Shown here: positions 1 to 64,000 of the stretch, in pieces | Layout of the letters: each line of letters opens with the position of its first letter | How positions within the stretch are numbered: the stretch's first letter is position 1 | Origin: Nymphaea colorata | Taxonomy: Eukaryota; Streptophyta; Magnoliopsida; Nymphaeales; Nymphaeaceae | Assembly (NCBI RefSeq): GCF_008831285.2 | Contig: NC_045138.2 | Span: 16,959,934 to 17,023,933 of the forward strand | Reading direction: 5' to 3' | DNA length: 64,000 bases | Notes under the pieces: model-generated | Told to the model about the DNA's origin: nothing | The model's database searches: none | The model's input: the letters and a program-made list of their open reading frames with translations, nothing else | Position numbers and translations under genes: made by a program

Positions 1-443
1 CTCCACTGTCTAGCAGATAAAAAGGGATCAGAACGGTACATCGGAACCTCAGGAGCCACAAGTTTTGTACCGATAAAGACTGGGTAGGGAAGTCACTGCC
101 ATCATCATCGTAATCACCATTCACCATCACCATCATGCCAAGGGATCCAGCAAGTCACGTGCATGAACGCACACTTTGAGAATTGTAACTTGCCATGGGG
201 TGCAAATAAGTTTCTTCATCACAGGTGCAGTTTCCTCATGTGAGAAATGAAAAATAAGGGGGCAAAAATTGCCATGCTACATAGATCCATAAGGATCTCC
301 ACAGACATGCTAATCTAATGGAAGAGCGGGTACATTAATTGAACTTCTGCCTATGCCAACACAATGCTCTGCAATAATAATAATAATCAGGTCCTAAATT
401 TAAGCCTGAAAAAGCACGCATGTGATATCTGAATTTGTATAGG

Positions 444-777
444 TGGATCCATCATCGCCACCACAGACTGGTACATAGCCTCCGGCACGAAGACGAGCAA
501 GCCCAGGGTTTGGAAGGAGGTTAAGAGTACCTGGACCTCTGTGGGGGATAAAAATTGCATGTCAACTGGGTTGAGCTAGCTCTGTGTTGATTCATGTGAA
601 TTCCGCGAAATGGATCCATCATTGCCACCGCAGACTGGTACATAGCCTCCGGCACGAAGACGAGCAAGCCCAGGGTTTGGAAGGAGGTTAAGAGTACCTG
701 GACCTCTGTGGGGGATAAAAATTGTATGTCAACTGGGTTGAGCTAGCTCTGTGTTGATTCATGTGAATTCCGCGAAA
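444..777. repeat. Two tandem 167-base units holding the pseudogene's last exon
   Basis: Units 444-610 and 611-777 are almost identical; three differences are seen by eye. Each begins TGGATCCATC and ends TTCCGCGAAA. Each contains the antisense of FLK's C-terminal exon, so the pseudogene has two copies of its own end. The near-identity makes this duplication much younger than the split from intact FLK. Confidence 0.95.
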
Positions 778-2838
778 CCTGTGCATCCTCATCGAGTGTA
801 AAACCACCATATTAATACTTTTATGCAATATCACCATACAAGTTTATAAGCTGTTTAGCCAACTTTTCGTCTGGCAAGGAAGTTTTTTTAAGGTTAGAAG
901 CACCAATAATTGGTGTAAGCTTCTCCTATGTAGCAGTTGCAAGATCCGATTTTTTTTTTTTAGAAAAAAGAGCTTTCCGTTTGCCATATCTCATGGCTCA
1001 TCGAATGAACTGATAGACAGCTTCAAATGCAGTTCCATATATAGGTTGTACTACTGAGATGGGATATTGTCATTGGGCAATGTAGTTTGCATGTGCATGA
1101 GTTAAGTTTCAATTTTGAACTTGAAAGATACACTTGAAAAATTTTGGTCCGCTCTTAGATGTAAGATCTATAACATTATAATCAGAACCATTGATCCTGC
1201 GGTACATTTTTTTTTTTGTTGAAAATTAAAACAAGAAAGCATGTAGGTGCCTTCAATGTTCGATTGTAAAACCAAATTGTTGGAAGGGCATGCAAGTCTA
1301 CTAATCAAAGTAACATATTCAATCAAGAGAAAAAGTTCCAATAGTATTCTAGCTGCTCATGGCTGTTCTCGCCGATATCTGTGAGAAGCCAACCTACTAT
1401 GCACCCCACCAGGTAAAGGGAGGCGCTTCTTAGAAGGCCAAGGATTGGTGAATCTGTTGACAATCAATATTTCTTTAATTGGAAAGAAGCAAAACATAGC
1501 TCCTTGTGATTTGAAACTTTAAGAAAAAAAACTTAACCATAAAAGATTGCATTCATGCCTGTATCAACTACTGAGCACTTTGAACTTGAGTTGCAGAGTC
1601 ATTAATTTCATCTGTTTTTCTCCTGCAACCCCGCAGTTTCTTGGATGGTGATGGCAGCTCCACTAACATGGCGCGTATAGCTAATACTCAGCCACCAGCG
1701 CCAATCACAGCATCAACACACGGTAATGGAATCTGCATAAGCCGATTGCTGGGGGACCCGTGTATATAAGAACACATCTCACTGTCAAACTTGTAAGCAG
1801 CAACTGCTCGATTGAACATTAGCCATCAACTTCCTGCTTTTAGTTGCAGAATCAAAAAGAGCAGGGACATGTCTACCTGGGTAAATCACTGGTTGTGGGG
1901 GTTGCACACTCTGCAATTGCTGAACACCCACTGGTTCCAAATGTTGAATTGGCATTGACATCTTTAAAAGTAAATACAAGAGATATATGTCGACCATAAC
2001 TAATTGCATACAGCCTAATATAATTTTAGGCTCAATTCAATTAGTATCTCGGAACTAATTGCTTTAACCCTGAAAATATAAAGCATGTTCTAGAACAGTG
2101 ATGCGTCACACCAACAAAACTGGCCCAAGCAAAGAAAAGAAAAAGAAGCGAAGGCTGCAGTTCAGATTGGTTCTTCAGTTCTTCAGCAATACGCTTCACG
2201 CAGAGTAGGAACAGAACTTTCATTCAGTGGAAGAACACTTTTATCAACCAAGAAATTCCTCGAAGTGTGAGAGAATCAATTAAACTGCTTTGCACACGCA
2301 TGTGGGCTCCCATTTTATCTGAGCAACTCCATCATCTGCCAAAACACAGAACAGGAGGTTCTCTACAGATTAAACGGAGAAAAAAAATTCAAAATTAACA
2401 AGAAGCTATTATGGAATCTGAATCCTAAACTTTGGAATGCAAATGTGCTAAGTATCTTTCTTAAATAAAAAAAGGTACCTTTGACAGATTAATTTGAAGA
2501 CTTTGGTGAATAGGGATCATCTCGGTCTTCTTCTCTAGATTCCTCTCAATTACGCAGGATGTAATCCTGGACACAAATAATAGAATGGTGTTCACAGTTT
2601 CTCCACCAGGACGTACTCCCCAACCTGCAGTAGCTATATCATTACATTTGCATATAATATCTATCAGGTTATGCAGAACTACCATAAAGTCATGCTCGCT
2701 GTGATTTGATTAAAGCTGTGCCACTTGATGTTTAAGGCCAAATTGTCATTGTGTGACCACCTGTGAATGTGACTGCTATTAAAATCATGAACTATGTTTC
2801 CAAAGTAGTTATATGGAAAAATGTAGCTTATTTATGGG

Positions 2839-3231
2839 CATAGCCACAAATATCATTCTAGGGTCCGAGTATTTATCGGCAAAGTTGTTCTTTTTGGGAA
2901 AATCTTGGAAAAATCTCAGAGCTTTTTAAAAACATAAAAAGTCAAAATGTTAGGTAAAAATATAAGAAATGAAAAACTAATAGGTATCGTATTGCGTTTA
3001 GAAGGCCATGTTAAATACCTAAAACAAGAGGAAATAAACCAATGAAACAAAGGTTGAAAAAAATAAAAACAGAAAACGAAATAAAAAATAAATGAAAAAA
3101 TCAGAGAAAATCGTGATAAATTCATTTTTAACCTTTTTCAATATATCGTGATATTTTTCCGTTTTTATCTTTTTTTTTTTCTGGTTAATATCACAATATC
3201 TTTTAAAAATATCACCATATTTGTGGCTATG
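2839..3231. mobile_element. MITE-like element, about 390 bases, inside the FLK pseudogene
   Basis: The ends are perfect 15-base inverted repeats: CATAGCCACAAATAT at 2839-2853 and its reverse complement at 3217-3231. The inside is A/T-rich with no coding sequence. Sequence on both sides matches the intron of intact FLK, which lacks the insert, so the insertion followed the duplication. A possible 8-base target duplication is imperfect (TTTATGGG left, ATTATAGG right), so the superfamily is unassigned. Confidence 0.75.
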
Positions 3232-3330
3232 GAATTATAGGTAATCTCTCTGCAGGCGGAAAAGCAGATTAATGCATTTCTAGCAGTTCAGCAGCAAACT
3301 TAGTATACGTTTCTTTATTTCCAGTTAGAA

Positions 3331-5080
3331 GCCCACTTTTATAACTTTCGATAATTCCAGTAAGAGGGACACCATTTCTAGTTCTCCTGATCTTGCCATG
3401 CGCTTCTTGAAAACTGAAAATAAGGGCCTGACTGAAACTTAAGGCAGGAATCGGATAAGGGGACGCGAACCCTGCATCAGGAAAATAATAAAAGTTGCAA
3501 CACTTCTCTGAAATTACGAGCAAAATGGGTGCCCACATAGAGAATTTCCCAAAAGAAAGATTAGATAATTTCACTTTTCAATGTTATGCCATTAACATTA
3601 GAATGCATGTTCCCATGTTTTATTATAAGACCAAAATAATAATTTTCCTTTACAAGGAGCATGAGCATTTTGGTCATTTGCACCCTTTACTTTAGCAGTT
3701 GGATTTGGAACCCTGGTAAAACATAATAAAAACCAGCCCCACATTAATCACTCATTACATATAAAATATACAAATTTAATATATAAACATAATATTCATA
3801 ATAAAAAATACATATGAATATAATATATATATATATATATATATATTATCAGATGGAATTGGGCTGCACAAAGCCATTTTTGTGGCCTGGGCACTAGGAA
3901 GAAAAGGTCAAGCATTTGATCTGATGCCCACGTTTACTTCTAAACAAGCAAAAAATTCTATTTCTCTTGATAAAATTTGATAAAAGCTGTATAGAGTTGA
4001 GTACCTATACCTATTTTTGAGTTAAAGAAAGTTGTTACAAATAGAAGGCATGAGAGATGCTATAAATGCTAAAGCAAGAAAATTGGATGACACCCAAAAA
4101 TAATTTTTGCAGGTTAAAGAGACGATTTTACTTGCAAACCAATGTATCATGAGCGTCTGGATGGTAATAAAAAAGAGTTTTTATAAAGTCATTTTCTATG
4201 AAAACCATTTTTCAAAAAGGAGTGAATAACTTGCTAAAAATTTTCAAACTCTTTTTTTTTTTCGAATATTTGCATAGAAAAACCCCATCGTTTGCATTTT
4301 ACAATTAAGCGCCATGAGTAGGCCTTTTCTTTAAAATGTGAAGAGCAGATTAGGTTGGAGACTCCATTTTATAGTTGAATATTTTATGGGCAAAAGGTTC
4401 AAGTTATTCAACGGTTAGTATATGATTTTGGGATTTTGGATTTTCTTTGACCTTCGCAAATCTGATAATGTTTTTAAATTATCTGAATCTGAATAATCTG
4501 TATTTATAGACTATGTCGACTAAAAAATCTTATATAAATCCCTTAACTATTATACACTTTAGAATCTATGAACTTTATATGAAATTTTAAATGTCTAAGC
4601 CGGTGTTATTAAATCAAATTGTTCTGGCCGCCTACTCAGTTAACTCCCCAAACTGTCCTTCAGGTGATTTGATCCGGAATAGATAACAGAAAGTTACAAA
4701 GAAAAAGAAAACTTTAAAAAACATCAAAAAAGCATAACAAGCAAATTGTGTGAGAAGAAACTTAGTTCAAGTCGCTAGAGTTGGAGAAATTTTTCATATA
4801 ATCTTATACAAAGATAAAAAGGTAAAAGATACCCACAAATATTAGCCTCCACAAACTTAGGAAAAAATTAAAAAGGATATAAGATACTCGGTTTACTTTA
4901 TTTAAATCTTAGAGTTCACATTGTTTTCTTTTGAATCATAATAAATTTTTAGGGACAGAAAAAAAAAAAAACCACTCACCCTAATTCATTTGTGAACAGA
5001 ATCGGATTGAAATTTATAATTTTAAGTGAGAGGTTGAAGGCGAAAGAGAATTGAATACAAACCTCTTTTGGAAAATAAAC
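3331..5080. other. Intergenic DNA, AT-rich
   Basis: No gene is recognised. A short minus-strand reading frame around 3300-3570 looks protein-like but matches no family I know (see findings). An (AT)n tract lies near 3818-3846. The rest is A/T-rich without clear structure. Confidence 0.6.
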
Positions 5081-5480
5081 CTAATTCTTGTCATATTCAT
5101 CGTGTCCGTGTGACGAGTAATTTAACTCACCGGAAGTCCCGAAGGTTCTTTTTAGGGGCCGTAATGCCCCTTTCTTCTTTCTCTCTCTTCGATTTGGGGG
5201 TGTGAAAGGGAAAAAGCCTCGGCTGCCCCTGCAATTCTCGTCTTCCATCCCATGCCCTTTCTTCCTTTCTCCCTTTCCCGGCACGTCCTCTGAAGGGAGG
5301 AGAAGGGGAAAAGCCCCCAAATTAGCCAGAAATTACCCAAGGATTTGAGATCCTGCCATCCTCTCCCCTTCCCTCCATCCTCCCTCTGCAAATCTTCCCC
5401 GCCATTTCCCCTCCCCACCTCGCTCTTCCTTGCGGGTATCCCTCGAGGCGGAAGACCTCCTGTCCTGCCTCTTGTTCCTT
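5081..5480 (+). promoter_or_regulatory. Probable promoter and start region of MUG1
   Basis: Base composition changes from AT-rich to C/T-rich near 5150. CT-rich tracts upstream of a leader are common in plant core promoters. No clear TATA box was found. The transcription start is inferred to lie within or just after this stretch. Confidence 0.45.
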
Positions 5481-5484
5481 GAGT

Positions 5485-5493
5485 TTAGGGTTT
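5485..5493 (+). promoter_or_regulatory. Telo-box (TTAGGGTTT) in the MUG1 leader region
   Basis: TTAGGGTTT is the reverse complement of the plant telo-box AAACCCTAA, which is common near the 5' ends of housekeeping genes. The same box occurs in the WDL1 leader (45409-45417). Confidence 0.5.
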
Positions 5494-5660
5494 TGCAGGA
5501 ACCGGTTCGAGGCTCTGTTGGGTTCGCTTCTGATTCTGGCGCTTTTGAGGGAAGAGTTTGAATATTTGGTGGGGTTTGGAGGTGAGTTAGGGGGTTCGTT
5601 GGTGGTGGAAATTGAAGGGTTCTTCCCGGTTCTGGGATCAGTTCGGACGTCTTCTTGCGA

Positions 5661-6137
5661 GGTACTGACTGTACATCTTTTGGTCCATTTTCCCCTCTTT
5701 TTTGTGGTTCTGATTTCCGTTGAACTGCTGTGGTTTTGCTGGAATGTGAATTTGGGAGTTCTTGTGGTTGTCGGGTTGTTGCCGTTTTTCGTTTTCTGGG
5801 GTTGGTTCTGGTACTGGTGTTTGTTAGTCAGCTGGTTTCGTTGCTTGTTTTGGCTTTGTTTTTGCTTTTGGGGTTTCTTTGACTCTCCTTTTTTTGGCTT
5901 TGGTGATTGTTTAGTGCTCGAGATCAGTGTGTATGTGGGAAATTCGATGGTGTTACTCGGTTCGTTTGGACTCTGCGGTTAGGAAACGGAAGCTTGAATA
6001 CCCTGATGAAGGACAGCTTCTTGATCGAGGGACTAGCTTTTCTGGATGGTGCCGGCGACTTGTCTTATGAAGTTCATTAGTTTGAGTAGTTTTTGAAGGA
6101 AATTCGGAATTTGTGGGTTCTTTTTTGTCGCTGCAAG
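5661..6137 (+). other. Probable intron in the 5' untranslated region of MUG1
   Basis: The donor GAG|GTACTG near 5660 and acceptor GCAAG near 6137 bracket a T/G-rich stretch typical of plant introns. The acceptor lies about 40 bases before the start codon. A reading frame across 5479-5982 is judged a chance by-product of this T/G-rich DNA. The borders are a prediction. Confidence 0.45.
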
Positions 6138-6176
6138 AGAAAGGGTGTTCGCTATCGAAAAATCCTAGCTTTCTGA

Positions 6177-8315
6177 ATGGCAAACCATGAATTGGCTCTT
6201 GGGCAGGCCCACAGCTTGGATCTGCGGCAGGCCCACACTCTAGGCCTTAGCCAAGCTCATGATTTGGCTCTGCGCCGGAGCCATGATCATAGCTTAGGCC
6301 TTGGGCACAGCCACGAGCACGAACTGGCGCTTGGCCAGAGCCATGGCCTCGCCCTCGCGCCACATCCACATGAACTGGATCTCTCGGACAACCATGGCCT
6401 TCATGGCCATGAACTCACTATTGCGGAAAATCACGAATTGGCTATGGACCACAATCCAGACTTAGGTGTCAGTAGTGGCCAGGAGCTGGTCATCTCGTCG
6501 GAGCAGCCGCCGTCAGTTGTAACTAGTCAGGCCCTTGTTACACCTATTCGTCAGTCCCGAGCTCTCGTTGCAGACCCAAGTCATGAGCTCACAGTCGGGC
6601 AGGAATTTCCTGATGTGAAGAGCTGCCGAAGAGCCTTGAGAGACGCTGCTATAGCCTTGCATTTTGAGATTCAGACCGTGAAGTCAGACAAGACAAGATT
6701 CACAGCTAAATGTGCCAGTGAAGGTTGCCCATGGCGAATTCATGCTGCAAAGCTTCCTGGCGTTCCTACTTTTACAATAAGGACTATTCATGCCCAACAT
6801 ACTTGTGAGGGCATCACACACTTGGGGCACCAGCAAGCTTCAGTTGGTTGGGTTGCCAGCTCCATGGAAGATCGTCTTCGAGAAAATCCGTCTTATAAAC
6901 CAAAAGACATACTTGAAGACATACATAGACTTCATGGGATCACCCTAACATATAAACAAGCATGGCGTGGAAAGGAACGTATAATGGCTGCTGTTCGTGG
7001 TTCATTTGAGGAAGGCTATCGTCTTCTACCACAGTATTGTGAGCAAATCAAGCGGACTAATCCTGGTAGTATTGCTTCAGTGTATGGTATAGGTCCTGAC
7101 AATTGCTTTCAGCGCTTATTTATCTCATTTTATGCTTCCATCTATGGTTTCGTAAATGCTTGCCGTCCACTCCTTGGGCTCGACCGGACAGTGTTAAAGA
7201 GCAAATATCTAGGGACCTTGCTCTTTGCTACAGGATTTGATGGTGATGGTGCATTGTTTCCACTGGCATTTGGAGTTGTTGATGAGGAAAATGAAGAGAG
7301 CTGGATGTGGTTTTTGTCTGAACTCCATAATCTGCTTGAAATGAATACTGAAAACATGCCTAGGCTAACCATCTTGTCTGATCGGCAGAAAGGCATTGTA
7401 GATGGTGTTGAAGCAAACTTTCCCACTGCATTTCATGGGTTCTGCATGCGACACCTCAGCGAAAGCTTCCGCAAAGAGTTCAACAATCCCATGCTGGTGA
7501 ACCTTCTGTGGGAGGCTGCCTATGCCCTCACTGTTATTGAGTTTGAGGCCAAAATATTAGAAATAGAAGAAATATCACAAGATGCAGCCTATTGGATCCG
7601 ACGTGTTCCACCTCGTCTTTGGGCTACTGCTTATTTTGAGGGCACAAGGTTTGGACACCTAACAGCAAACATTGTGGAGTCGTTAAATACATGGATGCTT
7701 GAGGCATCTGGATTACCAATTGTTCAGATGATGGAATCCATCCGAAGACAGTTAATGACATGGTTCAATGAAAGGAGAGAAACTAGTATGCAATGGAATT
7801 CTATCCTTGTACCATCCGCCGAAAGGCGTGTAGCTGATGCAATTGACCAGGCTCGCAATTATCAAGTTCTGCGTGCAAACGAGGCAGAATTTGAAGTTAT
7901 ATCTCATGAAGGAACCAATATTGTAGATATCCGAAACCGTTGCTGCCTTTGCCGTGGCTGGCAGTTGTATGGCTTGCCATGTTCACATGCTGTTGCAGCA
8001 CTCATCTCTTGTAGACAGAATGTTAATCGATTTACTGAGAGTTGTTTCACTGTCACAAATTATCGCAAGACCTACTCTCAGACAATTCACCCTGTTCCTG
8101 ATAAAACATTGTGGAAGGAATTGTCTGAGAATGCACAAAATGGTGGCGATAAAGTTGATATTGTAATAGCCCCACCCAAGTCTCTCCGGCCACCAGGACG
8201 CCCAAGGAAGAAAAGAGTACGTGCAGAGGATCGTGATCGTGTAAAGCGAGTTGTCCACTGTAGCCGCTGCAATCAGACAGGGCATTTTAGGACAACATGC
8301 ACGACACCTATATAA
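6177..8315 (+). CDS. MUG1: Domesticated Mutator-like transposase, MUSTANG family
   Basis: One uninterrupted 712-residue frame. Residues 4-95 are an unusual His-rich repeat with a period near 8 (variants of HxLxLGQ). Residues 144-210 form a WRKY-GCM1-type zinc finger (C179, C184, H208, C210). The MULE transposase core follows, with a complete predicted DDE triad: D336 in LDRTVLKSKY, D402 in LSDRQKG, E501 in NIVESLNTW. A SWIM zinc finger is at 590-604 (CxC then CxH), an AT-hook-like GRPRKKR at 674-680, and a CCHC zinc knuckle at 695-708. MUSTANG proteins are transposase-derived host genes of flowering plants, presumed DNA-binding nuclear regulators; their molecular role is poorly known. No terminal inverted repeats flank it, the frame is intact, and it sits beside FLK as Arabidopsis MUG1 does. 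It lacks a PB1 domain, which fits the MUG-A branch. The start is the first Met after the leader acceptor. Confidence 0.88.
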   Translation: MANHELALGQAHSLDLRQAHTLGLSQAHDLALRRSHDHSLGLGHSHEHELALGQSHGLALAPHPHELDLSDNHGLHGHELTIAENHELAMDHNPDLGVSSGQELVISSEQPPSVVTSQALVTPIRQSRALVADPSHELTVGQEFPDVKSCRRALRDAAIALHFEIQTVKSDKTRFTAKCASEGCPWRIHAAKLPGVPTFTIRTIHAQHTCEGITHLGHQQASVGWVASSMEDRLRENPSYKPKDILEDIHRLHGITLTYKQAWRGKERIMAAVRGSFEEGYRLLPQYCEQIKRTNPGSIASVYGIGPDNCFQRLFISFYASIYGFVNACRPLLGLDRTVLKSKYLGTLLFATGFDGDGALFPLAFGVVDEENEESWMWFLSELHNLLEMNTENMPRLTILSDRQKGIVDGVEANFPTAFHGFCMRHLSESFRKEFNNPMLVNLLWEAAYALTVIEFEAKILEIEEISQDAAYWIRRVPPRLWATAYFEGTRFGHLTANIVESLNTWMLEASGLPIVQMMESIRRQLMTWFNERRETSMQWNSILVPSAERRVADAIDQARNYQVLRANEAEFEVISHEGTNIVDIRNRCCLCRGWQLYGLPCSHAVAALISCRQNVNRFTESCFTVTNYRKTYSQTIHPVPDKTLWKELSENAQNGGDKVDIVIAPPKSLRPPGRPRKKRVRAEDRDRVKRVVHCSRCNQTGHFRTTCTTPI

Positions 8316-10690
8316 GTCTTCATTGTGAGTAGTGGCTAGATTATTTGAGGTACCCATATCTTCTTGTGAAAAGTTTAGGAATGTTCTCTGTAATCAGACC
8401 TACTGCCTTTTATTGGAAATTGAGGTCTCTTGTTCATTTTCATTCTCAAGTATATTGTTTTATTATCATGTAGGCTACTCTAGGCCTTCTAGACTGTTCG
8501 GCTATGCATCACATGTCTTAGTTCTCTCTTCAGATAATGCCCATTTTTTAATGTGACATCACATGGCATGCTTCTAGAGACTATCAGCTGTTTCCTGGTT
8601 TTCTTTTTGGTTAAAAAAGAAAAAACATAAATACCTATGATGCTTTTTATGATTGTACAAATTACCTAGTTAATTAGTTTGATATACCTTGCCTTTGAAG
8701 AAGTTTACATGTAAAATTCAAAGCTAATCTGAAAGACACCAAGTATGCATTTTTCCTGCATCTTGTTGAGATCTGAAGAAAGTTATGCTAGCAATGCTAC
8801 AACATTGTAATGAACTGACTCGTTGCCATGGAAATCTTATACGACTCTTATGCTTTGTTTGTTATGCATATTCTGCTGAATGCACATTCAACAACATCCG
8901 ACCGCTACTGTTATTTGGTTCTTTTTAATTGAGTATTTCCTGATAACGTAGTAATATTTTGAGGCTTTCGGGGCCTTCAGACCAAGGAAGCTAAAGTGAC
9001 AACGGAAGCTGTTGATGATGGATAGTCCGATAACGTTTTAAAACTTAAAATTTCTGGGACATGAACAAGTGATTCATGCATTTGGGGGCTGAAGTTGCAT
9101 GTCCGGGGTGTTCAGCTGATGCAGTCTTCTGTTCTTAGGTCCTCAGGAGGTCGAGTGCTGCCAGTTTGCTAATCTGGGAATTCAGTTTTTTAGCTGTACA
9201 TGGTCTTCTGTATTGATCTAGTTTTCCTTGAGCGGACCATCTTCAAGCAACTTCAAGTTTAGTTTGTTTTGTCCGGGGCTGCTGCAAGGTCACCCCGAAC
9301 CATCTCACCGGTTTTAAGCTCAAGTGCTTCTTGATGAACTTCAGCCCTCGGTAGCAGGGTGAATGATTAATGTATGTAAACAGCACAGTATCTGCACTTC
9401 TCAACTATCTGCACTTCCAGCTGCCATCCGTAACCCTTGCAATCCATACAGATCTGTATTTCTAATTTTGAATGCCAATTCAGTGAGGTGTGAGCGTTCT
9501 GTTCTGATGTGGATCTTTTAGTTCGTAATCTTTATCACCCTTCTTGACTTATGGAGTCAAATTTGAATAACTACCGAGAAATGATTGGGTCTTGAATCTC
9601 TTCTTTTTTTCAGCTTCTTGCTTCTGCTTTTGGAAATTTCTTGTTTCCCTGGGAATCTTTCTAAACTGGTTTTCTCGATCTAACCAAGAACTGGAATTTC
9701 TCTAGTTGGAGAAGGCAACCATTCACGTACAATTTTCCGGTGATAATCCTATTTGCCTTGTGACAGGAATTTTTCAGAGAGTATCTCCTCGTGGTACGGA
9801 ACGGTACCTCTTGCATGATGGTGATGTTTCTTGCATGATGGTGATGTTGGAGGCACAACTATCTTTTTCTCGGAAAAAAAGGAAATATCTGGTAAATCCC
9901 TTGAGCAACAGCATGTGCGTTCGGTGCTCGCACATGAGTGTGTATGTGCCTGTGCCGTGTCTACGAAGTGTTGAAGAATGATGTTAATGCAAAACACATG
10001 GATAAATTGATACAAACCTCGATGTTCTTCTGACGCATAAACTTGCTTAAGTGTCACGTTACATCATAAAACAGATTTAAGGATCGCCAAAAGTCTACGT
10101 TTTTTCAGAAGCATCGGCATGAATGAGCAGCACTTTCTTCGGGCAGCAGTACTAGTTCTATAACAAAGCACAGGGTTCATGGTTTTTGAGCTACCCATAG
10201 AGTTCATGTATGTATATATATATATATATCAACCAACCATTTAACACTGTATATGAATGAATGAGAGAAAAACAAAAAAAAAAAGTGATAAACTAATATT
10301 ACATGACAAAAACGTTGATAACTTTTTTTCTCTTTGTGCTTCTCTTAACTATCCATCATAATGGATGGAACAGTATTGATTAGATGGTTGAGTAACTCTG
10401 ATATACATATATATATATAAGCTAAACTTAATCTGATAATATAAATAAATTCAACATAATCTCTTTTGACGAACATTTTTAACTTATCAAATGTAGGTGC
10501 ATTTCTAAATTGCTTATGGTTCATACTCATCAAATCTTTTTGCAGGTTGGCAATTTGGTGACTTGGTTGAATGATTGTAGGGCGGGAAACGATAAGGCAA
10601 AAAAAGAATTCAAGACAAGACCATAAAATCACCATATATGTATCATCATTTTATATATATATATATATATATATAGTGTGTGTGTGTGTG
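8316..10690 (+). other. MUG1 3' untranslated region and intergenic DNA
   Basis: No second gene is recognised. The first several hundred bases are probably the MUG1 3' end, but no polyadenylation site could be fixed. A 21-base unit (TTGCATGATGGTGATGTTTC type) repeats twice near 9811-9850. AT dinucleotide runs lie near 10208-10229 and 10404-10418. Confidence 0.5.
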
Positions 10691-10697
10691 TGTGTGA
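10654..10697. repeat. (AT)n(GT)n microsatellite
   Basis: An AT dinucleotide run passes directly into a GT run ending near 10697. Confidence 0.9.
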
Positions 10698-11102
10698 TTA
10701 TTTTCCAAGTCTTTGGATGAGCCGACTTTGGACGTGATTTTCGGGCAGCCTCCTACTGTGGGTGCAAATTAATTTTCTGTATGTCAGATGAGGTGTCCGT
10801 TTTCTGTTGGTTCTCATCTCTTCACAATGATCAACAGGTGCAGCCATGATTTGAGCCAGTGTTTGAGATTTGTACTCAGAATTTGAAGCTGTTGATGCTC
10901 TTGAGCGACATTCAGAACACTTACAAATGAATGGGTTGACAGAGAAAGGCTCTATCTGTGATAATTTGGTGCCATTCACCTGATTGCAACCAAGGAATCC
11001 GTTACCTGATCTACCACTTTGTTCCTTCGGTGCTAACCATTGCTTTAGTCTACTGGAAATGGTGTCTTCAAATGATATGGTCATGTATCTGCTAAATGAC
11101 AT
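10698..11102 (-). CDS. Unrecognised 134-codon open frame, doubtful
   Basis: An open frame of 134 codons between MUG1 and FLK on the minus strand. Its composition is not simple-sequence: it holds a Cys cluster (CKCSEC) and many Ser, Arg and Lys. I know no matching family, and no splice-linked neighbouring exon was found. It could be a lineage-specific gene, a fragment of a lost gene, or chance. It ends beside a microsatellite. Confidence 0.15.
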   Translation of the reverse strand: MSFSRYMTISFEDTISSRLKQWLAPKEQSGRSGNGFLGCNQVNGTKLSQIEPFSVNPFICKCSECRSRASTASNSEYKSQTLAQIMAAPVDHCEEMRTNRKRTPHLTYRKLICTHSRRLPENHVQSRLIQRLGK

Positions 11103-12137
11103 TGATGGATGGCTACTGTTATAAGCATTGGATAGGAATTGTTACGAGACTTTGGACGCTGCACTATGCATGATTGAATGAAACCAACTGACGGTGGCGA
11201 CATCATTGAAGAATTGATCCACTAGATGCCTTCATCTGCTTTCATTAAACGGTGGAAGGATTGATTCATCAGTCATCACAGGGCTGTGCTGTTTGCAGAT
11301 TGCAGGAGTCGTCGTTTCGGCGTGGAGTTTTGATAGGATATTGACAACACTGGTTTGCCTTGTTATGGGAAATCTGAAACCTTATTACCAATCCTTTTGT
11401 TTATCTAGTCTGCAGACCTGCTTTTCCAAACTAAGAACGGTTGCAAGGATCAGTCAGACAACAAATTTCAATTTGGATAAAAAACCTTAGGAACATGTTA
11501 CACAAACCAAATGGTCATTTCTTGCAAACTGAATCATGTTCATCACAATTACGCGGTGAAATTTGATCATAAACTTGAAAATTACCAAACCATCTGTCTC
11601 TAAAAGGTATCCAACTCAACCCGTGTCCTTGGTAGTCCGAGTACCTTACACAATGGCAATCCAGTAAAAGCCAAGATGGAAAAACCACTAATGAGGAAAA
11701 GCTTTTAGGCCAATTTCAAGCACTCTCCAGTCTCCACTGCCTAAAAGACTTATAACTAAAATGGCAATGAAACCATTGAAACTTGAAAAAGGAATCACGA
11801 TAGTAAACGAAAATCTCAAAGCCACAGTTTTAGGCTGATAAAAGACTTGGCATGGAAATCATTAGCCACTACCATCATTACCATCGCCTTAATAATAATG
11901 GAACCCGGGCAAAATGCATGAACAAGTGCTTTGAAAATTATAACTTCCAATTAAGAGCTACAGAACATGTCATAATGTACACAAATTGCAAAAGGCTCCA
12001 TCAATTTGCTAATCTAAAGGACACGGATACATTATCTGAACATTCTGCCTACGCCAACACAATTCTCTGCAAAAAACTATCAGGGTCCTCGAGTTAAGCC
12101 TGGATCACAAAGCACGCGTACTAAATGCTGAAGTTGC
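11103..12137 (-). other. FLK 3' untranslated region and downstream flank
   Basis: From about 11700 to 12137 this aligns with positions 1-440 beside the FLK pseudogene, so the 3' flank was part of the duplicated segment. The exact polyadenylation site is not visible. 11103-11700 shows nothing recognisable. Confidence 0.55.
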
Positions 12138-15100
12138 CTAGTATCCATAATTGCCACCATAGACTGATCCATAACCTCCAGCAGGAAGACTAGCAGGCCC
12201 AGGGTTGGAAGGCGGTGAGGAGTACATGGACTTCTGTGGAGGATAAGAATTGTACGCAGAATCAACAGAGTTGAGCTGATTTTGTGTTGGTCCTGCAGCT
12301 TCAGCCATGAAATTCTGCAAAACCAGTGTATTCTCATCAGGAAAGCAAAAATCACCATAACAAGATAATTCTGTAAGCGGTTGAATCCAACTTCTATGGC
12401 AAGGAACCATTTTCAAGGTAAGACACAAATATACCTGGTGTAAGCTTCTCTAGGTAGCAGTTGACAGATCTTTAGTTTTTAAATAGAAAAACTAGAACAG
12501 GTTGACCTTCTTTTCACAGCCATGGCTAATGACTCACAATCAGGTTATATTTGATGAACAGCATAAAGAAACTGTTCCACATATAGCTTAGAATGTTGAA
12601 ACGAGACGAGTTTTAACTGGGCCATGTATTATGCATGTGCATACAAGTCGCATTTCAACTTTGAACTCCAAGAGATTGCACTTCAAAGTTTTTAATTGTA
12701 ACCGACTGAATCCTACATACCTTGTATGGTGAGGCCACCATTTTTCCTTTGTTCTATGTTAGAAAAAAAATCTATTGTATTATCAGGGGAAACCATTATT
12801 CTGGACTAAACAATCTTTTTTTTGTCGAAAACAAAAAAGCATTGAGTTGCCATTCTCAATGATCAATCATGGAAGAAAATTGCTCGAAGACAACCCAAGG
12901 AGGCACAACTTTACTGTGTTCCCTAATGGAACTAACTCAATGGTGAGTTTTTGCTTACATTCAAAATTTTCAACTGGAGAGAAGCAAAAAAAGGTAATTC
13001 ATTGATAAAGCATAAAATAAAATAATAATAACTTGGGAAATAAAATAAACTTAAAAGATCAGACTCATACCTGTATCAACTGCTGAGCAGTTTGTACTTG
13101 ACTTGCAGACCCATTAATTTCAACAGTCATCTCTCCTGGAACACCCCTAGTTTCTTGGATAGTGATAGTGGCTCCACTAGCACGCCGTATATAGCTAATA
13201 CTCGAGCCACCAGCTCCAATCACAGCATCAGCATATGACAATGGAATTTGCATATGCTGAGTAACCTACAAAAGATCACATCCGACTGTCAAACTTATAA
13301 AAAGTGATATTTCAATTGAACGTAATCCACCATTTCTCTAATTTTAGTTACAAAACAAAAGTGATAAAAGTCAGCAAACACATAACTACCTGGGTAATTA
13401 CTGGTTGTGGCTGTGCATTCGGCAATTGATGACCCATTGGTGCATCTCTTCCATAAGCAGACAAAGCTTGGTGAGAGTGTTTATCAACACTAGGAAGATC
13501 AGATGGTGGATAGTAGCTGTCTAGCTGACGTTGAGGAGGCATATACTGTGAACTGTTCCCAAATCCAGAACCGCCAGCACCTGGAAATAGACCACCTTGA
13601 TGGTGGCCCCATGGTTGAGGTGGCATGTTTGGTTCCAAATGTGGATTCATGGACATCTGTCAAAAGTGCCACAAGAGAATGCCAAACACAATTAATTGCT
13701 TTCTAAACCTAAGAATATAAAACATGTTCAAAGAAAATGATGCATCAGGCCATCTAGACACATCAGAAAAGAAAAAAGAAATGAAACTTCAGTTCAGATT
13801 GCTTATCCCATTGTCCAGTGTCATGCTTCATGCAAAACAGCATTGGAATACTTGCATTTGTTTCAAATAGTGGAAGCACGCTCTTATCGACCAGGAACTT
13901 CCTCAATTGCGAGGCAATCAATTCAACTGCTTTATGCACGCCTGTGGGCTCCCCTTGTATCTCAACAACTCTATCATCTGCTAAAGCACAAACTGGCAGG
14001 TCCTCTACAGATAAAAGGGAAACAGAACATAAAAAAAAAAAAAGATTGAAGCTGCTATAGAAGTCAAATGTTTAGAATTAGATCATAAATACGCCTAGTA
14101 GAACACCATCTTTTCTGAAAGTAAGAGGAACCCTTGACACAATAGTTGTTCCTTGTTCCCCAAAAAAAAGTCAACCTAGTCTGAACCATGATGCTTCTGC
14201 AACAGCTGCAAATTTGTTTTGAGGAGACCAAATTACACATACTATACAACTTCAAATTTTTTATCATTGGTTATAGCCTTATTGGCCAAAGGTTTTCCTG
14301 ACTTTGTTCTTCATAAACTAAGAAAACTGAGGAGAGATCTTGCTAATCTTAGTAGTTAGCATCCTTCATCACAAACCAGTTTTATAAAAATCACAAATTG
14401 ACATCGGATCAGCCAGGATGCCGGTTCAATGAATTGGCTGACTCAGCAATTTAGCTGAATCAGTTATGAATCAGAACAAACATTACTAAGATATATATAA
14501 GTATGTAGGGAAATATGAAAAGTAATTTCAAAGGACCTTTAAAATCTTTAAAAATAATTAAATGAATAGTCTACAGACTCTACACCATGTGGTTCTATTG
14601 GATCAACCAGTGAATCAATACAATTTGCCAAAGTTGATTTGAATCGGCCATTTCGGGTCAATTTTAAACAACATTGTCATAAATATTAATCTTAGTGGTT
14701 AGCATTAAACATCACACTGCAGCAACATCATAATATGGACAGTTATACCCTTTTGAAAATGAATGAAGAGACCAAGAGTGCACTTTTGTTAGCTAAAGGA
14801 TAAAAGGAAGAATCAGATATCAGCACCCCAAAAGATGCACTGAAAAATTAAAAGGCAACTCAAAACCACCACCAGGTTTCTTGTTATTAAATGAGTAAAT
14901 ATAGCTCAATTACAGCTTTACTTTACATTAAAATTGAACAAATTTCTAAATTATAGAAGTCATCAGATTATTCTACAATCTTTCAGGTCTAAATGACAAG
15001 TTATATATTGATTTTCTTTCCTAGTCAATGAAACCTGGCCCAAGTCACGCGTTGATAGTAGAAGTAGAGTCTCAGTCACTGGGTTCAAAACATCGGGTAA

Positions 15101-17728
15101 ATGCATACAGAATTCCATCACAACAGGTTATGTGATGTGCACAATGTAGTGTTCAAAACATGCCATTTGCTTCTTTATATTTCTGAGTATTGTATCACCA
15201 CATAAGCATTGTTGATGACAACATGAATCTGGTAGGAAACATGAAATACTACTAAAATGATTAACTATGCTATGTTTTGAAAGTAGTCATATGTAGCTTA
15301 TTAAGAATCCATATGCAGACAACCAGCAAGAGATTCATAAATTTCTAGCAGTGAAGCAGGAAATTTAGTAATATTAACTATTAAGACTAGAATTCAAGCA
15401 TTGGCACCTTAACAGACTAAGCAACACAAGAGAAAAGCTTTCCACTACAGCAGTCCACGAAACCAAAATCATACAAGTTAATATCTAATAGAGCCAAAAA
15501 CCCATCAAAAAAGCTGTCATAAAATAAAATGAATTACCGTAAGATGATTGTGTGGGAAAAAATGATAAATAAATACAAACAGGCAATGGGCAGCATTCCA
15601 CGAAAAACTAACATTATACCAGTTAATATCTGATAGGGTCAAAAGGGCCATCAGATAAAACTGTTACAATACAACATAAAGTGAATTACTATAAGGGGAT
15701 TGTGTGAAAAAAATATAAATAAATATCAACAGGCAATGGTTGCATCATAAAGGAAAGAGTAAAACAACATAACACGACACTTTTAAAAAACACCTGTACC
15801 AAGAACACGGACGGTGCAGTTTGATGCCTCTTGAATGGACTTTATTGTAGCTCCCTGTTTCCCAATCAGGCTTCCAGCCTGGGTAGCAGCAACCAGAAGT
15901 CGTGTTGAAATCATTCCACCTCCACTTGGTGGGGCATGGCCAGATTCACCATCTAAACCATCAATAATACGTTTGTGAACTCTCAGAAGGCCATCCATTG
16001 CTGGAGAAATTGAAGCATCCTGCTCCTCCTTTGCTGAAATAATAACCTTAAAGATGTACAAACAACATGCAGAAAGATAAGTTAGACTATGTGCAAATCT
16101 AAACGGATGTTAAAAATTAAAAAAACTCCTTTTTTTGGGCAAACCAGGCAAAAGCAGAAAAGAAACTGGGGAGAAACTCAGGATATTAGAAGTTTTTCAA
16201 AATATGAATTGAAGAGTACATTTGGATTCCTCAGGCAACTAAACTTATTTAGAGAAGAAGGGACACATTTTATCTGCATTTCTTCAGACAACTGAGTTTA
16301 AAAAGTAGAAACATAATTAACACTGTAAAAGGAATATAAAGTAACTAAAATTTTCTGTATTAAATAAATCAAGTTGGTTTACATTTTGTAAGTCGTCAAT
16401 ATACCTTGACGGTGGCAATTCATGTGATAACTGACAAGACTGTTGACATTCAACAAAACAATGGAATTAAAGTACAGACATATAGGAGTGTATGTGTTTT
16501 ATAATCCCATAAATTTAAATCTGATTAACAACAATCTCATCATGTCAACTAGCACCAGCAGGATTGCTTTACAACTTACAAAAAGCAAAGTTGAGAAGTG
16601 ATTCATTCTTTCTGTCCTCCAGCACAGCTAATGACAGTAATTTGCTTAAAACAGGAAATGGACATATTCCAAAGAATGTCAACTGCTTGATGCCCCAGTG
16701 AATTTGAGAAGATCAAGCACAGAGGAGGAGGAGGAGGAGGTGGTGGAGGGAAGGGGTGAAGGAGGCATGGGAAGAGAGAGAGATTGCAGCACAGACAAAG
16801 GCCAAAAGAGACCTTCTTAAAAACCTAGTTTCAGACAAAATCACCGAAACATGAGACGCTTGAAACCAAAAAAATATTATTATGATGATAATGTAGACAA
16901 CGCCTTAAAGTGTTAATAAGCCAAAGGTAATACACGTCCAGATTACCACCGCTGAAAAATAATATGATGAAGACCATAACATAGGTATTTTCAACAGCTC
17001 GATATTAATGATATGTACCCCTGCCTTACCCACTGTAACCCACATGGTACTCATTGACGTGTTCGTGCATGTGTTGTACCCCTGCCTTACCCACTGTAAC
17101 CCACATGGTACTCATTGATGTATTCGTGCATGTGTAGTGTATCAGCACCTGCACCTACATAGCTGATGAACCAAAGGAAGCAAGAAAAGGAAAAGTAGAA
17201 AGCCATGAAGAAAGAAAATAAAATATGCCATAAGTAAAAGCAGGAGACATGCCACGATAGAAAGGAAAGATAACTGCTTCATAATCAAGCACCTTATATC
17301 TTTACAAAGTGGCATCCAAAAAACACCAAGAATATGAGAAGCTACTTGCTGGTGCCTACACTTAATATATGCATCTACCACAGTACGTTTGCACTAAAAT
17401 AGCCTTTATCAACTCTAACAAAATAGGAGCAACACGAACTCACAGCTCTTTCCGGTGCACCTGGAACACCATCAAGAATCTTAATGCGTGCCCTGCTCTC
17501 CTCACACATCTTTTTGATGAACTCTCCTTTTCTACCAATAATACCACCAACTTTCTGTGCAGGAACCAGCAGACGGAAGACACTCTCCCCCGGCCATCCA
17601 GGCCACCTTTTATCACTACCACCTCCAGCACCTACCTCATCATCACGGGCCCTTTTTTGGTTAGAATGTGTATTCCCAGGCACTCCGGCCGTTTCTTGAT
17701 CAGAAAATGTTTCGGCAGAGGCAGCCAT
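12138..17728 (-). CDS. FLK: FLK-type RNA-binding protein with three KH domains
   Basis: Six coding exons, in gene order: 17728-17444, 16046-15794, 14004-13856, 13656-13390, 13265-13071, 12314-12138. Together they give 441 residues ending GGNYGY. KH1 spans about 49-115 with GRKG at 65-68; KH2 about 142-215 with GKQG at 157-160; KH3 about 323-389 with GAGG at 335-338. A Pro/Gly/Tyr-rich linker (230-318) separates KH2 and KH3, and the tail is Tyr/Gly/Pro-rich. The WPGWPGE lead-in to KH1 and the [13 protein letters not shown] opening of KH3 are typical of FLK and its relative PEPPER; linker and tail favour FLK. In Arabidopsis FLK is a nuclear protein of the autonomous flowering pathway that lowers FLC expression. 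All borders are GT-AG except the exon ending at 13856, where only a GC donor keeps the frame. The start lies 10 bases into the exon that follows the long leader intron. Confidence 0.92.
17015..17136. repeat. Tandem duplication of 61 bases in FLK intron 2
   Basis: Units 17015-17075 and 17076-17136 begin GTACCCCTGCC and differ at very few positions. They lie in the intron between the first two coding exons, with no obvious role. Confidence 0.92.
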
Positions 17729-18194
17729 AATATAATATCTGTTGAACAAGAATTAAAAGCCTGATCAGCCTATTTCACATCCACAGGAATGCTAGAAGCA
17801 GAACTATGAGTTCCATAATGAATCAGCAATTTGGGATATATATCGATAAAACACATATGAGAACTGGACTGACATTTTCCGCCAATAGTTGGAGAAAACA
17901 AATATAGGAACATGGTGTGCCAATTAGAAGTACTACAAAGTACAACCAACAAAAATAATCTAAAGGCATGTTTCATGATTAAATGAAATACTAAAAATCA
18001 TACACATAATTTGCTAGAACAATTGAAGGTGAAAGAAATGCAAATTAATATCTAACATATCTAATTTAGGGAGTCAGAGTCTCCAGTTTCCTAGATTATT
18101 CACCGAGCAAGCACAAGCCTCAGATTCAAGGTGTGTTTGCCACTTTAAGTATAGAATTCACATTTCAGCGTTGCCGAAAGAGAAATGTCATCAC

Positions 18195-18798
18195 CAGTGT
18201 TATCTGTAACATACAATATGACTCGTCTGGGTGAAGAAAACCTAGACGATACAGGCTCGATACACGATACGTCTGTGTATTGTGCCCATATTGGGTGTAT
18301 CATACAATACACATGATACATCCCATATTTGTATCACCCCATATCTTACGATACGGTGTTAAAATTTGAAACAGGACCCCAAGGCCCCTTTTTGCATCAT
18401 TCTTTTAAACTGAGACCCTCTCTCTAACTAAACTTCTCTAAAAGCTGTAAAGAGGGAGAGATTTTGCTGGTTTCTCCAAAAAAATTGCTGTTTTGAGGAA
18501 GTAACTATCGATTTATTGAACTTGTAATGTAGTTTACTAGACTGAAGAGTCTATAACACTCTAAGGTCTAAAGTCTAAACTCGTATGTGATAGATGCTCT
18601 TTAAATTTGTTATGCGCTTTTTTTATATGAAATATATTGCTCTTGATTTTTCTGCTTTTTTGGATATTTTCCTTATTCTTTACTATTTTTAGTGTTTTTT
18701 AATTAAAAATTCAATTTTACGATACGTTACGGTACATTTATGATACGTTATAGGTCAGCCCGACCGATACATGATACGATATGCCAGTGACAACATTG
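18195..18798. mobile_element. hAT-like non-autonomous element, 604 bases
   Basis: The ends read CAGTGTTATC and, on the other strand, CAATGTTGTC. The flanks are GTCATCAC (18187-18194) and ATCATCAC (18799-18806), an 8-base target duplication with one mismatch, the size hAT elements make. The subterminal parts are rich in GATACGATAC-type motifs. A related copy of the surrounding DNA at 20336-20545 lacks the insert. Confidence 0.85.
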
Positions 18799-20335
18799 AT
18801 CATCACATCATTTGTTAAATGACAAAACAAACCATATAATCAGCATTTTATAAAGCCAATGACAAACAATTTTTTCTGCTATTGTTCGCTAGACAAACAA
18901 GTGTTTAAAGAATCATCCTCTTCCCTGAAATATACATTATTATAAGTCGTATTCTATGGTATCAAAAGCATACCTATGCCTGGTAGGCTTCCTAGGCTTG
19001 TCTGGTCATTTAGCGTTACATGTCCTACACAATCTGGAACAGAAGAACACCTTGGGCTGGCTCAGCTATGCACCCAACAGCCTAGGCTTTTCCCCTTTTC
19101 CTGCTGTCTAATCAGGATTTCTGTTTTCCTCTCTCGCTCTTTGTCTTCCTCACCCACACCTATGCCCACAATTGCATGTGCACCTATGTGACAGCTCATA
19201 AAAGGCATCCTAACTTAGAGCTTCTCTTTTCTGAGTTCTGGCATGTCAGACATTCTATCCAGAACAATGTTATCAGCCTAATTTCCTACCCACTAGAGTA
19301 AAGTTGCATATTTCAGCTGTCAAACAATATTTTAAAGCTTCTCAAAAGTGCAAGACTTAGCTTGAGCAAAGTATGTTGTCTCTTTCAAGATTTAAGGAGG
19401 TACTTGCCATCACAATTATGTTTGTTATGTCGGTACACAGGCCACACATACACAGTTGATAATGCATTCAGGTCTTGCTCAAAACTAACTAGCAGTAGCC
19501 ATCATGGTTTGGCCACATGGAGCATAAAGAATGTTCTTGCCGAAGTCAAATCTTTGTTGAAGGTTATAGGCCACAAATGGTAGTACAGGAACTCTTTCTT
19601 TTGCCTTTTAAACTGAATTAAGTGAATTCTCTTTAGGGTAAGAAAGATTTATAACAAAAGGTGACTGATTTAGCTTTAAAAACATTTCAAAAAAAAAAAG
19701 AGAACAACTCACATGACAATGTTAGTAGCTCCTCATCACAGTTGCTAGAAACTTTCAAAACCTTTCAAAATCACCTAAGAAACACAAAAGCATGCCTCCT
19801 TTCATGCTTATGGAGATATATGGTTATAATATAAATTTTAACCTCCACAGCACTGAAATACATTTACCCACAAGATACTGAAAACAATATTTTATTAAAG
19901 GCATAAATGGTTAATGGTTATTTATTTAGAATACTCTTGCTTTATGATTAGAGTACAATAAACAAGGCTATATTTTGCCAAAAAGGTTCACACAATGCAA
20001 ATCAGCAAAAAACATTGTGTTCACTTTTTTTTTAAGACCATTTCTTATCAGTTTAATAGCCATCTTAAGCACATCTCCTTATGCCGCCTAAGCCTCTCAA
20101 AGGTGACAGTCCAATCATTTCCAGAGTTTTCCCTTTCTCAATTTCTGGACCAGTTTTCTATCTCATTAGCTACAAATTTGGTGTTTCTATCTGTGATCGT
20201 GGCCAGTCATTTATCTGCATTTTAGATTCTTCTTTCTATTACTTTTCTTACATGTGCTAGATTGGCACCTTCTTTTAAGTTCCTATTGCTATCCTTCATG
20301 CATATGACACATTAACACCTCTCTACCTCAATTAC

Positions 20336-20545
20336 AGAATTCACATTCAGCGTTACCAAAAGAGAAGTATCATCAAATCAATTTGTTAAATGACAAAATA
20401 AACTATATCATCAGCATTCAATAAAACCAATAACAACAAATCTTTCTGATACTGGTGGGCTTAAAACTGGTGTTGCTGTGGCAAGCTCTAGTAGACATGA
20501 ATCATCCTCTGCCCTAAAAGATATATTATTATTAAGTCTAAATAA
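20336..20545. repeat. Second copy of a 200-base intron segment
   Basis: It aligns with 18152-18194 joined to 18807-18960, both starting at GAATTCACAT. The two are direct repeats within the FLK leader intron, about 2 kb apart. This copy preserves the empty insertion site of the hAT-like element. Confidence 0.85.
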
Positions 20546-21466
20546 CATGGGTATGTGTGACTGCCCCACATACCTGCTCCGGTATGTGGAAGCAGGTACG
20601 GCAGGGCCAATGGTACGGCTTCGATAGGATCTGGGTCAGACCCATTCCAAACCATAATATATGAATGTTTAAAAGAAAAAATGTCAAGTTTCACCTCGAT
20701 CAAGTGGATATTGCCATAGTGGTTTCATGTGCTCAATAGGTCTATTATCCCATGAAGTTGAAGTCAACAACCTGAAAATTAGTATGTTTCTTGTACCCCA
20801 TAAGGAGCGTAAGAAGCCATTGTTTGCACGATTTTGTGCCGCTGCACTAACCTGAAATTATTATTGTATAGATGCAATGCCCCTGGCAGGCCGGCATTGC
20901 AATTACACCATAGTAACCCCAGACCACTACACCAAAACACAACATACAAAAGAAAGGTCAAGGATAAACAAAGGCAAGCACGTGTAATTATCTTCTCATA
21001 GGTGCCAACAACGAAAAAACTACAAGCAAACAACATTGATCAGCTACAAGACCTATGGAGGCAAAGGCAAATATCCCCAAGCTATCTCGATAGGTTGCAA
21101 AATGAATGGGCTGCATTGTTACATGCGTTACACAGCCATCTCTTAAAAGTAATGACAAAGCAACAGTGAGCATTGCCCTGAACCTCAATCTTCTGGTTCA
21201 ATGTCCCTCTTGTTTCCAACTGAAAATTACCCTTCTAAAACAGCGGCTACCAACAACTACATATCCAATGAAACTCATTCACCAAACGAAACCAGATGGC
21301 TGCGAGCAGTCCAACACCGCCAAGCCAAAAAAAGGAGGACTGTGGAGTCAAGACTGAAAAACAAAAAAACACCCCTGGAAAAAACAAGACCGCCACAGTA
21401 ATGAACACGCGATGAATAACACAGGTACCCACAAACATTCGCATTTAGAAACGCCATACCACGCAG

Positions 21467-21476
21467 AGAGAGAGAG

Positions 21477-21533
<57 letters not shown>
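21467..21533. repeat. (GA)n microsatellite
   Basis: A nearly perfect AG run with a short imperfect start, inside the FLK leader intron near its 5' end. Confidence 0.95.
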
Positions 21534-21536
<3 letters not shown>

Positions 21537-21857
21537 GAAAGGTTACAGAAACACTAATAATCAATTATTGCTAACTAATTCACCCAAAAAAACAAACGCG
21601 CAAGAGAAGCCATCTCCCAAATTGTTCGTAACTCAGGAGAACGCACGACAGAAAGCATTCCGAATAAGCTAAACGCGAGACTCAAGCCAATATGCTGGTT
21701 CGCCTCCCACCAACCAAAACCCTAGAACAACGCCACAGACGCCAAATTCGGAGAAAACGCGAATGGAAAGCCAAAAAGCGACTACAGTACAAATCTTGCA
21801 CCAAACCAAAAAAATGGAAAAGAAACAGAAGAATGGATAAGGCAGACGGCAACTCAC

Positions 21858-22140
21858 AGTACTTTCAGTAGGTAGAGGAGAGAGATTCCTGCGATGGATC
21901 CTTTAATGGCGGAAACAGCGAGGACGCCAGCAATTTCTTCAGAGGGAGGGAGAGAGCGAAGGAGAGAGAAACTAGGGGTTTGTGGGTTGTGTGCTAAGCG
22001 CGGTTCGATTGCCTCGCTCTCCCTCTCTCTCTGTCCCTCGCGTGAACACACGCACAAGACAGACCCACACCCACACGTTGGCTTCTTTTCCGGGGTTCCC
22101 CTGTCCAGCACTTACGGGCGTATTCAGTTCTCCCTTTTTG
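21858..22140 (-). promoter_or_regulatory. FLK 5' leader exon and start region
   Basis: Read on the minus strand this is C/T- and GC-rich (CTCTCTCCTTCGCTC), unlike the AT-rich DNA on both sides, and it ends in a good donor at 21858. It is inferred to be the noncoding first exon of FLK. The transcription start is probably near 22.1 kb. No convincing TATA box was seen. Confidence 0.55.
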
Positions 22141-23260
22141 TAATTGACGGATTCGTGCCTCTCTTTTTTAAACTTTAAATCAGAACTTAAATTTAGTTTG
22201 CCAGTAAAATGACATAATACAATTAAAAAAAAACAAGATTTAATTAAAAAATAATTTAATATGTGATCTTACAAAGTCAGTGTGCAAACAAAAGTACAAA
22301 CTAACTCTTAACCATAGATTAGTTTCACAATTCTTGTTAGTTTAAGCCTGTTTGGTATTTTTTTTGTTTCACTTAGCCCCACACAAAAACTGGTTTGGAA
22401 GAAGGAACAGATGGGACAGGTTGTTCTCGTTAAGATGCTAAAATGATGTCCATGTTGAACACACACAAATTATTTGCATATTGAAATTCCCTGCACCTCT
22501 TCTCCAAGGAGCAGGGAAATGGCATCCAATATGATTCCATGCGTTTTAATTAAGTATTTCAACTAGCTGTGGGATTAACTCTATGTGTCGAACTTTAACC
22601 TCATTACGACTTGAAATCTTAACTCTGAATTTTAACCAAGTGAATAGAGTGCATCTTTTGATTCGTCGACGTCGCACATGAGTGGCTCACTCTTCTCTGT
22701 CGTTCTAATTTGCAGTATTAATTTCTCTGTTGTTCCAAATCCACCGAATATATTCGGGGAAACCATTCGTCATGGCCTTCATCCATGATGCATATGTAAA
22801 GTTTTTGAAAGTTATGTGCACAAAGTATTAATGAGAAAACTTGCGAGCGCCATAATATGTGCCAAAATTCTCGTGCGCAGGCACTCTCCTTACAAGCAGC
22901 ACAGTCGGCGGAAAAGAAGGAAGATGAGGACGCAGAAAAAGTAGACATGAGAGAAAGATGCAAAATAAAACCTCACTTGGATAGAGCTCTTCACAGTGAT
23001 GATGGAGATGAATGAAGCTGCTTGCAGCAACGAAGATGATCGCAGGACCGGTAGCCGGAATGGAGGGAGGCGGTGAGCAACAGAGAGAGCCACGAAGAAG
23101 GGCGTGGCGGTGGCAGTGAGGAAGAGACAAAGGGAGCAAGAGAGAAGGGGAGAGATAGAGGAGAATGAGAGGGAGAAGAAGGCTCGAAGGCGAGTGACAG
23201 TAGACGCTTTCGAGCGTCTGTTCTGTGTTCTCATTCAGAACGATGCATACTCTCTCTCTT

Positions 23261-23301
<41 letters not shown>

Positions 23302-23750
23302 GTTCAAACCTACTTTGCATGATGACGGGACGCAAAATCTTTATCATTAATGTTTTATTTAGTTTAAGACTCAAAATATAAAAAGTTTAAAACAATTTTA
23401 GGATTTATTTAATCAATTAGTTAAAAATGTTGGCACCACTATTGTTGGAGACTTAAAAAGTTTTCATAATGTATAATTTACTTAATTGAGAAAAAAACTT
23501 TAAGGGGGCAACTAATAAAAAAGTTATTTTATTTGGCCAATTAATAAATATTTTTTAATTAGACAAACAATTATATGACCAAGAAACCTTTTTTAATTAA
23601 CCCGGTCGAGTCATTACCGGGACATAATATTGGACACACTAATTAAGAATTCTCAACAAAGTTTGTTATTTTTTTAGAAATATAAAAACTAACATTGAAT
23701 AAACACAATTAACTTAGTTGATTATGAACCATTTGGTTAACTTAGTTGAT
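22141..23750. other. Intergenic DNA upstream of FLK
   Basis: AT-rich with no recognised gene. A GA-rich patch at 22880-23200 creates long open frames of low complexity that are not credible proteins. It ends in an (AT)n tract at 23263-23299. Confidence 0.55.
23263..23299. repeat. (AT)n microsatellite
   Basis: A perfect AT run of about 18 units. Confidence 0.95.
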
Positions 23751-23837
23751 GGTCTATAAGGTATCATGTGCAAAGTTATCAGCGACGGCAAATGTCTTAT
23801 TGGCAATGGTAATCGCGGTCGCCAATGGTACTTTGTG

Positions 23838-25502
23838 GCATGATTTGATTCGTATTATGACACCTTGGTCCAATGGTCCCCAATTGATGAGAAGTAACCA
23901 ACATCATTTTTCACATGCATTTGCAACTTTATTCATTATGGGTCGGAAAATGGTAGGGACTACGATGATAGTTTATGAGAAAGCACATATCAATCATATT
24001 ATTAAGTGATTATGTTTTTCATATGTTGGACTATATATTTGAGCCCTACCTTAGATGGTTAGGGATTTATAGGGTTTGTCGTCATACTGTGAAGATTTAG
24101 TCTTCTGTTTATTCTCTTTTTCAGGTTTTGACATACTCAAGGCAGCAGTCATCTATGCATCGTATTTTTGTCCTATCGATGTCTTGTTTTTTTGTTTAGA
24201 AATCAAAGATTTATTTTGAGAGTGTTTTCGTCATGAGGGTCTCAACTAATTTCTTCAAGTTCAAACTCATTCACCAATCTTTTCGTGGTGTAGATCGTAA
24301 CATTATCATTCTCAATCTTTCTCTCTAACATCAGTTTAGCTAACCAATGTCCTCTCTGTCTCACCGCGGCTAAGTCTCGGATCCACCTTTTTACTTTTTA
24401 TCATTTCTTCTTTGGTGTTCTTACCTCTGCATGACCTTTCATTTTTAGTAGTCTTTCAGATCCACTCTCCATTCGTCTTTTTTCCCTCTTTTGTCATTCC
24501 TCCTACATGTCCATTTTCTAGGGTCGTGTTTGTAGGTTGTGGTTCATTTTTCTTTAGTGGTGCATTTGATAGGAGAGCAACAATAAGGTCTTCAGGGGTA
24601 CCTTCTCATCGCCGAATTTTGTGGCTCGTCTTATGCAGGGGATGTCCAGTTTGCTATTCGGCTGCGGCGCCTTGCTCGGTCTGTAGCTGGGTGACTGTGT
24701 CGCTCCTTCTATCTATTCTCTCCCCACTCCTCTTATTTTGTTTTGTTGTACGGTTGTCTTGCATATTTAGTCTTTTTATTTCTGTTCTTGCGGTTTGCTT
24801 TTATATCTAGGGGACATCTTGTCCCCAAATTTTGTTATGAATTTTCATTTTATCGGCTCTCTTCAAATAATTTTTTGAATGGAATGATGGAGTTTATTAG
24901 CTTTTTAAAACATTTGGCTTTGTTGAGGCATTGAAGCAATCGTCTTCTCTCCGAGAGATTAAATGCAAATTTTGCCTTTCCCCTTTACAATCAGGTAGGC
25001 TAAGCAGCTTATTGTAAATGCAAAGGACAAAATTCACACGAGACAAGACATTTAATTTACCTCTATCCACAATCACCAAATTTCTCCTAATACAAACATA
25101 TTCTCTCTGTTATGCGCTCACCTTTTCTTGGTGGTTGTAGTTAACCTGTCGATCACCCATTATAGCACCACAAAATACACACCAAATAAAATACAAGTAA
25201 CGATAGAAGCTGACTGCCTCAATGCCTCAACAAACTCAAAGTGATGGACTTAGCCGACAGGTGCGGACTCATGCTTAGGAGACGCCTAGGTGTGGACTAG
25301 TCCGCGCCTTAGCAACTAAGATCTGCACTATAAAAAGATTGAAGAACGAGTTTGAACTTGAAGCAAAATGAGTTTGCTCGTGTCCTAATGAATAAAGTTG
25401 GAAATGCATGTGAAAAAATAATACTTGCTATACTTCTCATTTACTGCGGGCCATTGGATCAAGGTGTGATTTCACAAGTCAAATCGCACCATACTCAAAG
25501 CT
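23838..25502. mobile_element. Long-inverted-repeat element, copy A (about 1.7 kb)
   Basis: The left arm (about 23838-23950, continued at 24240-24310 after an insert) is the imperfect reverse complement of the right arm (about 25320-25502). Both arms contain the TTCACATGCATTT and TTATTCATTA stretches in mirrored order. The 1 kb between them is T/C-rich and shows no recognisable transposase. Long inverted repeats with unrelated filling suit a non-autonomous Mutator-like element. A shorter relative is at 29570-30028. The exact ends and target duplication could not be fixed. Confidence 0.65.
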
Positions 25503-25808
25503 AATCGAGCAGCCAAAAAGAAAAGCAAGATTGGAGACATTAGCAATGTGGCAAAACTTGCTACTTAAGATGATAGGCCTTGAGGGATGAAAATATTCAT
25601 TTCATATCATGTTTTAACTTGCACACATTGCATGAATTCAAATGCACCTTATAGAAGGTACATACCCATCAATACTCAGGGTTAATTGTATTTCTCATTG
25701 GAAGAAAGATACTAGAGATTGAAGCAATGATTTCAGTCTTCATTGTAGTTAAGCTAGATTTAGAAATCGGAAGTGCGCATGCAACAAAAATACACTCAAG
25801 AGAAAAAA

Positions 25809-25890
25809 TATGGGGTTGCGGTATTTTGAAAATTTTTAATAAAAATATGTATGGGTTTGCGGTATTTTGAAAAATTTTAATAAAAATACG
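25809..25890. repeat. Tandem duplication of 41 bases
   Basis: TATGGGGTTGCGG starts at 25809 and TATGGGTTTGCGG at 25850, each followed by the same TATTTTGAAAA(T/A)TTTTAATA stretch. It lies between element A and the first foldback copy, in a segment missing from copy B. Confidence 0.85.
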
Positions 25891-26049
25891 TACATTTTAG
25901 AATTTTAACATTTTCAAAAAACCCCTTCTAAAAGTCTCCATTTTTTATTTAATCTGAGGCATTTTGGCCATTGCACACCCCTGTGCATGCACAGGAGCGT
26001 GCATGTAATTCAGTTTCGCTGTGTTGAGGATGACTCTAATCAAAGACAC

Positions 26050-26448
26050 CTTCCTTGCCAGGAACAGTCCAAATGTCACGGCCAGGTTGACGTGACTAAC
26101 TGTGACGCACTAACACATTCCAAAACCAACAATTACTTCCTGTAACTTGAACCCATAACGTAGTAAAACTTATTTATACAGGAGTTTATGCTTTTAGTAA
26201 CGCCAAAATTTATCATCTTCTCAGCAGAAAGTAACATAGATAATTTATTTATTGCATGAACCTATAAATAATGTTACTTTCTGCTGAGAAGGTGATAAAC
26301 TTTGGCGTTACTAAAGGCATAAATTTTTGAATCAACCAGTTTTACTATATTATGGGTTCAAGTTGGAGGAAGTAATTGCTGCTTTTGGGCGCTATTGGTG
26401 TGTTGCAGGTGGTCGCATTAGAAGTTTGGCCTGTTGTTGGCAAGGATA
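26050..26448. mobile_element. Foldback element, copy 1
   Basis: Almost the whole 400 bases is one inverted repeat. The left arm carries TTACTTCCTGTAACTTGAAC and AGCAGAAAGTAACAT; the right arm carries their mirror images in reverse order. The turn is near 26250. Transcribed, it would fold into one long hairpin. Copies 2 and 3 are at 26620 and 30300. Confidence 0.85.
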
Positions 26449-26619
26449 CTCAGGGTTTTCATCAAACAATGATTTCGACTACAATGAATACAAATGAAAG
26501 GAAAGAAAAACAAAGAACAGATAAGAGAAGCGACTTCTAACTAGCCTTCTGCTTACCATATGCTGAAGAGGAGCTTCTTCCATTATAAAAGACGAAAAGT
26601 TTGTTCTGTACACACGGCC

Positions 26620-27000
26620 AGGTTAATGTGACTTCCTGCAACAAACTAACACAGCCAAAAACCAACAATTACTTCCTTCAACTTGAACCCATGACCTAGT
26701 AAAACTGCTTTACACAGGCGTTTATGCTTTTGGTAATACCAAAATTTATCATCTTTTCAGCAGAAAGTAACATAGGTAACTTATTTCTTGCATGAACCCA
26801 TAAATAAATAATCTTTGTTACTTTCAGCTGAAAAGATGATAAACTTTGGTGTTACTAAAAGCATAAATTTTTGAATCAGCCAGTTTTACTATATTATGGG
26901 TTCAAGTTGGAGGAAGTAATTGTTAGTTTTGGTCTGTGTTGGTGTGTTACTGTGTTGCAGGTGGTCGCATTAGACATTTGAACGGTTCCTGGCAAGAATA
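26620..27000. mobile_element. Foldback element, copy 2
   Basis: This repeats copy 1 with scattered changes, arms and turn included. A shared non-palindromic flank of about 170 bases follows each copy (near 26450-26620 and 27000-27170), so element plus flank was duplicated in tandem. Confidence 0.85.
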
Positions 27001-27328
27001 CTGAGGGCTTCCATCAAACAATGGTTTCAACTAAAGGAATACAAATGAAAGGAAAGAAAAAGAAAGAACAGAAATAAGAAGTGACTTCTAACTTGCCTTT
27101 TGCTTACTACTTGCTGAAGAGCAGCTTCTTCCATAATAAAAGATGAAAAGTTTGTTGTGTACACACTTACAGGTTAACGGCATGGCCAGGATAATGTGAT
27201 TAACTGTGACACACTAAAAACACCTTGGTCTAAAAGTTTCTCATAATACATAATTGTTGTTGGTTATTTTTTGTCGGTTATAGCGGCGAGTTTAAGCACC
27301 ACTGCAGCTGTTTTGGGGAAGGTTTAAC

Positions 27329-27412
27329 AACCCCCCAACTATAGGTCCTCATTAAATAAAAAATTAAATTTTTTATAATGCAAATATTCATAAAATTTTT
27401 ACATAAAACTAT
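27329..27412. repeat. Dispersed direct repeat, first copy
   Basis: About 84 bases containing TCCTCATTAA and TAATGCAAATATTCA recur at 28750-28834 in the same orientation, 1.4 kb away. They may be remnants of one element's ends or of separate insertions. Confidence 0.7.
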
Positions 27413-27849
27413 ACCAGCGATAGATATTGGCTAGTATACATAACAACTTATATTGGCTGTAATAAAATCACCTTTGGTATGAAACCCCCAAGACTATACC
27501 CTAATGTCTCTAAGCTTCTAGCTTGCCGTGGGCAATAGGTGAACCTACTATACACACTTTCCCACCATTGACAGCCCAAATGAAAAACGCACTGGAACGT
27601 GCCAGCGGCCATGGGATTAGATCTAAAATTTTAAATTTTTATGAGAAACTAATATATAAGTAAGAAAAACTGCTGATAAATATTAATATAAAAGGGGAAT
27701 TTTTTTGGGGTTTGTATGGATAATTATCCACACCTAGCCTACACCCCTGGTTAAATTTTCCCAAATGAGAGAATGAGATTTTCCCATGTTTAAAACCTCA
27801 AAACAGCTAAGTTATTTAGGCCTTGGGCAGCTAAGTTATTTATGTCTTG

Positions 27850-28086
27850 GGCCTCGTTTGATGCACAGCGATTGCGATTTTACCGTGCATCGGGAAAACT
27901 TGCAGTCTTTATACGGTTTTTCACTTTCAAATCAAACACAAGAAAAATTATACTAGCGAGTTAGATGGTTCAGGGTAATTTTACCCTGCAAAAAAGTTGA
28001 ACCTCGGAGGGTTCGACTTTTTTCCATGGATTTTTTTTCATGATAAATTTACCATTCTAAATTTTACCTGTGCATCAAACAGGGCC
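27850..28086. mobile_element. Small MITE (237 bases) with TTG target duplication
   Basis: The ends GGCCTCGTTTGATGCACAG (27850-27868) and the mirror of GGCCCTGTTTGATGCACAG (28068-28086) differ at two positions. TTG flanks both sides (27847-27849 and 28087-28089). Three-base duplications and a GGCC(C/T)-GTTTG end fit PIF/Harbinger-type (Tourist-like) MITEs. It has no coding capacity. Confidence 0.8.
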
Positions 28087-29111
28087 TTGAGGAAGAGAAT
28101 CTTAAGCATTTGTCAGTCGATAAAACACATCCCAAAGAACTCAAACGATCTATGTTGACATTTATAAGTCTTCTAAATATCATCATCTTTTCGAGTGAAT
28201 GAAATTTGAACTACCACCCGAAGAAGACCGGAGCCCTCACCCAACTCCTCGTTCTCTAAGGACCAATTTTAGTGCCTTGGGATGCTGCTCTTGCTGCCCT
28301 TCAACTTGCACATTGGTAGCTCCCCATTTACAACACAAAGAATTGATACCCTGAGATTCAAAACAGAAACTGATCGCCTACCAGTCCCCTACTCAATCTC
28401 ATTGTGTCAACCTCTTTGGGGATAATAGCCATCCTCCTTTCATTGGAAAGAATGACATTGAAAAGGATAAGTATGTTCAAGAGGTAATAAGTTGAGACTC
28501 CTTGGCCCAAGAAATTTACAGGGCAATTCATCAATCATCTTAGCCAATGCATCATGACGTCTAAGCACCATAACCCAAGGAGAGCTGCGGGAACTTTCCT
28601 GCTATTCCGACATAAGCTAACAAGGCAGGTTCATTTATTTCATTTCCATGTGTTTTCATGGCAATAAATGGTTTAAGGTTTAAAAACCAACCGATCAACG
28701 TTTCCCACAAAAAAATGAGGCCTATACCAGTGGTCGATCTTTAATGGTGTACTAATCCCCCGCCTATAGCTCCTCATTAAGTAGAAAAATAAATTTTTAA
28801 TAATGCAAATATTCAGAAAATTTTACATAAATCCCCGTCCAAAGAAAATTGGTACCTACATTTATAGGTCACTCGCTATCTAGTCCTTATAATTAACATT
28901 AGAGTTTTTTTTTTTTAATTTATTTAAGGGTAAGTGGTTGATTTCACCTAACCATAGCCTTTCCTGCCCACTACCTCCAAGTTTCAAAGAGGTTGCTGGG
29001 ACAATTCAGAGGGGGAGTGCACTAGGACTCGATAACGACTACCATATGATTTGAACTTAAATCTCTCAATAAGATGTAGGCTGCCTTGCCGCCTAGTATG
29101 CTACAAGCACA
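28087..29111. other. Intergenic DNA
   Basis: No gene is recognised. It includes the second copy of the 84-base direct repeat at 28750-28834. Confidence 0.55.
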
Positions 29112-29215
29112 AGGGGGTTGGTGCAACAGACAAGGCTGGATTGATAAGCGGCTAGTTTCCATTTAGAATCTCATGGGCGTCAACTTTTTGTGTTGCAAAA
29201 TAAAGATCACTGATG
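29112..29215 (+). mobile_element. Degenerate SINE-like sequence
   Basis: It aligns with the better preserved SINE-like sequence near 41627: both hold GGTTGGT, a decayed A-box region, and TCTCATGGG(C/T)GTCAACT. Its B box is eroded. Confidence 0.45.
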
Positions 29216-29569
29216 TGCAAGTTGAATCACGGTGAGGGCATTCTATATATTGTTCACAAAATATCTGAACTAAGTAAATATAAAAAGTGTGCTTTTTATC
29301 AACTTCATTGATAGTTCATAAAGTGTTACAATATTCAAAATTATTTTTTATAAAAAACAAACGACAACTTTGTGCTGAATTGAATTTGAAAATTAACCAA
29401 GTTGACCATCAGTAACTTTTAAATTAATCTATAAACTGTTTGATTAAATAAGATTACTGAATACAAACCATTTGGTCAACTTCAATGATGATTTATAAAA
29501 TCTCATGTATAAAGTTATTAGCAACGGCAAAGGTATTATTGGCAACAGTAATAGCCATCGCCAATAGTA

Positions 29570-30028
29570 CTTACTGCTGGCATGATTTGCTTCGGATTAT
29601 GACACCTTGATCCAATGGTCTCCAGTTGATGAGAAGTAACGATTAGTATCATTTTTCACATGCATTTCCAACTTTATTCATTATGAGTCGGGCAACTAAT
29701 TTGCATCCAGTCCCAACTAATCCTTCAATCTTTTCATGGTGCAGATCATGATATTATCATTCTTAACCAACTCAAATGTTCCAAGAACTAATAAACTCCA
29801 ACGGTGCCATCCAAGAGACTGTTTAAAGTGAAAAGGGTAGAGAATAATAGTGTCATCTGTACTATAAAAAGATTGAAGGACGAGTTGGGACTGGAAGCAA
29901 ATTAGTTTGCTCGTGTCATAATGAATCAAGTTGGAAATGCATGTGAAAAAATGATATTTGTTACTTCTCATCAACTGCGGAACCATTGAATCCAGGTGTG
30001 ATTATACAAGTCAAATCACACCATACTC
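29570..30028. mobile_element. Long-inverted-repeat element, copy B (short form)
   Basis: The arms (about 29570-29745 and 29860-30028) match those of copy A in sequence and orientation, but only about 120 bases lie between them. B therefore looks like an internally deleted form of A, or A gained a filling. Homology continues on both sides (from 29440, and to 30250), so a larger unit was duplicated. Confidence 0.7.
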
Positions 30029-30299
30029 AAAACTGCTGGAGCACCCAAAAAGGAAAAGCAAGATTGGAGACATTAGCAATGTGGCAAAACTTGCTATTCA
30101 AGATGATGGGCCTTGAGGGATGAAAATATTCATTTCATATCTTGTTTTAACTTGCACAGATTGCATGAATTCAAATGCATCTTATAGAAGGTACATATCC
30201 ATCAATATTCAGGGTTAATTGTACTTCTCATTGGGAGAAAGCAATTATTTCAATCTTCCTTGTAGTTGAGCCACTATATAGAGGATGGCCCTGATCAAA

Positions 30300-30616
30300 G
30301 ACATCTTCCTTGCCAGCAACAGGCCAAACATCACGGCCGGGTTAACATGACCGCTTGCAACACACTGACACAACCAAGAACCAACAATTACTTCCTCCAA
30401 CTTGAACCCATAATGTAGTAAAACTGCTTTATAGAGAGTTTATGCTTTTAGTAACGCCAAAATTTATCATCTTTTCAGTACTATCTGCTGAAAAAATGAT
30501 AATTCTATACTACATGTTCAAGTTTGAGGAAGTAATTTTTGGTTTTGGGCTGTGTTGGTGTGTTGCAAGCGGTCACATTAACACATCCGTGACGTTTGGG
30601 CTATTGCTGGCAAGCA
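30300..30616. mobile_element. Foldback element, copy 3 (turn deleted)
   Basis: Same arms as copies 1 and 2, but the turn is shortened by about 100 bases. It follows copy B at the same relative place that copy 1 follows copy A. Confidence 0.8.
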
Positions 30617-30779
30617 AAGATTCTCAGGGCCTTCATCAAACAATGATTTCAACTACAAGGAATACAAATGAAAGGAAAGGAAAACAACAGAAGAAATGTG
30701 ACTTCTAACTAGCCTCCTGCTTACCACTTGCTGAAGAGCAGCTTATTCCATTATAAAAAATGAAAAGTTTGTTGTGTAG

Positions 30780-31740
30780 AGATAGACAGGTTACACTATC
30801 CAATTTATAGCTGAGAAATTGACTCAATCTAGAAAGTATAGATACCCTCCTGTGGTAACGAAATCACACCAAATGAGGCAATTACAGATAAAAACAATCA
30901 ATCTTCCTTTTTATGTAGGGATACTACCTTCTATACCTTAATATCTTCCTTTCTCATAGGCTCTTTTTTCTTTAATTTCTTATTTTGACTGTCCGTTCTG
31001 TCCATTTGAGTCTGTGTGTCTCTTTTGTGTCAATTTGGAGCTTTTGATCTTTTTTTTTCCCAAACCTAATAATGTGAAGATAATTTGTTCCATGTTTTTC
31101 TGTTTTTTATGAATGCAAGAAACTGCACATAAGATCTGTTGTTTACTGACGCTATTTTGTTCTCAATAAAAAGAAAAATAAAGTACTTCACAAAATATGC
31201 AAACAACTTTGCTATCTACATATGAATAAGCATCAAATGGTAAAGGTGCTAGCTGATTGGTAAAATCTACTGAATCCACTATGATTTCGGAAATATCAAC
31301 GGAAATTATGCCATGAAATGCATGAGCACGTGATTTCCAACTTTCTCATGACCGCTGTTAGAAGACAGTCCACATTAAATTTGTCCTTCGAGTTTGTTTA
31401 CTAACTTCATCAATAATTTGTCATTGGTCACACTGTGCTTTTGGTATGATTGTTTTAATCAGTGAGTTGAGGGCACCAGCACCGCTAGAATGATATTGAA
31501 ATGCTTTGCCGTACCATGCAACGCTACCATGGAAAGCTTATGCATTTCACATATTGCAGTTCAGCATTCTCGAATTTTCCACAATATTTGTTCTATGTGT
31601 TGGGAAGCTGTAAGTTAATTAGACAGATGTACGCTATGTTTCTATGCATGCTAATTAACTAGCATTCACTTTCATAATGGAATAGTTGTTTCACAATGGA
31701 TTTTGAAAACTTGATTTAAATGAAATTGTTCCATCGTTGC
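30780..31740. other. Intergenic DNA downstream of the Alba gene
   Basis: AT-rich with no recognised feature. The Alba 3' untranslated region probably ends in or just before 31740-31970. Confidence 0.5.
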
Positions 31741-31975
31741 AGGAAAGACCTGCTTTCAAACAGAAGAAGCTACAAACAGAAATTTCACTGTTCAATTCAA
31801 GAATATCAGAAAAGAAAGATCTAAATCATGCCCACAGGAACTCAACTATAGCTACAGGAATATCCGTACAGACAACTATCTCACTAACAATTTGTCTACA
31901 GAAATTCAGCTTAACACCTAAGGTACAAACAAGAAGCCTGTACATCCACAGCAGGATCACCAAGCTTTGTATCTT

Positions 31976-34019
31976 TTATTCCTGGTCACCTTCCGTATCC
32001 TTCTTCTCAGCTGCAGCTTCTTTCTTTTCATCTGTAGTTGCAGTCATTTTATTGTCAAAATCCTTCGTCTTCCCAAGCAATATTTCAATCTGTATAGTTT
32101 CAGAAACATTCTTAAATCAATTTAACAAATAGTCACTGCAGACTAAAGACTAGCTTGATAATGTGAATTGAATACAAATAAATATAATATTTTAACAGGG
32201 ATGAAGATGTTCTGCACTATGACTGAATTGGCAGTGGAATCAAGGAAGGATCTGCCTCCAGATTGATTATGTGGTGCTCTCACCTTGGCCTTGTGCACTT
32301 GACGGCCTTTATTTTCATCCTTCATATCGATGGTTGATGTCTGGATTTCTGCATCAGAGCAGCATTTTAAGGTTAATGATATTCAAGAGTGAGGCCCTTC
32401 TGTAACAGATTGCTACAGCAATTACCAAAAAAAAATTGCATACGGAAAAGACACACGCCAACAGAACAGAGCATTCCAAGAGCTTACTTTTTTCCACAGC
32501 CAGTCCATTGTTCTTCAATATCTCAGCAATAGTCACCACCGTAGCTATGGCTGGATTAGTTGTATGTGAAACACATCAGCCACATGAAGAACATAATCAA
32601 ACACAGGTCATAAAACATGTCAATGTTTGTCAATTGATAAAGGAAGGAAACAAAAGGTATTTGAGCAAGATTGATCAAAAGGTTGTAAATAAACTAGCTG
32701 TTCACCTTTTGATCTACAAACATGGCTAGATGCAATGAGTATAAGAAAGAAAATTCAAGTAGAAACAACTAGTTTGAAGATTTAATCCTATCCAGAATAA
32801 AGAGTAGTGAGATGATGGAGCAGAACCAAGAAACCAAAATCCATTGGTTGCTTTTACCAATCCCTAATCATAAATTCCGGTAATGAAATTGATCCTTCTT
32901 CAATGGCTAACAATTTACTAATCTGCAAATTGGTTACCACTAGTATATCAATTTCCAATAAATTTCAAATGACATCCACCTCGAAAGTTCAGGCAGTGAA
33001 GTTACTTGAGAAACCAAAAAAAAAAACTACCAAGAAAAGGTTGCACTTGCACATGTTTTCATTTCCAAATGGCCTACTACGCAAACACCTGAGAAATCAT
33101 TACACAACACAGAAGCACATAAACAAAAACTAGGTACACACGTTTACTATTAATTCAAAGTCTCAGTTTCTTAAGCGAAATACCCTACAGCCTTAGCGAT
33201 TAAGCTGAATTATGACAGAGAAGCAAATCACAAAATAAAGAACCAGGCTTAAGGAACACATTTACAAGAAACAGCATGAAACAGAAAACCAACTACTGAA
33301 AACCTTGATATATGGATCTCATATTCCAAGAAATGGAAACCTATAGATAATAAAGAAACTCCCCACTTCATGCAGATTAATAGCCATATCAAATGAAGCA
33401 AATCAAGATCGCAAGAGAAGCAATTACCCATCCCCAAAGCAGAGAGCTCCACCTCATTATACTGCTGCATGTACCTCTGATAAAAAACAAGTCAAGATTC
33501 AGAATTAAAAATAAACAGTGCAAATGAAATAAACGACAACCCCTATAATCAACACTAAGCTCGACGTCCCTGAGCCCCATTTCTTCTAAAGCAACCATAA
33601 TTGTGAAAACAACAAAACCACCCATCAGAATTTGCACACAAAGCCATATGAATCCAAACAACAAGAAGGTGATCTACTTCGTCAATCCGGAGAAAAGGAA
33701 AAAGAAACAAGCAAAACCTCCACCCAGCATTGCCCAAAAACAATCGGAACCCACACATTCTCACACAGAGATTCTTCCGACAACAATAGAACACATAATG
33801 GAGGACAAAGAAGGATGAAGAAGTCCAAGAAACCTCCAATCAGACATTACCCAAGAAACCAAATGAGAATAATAGAGAGAGAGAGAGAGAGAGAGAGACC
33901 TTGGCGAGGTTGACGTAAAAGAAGAGGGGCTTCTTGGTGTTGGAAACCTGAATCCTGTTCTTCTTCTGGGTAGCCGCAGACAGATTCAAATCTTCCATTG
34001 CCTCCTGTACGTGTTCCAT
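31976..34019 (-). CDS. ALBA3: Alba-family DNA/RNA-binding protein
   Basis: Five exons in gene order: 34019-33900, 33476-33428, 32550-32488, 32348-32284, 32089-31976. All introns are GT-AG and the phases close to 136 residues. The Alba fold covers about residues 17-105: the NRIQVSNTKKPLFFYVNLAK opening, the YMQQYNEVELSALGMA helix, the ILKNNGLAVEK segment, and a basic QVHKAK loop. A Glu/Lys-rich tail ends GDQE. Plant Alba proteins of this short class (At2g34160, At3g04620) bind nucleic acid as dimers in nucleus or cytoplasm; roles in RNA handling and R-loop protection are reported for relatives. The family is clear from the sequence. The ALBA3 symbol rests on the position between FLK and WDL1, as in Arabidopsis. 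A second in-frame Met lies at residue 8. The (GA)n tract beside the first donor (33875-33898) is an oddity. Confidence 0.9.
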
Positions 34020-34300
34020 CTCTCTCCCTTACTCTTCTCCGTTTCAGAGATGAGGAAGAAGAAGAAGGTGCAGCAGAAGAAAGCGCGCGAAGCAAACAAC
34101 AGAAACCGGGAGAGCCAAGACAGTGAGCCGTTAGAGAGTCGTGGCCCCCATTTATGGGAATGGGTCCCCCTGGATCGAGCCAATCACAGGACGCCACGTT
34201 TTCCCGCTTCGTTAGGCGTTCGTTGACGGATGGCGCCCGTTCGTTTATGACCGGCCGTTTCGGCAGGCGCGAGCGCGACCCCTCCGTCTCGTTTCTTGGT
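34020..34300 (-). promoter_or_regulatory. Probable promoter and leader of the Alba gene
   Basis: On the minus strand a CT-rich stretch (CTTCTTCTTCTTCCTC) precedes the start codon, and GC content rises sharply against the flanking AT-rich DNA. No TATA box was identified. Confidence 0.45.
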
Positions 34301-34329
34301 CGAGTTTGACCTTTGACTTCTTGATGCAG

Positions 34330-35870
34330 GAAACCGATGAATGATCGGGTCGGGTCGGATTGATATCTGACTGAATTGCTCAATATTTAGATTAGATTTA
34401 GATTTTAAAATGGACATGTAATTGGATTCGTTTTAAAATAAATATCTGATTGGATTTCCAAATTCAGATTTAGTTTCAAATAAACATCTTGCAGTTAAAA
34501 AGTCAGTTTTAAATACATAATAATAATAATAATGAGGTTTGGATTTGGTTCTGTATTTAAAAGTCAAATTTAGATTCGGTTGTAGATTTAGGAGCAGGAT
34601 TACGACCGGGTTCGGACTTCAAATTTAAAATTCAGATTCAGATACAGTATGAACTTTTCTTCATGTGCATTCAAATTTGGAGGGTGACTACATGAACATT
34701 CAATAAAATAAAATGGATATGGTAAAGGGTAGTACATTTAATTTAAATCCAATCTATTGACATCCCTATGGAGATAAACAATCTAGTCCTTGATTAGTAA
34801 AGACATCCCGCCATGATTATATTATCCTTGAGCTTTGGAACCACAAGCCCTAAGGGGTCCTTTGGCAGTTGGAACAATTTGTGACTGTTTCATGAATCTA
34901 CCCCAAAGATTAGAACAGATTCATAAAACAATAGAACCAAGTGTATATGAATCATCTGCCCCAAACGACGCTCATGAGTTCACTCTTTTACCAAACAACT
35001 CCTAAGAGTTCACTCTTTTTTTACAAGACGAGACAGTACTGCTGGGTTCTTGAACCCCTAGCTTTGTTGGATCCACTGAAAACCAAGTAATGTGGAATAC
35101 AATGATGTTTGTTTTTCTAAGACTTAATTACTGCATATTCCTCTATACACAATGCACCACTTGTTACTCATTAGCCCAAAGATTTTGCCATTTCCTGTTC
35201 AGATCAGAATCTGATTATTGTTTAGATTCCTTTTTTCTCTGTTTAGGAGATCCAAATTTAGTGAATCCAGATCCAAATCAGACCCCTACCCTCTTAATGT
35301 TGGATAACGACTTGGAGTGAACAAGAACAACACATCAGTCCACAAGAACATTCTTTAGAGCCAAATTATGCTTTTAATAACTTGAAGCTCAGAACAGATA
35401 CTCGATTCCATGCTTTTATTGCAGCAGTTAACTCAGTGGGGGTTACTAAATGCTGATCAAATTCATAGTCAAACTAAACATCAATACAAGCTCACTGGAG
35501 GCATAATCAGGTGGCGAGATGGCTCACACTCGAGGTGTCCAAGGTTTGAATCATGCGGTCGTTGTCATGGTCCAGTGTGTTACTCCTCAAGACCGCAAAC
35601 GATGGCAAGCGCAACAACAAAGTCTTCGAGCAGATGATAAGAGGGATATATAACTGATGGCTTGTTGAAGATTTAATTAAAGTGTTTGATTACTTCATAT
35701 TTTAGATTCATGGATCTGATGCGGCATATCCACTAAATTCATAGCTCATCAAAGTAAAGATCTAGGTCAGACATAATTAGATCGGCACTTGAAGACCTCA
35801 CTCTACTTATTTACATGAAGTCTCAATACCTAACATTGTTCGTGATGTTTTATCTTTTACATTGTTTTAT
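34330..35870. other. Intergenic DNA with decayed repeats
   Basis: 34330-34700 is built from variants of GGATTTGGATTT-like motifs common in decayed plant MITEs. A possible, much decayed SINE-like piece (ATGGCTCACACTCGAGG then AGGTTTGAATC) lies at 35505-35570. No gene is recognised. Confidence 0.4.
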
Positions 35871-35873
35871 CTA

Positions 35874-37592
35874 GGGGCGTAGTCAGGATCTTTTTTAGGG
35901 GCAGGCCAAACAATCCGTAGGTCGGGCCAAGAGGAGCGATGGGTCGAGCCAAACTAAAAAATTTTGATTTTTTCAATATAATTTTTTTTCCTGGGCTAAC
36001 TTGGGCCATCCCCTGCTCCCTCTGCCCTGGTTCTATCTTTTTCTTTTTTTTTCCCTTGCAGATGCATGGTTTATGCATGCTTGTGGTTCAACTTCAACTA
36101 TAATTTTTTAGACTATTAACATTACATCTTTATTTTGCTTCATATTTATGCCGATGTAGTCTATACTTCTAGCTCCCTCATTGGTTGAAACCATATTTTA
36201 AAGCAAATGAAAGTGCGTTCCATGTTATGCATCTACATGGGAATGAATGTTCTCACTTTTTACTAGAGGGTTGTTTTGGTAATTTACTAGAGAGAGAAAA
36301 AAGTCGGTCGTATTATTAAGGGCCATAACATATAACCTGCTCGAGAAGCAAATCGGCCCACGTAATTTGCTTTGCATCGAGTCAAGATTCGACTAATCTT
36401 CGATCATTTTCATCCTTCTTTTCTATATTTGTCTTTATTTTTTGATGCACAAGCCAGTACCGGGGGCCACTGGGATTTGATCCAGAATCGTGAACCAATT
36501 TGAAAGCAACTTTTCTAAATTCTAATGATGATCAGCTTTCCCATTCAATCCCATTAAACACATTTCCCATAAGAAGAAGAAACGGAGTCTAATGAACTGA
36601 GGATTTTATTTGATTGTCTTCAATAGTAAGATCTCATTTGATGGCATCAAAATCATTTTAACTACCTCGCTTTTATGTTCAAAAGAGACGCCTTAAAATA
36701 ATTTTTGATGCAACAACCATGTTTCTGACGTGCTTTTAGCATCATAAAAGTAGACATGATCAACTGATTTTTTTTTTTTTTTGGAGCGGATATATTAGAG
36801 TTTGGGAACTAGATCATGATATAAATGGTCTCCAACCATCTTTTAAATAGAAAAACAAAATTTCCATTGTTCTCATGAACATTTTCATCATCTTCATGAT
36901 CAATTTTTTTCCCCCTTAGGGACCGGGGTTAGCTGTTCCCAAGCCACCTAGAGGTCATTTGGTAATAGAAACAGTAAGCCTGTCAGATCACCAAGGATTT
37001 CAGATCCATGGATTTAAGATTGGACGACTCTCCCTCCAATGTTAAATCCATGGTTTTTAACTTGTAGCACTATAGATTTAAGATTAGACCACTCTCCCTC
37101 CAATGTTAAATCCATTGTTTTTAACTTGTAGCATGGATTTGAAATCTTAAATCTATGCTACTGTAAACTGAGGATCTCCCAAAACACACCTTTTTTTATG
37201 CAGTCTCGGATCTAAGATCCGAGACTATCATATGCAATCTAATATAGTTTCCTATTAATTTATCCTAAGGATCGGGACATATTCATGAAATGCTAAAACA
37301 CAGTATTGCACAAATTTATCTTGATTTTCCAGACAGATTCATAAAACACTGTGTTGATGTCTATGATACCAAAACCCCCTCAAAGTATTGTCATTCAAGA
37401 CAATTTAACGATTCAGATAGATCAACACAAATGTTTTGGCTAAAAGTTGTGCACTAAATCATATTTTATAAAATAAAATCATATTTTTTAATCATTTCGA
37501 GTTCTGATGCATTGTGATTCCAAAAATCCAATTAAATTTTCTTAAAACTAAAGTTCGGCTCCCTCCCAAAGAAAAATTTCTAACTCCACCCC
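35874..37592. mobile_element. Possible 1.7 kb element with related ends
   Basis: The left end AGGGGCGTAGTCAGGATC and the mirror of the right end (AGGGGTGGAGTTAGAAAT) agree over much of about 40 bases. AGGGGCGGAG-type ends are frequent in plant transposon remnants. No transposase frame is visible and no target duplication was found, so two unrelated remnants remain possible. Confidence 0.4.
37012..37139. repeat. Tandem duplication of 64 bases
   Basis: Units starting ATTTAAGATT at 37012 and 37076 are nearly identical. Each contains CTCTCCCTCCAATGTTAAAT. Confidence 0.9.
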
Positions 37593-37599
37593 TGATTAT

Positions 37600-38500
37600 A
37601 GAAACGGCGGATGCAGTTAAACTTGTCCATCCATGATATTTTAGGATAAGAGGCATTGTTAGCACTCAACCTATTTGTGATTTCCAAAAGCACAAAAATC
37701 TTACTTAATCAAGAGACCCTTGACTCAGAGGCCACAGTGCCTTCTCCATCATGGCACCAAAAGAAGTTAAACTCAAGGTCAGGTGAACAGCATGTGTTAT
37801 GGGTCCAAATATAGGCAGAGCCAAAGCATATGCATCTGGTCCAGCCACTAGAACTAGGCATATATACCTTCCAAAGAAGGCTAGCCAATGAGGAATGGAG
37901 AAGTGTTTGTTGATGTGGTTAAAGTGGTCCACTCTACCAAATCCAGATCCAAACAACTCATGATACACACTGTGCCACATGGGGAACATGCTTTTTGGTC
38001 TTGCATTTAGTGTAATGGGAACAATACAGAGACATCATGAGACAACAGACCAGTGTTCCATGTTTTGTTTGTTTTCTAAACATACTAGAGTCTATTGGGT
38101 CCAGTCATGGTCTGTGCCCATGCTCTTGCTACATAATTTGAAGAGGTTTTGTCTCACTTTGACTTCATTCAAGGGACAATGCAATGCCTGAAAAGAAATG
38201 TGATATACTGAATTTGAGAAATACTTTCAGGGGAAAAGGAGAATACACATGCTAGGGTTATGTAGGAGACTCTTACCAAGTTATGCTTAGAAGATATTTG
38301 AGAAGAACAATATTGTATGCTGGACATAAGGGACACCTTGTCTGTTCCCTGCCATCAAACAATGGACAGATTCAATGTTTTGTCCATTGGAACAAGATAA
38401 ATGTGAGAACTGGATGCCCTAGTTTCTCCTATATTCCAAACGATCTCTCACTATATGTTCTAAATAAGTCATGTTCTTGTTCTAAATAAGCCATGCTATA
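37600..38500. other. Intergenic DNA
   Basis: No gene is recognised. A minus-strand frame of 94 codons at 37705-37989 matches no family I know and is treated as chance. Confidence 0.5.
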
Positions 38501-38502
38501 TT

Positions 38503-38723
38503 TCATAGTTCGTTGACTCGCTGAGTCATCTCAGGGATTGCCCGAGTTAGGTCGGATCGCTAGAAAACCTCAGCATGAATCAAGGCTAGCCTGGTTTGCT
38601 CCCTGACTCAGCCCGACTAAGCCCAACTCAAGTTATTTTAAAACTTGATCGAGTCGACGAGTCAACTTGCTGACCCCATGATCCAGTCGTTTGCTAGTCC
38701 CAGTTTCAGTTTGCCAACTATGA
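38503..38723. mobile_element. MITE-like element, about 220 bases
   Basis: The ends TCATAGTTCG and the mirror of TCATAGTTGG agree at nine of ten bases. The inside is rich in GACTCGCTGAGTC/GAGTCGACGAGTCAAC motifs and richer in GC than its surroundings. No target duplication is clear. Confidence 0.5.
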
Positions 38724-38729
38724 ACTGAA

Positions 38730-40360
38730 GTGCTCTTAAAGTTGATAACATGTGCCACAGAAACACAAAGTTCTCATAGAATACCATCTTAGTGCATCTT
38801 AATTTTAAATGGTTCCACAAAAGTATTCACTTGTTTGATAATGATGAGCATTCCTTTCGGCAGTAGGCCCTACGTATCTTATCAAACGGCGGACACATTG
38901 GTCGTCTTTTATTGTTTCTCTAGAACAATTTTTAGGCTTCCCACACTGTTCATTTTTACTGGTGAGCAGAATAAGTATTTCATCCTACTATCCAACTAAG
39001 AGACAAAACTCTTACTTTTCCTTTTATCTTGAATGATATCAAAACCTACTTTCGGTGCATTAGCATTTTACAAATGCATAAAAGGAAACACCATACTCCC
39101 TGAAACATGTGTCTTATTGTTCGAAACCTACCAGAAGTGCCCAAATTCTAGCTAGCTGAAACCCATCGCCCCTCTAGGTGTCACGGGGCGCGGCACAACA
39201 ACCATTCCAACCGCCGAAAACCTAAAGGGGGGCAAGCAGGTGTGTAGATAACTTGAAAACAAGGGAACACTAGGTGCGACAAGGAAAAAGTGTGTTCGAT
39301 ACACCTCTCTTTACGACCACATGTCCGAGATGGAAACGACACGTGACGCCCTCTACCAAGCAATCAAACACGCCCTAAAAAGACGACCAACTATTGATTC
39401 TTTGACCACCTTTTCAACTTGAAGCCTCACGTTCATCACCTCCGCCACGCCGACCGAATCGTCGGTAGCTCTTGCTTCCCGCATATCTCATAAATAAAAA
39501 CAAAATCTACTGCTTCCATCTTGTTCACATCGTCGCATTATATGCCAAAACAAGCTGTCAATTTGTCACCTTTTTTTTTTTCAATTAAAAAAGGAGACGA
39601 TTCGTGCGTTTTTCTTTTGTCCAAAAAAGAAAGGGATTTTTTTGTCTGTGGATTTTGTCTAGGGCATGCAACGCAGCTCTTTTAAGATGGCGTGGACCCA
39701 AGCGAAGGGGCCCCCAAAAGCACGCCCACCACCTGTTTGTTGAATTGTCTGGTGAAGGTCAAAAGCTTATTTGGTTCCTTCCAAACAGCCCCATGAAAAA
39801 GGTGGATGGTCTTCGTTCCCACCTGCCAACCCCACCGGTTAAGGCCACCACGTCGGAAGGCTGTTAATCGGGTTGGGCCGGGTCGAGCCCAATCTTAAGT
39901 ATCAGGTATCAGGTATTGGGCCGGGCATGAGCTCGAGTTCCAGGCACCGAGCCCAATTCTTATTGGGCGGACCGGGCCAGGCCGAACCAGCCCGATGCTC
40001 AGGTCTAGTGGAAAGACCGTTGAAATGTCGAACACGCACCCCGGCTGCACCACCTTTGATCCGGCAACTGGGAGCTGTGGGACCCACTTGACCGCCCTTC
40101 CACTCAACCGGCGTCCCCACCAAATCATCACGAACCCCCCACTTCTATTTTGTCTTCTTTATTTTTTTAATTCTTTGTTAATGGAAAAGAACAAAAAAAT
40201 AATACACATTGATTCCTTATCCTTCCCCTCCCTAACCCGCTTTATATAGACGCCAACTTGCTAAAATATCAGATCCCCTTTTTTCCCTAACAAGTTTCGT
40301 GTGAAACTCGTGAACTCATTAGGTGGAGCTTTTAGTGCCACCTCTTAGGTCCCAGACATT
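38730..40360. other. Intergenic DNA with a GGGCC-rich patch
   Basis: 39860-40020 is unusually GC-rich and dense in GGGCCGGGC and AGCCCGA motifs, typical of decayed plant MITEs; no clean inverted ends were found. No gene is recognised. Confidence 0.45.
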
Positions 40361-40365
40361 ATAAC

Positions 40366-40367
<2 letters not shown>

Positions 40368-40449
<82 letters not shown>
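40368..40449. repeat. (AT)n microsatellite, about 40 units
   Basis: A perfect AT run of about 80 bases, the longest simple repeat in the window. Its length may be misassembled. Confidence 0.95.
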
Positions 40450-40450
<1 letters not shown>

Positions 40451-41620
40451 CACTTTTGAACTTGTGGTATAAGTTAATGAAGTACGATTGGTATGAACTA
40501 GAGGCTGGATTTTTTTTTAATGTAGAGGATGATATTTTAGGTTAAAATATTTATGGCAATTGAATTTTCATGGAGAAAACCTGGCCCTGCTGTACTTGGA
40601 AAACTTAAGCGTTGAATCCCTTGAAGTCAATGACGTAGAATTTCCAGAGAGCCAAAAAAAAATCACGAAAACTGTGTTCTGTACAGAGCATATTTTATAG
40701 TCCATTTTGGTAAGAATAGATGCTTGAAAGATGTCTCTTTAGTAGATATACAAATTTTCAAGTTGAGCATATTCATTACAAATGTAGGTTGATCATATCT
40801 AATCATTTAAATACCATCCAAGTGCTACTTCTTATAAAATCAAACATTTCTTTTATATATATAGAACATGAGACATCTTGATAAACAAATGGATGGAGGA
40901 AATATATATATTACATGACCATTAACTATAATTTATGATGCAGTAACAAGTCATGGTATTAACAACTAATTATGGTATTTTATAAATTGATTTTTAATTT
41001 TTAGGCATTTGACAACATCTAGAAGATGATAGAATTCTCCTATATTTGTCATAACATTATACGGATAATGTTCATCATTTTCTTATGTATATCATAATAT
41101 GACACGAATAAAGCTCGTCCTTTTCTTAGTTAATTGTCATGCCCACTTAGTTGTATATAAATATACAATAATACCAAAGAATGGATGGGATTACACCTTA
41201 TCTATGAGTTGGCATTCCTAACTATTCCGGTCAATAAAGACGCTACGCTAAAGGAGAAAAAGGAAGCCCACTACATTATTCGTATAATCCAACTCTATAA
41301 TTAATTAAAGCATTTATCGCCAAGTAGAGAACATCAAGTGGGCTCGGAGTCGGAGGTGATCACAAATGGAGGGTTAGGTCGCACCGTCATAACTAAGAGG
41401 GTTCCCCCTTCGAGCCCCACTAAGATCACACCCACTTCTTATTTGCGTATGGAGATAAGAAAGCATTAAGCATATGCCTTTAAATTAAAAAATGTATATA
41501 TAAAGAAAAGTCAATTTGTTTAGTTAGTCAAACAGAATTTTGCAATCAACCATAAATGCATTTAAAAACAGCTTTCAACATGATAATCTAGATTTCCAGT
41601 TGCTAGTTTGATTCTGCGGA
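40450..41620. other. Intergenic DNA, AT-rich
   Basis: Nothing recognisable. A tRNA-like TTCGAGCCCC at 41410-41420 hints at a decayed SINE, too eroded to call. Confidence 0.5.
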
Positions 41621-41626
41621 CCCCAA

Positions 41627-41760
41627 GAGGTTGGTTGTAGCTGGTCAGATTAGCAACTAGTAGAAGGCCCTGGTTCGATTCTCATGGGTGTCAACTCCCT
41701 GTGTATGTCAATGCAATCCTAAACTCTAAATTACAAACCCTAAACCTATAAATTCATCTG
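41627..41760 (+). mobile_element. SINE-like sequence with A and B boxes
   Basis: An A-box-like TAGCTGGTCAGATTAGC (41638-41654) is followed by a B box GGTTCGATTC (41672-41681), the internal Pol III promoter spacing of tRNA-derived plant SINEs. The 3' part contains CCTAAACTCTAAATTAC and AAACCCTAAACC. No poly-A tail or target duplication could be fixed. Confidence 0.6.
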
Positions 41761-42332
41761 TTTCGACTCGTGAACGCGGCCTCGGGATCGGCTCCTAAGG
41801 TTGAAAATTTTGTTCATGCATCGCTATCAAGATTCTATGGTACATGAATTCAATATCCAAGTTGCACCAGCTATGTCTCATAATGCTAATGGCATGAGTA
41901 GCTAGATTGAATAACTTCATACACTGTAGATGTTTGACAATATGATGCGCATCGTGTACGTGTGAGCTGCAATATTAATGCCACATTGAAGATGGGTTGT
42001 TCATTCTGATGACAAAAGGTATCCATGTTCCTCATGTCCCTTTCACCTGAGCCACGCTCCTTCTTTTAATTGCATACCACACAAGACAAAAGGCTATATA
42101 AACCATACGCATCGGTTTCCTTAGTGGGCAGATGTTCACTAAGGAGTTGAAGCTAAGGAGTTAGGACAACTAGGGAAGACCCTAAATAGTTGGTGGCTGG
42201 TTGAGAGTTCAAAGCAATGAATTTCTTTGCAACTAAACAAGTCTCAACCTCGTCATTTTGCTCGCGGAGTTTTCACAAACTAGAGATTCGGGTTTGACCT
42301 CTATTCAATTAAGAAGATGAAGCCCCTTCCAC

Positions 42333-42751
42333 TAGGCGTGAACATCGAGAGCTCGACTTGTGAATGAGTTTGAGCTGAGTCATTTGCTTAACGAGTCGAG
42401 TTCGAGTTCATGAGTCGACTCGTTCAAACAATCGAGTTGAGTTCGAGCTCAACACGTAACTGCCGAGTCGAGTTGTCGAGCCTTAATCAAGTCGATATAT
42501 TCAAATGAGTTTACGAGTTTGTCGAGCCTTAATCGAGTTGAGCTCGAGCTCAACACGTAACGATGAATATCAATTCTATTCAAACGAGTTTGTCGAGCCT
42601 TAGTCAAGTCGAGCTCGAGTTCAACACATAACTGTCGAGTCGAGCTCAAGCTGCTTCCATCGAGCTATTCTCGAGCTCAACGTTTCATTAGTCGACAAGC
42701 CGAGCTCCAGCTGACTAAACTCGAGCTCGACTCGGCTCGTGTTCACCCCTA
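42333..42751. mobile_element. Non-autonomous element with TAGGSGTGAACA ends
   Basis: The left end TAGGCGTGAACA and the mirror of the right end TAGGGGTGAACA differ at one position. The inside is a patchwork of GAGTCGAG, GAGCTCGAGC and TTCGAGCTCAACAC motifs, with about three degenerate 60-90-base subrepeats ending GTCGAGCCTTA. This composition and end sequence mark a widespread plant MITE type. It has no coding capacity. Confidence 0.75.
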
Positions 42752-42759
42752 TCTCCCAC

Positions 42760-45200
42760 CCCTGCCATTTGGGTGGCTACCTGGGTCTTCATCGACGTAT
42801 GGGGCGGGGGTAGCGTAAAGTCAATTTGCTACTACTCTCTGCGTCATTGACCCAGGGGCATAACACCCATGGAGATCGAACTGATGACTCAGTTATGCCA
42901 CTTGGGGCATCAAAGAAGAGATTGACCCAAGTTAAACTTAACAACCTCGGAACTGAAGGAGGTCAGGAGTTCAATATTTAAAGTATGTTGGCGCAATTTG
43001 GTAGAAAGTTTGCCTAACCCCAACTTATCAGTCAACAAAATATCATCTTTTTTGAATGGGTGGTAGGATTTATTGTAAGCTTATGAAGGTCATGGGGTTG
43101 CTTTGGGGCAACCAATAGTTAAAGAACTTAGTGGAATACTGGAATCTTAGGGTTTTATATGAAACAAGGAAAGTTTTGTATTCTTGTTAAAGCCTACCAC
43201 CTTTTTCCTTTTTCTCTTTTGTTTTATACCTTGATAGGAAATGGCATCTTCCTTTTAAAAAAATTGAAGAGATGGTCTATAAAGCGACGAGTGCAGCACC
43301 TTGTTGCCAACAACCTTCGCCATACAAATGCCAGGGAAGCTTCTTGAGATTCTCTGTGTGAAGGGGAATGGGAAAAATTAAATGAAAAACGAATCGCTTC
43401 AACAAACTTTGTCCTTCGAGGAGAAAAAATAAAAGATCTTGCATTCCTCTTTCTGTTTCTCTTTTCAAAGTTTAAAATAATTCAGTTGAGTTCTTGTAAG
43501 GTCTGAACCAAGACCAAGCAACTCCAAGAATGCTGACCTCATGTCATGCTTGTTACTCAAACAAAGGACGCATTGTTTCGAGAACAGCAATTTTAAGAAC
43601 AATAGTTCAAAAGTAGTCTCAAAAAGCATTTGGTAAGAGGAACATTATGCTATTGAAATACATGTTCACCTACTATATGATTTACCAATTAACACCATGT
43701 CTTCGTTTGAGAACATATGATGCAACTATGTTTGATTATCCTTTTTATGTTTGGAAAAATAAATGCCAGACAATTATGCCCTGTTTAAATGGAGGTAAAG
43801 GATGTTCATCCCTGTCTCCTTTCCCTCCCATTTCCTTTCATTTCCCTCCATCCAAACGTGGCTTAGAGACAAATTATCCCTACTAAGTTGAGACAATGCC
43901 TTGAAAAAGTGGAAATATTTTCAAATATAAAAAAGTTAATGACAGGAAAAAAAAAGGATAAAAATGAATATGAAACTGCAAAAGTTGCCCTCAACTTACC
44001 AATTCATGAAGAAGAAACTTTAGATATAACCAATCATATAAAAAAAATAAAAATTCCCAACTTCAGAGTTTCCAGTTAAATTGCCAAAGTTTCATTGGTG
44101 CACAATTAGATTGGAGTACCATTTTGGGAAATTAGAGATTGAGTGCAGTTTGGAAATTTGAAAAAAGGGGTTGGAGGGGTTTTACTTTTACACATTGACC
44201 AACTTGGCAGGTTTGGTTTGGAGAGTGATGGAGGGAATTGCTCTTAGTGTTTGTTATATTCATGTGGATGTATGACCCACAACCAACAATCAAGGCACAA
44301 AAATTGTAGACTCTTCTTCCTGGCAGACCTCCTCACCCCTTTCTTCAAGGGCACCTGATCATGTGCTTTTAGTTATGAGGCCAATCAAATATCCTGCTTT
44401 ATCCCGTTTTTCCCGGATAAAGTGGTGGTATATCCCGAAATCCAAAACTTTTCTACTGCCTTGCTACTCTGTTTTTCTCCCTTTTAAAATAGGACTAGAT
44501 TTTTCAAGTAGACGCATACATTCAACCGTTGGATCTGATTTGCAAACCCTGCGATCTGGATCGGACCCAGTTTTGGTACCAAAAGATCTGGAGAGGTAGT
44601 CTAGTCAGGTCTGATCTGTACACAGGTTGGATTTGGTTCAAGTAAACAACTGGATTCCGCTTGAACGAGTTTTTCGGCCTCAGTGGATCACTCTAGCCAG
44701 GACTCGGACCAGGACCCGATCTTAAATTAGAAAACGAGCAAAATCGTCAAAGACCGTTCACCCATTTACGTCATTTTACAGGTAGGCCGAGGTCTGTTGA
44801 GCTACCGCTTTGGATCAGATCTGGTAACGGTCTCAATCCCTCGATCTCGCACGTCCTTGTCCAGATCCAGATCTGGTATCACTTTCTTGGCCTCTTCCCC
44901 GAAAACGTTCGCCATTCTTAGCAGCCTTTGGAACCAAATCCCGAGAAAAACAAAGAGTTCTTGAAGCTTCAAAAATGGAAAAAAAAAGGGGGAGAAACTA
45001 CAAGACACGCGATAAAAAGAAAACTTCACGACATAATAACGTGGAAACTGAAATTAACGGGGATAGAGGGGGGGAAGGGCGTGTTTGGAATTACGCGGAA
45101 AGGGCAAGGCCAATAAAGTCATCGGAAATTTGAATGAAGACGCGCTCGACGTCCCTTTCTGTTTTTGGACGCTGGATTGTTCGTGTTCCCACGCGAGCGA
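42760..45200. other. Intergenic DNA upstream of WDL1
   Basis: No gene is recognised. 44500-44900 is dense in GATCTGGATC/GGATTTGG-type motifs of decayed repeats. An A/G-rich patch lies at 43900-44060. Confidence 0.5.
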
Positions 45201-45635
45201 GGAGAGAGAAAGTAGAGAGAGAAAGTGAAAGAGGGGGTGGGGCCGGGGAGAGAGAGAGAGGGGAGGGTCGCGATTCACGGGGCCAGGCGGGGGCCCAATA
45301 AATACGATCCCGCGCGCGACTTTCGAACTTCTCTTTCTCTTCTCTCCCTTTCTCTCTCTACAGTCGGTGCAACGAGACAGACTGCCCGCACTGACCACCG
45401 GTGGTGGGTTAGGGTTTCCAGAGTGACGCCGTCAACTTCCCCACCATTTCCCTCTCCTTCCCTCTGCCTACCTCTTTCGCTCTCTCTCTCTCTTTCCTCT
45501 GTGTGCTTATATTTGACTTCCCGGGCGCTTGCTTGAGGGGTAGGTCAGTGGTGCGGCGGAGCTTCTGGCGGAGGAGGAGGACGATGACGGTGATCGGCGA
45601 TTAAGGCGGAGGTTCTTTTGAGGATCCATTTGACG
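45201..45635 (+). promoter_or_regulatory. WDL1 promoter and noncoding first exon
   Basis: A GA-rich then CT-rich stretch holds GGCCCAATAAATAC at 45292-45305, combining a site-II-like GGCCCA with a weak TATA-like AATAAATA. A telo-box TTAGGGTTT lies at 45409-45417. The leader exon is inferred to run from about 45330 to 45635, where GACG|GTGAGG gives a good donor. Confidence 0.55.
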
Positions 45636-48562
45636 GTGAGGAGTGGCTCGTTTCGACGTGCTCTTAGCTGTCCGCTTTCTGTCTTTGACCGAGCTAGGAT
45701 GTTTCCCGGGTTTTAGGGAAATTGGCGTTCTCTGTGGCGTGTGCAGGGTGTTTTTTTTTTTATTGTGTTGTATGGGGAGATCCCTTTGGAGGCGAGGTTT
45801 CGGCTCGGGTTTTGGTTGCGTTTTCTGCTAACGCCCTTTCTTCGCCACGAGCTGATAGCTTTTCTATCCTTTTTTTTTTGGCGGAGAAAATCGGCGGGAA
45901 CGGGTGTTTTCCGTCCCGCTCTTTCAACGGAAAAAATCAGTGGGGTTCGTGTTTGTTGAACTTATCTGTTGTTGCTTTCTCCGTTTCTCGTGAAAATTTT
46001 CGTTTTGCTTGTTTATTTCTTCTGTTAGTGGCAACTATGGATTCTCCCTCTGTCTTCTATTTAACAAGATCTACTTGTCCGTATTTTTATTCGTAAGCCT
46101 TTTCGCTGCATTTTTTTTTATTTGTCTAATCTGTGTAAATGACAGTAAAGTTATTTGGGTTTGGAATTTTTCTATATTTTGTTCTAGCTTGACGGCTATG
46201 TTCTTCAGCCTCTCTTTGTTTCTAATGTTTCCGTAAATTCTCTCTCTTAAACTTATACCATCCTTTTTTACAAGTGGGTGACGGAAAACCAAGCCGTCCA
46301 GGTTGTACATCCTTCTCCCATGGCTGCTCTGTCTATAGTCACAAGCGTTTGTTTGGTTGGAATAGTTTCCTCCTCCTATGTAATTTCCTGGCCTATCACG
46401 GTGGCTATTACTGTGTGCTTTTCTCGTCGCAATGTTCGACATGATTAACTGACGAAAGCCTTTAAATTTTTTCCTTAATTGGTCATTGATTACTGAACTA
46501 GTTCTGTACCAGCCAATTAGTGATATTTAATTGTCTCTGTGCTACCTTTTGGATTTGGTACACTTTCAATCACTCTTATTTGCTTGTGAAACAAAGAAGT
46601 ACCCATATATCCTTTGCATGCTTTAGCTTTTATTTGCTGATAGGTTTCTCTTTGTTTGGAAAGTCAAACAGCAAGCCATTTGGTGCTTGCGTTATTTTTA
46701 CGGTTAATTCGTGTCTCCTTTTTTCCTTGTGATAAAAAAGAAAAGGCCGAATGGTTAGCGGTTGTTCATCTTGAGGACTGTTGCATGTTTTTACGTCATA
46801 CTTGGATTACTGTGAAGAAGGGATCTTCTTAGATGAATTGCATGCAGTAAACTGTCTTTGTTTTGTCACTATTGCTTGCCGCTTTCTTCTTTATGCAATA
46901 GATAGGAATTGTTGTAAGCTGTTACTGGTCTTTTTTGTGGTTGTTTTATTTTTAATAACAACAATGACATGAACTTTGTTTTTTTTCCTTGTCAGAAATC
47001 AGTTAGAAAATATAATATTTTTTCTTTATATGTTGTTGAAGTCTTTAATGTTAGACAAGCATCCATTGTTATGCTCCTTTGCAATTTAAGAAAATAGAAT
47101 ATCTTTCCGTTATATGTTGTTGAAGTCTTTCATGTTAGACAAGCATCCATCGTTGTGCTTTCTGCAATTTGAAGCCAAATTCTTGTTTTCTAGTTTTGTT
47201 CTTCTTTGTTAAGGTTGTTGTTACAAGCAGTATATTGGATCTCTTGTTTAGTTCAAAATTTAACTTCTGCATGTGCCTACGGGTGAACAAGTGCAATAGG
47301 CCGCATAACTAGATTTTTTTTCCCTTATTCAATGTTGAAATATTTTGAGACAATTGATGAAGAGCCCATCCTTGACTTCAAGCCTTGTCACCTTCCAAAA
47401 AGATTGTGGAATAGTATCTTGTTGTTTGTGTCACAGAAATAGTAAAAATATAATGTGACTGATGATCCTTGATTTTGATAGTTGAGGTTATAAATTTTGG
47501 GTTTACAGTGAGTAGAGAGTTAATTAACCATCCCATGTACAAAGCCAGAATTGATGGATTTGTGAATTTGTGAAGGTCTATCTGCTGGATCTCATTAGTT
47601 TTAAACTGGTAAGTAGAAATTGTAAGCATCTCCAGATTGCAAGTTCTTGGACCAACAAGTGTGAGGTCAGACCTGAATTTCTACTGGTATATTGAAATAT
47701 ATTAGTGTGAAAGGAATGGTGTGATTGTCTTGTAGTTACAGTTAAAATTAGGTTGCTTGTTGTGGGATGGAATATGGATATAGGCAAAAATATTAAAGAG
47801 AGACAGCTAAGTGGAAACCATGTTTCTACCTTATATGCCGACACCTAAGAGGAGGTCAGGGGGGTTGGGAAAGATGGTGGAAATGAGAGGGGGAAAAAAG
47901 AGTGGGGTGGGGGGAGTGATGGAGGGGTTTTTTCATAAATGGGTGAGATATAGTCTGAAAGATTAATCTCTTTATGGACAGTTCAGGTCTTCTGCTGTTT
48001 ATCCTGAGTTTTTAAGTAATAAAGTTGTTTACATTCAAATAATACACAATTATGAAGCTTGTCAGAAAATGTTAAATAAAAATAAAGTAGCAATTATTTG
48101 GCTAAAGAAATAGTTGAAGACATTTCTCTTTAGCTTTCATGTGCGGAATGGACCTTAGATGGTATATGTATTTGTTGAATGTGGCTGTAGGCGAGAGATA
48201 GCTTACCATGGATAATCTGCTTTGACTGCCCACTTTCCTCTCAGTTACAAGGAATCTTGATCTGAATTGTTTGACTGTTCATGTTGAGCTTCCTGTAGGC
48301 TAACCTTCTAACAGTGCACATGCTGTCTTCACTGATACTTGGTTGTCAGACTCTCTTAATGGGCTTCTAAAGACATGACCTATCATTGTGGACTGAGCAG
48401 TTTAGATCTTGAGAAACTTATGTTCACCATGTCCTGTGCCATTATGTGCTGTAGATTTTTTTTTTCTGGACATTTTCCCTGTGTGTGTGTTTTTTTCATG
48501 GTTAAGTTGCTAGAGTGTGCTAATTGTTTCCGCTAACTGGTGTCTTCCTCTTCTAATAACAG
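45636..48562 (+). other. Long intron in the WDL1 5' untranslated region (2.9 kb)
   Basis: Donor GTGAGG at 45636 and acceptor TAATAACAG at 48562 bracket T-rich DNA without a recognised gene. It holds an 84-base tandem duplication (from 47027) and a G-rich patch at 47850-47935. Confidence 0.6.
47027..47194. repeat. Tandem duplication of 84 bases in the WDL1 leader intron
   Basis: TATATGTTGTTGAAGTCTTT starts at 47027 and again at 47111. Both units continue with GTTAGACAAGCATCCAT. The copies differ by scattered substitutions and a small deletion. Confidence 0.88.
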
Positions 48563-48601
48563 GATATTATTCTCCAGTGTTTCTCAACGATAGAATACAA
48601 T

Positions 48602-50642
48602 ATGGTCATGGAGGAAAACGAACGGTACCTGCAACCTGTCTGCCCTGTAGAGTCAAGGGATGCAAACAAGATGGTTGGTGATGGTCATTCTCCACCAGTA
48701 CACGTCCAATCATTAAAGATTGAAATTGAGGGCACTGTTTCTGTCAAAGTTGATTCTTTGTGCATTGAAAATGAGAACCACGAACAAGATACTGCAAAAG
48801 ATATAGTCTCTGAGAAACATTCAACTTGCCAAGCAAGAGCAGAAGAGACTGGGATAACTAAACCTGTATCTTGTGGAAATCATAAAAAGTTGTCGTCCCC
48901 TATAAATGGTATGCAAGACTAGATATGTTGCATGAAGGAAATCATTTCCATACTTGCATAACCATCTGCAATATCCTTCCTTTTGTGCAGATAATGCTAG
49001 AAATGTTCAAACAAACCGCACTATCCCCAGCCCGTTTTCATTGGAGACTGAAAAGCGTGCAGTTAATGGTAGTAAGTCTGCCTATGTTCACTCAGCCCCT
49101 ATGAATGCGGATCGATCACCATCAAATTCATATGGTCAGATGTCTTCGATGGGACCAAAGAAGACTCAGGTACTCCCTCTGGTTTTTAGTCATGTGAACA
49201 ATTGTGGTAATTTTATTGTTCCAAGGCGTACTCTTTTTTTTTTTTGGGGGGGGGGGGAGAGGGAGATTACACAAGCACATATGTGCTATATAAATGATAG
49301 CTTGGATACTTTTTAATTGACTTTATTTGGATGGTTTTCATGGTCTTGTTTGTGTTAAAGCCAATATCACCTACCATGTCAAGGAAGTTACCACACGAGT
49401 CTGCAAAGTCGCCTGATGATGAAGACACTTGCTCCATTGCATCGTATCCTTGACTTGCCTACAGGAACAAACACTCACATCTGGCTATATTTATAAAAGG
49501 TGTTTCTTGTGCTTTTTCACAATTCTTTAACATTGTATAGAACCACAGCATCAATTAGATCATCAAGAACCAGAGCATATGTGCCATCTGCGCCTACTTT
49601 TCGGTGCTCCGAACGTGCGGAGAAGCGAAAAGAGGTAACATTTCTTTACCCTTAATTGAAATTGGTTTCTAATCAGATAATTCTTTTCGGAATACTACAA
49701 TTGTTTGCTTAATTTGACAGTTTTATGCCAAGTTAGAGGAGAGACAGCAGGCTTTACAGGCAGAGAAAAGCGAGAAAGAAGCTAAGGCCAAGGTATGAGT
49801 GACTGTTCATCTTTTAAGGTACACTTTTGCAGTCTGTCGAAGGTGGAAGCTGAATGCCTTATTTTTAGTATTCATTTTATTCCCTGAAGCTTCTCATAGC
49901 TATTAGCCCTGGCTAAATAAGCAAAGCTAATGTTGCAGGAGGCAGAAGAAGCAAGACTAAAAGAGCTTAGAAAGAGTTTGACATTTAGAGCTAATCCTGT
50001 TCCTAGCTTCTATTACGAGGGCCCCCCTCCCAAGGTTGAACTTAAAAAGGTATGAAGATGTACTCCATGTTCTCCAGAGAACTACCTGTCGATGTGATAT
50101 TTTCTTGAAGTGCAAGTCTTTATCTTAATAATAATTAATAAGTAATTATAACAATAAATTCCAGAATTATATGTTCATCTTTACTTTGAACATTATTGTC
50201 ATTCTTTTGAAAATAAATGTAGGGGGTCTAACCCCCAGCAAGGCGTTTCATTGGTGCTTTGAACACAATTTATTATTTCCTGTCTTTTGTGTGCTTCTAA
50301 GTTTATTGAGTTCAACCTCACTTGCAGACCCCTCCAACCCGTGCGAAGTCACCGAAGTTTAGCAGGCGAAAAAGCTGTGATGCAGTCAGCTCAACACCAT
50401 CCCATTCCGAAAATAAGGCATCTTATGTGAGGGTTACCCGCCACAGTACGGGTAGCTATAAGAATTCTGGCAGCTCGGTCGAAAATGATAAGTGTTGCAG
50501 CAACACCAAGGCTTCTTGCAAAGATAGAAGCGGGAGCAAAGCTGTAGAGAACGGGAAACTGACCCCTTTGAAGGTTTCGGGACAGGGGAACATAAATGCT
50601 TCTGCTGGTGCTGTTGTGAAGGATGTAGTGGTGCAGTCTTGA
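48602..50642 (+). CDS. WDL1: TPX2-domain microtubule-binding protein, WVD2-like
   Basis: Seven coding exons: 48602-48908, 48991-49169, 49361-49443, 49541-49634, 49721-49792, 49939-50049, 50328-50642. All introns are GT-AG and the phases close to 386 residues. Residues 1-190 are polar and probably disordered. The TPX2 C-terminal domain spans about 200-285: [15 protein letters not shown], then [16 protein letters not shown], a Glu/Lys coiled coil, [20 protein letters not shown] and [19 protein letters not shown]. The tail is Ser/Lys-rich and basic. WVD2 and WDL1 bind and bundle cortical microtubules and influence the handedness of organ growth in Arabidopsis. The family is certain; WDL1 rather than another member is chosen on position after FLK and Alba. 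A second Met at residue 3 is an alternative start. The intron after exon 2 has a poly-T/poly-G run near 49232-49258, where the assembly may be wrong. Confidence 0.9.
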
Positions 50643-50830
50643 GGTTTTTTTTTCTTTTATGAGCAAAGTGAATTGTTTGGATCTGTCTCTGGTATGTGAA
50701 TGTTGGTAATGCGCATAATTTAGCGGCAGCCGTTGAGTGCGTATACAAACTACGAGACTCTTCTGAAAGATGTAAATTCTGTAAGCTATGTGTGTGCCTA
50801 TATACAAGTGTTTGTGTGACTATCTTCCCT
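50643..50830 (+). other. WDL1 3' untranslated region
   Basis: The sequence after the stop is T-rich without coding potential. The end near 50.8 kb is a guess; no strong polyadenylation signal was fixed. Confidence 0.4.
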
Positions 50831-53800
50831 TACTGATCGCAAGATTTGGACACGTTCTTCCGTTATAACTACGTATGACATGATGGTTTCAAAGTATATA
50901 AACATTTGGTTTCTAGATATCTAGACATTTTCATTCCTTAATTCTCACCACGGTCAGCCGAGGCATGAAAATGTGAGTTTATAGATATATGATCCTTGCC
51001 CATTCCTGCATCTTCTTCTTTTAAGCTACTCTTTTGCAGTAGTATTGTCCAGAGAATTTGTCTATTTTCAGATGCAACATGAGCTTAAGGTTGTTAGGTT
51101 AGTATTTGTCTCAGGTTATGGATTCTTGTCATTCATTATACTCCTAGATTTGTGTGTGTATTCTTAAACTGAAATTGGAATTGGGTTTTGTTTTTATCCT
51201 CGCGTTTGCATAGGACTGAGAAAAATGACTTTGGTTTATGGTGATGGGCATGACAGGAACGGTGTCCAAACCAAAGCCTTGGAAATAACTCTACCCCATC
51301 GAATCTGGCTTGTACAAACTTCGGTGAGCGTGAGGGAATCCCACCATGCTATTTTTGCAGTACAAAAGAGTAGCACTTATAAAATAAAACTAATGCTATT
51401 TTTTGCAGTACAAAAGAGGAGTGGGCCAACCAGCCTAAACTCAATTGTCGTATAGAGGCCTTGTTGGTAGCATGAGTAAAATATAAATTGTCAAGGACAC
51501 GTCGATTAGGCGCAGAGGAATTTGGAGCTCCGCTGCATTATATTTGAAACTCCAAATTTTCCATCTCTTAAAGTGCAGGTACACCAAAAAAGCCTCAACT
51601 TGCAAGATGATTTTCTCCTCCTTAGAAGGCGGCCTGGTCTAACTAATTTAATTTGCTGCCCTTTTCAATGATGCAATACACGTTTAATGACGGCTTTCGT
51701 CATTAAAAAAGAAAAACAGCAAGAGGATGGCCGGAAACTTTCTAAGTGCTTGGCACGTTCTGTGCATTGACAAACTCTTCTGGTTGCGTCTTCTACATGG
51801 CAATCAAAGGATCAGCTTCTCCGTCCATGGCAGCCACGTCCATCTGTTTGACCGTTTTAAAACCCGTCATGCTCAGGCACTCATCAAAAATCAAAGCTGG
51901 CACGTATCACACGATACCTTCTGTATGGATAAACTTCGGAATCGAAAACAATTCGAACTAAGCTCATTTTTCTGATGTTTGTATTGTTTTAATTATAAAC
52001 TCAAAGCAATGAATGGGTATTCATTTGCTGCTATAATTTAGTTAACGTAGAAAAGAAAAGGTGAGGAGTGGGAAAAGTATTTCATGAACTAATTTTTTCT
52101 TTTTTATGAGATACTGAATATGTAGTAGTTAAAAAATTTTCAATTTAGCTTTAGAGTAGTACGTTATAACCGGACCCAGGTTCATTGTGGTCCAACATGT
52201 AAATTCAAAGGTTTTAGAGTGGGCTCTGTGAGACATACGGCTATAGAGCCCCCACTTATCGCTACCCTTGGCCCAGAGGAGAGCTGAAACTCCTACTCAA
52301 CTTTCCATCTCCTTATAGAACAGAATATGCTTTCAGTGTTTCTAAATGCTACCCCCGTCATGCTTCAACTTGCGTGTCAGGGATCTTTTTTTTATAGCAC
52401 AAAGATTTGACACCATGAGAATTTGAAATAGAAATTGACCGCCTATCAGCCTCTGCCTGATTAGTGCGCCAATTCCTTCAGGGACGGGTACTTCAGATCT
52501 TCTATTCGAGATGAACTATCATTCTAAGACATCCAATTTTTAAGATTTTAGACTATTGATTTCTTAAAAAATCTAAAGTCTTACGGTTGAAGGATGCAAA
52601 AATGAAGGTTAATGGTTATCTTAGTCCATTAAATAGAGTTTTTTTGTTATAATCCAAGGGGAGGCCCCATATGAGACGTAAACGCCCCTTAGTTATGAAC
52701 TCGTTTTAGAGGAACTTTTTAATCAAGAAAAGAACAATAGAAACTCCTTGGGTCGATTTTCTCTTCTCAATATTTTTTGCTTTTACATAAAACTTCACAC
52801 TCTAAGACATACTCTTAATACACATTAAAGTCTTTCTTCTCTTCGGGTTATCAAATATCTTTTCACTATTGAAGGAATAAAGATAATATGCCACATGTGA
52901 TAAGAGAAAAATGTAAAAACTGCAAAGTTAAAAAGGCACCATATTGAGTTTGGACCTTTTGTCACTCGACTGCCTGAAGCATCGCCTGCTAAAGTTTCGA
53001 GGTCGGAGCTCGCTCTCATCTTGAGAGAAACGAATTCTTCAAGCAAAGCTATCTGTCAATCATCTTTGTTGCTTAATACCGAAAGCAACCTGATAAGATT
53101 CGATCCATCGTGTCAACAGTGGGAGCCTACAAAAAAAAACGTCACGCACAGATTTTGTCAACTTAAGTTTATTTCAACATTGCAAAAGCTGACAGCGAAG
53201 GCAAAATTTGATGCTTGCGAATCCATTTTTCACAGGCTTTTTTTTCCATGTTTTTGAAGATGCAACCTCTGAATAATGAATAAAATGATATTGGCCATTG
53301 TCATTTGGGGCTACATATTGGGTACGGTTATGGAGATATGGGTATAAACATGCCAAAAATAAAAGTGGGTACATGTGCATATGCATATAATTCCACAAAA
53401 TTCAAAATGAAGATGATATTTAAATAAAAAAATAATATAAATAAAAAATCTATGTTAATCACTAATAACCCACAAAAATAGAATGGAAAATGAGTTGGAA
53501 ACACACTAAATCAAATAAAAATAAATAGTTTGGATCAGTTTCAATTTAAAAAGTATCCAGATATATTCAGGTACCTGATTGGCCTTATCGGTATATTGAC
53601 ATGGGTAAAGGGACCTTACTGAAATGCCCATGTCCATGTGACCTATTGTCCCAGCAGGAACATAAAATGGATCTGATATATCTGACCACCATTCTGAACT
53701 CAAAATAATTTTGCTAATCTGGCAAAGAAATTTAGATCTTACTATTAAGCAGATTTAGATTCAGTTCACATCTTCGCTTTTTTCCAGGAAATACAAGGTT

Positions 53801-55830
53801 GAGATCCAAACTGTTTCCGAAACCAAATGGATCGAATTGTATCACAATCTGTGCCTCAAATACAGGAAATGGATTTGATACTTAGTGGCAGCGTTAGATC
53901 CGTATCTAAACTTGGATATGACGTAAATCGTCAGCCCGACTTCTGCACTAGATTTAAAAAAATCTGAACCTGATCTGAATGCACAGTTCGGATCCTTAAA
54001 GGATCCATAGTGAGAAACTAGATTAAAAAAGAGATGTAATGAAAAATCCTTTTGTTGCGGAATCGTCCCCACCTTATCACATTATTAAAAACTCATGCTC
54101 GCTTAAGTGAATTTTGCAAATCAGCGTCTACATTTTTATTAGTCCTGCAAAAAGTTCTTTGACATTAAAGGATGCCCAATTGCCCATCAAACTGTGGAAA
54201 ACTATCATTCGTGACGCAAGTGACGCTATGCAAACCCATCTAGACATTATTCTAATTTGTAATATATAAGTTTTCAAAACACACCCAAATATTTGGCAAT
54301 AATAATTTCAATATTTGTTTCACCGAATTTCCTTTTATATTAAGTAAAAAATAATCCAAAAGATTATTTTTAGCAAATTAATTATAGAACCAGTGAAAAC
54401 TTATCTCTTTACCTTCTGAAAAATAACATAAACGTGTACTTTGTTTAATTGTTGTCACTAGGTTCTCCGTGAATAAATTAATAGCACTAGTAAAGGAAAA
54501 TATTGAAACAATTGTTAGATATTAATAAAAAATAACTGATTTGGATATAATGAATCGTCTATTAGCTTTCTTGGATATAGATAAGGCTCTTAATGAATAA
54601 ACAAATCTTCGAACATAATCGTTAATGAGCGCACTTTAGTCTTGTTTTTACACTAATAAACCTAAAGCTAATTCACATCAAGTTGTCTTTTCTAACGTTG
54701 ATACTCCTAGTTGCATCTTTCACAATATCAAATCGTATTATCTCTATTTTTTTTTTGTTTGATTTTGAAAATATTCCTTTGTGATATGACTCAAAGTTAG
54801 AAACCATTTTTCTTAGGATTATATACCGGCTACAAAAGCTTTTTGTATGTACAATTGAGTTGTCCTTTGTCTTTTCCCCTGTTGTTTTCTCAAATTTTTT
54901 TCATTGGCAAACATATCTTCTTGGAAAAATAAATATATGGCAATTTTATATTCCAAGGACCCTGTCTGTATACGTTCGTCTTGCTCCCAGACAAGTTGTC
55001 TTGGATGGAAAACATGTTTGCGCCGTACGACACTCAAACAAACAGTAGAGAAATAATCCTGGATAAGTACTCTTGATTCATGTACACATAAAGCGCAGGG
55101 CTTTTCTGGATTTTCAGTCACTCAGTCAGGCTTGGTAGGGGCTGGCGTAAAATCCTGAAAAACTTTTGTTGGCATAACCAATCCCAGTAGGTAACATCCA
55201 TGTTTGTATATGAACACATTGGAAAAGTTTTGTATTAGACCTGAAACCAACCAAAATCCCCATTAAGCTCTTCAATTTTTAATTGCACATAAACTATAAA
55301 GATGAAATTGGTTGGTCGTCTGTAAAAAAAAAAAGGTAGAATCCAACACAAAAAAACTAATATAAGGACGTACATGGTTTCAAAAACAAAAGTTTTTCTA
55401 CATCCATGGCCGCATTGAGTCTCCACCATTTTGAACAAAGATAGTTACAGGAAATCCTGGCCCTCCAATAAAAGTTAAAACAGTACTGCAAAAATAGAAA
55501 TCACAACAAAACTCTTAATGGATATATGTAAAACAGGGGAAATATATTAAATTGAGATTAGACAACATACTCCCAACATTGGGTCTTGTTTTCTTGTTTT
55601 TCACTAGAACATAAGATCTTTCATGTAAAATTTCCAGTGGGTTTTGGATCTTGTCAAATGCCTGCACATACTAATCAAGTACAGGTCACATGTATATAAT
55701 CAAAATCTTCTGTTATTTGAGTAGGCAAGTTTTGGTTAGACAGACTCTTAGACTTTATATCAGAAGGCTCACCTTGAGCATTGAACTCTCTTGTTTCTTC
55801 AATTTGAAATTCTTTCAAGCATAAAAACAT
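50831..55830. other. Intergenic DNA, repeat-derived in part
   Basis: No gene is recognised in 5 kb. A 23-base direct repeat (GCTATTTTTGCAGTACAAA type) occurs near 51348 and 51391. 53500-54060 carries GATCTGA/AGATCC-type motifs of decayed repeats. Everything else is AT-rich. Confidence 0.5.
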
Positions 55831-55839
55831 TTTTTGGCG

Positions 55840-55945
55840 TAGCTGGTTGGGCTAGAGCTAGCATCTGGTCAGTCATTGGTATGACTTAGAACTCGAAGGT
55901 ACTAGCCTCAGGGTTTTGCTCACAAAATCTCTCGATCCGTGTGCA
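55840..55945 (+). mobile_element. Degenerate SINE-like sequence
   Basis: TAGCTGGTTGGGCTAG at 55840-55855 fits a Pol III A box. About 45 bases on, AGAACTCGAAG is a weak B box. It resembles the tRNA-related sequences near 41627 and 63430. Confidence 0.35.
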
Positions 55946-58760
55946 GTTTCCTTGAGACCCAAACCAAAGTTCATACATTTTTTGTGAATGATATCTGTCA
56001 CTATGTCCATGTTTCTCCAGTGGTAAAGCTAAAGAGAATCAAATTCTTCGCCAGGGTCACCTTACCTTCATCCTATTGTCATTGTCCTCAATGTGGGAGT
56101 GACCTGAACCAAATTCATCATAGTGATATTCTTTGAAGTTTAGGTAAAGTGGCTTTTGCCATCTGTCCTTTCCTCTTTTGCTTTAAAGCTTGCAGTTGAC
56201 TACTCATTAGAATCTTTTATGATCCATATTAAGTGAGACCACGGGTGATGCCTTTTCCGGATATATATGTGCAAGATTAATGCCCATGGCCTGCTTGTTA
56301 ACTTAAATGAACTCTTTTCCTGTCTCAATTATTTTAGTCCCAAAATTCCATTCTGCAAACTTTTTCCATTTTAAGCTAAAGAAGAAAAAGATTTAATTCC
56401 CACTACACGTTGGCAGGCTTGTAGTTGGTAAACTTTCGAGATTTCCGGCCGGCCGGCTTCTAGTTGATGAAAATTTTGAGAATTCCGGCAAAGAAAGAGA
56501 ATGCATTGTTCTTGGGCCTTATATCATGGTGGACTCTCTGACTTTCAATTAATTTCAGATATCCTGATAACTTTCATAAATCATACATTTAGATGGATGG
56601 TAGCTCTTCTGGTGTTATTCACTGCAACTATCTTTGCTAAATCTAGACTTGAATAGGTGCATTGAGTAAGATGCACTGATAAGCAAGCAATTGCATCGCT
56701 AATAAGAGTTTTTTCTTCACCTTATTGGGTACTGATAAATATAAGCACCACCTTCTGCACCGACTTCGGCCATATGATCTTGTTGGATTTTGAAGATTGG
56801 GAAATCGAAAGAGGGAAGCTCACAAAAGTTACTGATGTTTTCAGTGTCCTTGTGTAAGTCGCATTGATTGAACAACTCGTAGTGTTGTATGCTGTTACTC
56901 ATAATTGTTGGTTCTCATTTGATTTGATCTGATCTTGATTGACGTAGTCGGATACTTTGTAGATGGACCCCATGCAAAGCAATTATTTAAAGAGTAAGAT
57001 GGTGCCTGGTTATTTGAAACATGCTACTACGATATGCTGTTTTTTACACGAATTCTAGACGTAAAAAATGTATAGGAATAAACGGCAAGGAAGTTATCCC
57101 TGACTGCGTTGGTGTAAGGGACTGAATGAGGCTAGTAGGTAGTTAGTTTCTGTTTCGCTTTTTTTTTTTTTTTGGAGGTACTAATATGCAACATGAAGTA
57201 CTGGGGAAGGATAGTGCGCGCTCAAGGCACCGAAAGCATGCCTGGTACTCTGGAAGGATCAGGGGAAGGGTGGAGGCTTCAGGTTTCTACTCAACTCACC
57301 CAACAAAACCATAAAAGTTTCTGGGTGCGACTAAATTCTATATTGGGTGGAATTTAGTTTTTTTTCTTTTACAACAGCTCACATGGATCTCACACGGAAA
57401 GAGAATGGGCTTCGACACGTAAATGCATCTTTCCACACGTTGAAATCTTAATAAAGATTCCCTAAACTATTAATAAACAGCAAAGTGTACTCATATTTTA
57501 TATTTTAGAGAGAGAGAGAGAGATGTCCCTCTGTCTAATTTTAAATGCTTGACTATTTTGTTTTCAAATAGATTAATATACCTTTAAGCTCGACACATTC
57601 AATTTTTGTTTCTTGTTGAATAGCCTAAATAAAAAAGGGAAACGGTCAACTGGTCCGTCAGTTGCATTGTGGTCCTTAATAAAGGCACCATATTGTATTT
57701 CATGGGCCATAAAAAGTTCTGGAGGAGTACCAAGAATTAACCTTCACTTTATATTGTGTTCCCATTTGACTTTCCACCTCTTGTGATTACAAAAGACTTA
57801 AAATTCCTTTTATTCCTTCCCCACTTTCGGTTTCTTCAGTTCTAACTGGATGTTTCGTCCCAGCCCTTCTCCTGTATTTTATTCCTTGCTTGTGAAATTT
57901 ATTTTGAGTTTGGTTTGGCAAATTAAGTTGTGTTACCAATTTGCAGCACCAAGTATCAGTTTCTCACTAAGAAGATTGTAATCGAAGAGAGAAAAGTGTA
58001 CTGTCTGACAAAAAAGAAATGTGTAATCAAGAACATCTAAGTGATTCATCTGCAAAATTACACAGTGTTTTCTGAAGCCATCATCTGCCATTTTCTCTGA
58101 CTTTAACTTTACTTTATCCAACGCGTTACTCGCTAATCATGCTTTAAACACATGCAGTTTTGCTTCATAGTTAAGCTTAGAATCAATATGAGAAGCAGCA
58201 CTGCATTTACTTGATGCTTTTTTTCTGCTCCCCTTCCCTTTCCCCTAGTGGGAACCCAAAAGAAAATTCTATGCCTCAATTGTGGAACAGGAATACACAA
58301 TCTCAAAAGGATTCTTGGAGAAATTCTATCTTCTCTTTATCTCCCTTTGTTCCTTCTCGTTTTTCGAGAAATTTTTTTGTGGTTAAGCTAGAGCATCCCC
58401 TCACCTACACAGTTGAATTGTGGGGCTCATGAGTCATGATCAAGTCCATTACCTAGAGGGTGTGAAGGCAATCAACTCAAAGAAATTGCAGTGGGAAACT
58501 GCAAGGACCAGTGAACTATGAGGCACAAAGTTGGTAACATCCCTCTTGTTTTCATTCATTCACATTTATGATATACTCCAAAAGGACCATGTTCCTTTCA
58601 CAGAACTTGGTGTCTCTTCATTCAATTTTTAACCTCATATATCTCACTTTTCAGGCCTAGACATTTATGCATGTCTAGCTTTTTACAAAAAGCCATGCAT
58701 GGGGCCTATAGAAAGTGGACTCCAAGTCATGTGAGCAACAGGGGAATCTCACCTACACCT
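55946..58760. other. Intergenic DNA between WDL1 and MIR166
   Basis: No gene is recognised. Short GA runs (57508-57523) and poly-T (near 57160) are present. The far end may contain the MIR166 promoter; TATTTAAG at 58766-58773 is a possible TATA-like box. Confidence 0.45.
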
Positions 58761-58870
58761 TCAAGTATTTAAGGACTCAAACCAGCCAAAATGCAAAATA
58801 ATGCATGTCCCAAGTGAAGCTCCAAACACAGAGGAACTCCGTCTCCCTCTCTCTCACTCTCCCCCTCTCT

Positions 58871-59014
58871 CTAGTTGAGGGGACTGTTGTCTGGTTCGAG
58901 ACCATTCATGTTCAACAAATGACATGGATGATCTCGGACCAGGCTTCATTCCCCCCAACATGTTCAGGAACTAAGATCAGTGAGTTCTGATCAGGTTTCA
59001 TTCTCCTCAACTAG
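58871..59014 (+). ncRNA. MIR166: MIR166 microRNA precursor
   Basis: The mature miR166 sits at 58934-58954 and matches the canonical 21-mer exactly (starts TCGGACCAGG, ends CATTCCCC). The opposing strand (miR166*) is 58881-58901, starting GGACTGTTG. It pairs with the usual small internal loop and leaves 2-base 3' overhangs on both sides, as Dicer cutting requires. The stem continues inward (CATTCATGT with ACATGGATG) to a loop near 58911-58920 and outward (GTTGAGGGG with CCCCCCAAC). miR166 directs cleavage of HD-ZIP III mRNAs (PHB, PHV, REV, CNA, ATHB8), setting leaf polarity, meristem and vascular patterning. A second, mutated miR166-like 21-mer lies at 58986-59006, and CCTCAACTAG after it pairs perfectly with 58871-58880, so the precursor could fold two ways. 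Confidence 0.95.
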
Positions 59015-60950
59015 CGAAAATTTTTCAGCAATATCCATAGTGGCAGAGCTCTCTCCTTCAATGCCTTCCCTTGTTAAAGAATTCCTGTGGGTCTTATTAT
59101 TTCATTTCTAGCAGACTGCAGGTAATAGCAAAGTCTCTTTTTATTGTTTTTGCAATGTATTTCAACTTGTCCTTAACAAAGTATGTGCAATTTCAATTCT
59201 TGTTCTGTACAAATCCTGTCGAGGGGAGTTAATTACATCAAAAGCATCCTATGTGCGCAAAAAATCTACCTATGATGAAGAAAGGTCAGTGCTAAAGTAG
59301 CTTAATTAATTTCTCAAAGTCTTTTCTTGTTTGTGAGATCTTAGCATGCTTTTTCTTGTTCATTTATCTACTTATTGGCTGAGAAACCACAATGAAAACC
59401 TGCCGTATCTTTCGTTTCAGTTCTACCAAACACTGGAAATGTTGCCTAAAAGCCTGGATTTTCAGACTTCTGGATATTTCTGGTCATGCTGTAAGTTATG
59501 TTGGAAACAACTTTCTTTTGCCTCTTTGTGTACTGTCAACCAAGAAGGCTTCTGCTTTTTCCACTTTGACTGTTACCATTGTGCTGCCTACTAACTTTCA
59601 TTTTATTTTCTTCTCCTACCACCTTATTGTTTATGGAATCAATCTCAATAAGAGCCTAGTCTTGAATGGTAGTTGGAGTAGATGGCATGCACTTTTTCTT
59701 CTTCAAGTTGTATGTGAAAAATCATAACAATGTTTGGAAAGGAAAAAAGAAAAAGCAAAGAAGGTAAAAAGGAAGGGGATGGGGCATTTTCTGTCTCTGT
59801 GTGTGCCATGCTGTGCTATCATGGTGGAACCGTACAGTATGTGGTAGAAGATGGCGACGTAAGTGAACTCTCTCGTAGGATACACAAATATTTGCATTTT
59901 ATAGTTTTTTTACATTATTAAAAAGCAAGAGAAAAATGCCAATTATTGTAGATTAAATAGAGCCATCAAGCTCTTTAATTGATTTCAATGATAGAAAACT
60001 CCACCATTACTTAGGGAAATACCATCTGAACACAGTTAAATATGGAGACAGAGATAAACCATGTGAACACAATTAATCATGGAGACAGAGAATGAAAGAA
60101 GAAACGGAAAATATGTTTCCTGATCAGTTTTTTCTTGTGACATTTTTAGGCGCTGCGTTCATCAATAGCCGAGTTTCCAGGAACCACTTTTAAACATCAT
60201 TTATTAAATGCTGGGTATGGTGCATGATACCTTCATCTAATAGCTCAGCTACATTTCCTTCCTAGTTGCATGATACGGCTGAATTTCATTAATCGTTACT
60301 GCCAAACAAGGAAAACAATTATGAGTCGCAGTTTATACTAATGCGCAGAAAGAAAGCTTTGTTTGTGAGATCAATGTTACTGGAGTCGAACAATTCCAAC
60401 TGAAGCGGTGCCAAACAGATTTGGTTCAATAGCTGATTCAAGAGCGACAAGTGCCATTTTTAATTGTTTCTTAGACATTTCTTTAAGTTCTGTTAATTTA
60501 AAATTAATCCTTATATGTTTTTTCTAAAACTCTCACTGTGTTTCTGTATCCAATGTTACTCACCTCGATAACTCTCTTAACAAGTCTAGAGAAGCACAGA
60601 TTCAAGAATTTTTCTAATTAACTTATCCTTAAGAATTCGAGAGTTCATCTATGTTTAAGAATGTACCTTTTCTTGTTGTTGTAGCCCAATAGATATGTAC
60701 TTCACTTGCTTAAGACTCTAGAGCCTCATTAAGTTAATTCAATTTAAACCATGTTGCCGAATAGAAAAAGTAACAATGAATGCGTGAACAAATGAAAACC
60801 TGTGAGGGCAGCTGCAATTATAATTCGGTGGACCATCCGGGGAGGGTTAGAAGTAGTGCGATCAGAAACAGCCATAAATGCATTATGTGTGTCTCTCAAA
60901 CAAATGGAATCGAGTACGGTTAAAAATCGACAAAGCTCTCTATCAGATTT
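59015..60950. other. Intergenic DNA, possibly the 3' part of the MIR166 transcript
   Basis: No gene is recognised. Small open frames near 59346-59730 have no family resemblance. Plant MIR166 primary transcripts often run several hundred bases past the hairpin, but no end is visible. Confidence 0.45.
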
Positions 60951-60957
60951 GACCGAT

Positions 60958-60983
60958 TTTCCACAATAACCATTTGGGATGTA

Positions 60984-61035
<52 letters not shown>

Positions 61036-61056
61036 ACAATAACCATTTGGGATGTA

Positions 61057-61100
<44 letters not shown>
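60958..61100. repeat. Tandem duplication of 73 bases with (CT)n tracts
   Basis: TTTCCACAATAACCATTTGG starts at 60958 and 61031, and each copy ends in a long CT run. Both parts were duplicated as one unit, or the CT tracts recombined. Confidence 0.92.
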
Positions 61101-61107
<7 letters not shown>

Positions 61108-61290
61108 ATGCATCCATGTGGATGTGCATGTTCACCATCATCATCATGATCATCATCGTCGTCATCTACCTAGAGACTTCTGAGTTGACAACAGTGCCGC
61201 CCTAGAGAGAAATCTTCATAGTTACTGAACTGCAGGCATGGGCACTGCAGAGTGACAAGATGATTCTTGTGAGATGTAAAAACATCATGT

Positions 61291-61362
61291 ACATCCGAAT
61301 GACTTCGAACATACAGTCTGGTGTTTACATCCGAAAGACTTTGAACATACAGTCTGGTGTAC
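61291..61362. repeat. Tandem duplication of 36 bases
   Basis: ACATCCGAATGACTTCGAAC and ACATCCGAAAGACTTTGAAC start at 61291 and 61327. Each is followed by ATACAGTCTGGTGT. Confidence 0.9.
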
Positions 61363-61899
61363 GCTATGTTTCCCATACAAACATATGGGCACTTTATGAT
61401 ATGATTATATGAAAAGGTATGTGTTTAGCCCACATGCTTCTACGCTTAAAGGTGACAGACGTGTACTTGAGTTTGAGTTGCTTGAGTTTGAGTTGAAGGG
61501 TGCACCGCTGCAATGCTCAATGCAATGCATGATCCTGAAAGACATGAGAAATGGGGAGGCCTTGGGCTACTTTTTCATGTGTAGAATTGTTAACCTCTCC
61601 CTCACCCGGATCAGACATGCATGTGAGGACTTTATTTTGAGAGTCCCCAAGGGAATCACGCTCAGTAAATGGAACTTGTGACATGAAATTCCATAGCTAG
61701 TATCCTCATCACTGTAGGCTTTGGTTGCTTAGAATTGCATAAAAGATAGGGTAGCTGCTATGACATATGAACCCTCAGCCGCTTGTCCGACAGCCAAATC
61801 ACAAAACAGCGTCGGGCTGACTGTAGGAAAAAGTAAGCACGTAATGGTAGCAGACAAAGTTTCTCATTTGAAAAGAAGATTCATATATTGTGAGTGTGT

Positions 61900-62065
61900 T
61901 TGCAGGGACGGAGGGAAGGGGTCCGGCAGGGGCCATGGCTGCGGCTCACATTTTGGAAAAAAAAAACATGCTTATATTTTCAAAAACTAAAATTCCTAAA
62001 GATATTAATCGGCTCCTACACAAATTTTGAAAAAAAAAAAATTATTCGGCCCCCTTACAAGAAAT
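61900..62065. mobile_element. Transposon remnant with GGGACGGAGGGAAGGGGTCC start
   Basis: The sequence begins CAGGGACGGAGGG, then GCAGGGGCCATGGCTGCGGC and two poly-A stretches with TTCGGCCCCC. GGGACGGAGCCAG-type starts are frequent in plant transposon remnants. Borders are unclear. Confidence 0.35.
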
Positions 62066-62077
62066 TATGGCTTTGCC

Positions 62078-62470
62078 CTATGTGTATGTGAGAGAGAGAG
62101 AGAGAAAAAGGTGGGGAGAGAAAGTTTTGTCATGAAGAGTTCGAGCTTGAAAACTTTTCATGCCAAAAAAATATCATCGGAAAAGTTGGCCATTGATTCT
62201 CGAATGAAGTAGAAATTCATATGTATGTATGTGTGTGTGTGAGGGGGAGAGAGAGATTTTGCCAGGAAGAATTCATGTTCCTTGAAGCCGTTTCACGTCT
62301 CAAAATCTGGTCATTGATTCTCATATGAAAAGAAAATTCGTATGTACTTGTGTTTGTGTATATGTGAGAGAGAGAAAGATTTTGGCACGAAGAATTCATG
62401 TTTCTTGAGAGCTTTTCATGTCAAAATTAAAATACCATTGAAAAGCTGATTATCGATCCCTTTTTCCTAA
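62078..62470. repeat. Three degenerate tandem units of about 120-140 bases
   Basis: Each unit carries, in order, a GTGTATGTGAGAGAGAG tract, TTTTG(T/C)CA(T/G)GAAGA, CTTGA-AGC-TTTCATGTC, GAAAAG(T/C)TG and CATTGATTCTC(A/G)-ATGAA. Units start near 62078, 62225 and 62349. The third lacks its end. Confidence 0.75.
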
Positions 62471-63425
62471 CAATTTTTTCAATTTCCAAACGAACGGACG
62501 AGGCAATTTCCATAGCATTTTGCAACATTTACGCCTGCATTACACACCTAAGTTGTCTACAACTTTCGCAGAATCTTGCTCAAATTCATTTATATATCTT
62601 CAGCATCTGTTTTATGGTCAGTACTTCCAAAAGACGACCAAGAAGTCGGAATATCTAAATACTCAATCGTAAAGGAAAATTGTTCATAGAAGTTGTGAAA
62701 ATTTTCCTAAATTACGCATAAAATCATAGGAATATTTAAGGCATCTTTTTCTAAAAATGCACAAGCTTTGATCATTAAAGGAGTAAAAAGGCACTCCAAT
62801 GAGAATATCAAAAGCATTCAAAAAGATGAATTTGAGAGGAAAAGGATGGAACCAAAGCAAATTTTGCTAAAAGTTGTCCATTCGAACTATAGTACCCCCA
62901 ACACAAGAACTTTTCACAAACTAACTTTGGTTAGGGTTGCTAATGGGTCAGCTTTGTGTCACATCATGTTCATTACATACCTTTACTCAGTCTTCATTTT
63001 CAAGATTCATTCAAATATGATTAAATTGGTTAATAAAGTTATATTAGCCATATTTGAGGTAGGTGAAGGTGATCTTGATAAACCATGTATCAAAAACTGA
63101 AAAGAAAGATTACCAAGGAGTTAGTTTAGACAAATGACATGTTAAACTGGCTTGACTGTCATATCTATATATATTTTTAAAATGTTTACTTAGGGAAAAC
63201 TGTGTAAAACCTCCCAAGGTCATAATACCCAGCTTCTACCTCAAAGGTTCTAATAAGTGTCACGTTTTTTACTGTTTGCAGTTTAGCAGAGCAACACACT
63301 GGAGCTAAAAACGGATATATCGTACCCATTTGATTTTAGCAGAAAAGCCCCGAAAGGTATGACCTGTCATGCCTAAGATCATCGTCTGGATGAGTATCGA
63401 AGCAGGGGCCAGGGCTGTGCCTGGT
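62471..63425. other. Intergenic DNA
   Basis: AT-rich. A 110-codon plus-strand frame at 62768-63100 has a Lys/Asn/Ile-heavy composition expected of chance frames in AT-rich DNA. No gene is recognised. Confidence 0.5.
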
Positions 63426-63429
63426 TTCG

Positions 63430-63580
63430 TTCTAATACATGTTAATAATAATTTCACTTCATGTGGTATGGAGGTATAGCACCTACAAGGATCGAACCAT
63501 CGACTTTCTGTGTCACCAACCCGACTAGCTATATTATGCGCTGCGAGGCAACAGTCTAAAACTTTTGAGGCCATGATGCT
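63430..63580 (-). mobile_element. SINE-like sequence on the minus strand
   Basis: Read on the minus strand: an A box TAGCTAGTCGGGTTGG (63533-63518) and a B box GGTTCGATCC (63498-63489), about 20 bases apart, closer than in most tRNA-derived SINEs. A GTAGGTGCTATACC stretch follows. No tail or target duplication is clear. Confidence 0.55.
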
Positions 63581-64000
63581 ACGAACCAGATGAATTTCAC
63601 ATGCCGGAGCCAAGAAATCGCAATGAGATTTGTATACATGATGAGTAAGTTTTACATGGAAAAGCAAAGAGATCGCCATATTCTGCCAAGGGCCCTCCGC
63701 GGGTGATTGTTCTAAGTTTCCAACCCTTCGAGTGCAATACGTTGGGATGCTTTAAAGTTTAAAGTGAAGGGCTCCTTGAATCCGATATGCCTTCAGTTAA
63801 ATAAGTAGCAGGAAGCTTCGTTGTAAGTGAGTACCGATTAGATAGAAATGGGAAACATCTGCCTGTTAAGGCTGGGAAATGAGCCAAATGAATGAATAAG
63901 ACACGTTTAGGCTTAACCAGTTGATCTATTTGAGTACTCAAACTTAGCACTAGTGACGGAGCCAGAACTAGCACTCAAGGGCAGAGCCAGTTTCCATGGG
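63581..64000. other. Intergenic DNA at the right edge
   Basis: No gene is recognised. GTGACGGAGCCAGAACTAGC at 63953-63972, close to the edge, resembles the start of common plant transposon remnants and may continue outside the window. Confidence 0.45.

What the first reader, a model, noticed from the sequence alone, without database searches (positions are those of the whole stretch)
58871..59014. MIR166 precursor with a second, mutated miR166-like site that competes for the same arm
A canonical MIR166 hairpin is followed 31 bases later by a 21-mer at 58986-59006 that matches miR166 at 17 of 21 positions (changes at 3, 6, 11 and 19). The ten bases CCTCAACTAG (59005-59014) pair perfectly with CTAGTTGAGG (58871-58880), just upstream of the star strand. 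The 5' arm could therefore pair with either 3' arm. This looks like a duplicated 3' arm decaying or diverging into a new small RNA, or a built-in alternative fold that tunes processing.
Basis: partly seen in the sequence, partly recalled or inferred. Interest (0 to 1): 0.75.

Follow-up and report, generated by a model that had tools for sequence, protein, structure and literature searches.

The report
MIR166 gene with duplicated 3' arm
A plant microRNA gene (MIR166) carries an old, mutated second copy of half of its own hairpin, probably a decaying duplication whose last few bases may still pair at the base of the hairpin.

Summary
Window 58874-58959 is a MIR166 hairpin (Rfam RF00075, 79.1 bits) with a perfect miR166 at 58934-58954. 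The 21-mer at 58986-59006 matches it at 17 of 21. It belongs to a larger repeat: 58908-58959 and 58960-59011 form a gapless head-to-tail 52-bp tandem repeat, 37/52 identical, with loop and 3' arm but no second 5' arm.

Competition for the whole 5' arm is not supported. The star region stays with copy 1 (0.996-0.999), and barring that costs 23.9 kcal/mol. Only the lower stem is exchanged: 58868-58883 is predicted to pair with the end of copy 2, giving a Y-shaped precursor. Copy 2's own hairpin has 12 pairs, and 8-10% of random decays fold as stably, so a new small RNA is unlikely on structure.

At least nine MIR166 hairpins were found in the host genome; only this one has the duplication. No related species or small-RNA reads were available, so a function for copy 2 is untested.

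The parts
58874..58959 (+). MIR166 hairpin, canonical
   Evidence: Rfam RF00075, 79.1 bits against a gathering score of 60, full model length; folds alone at -51.9 kcal/mol
58934..58954 (+). mature miR166, TCGGACCAGGCTTCATTCCCC
   Evidence: 0 mismatches to miR166; the same 21-mer in 5 of the 9 MIR166 hairpins found in the genome, this one included
58881..58901 (+). miR166 star strand, inferred from a 2-nt 3' overhang on the predicted pairs
   Evidence: pairs; position is inference, no reads
58908..58959 (+). copy 1 of the 52-bp tandem duplication (end of the 5' upper stem, loop, 3' arm)
   Evidence: 37/52 identical, gapless, to 58960-59011
58960..59011 (+). copy 2 of the duplication, directly adjacent to copy 1
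   Evidence: leaving it out in silico gives a plain MIR166 hairpin with a longer lower stem
58986..59006 (+). miR166-like 21-mer in copy 2 (changes at 3, 6, 11, 19)
   Evidence: 4 changes of 21 is what neutral decay of copy 2 alone predicts (P of 4 or fewer = 0.47)
58868..58883 (+). 5' side of the extended lower stem of the Y-fold
   Evidence: paired with 59002-59017 in the MFE; 58871-58878 at P 0.96-0.99; mean 0.83-0.99 at 15-42 C and 0.84-0.94 in six longer contexts
59002..59017 (+). 3' side of the extended lower stem: end of copy 2 and the first bases of the flank
58967..58999 (+). small local hairpin of copy 2, 12 pairs
   Evidence: -12.8 kcal/mol; 9 of the 12 pairs are not standard pairs at the same places of copy 1; 316 or 403 of 4000 random decays of copy 1 fold as stably

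Best explanation
This is a plant MIR166 gene in which a 52-bp piece, the loop and 3' arm, was duplicated head to tail (the repeat is shown; the event is inferred). Copy 1 keeps a perfect miR166 and pairs with the single 5' arm, so it is the predicted source of the miRNA (pairing computed, function inferred from the family). Copy 2 has drifted: its miR166-like 21-mer has four changes and is partly taken up in a short local hairpin, so it should give no miRNA (inferred). Because copy 2 sits next to the original 3' flank, its end is the natural partner of the 5' lower stem, and the full transcript is predicted to fold as a Y whose lower stem is made with copy 2 (computed). Modelled transcripts that end before 59014 lack this pairing and mostly have the ordinary short lower stem; the exchange appears once 59014-59017 are made (computed). 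Whether this affects DCL1 cutting is unknown. Most likely copy 2 is a tolerated relic in a genome with other copies of the same mature miR166.
For: Gapless 37/52 tandem repeat with exactly adjacent copies, 16/26 in the loop half. The two dicistrons of the genome show only 5 and 7 of 26 in the loop half at their register, and at best 11 and 10 with shifts of up to 10. No second star-like arm: the best 21-mer in 58902-59120 agrees with the star at 11 of 21, as 1239 of 2000 shuffles do. Leaving copy 2 out in silico gives a MIR166 hairpin with the lower stem continued through CTAG. Y-fold -70.7 kcal/mol, z -6.0 for the whole 181-nt piece, against -68.0 without basal pairing to copy 2. Star region with copy 1 at 0.996-0.999. 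Copy 2's 21-mer shows 4 of 21 changes, as expected for neutral drift, and its weakened duplex with the 5' arm is ordinary for random decay (1354 of 4000 as weak or weaker). The mature 21-mer is present in four other hairpins.
Against: No orthologue was available, so the age and the ancestral state are inferred. The loop-half match is modest: 16 unrelated positions of the 64-kb window reach it in a free scan. All 13 basal pairs would survive the same neutral decay in only 8.1% (5' side fixed) or 0.7% (both sides free) of simulations, which hints that the base may not be a mere relic. All structures are thermodynamic predictions without proteins, and the lower-stem exchange rests on 2.7 kcal/mol.
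Confidence: 0.72

Rival explanations
1. [quoted passage not shown]
For: 13 contiguous basal pairs with copy 2 and a low chance of neutral survival (8.1% or 0.7%). Copy 2 has the T (59007) that pairs with A58878 and agrees with the Rfam consensus, while copy 1 has a C (58955) there. The exchange is predicted at 15-42 C and in six longer contexts. It lengthens the lower stem below the star from 7 to 13 nt (folds); a first cut 15-17 nt from the base is reported for base-to-loop precursors (PMC9893293, passages).
Against: The ordinary short lower stem (6 pairs in 7 nt) is typical here: six of the seven other hairpins that could be scored have 4-8 pairs within 6-9 nt, the seventh 17 within 20; and five of those seven have an unpaired base at the same place as A58878. 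So nothing needs restoring. The neutral simulation assumes a perfectly paired ancestor and takes its rate from 26 sites. The gain is 2.7 kcal/mol. Odds lowered from 0.17 to 0.15 on recheck because of the sister-locus mismatch.
Confidence: 0.15
2. Remnant of a MIR166 dicistron: the second hairpin lost its own 5' arm, leaving a decayed 3' arm.
For: The genome has two MIR166 dicistrons; soybean has four such clusters with EST support (PMC5286673, passages), and miR166 clusters are reported in other plants (PMC2812943, passages).
Against: The matures are 52 nt apart, against 195 and 231 nt in the two dicistrons. The loop half aligns gaplessly here (16/26) but not there (5 and 7 of 26). No star-like sequence above chance follows the first star.
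Confidence: 0.07
3. Copy 2 makes its own diverged small RNA with new targets.
For: The reverse complement of the 21-mer has 17 sites with 3 mismatches in the genome besides its own locus, against 6 for the pattern read backwards; the bare duplex of the 5' arm with copy 2 and its flank is still -32.4 kcal/mol.
Against: The local hairpin has only 12 pairs, too short for a 21-nt duplex. The star region stays with copy 1. The number of changes fits neutral drift. The genomic sites were not checked for transcription.
Confidence: 0.03
4. Chance resemblance.
For: 10-nt inverted repeats are common (50 clusters in the window), and 16/26 alone is met at 16 unrelated places.
Against: 0 of 3000 shuffles reach 17/21, and the same register also carries the loop half.
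Confidence: 0.01

Closest known systems
MIR166 family (Rfam RF00075)
   Same: full-length match above the curated score, perfect mature sequence
   Different: an extra 52-nt copy of loop plus 3' arm follows directly; none of the other eight MIR166 hairpins found in this genome has one
MIR166 dicistrons (soybean MIR166e/q and others, PMC5286673, passages; two loci of this genome)
   Same: two miR166-like 3' arms close together, probably in one transcript
   Different: dicistrons have two complete hairpins, matures 195 and 231 nt apart here; this locus has one 5' arm and two 3' arms, 52 nt apart
pri-miR166c with a branched terminal loop (Zhu et al. 2013, seen only through passages of the review PMC9893293)
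   Same: branched MIR166 precursor
   Different: the predicted branch here is at the base, below the miRNA duplex, not in the terminal loop

Membership tests
MIR166 (RF00075) | covariance-model match above the gathering score | tested here: met
   79.1 bits against 60
MIR166 (RF00075) | mature miR166 in the 3' arm, paired with a star strand | tested here: met
   0 mismatches; star region 58889-58901 paired with copy 1 at 0.996-0.999; prediction only
MIR166 (RF00075) | 21-nt miRNA and star reads with 2-nt overhangs, DCL1-dependent | not testable with these tools
   no small-RNA data
MIR166 (RF00075) | targets HD-ZIP III mRNAs | tested here: inconclusive
   a recalled target pattern has 0 contiguous genomic matches with up to 1 mismatch; from memory the site spans a splice junction, so this says nothing
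MIR166 dicistron | two complete hairpins, each with its own 5' arm | tested here: not met
   one RF00075 match in the window; no second star-like arm above chance in 58902-59120; loop half unlike the genome's dicistrons
precursor with branched terminal loop | branching between the miRNA duplex and the end of the hairpin | tested here: not met
   the terminal loop is a simple 8-nt loop in the MFE; the branch is basal

The most novel reading that the evidence does not exclude
A half-hairpin duplication has split one 3' arm into two jobs: copy 1 carries the miRNA and copy 2 carries the lower stem. The precursor first folds as a plain hairpin and then, once copy 2 is transcribed, exchanges its lower stem for a Y-fold, so that co-transcriptional and later processing see different bases.
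Probability: 0.1. Interest if true: 0.7.

Novelty: new variant of a known kind. Interest (0 to 1): 0.33.

Why it matters
MIRNA genes are known to multiply by copying whole hairpins, as in the MIR166 clusters (PMC5286673, PMC2812943, passages). A duplication of only half a hairpin makes two 3' arms for one 5' arm. In a modelled perfect duplicate the distal copy takes the 5' arm (P 0.98), whereas today the proximal copy does, so the locus is a natural experiment in how a precursor settles which arm is used and what becomes of the loser. It would also let one test in a native gene whether DCL1 tolerates a lower stem whose two sides are not continuous with the miRNA duplex. If the copy is only a relic, as I think most likely, it is a tidy but minor curiosity.

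Tried and rejected
Scanning viral and bacterial collections for miR166 as a route to related plant sequence gave 0 viral contigs (21 bases) and 8 stretches in bacterial contigs (18 bases); these eight were not examined and are taken as chance. Strings of the two sites and of the hairpin were sought in the paper library: 0 papers. A search for internal or arm duplication in MIR166 precursors gave 0 papers with at least four of five terms. A broader one gave 12 papers, 10 listed; I saw titles and starts of abstracts only, and three of those listed concern MIRNA duplication or birth and death in general and were not opened. Other listings: 21 papers, 20 listed; 48, 20 listed; 15, 12 listed. Passages of a cassava miRNA paper (PMC4730657) were seen and not used. 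So I know of no printed case, within those searches only. The species was guessed as a water lily from the assembly size (recall); a paper search on that guess gave 4 papers, none opened, and the guess is untested.

Selection for copy 2's local hairpin was considered and dropped: the 35-nt piece chosen around it beats shuffles (6 of 1000 as low), but copy 2 as a whole does not (100 of 1000), and random decay of copy 1 folds as stably in 316 or 403 of 4000 trials. That the lower stem of copy 1 is abnormally short or mismatched was dropped after the comparison with sister loci (there the window's own hairpin and L015 could not be scored, and L016's count includes a jump to another helix). A paralogue with the same duplication was sought by DNA similarity: besides the locus itself only a MIR166 hairpin on C10 matched, 73% over the hairpin.

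Full report
What is there. The window lies in an assembly of 407,766,735 bases in 783 contigs, at C1:16959934-17023933; that it is a plant is inferred from MIR166. One Rfam family passes its gathering score in the window: MIR166 at 58874-58959, 79.1 bits, full model. Three of the four are C to T. The inverted repeat is exact and is part of 13 contiguous standard pairs between 58871-58883 and 59002-59014.

What it is. The two sites are 52 nt apart, and the same register holds over a whole 52-nt unit: 58908-58959 against 58960-59011, gapless, 37 of 52 identical, copies exactly adjacent. The 3' arm half agrees at 21 of 26 and the loop half at 16 of 26. For the loop half, 7 of 20000 mononucleotide shuffles and 3 of 20000 random window segments reach 16 at a fixed register. 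In a free scan of the window 18 positions reach 16, two of them the segment itself and copy 2, so the fixed register is what carries the weight. No second star-like arm follows: the best 21-mer in 58902-59120 has 11 of 21 agreements with the star, and 1239 of 2000 shuffles do as well. The simplest reading is a head-to-tail duplication of the end of the 5' upper stem, the loop and the 3' arm. Leaving copy 2 out in silico gives an ordinary MIR166 hairpin with the lower stem continued through CTAGTTG/CAACTAG, as expected if copy 2 stands next to the original 3' flank.

Comparison inside the genome. The search gave 18 matches to RF00075, which are 9 hairpins each seen on both strands; 7 of the 9 pass the gathering score on the proper strand. 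Only 45 of 68,835 candidates were scored, so nine is a lower bound. Four of the nine hairpins form two dicistrons, matures 195 and 231 nt apart. With offsets of 20-400, the 52-nt segment of the window's locus matches itself at 37 (offset 52); the other eight reach 21, 22, 23, 21, 28, 31, 23 and 22, where 28 and 31 are the dicistron mates. In the dicistrons the loop halves agree at only 5 and 7 of 26 at the mates' register, 11 and 10 at best with shifts up to 10. By local alignment score the window's locus has no close partner among the nine (at most 50), while the two dicistrons, L011/L013 and L016/L017 pair up (87 or more). A DNA search with 451 bases around it found only itself and a 73% match over the hairpin on C10. 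The same mature 21-mer occurs in 5 of the 9 hairpins, this one included.

How it folds. The 181-nt piece folds at -70.7 kcal/mol, z -6.0, 0 of 200 shuffles as low, as a Y: the MIR166 hairpin with copy 1, a small hairpin in copy 2 (58967-58999), and an extended lower stem of 58868-58883 with 59002-59017. Barring the 5' side from copy 2 costs 2.7 kcal/mol (-68.0); barring the 5' arm from copy 1 costs 23.9 (-46.8). The star region 58889-58901 stays with copy 1 at 0.996-0.999, and only the lower stem goes to copy 2. At 58879-58883 the two partners share (0.28-0.64 with copy 1). The lower-stem pairing with copy 2 has mean probability 0.83-0.99 at 15-42 C and 0.84-0.94 in six longer contexts. In eight modelled transcripts ending at 58959-59011 it is absent; the ordinary lower stem with copy 1 then has 0.88-0.99 in seven of them and 0.47 at end point 59000. 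At 59014 the pairing with copy 2 is 0.64 and at 59017 0.94. These are equilibrium folds of truncated transcripts, not kinetics.

How it most likely works. Copy 1 gives miR166 (inferred from family membership). Copy 2 is drifting: 4 of 21 changes is what the loop-half divergence predicts for one free lineage (P of 4 or fewer 0.47). Its small hairpin, 9 of whose 12 pairs are not standard at the same places of copy 1, needs no selection, since 316 or 403 of 4000 random decays of copy 1 fold as stably. A modelled perfect duplicate gives the 5' arm to copy 2 (P 0.98; it assumes that today's copy 1 is the ancestral sequence), so decay of copy 2 would have handed the 5' arm to copy 1. The base of copy 2 is the one part that may be held: all 13 pairs would survive the same decay in 8.1% of trials with the 5' side fixed and 0.7% with both sides free. 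Copy 2 also has the base that fits the Rfam consensus pair at A58878, where copy 1 has a C. Against this, the plain lower stem of this hairpin (6 pairs in 7 nt) is like that of six of the seven sister hairpins that could be scored, and five of those seven have an unpaired base at the same place, so the extension is not needed to make it normal.

Known background. [quoted passage not shown] the original paper is not held). Different processing modes are reported within the miR166 family (PMC8688358, passages). Prolonged heat is reported to change R-loop patterns at MIR165a, 166a and 166b among others and to reduce co-transcriptional processing (PMC9023350, passages). Polycistronic MIR166 precursors are reported in soybean (PMC5286673, passages) and miR166 clusters in other plants (PMC2812943, passages). 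These make a lower-stem switch worth testing but do not show it here.

Verdict. A MIR166 gene with an internal half-hairpin tandem duplication, most likely a decaying relic that still pairs at its base. It is a new variant of a known kind and of moderate interest. The decisive data, orthologues and small-RNA reads, could not be had with these tools: the genome has no relatives in the collection.

Noticed in passing
window 6177-8315 (+): A single open frame of 712 aa with MuDR DNA-binding, MULE transposase and SWIM zinc-finger domains; from memory it resembles the domesticated MUSTANG transposase genes of flowering plants.
   Followed up: partly
window 17375-17752 (-): An exon-like open frame with a KH RNA-binding domain (PF00013).
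   Followed up: no
L009/L014 (C8) and L012/L015 (C10): Two MIR166 dicistrons, each with a ...TCCCT mature first and a ...TCCCC mature second, 195 and 231 nt apart, on two large contigs; they look like a duplicated pair.
   Followed up: partly
L016 (C2) and L017 (C1): Two MIR166-like hairpins just under the Rfam cut-off (58.3 and 57.6 bits) with the mature ending TCCTC and an unusual star arm (GGAATGAAGTTTG...), by eye close to the complement of miR166 itself.
   Followed up: no
window 58766-58774 and 59119-59128: A TATA-like TATTTAAGG about 100 nt before the hairpin and a possible 5' splice site (CAG/GTAATAG) about 110 nt after copy 2, by eye only.
   Followed up: no
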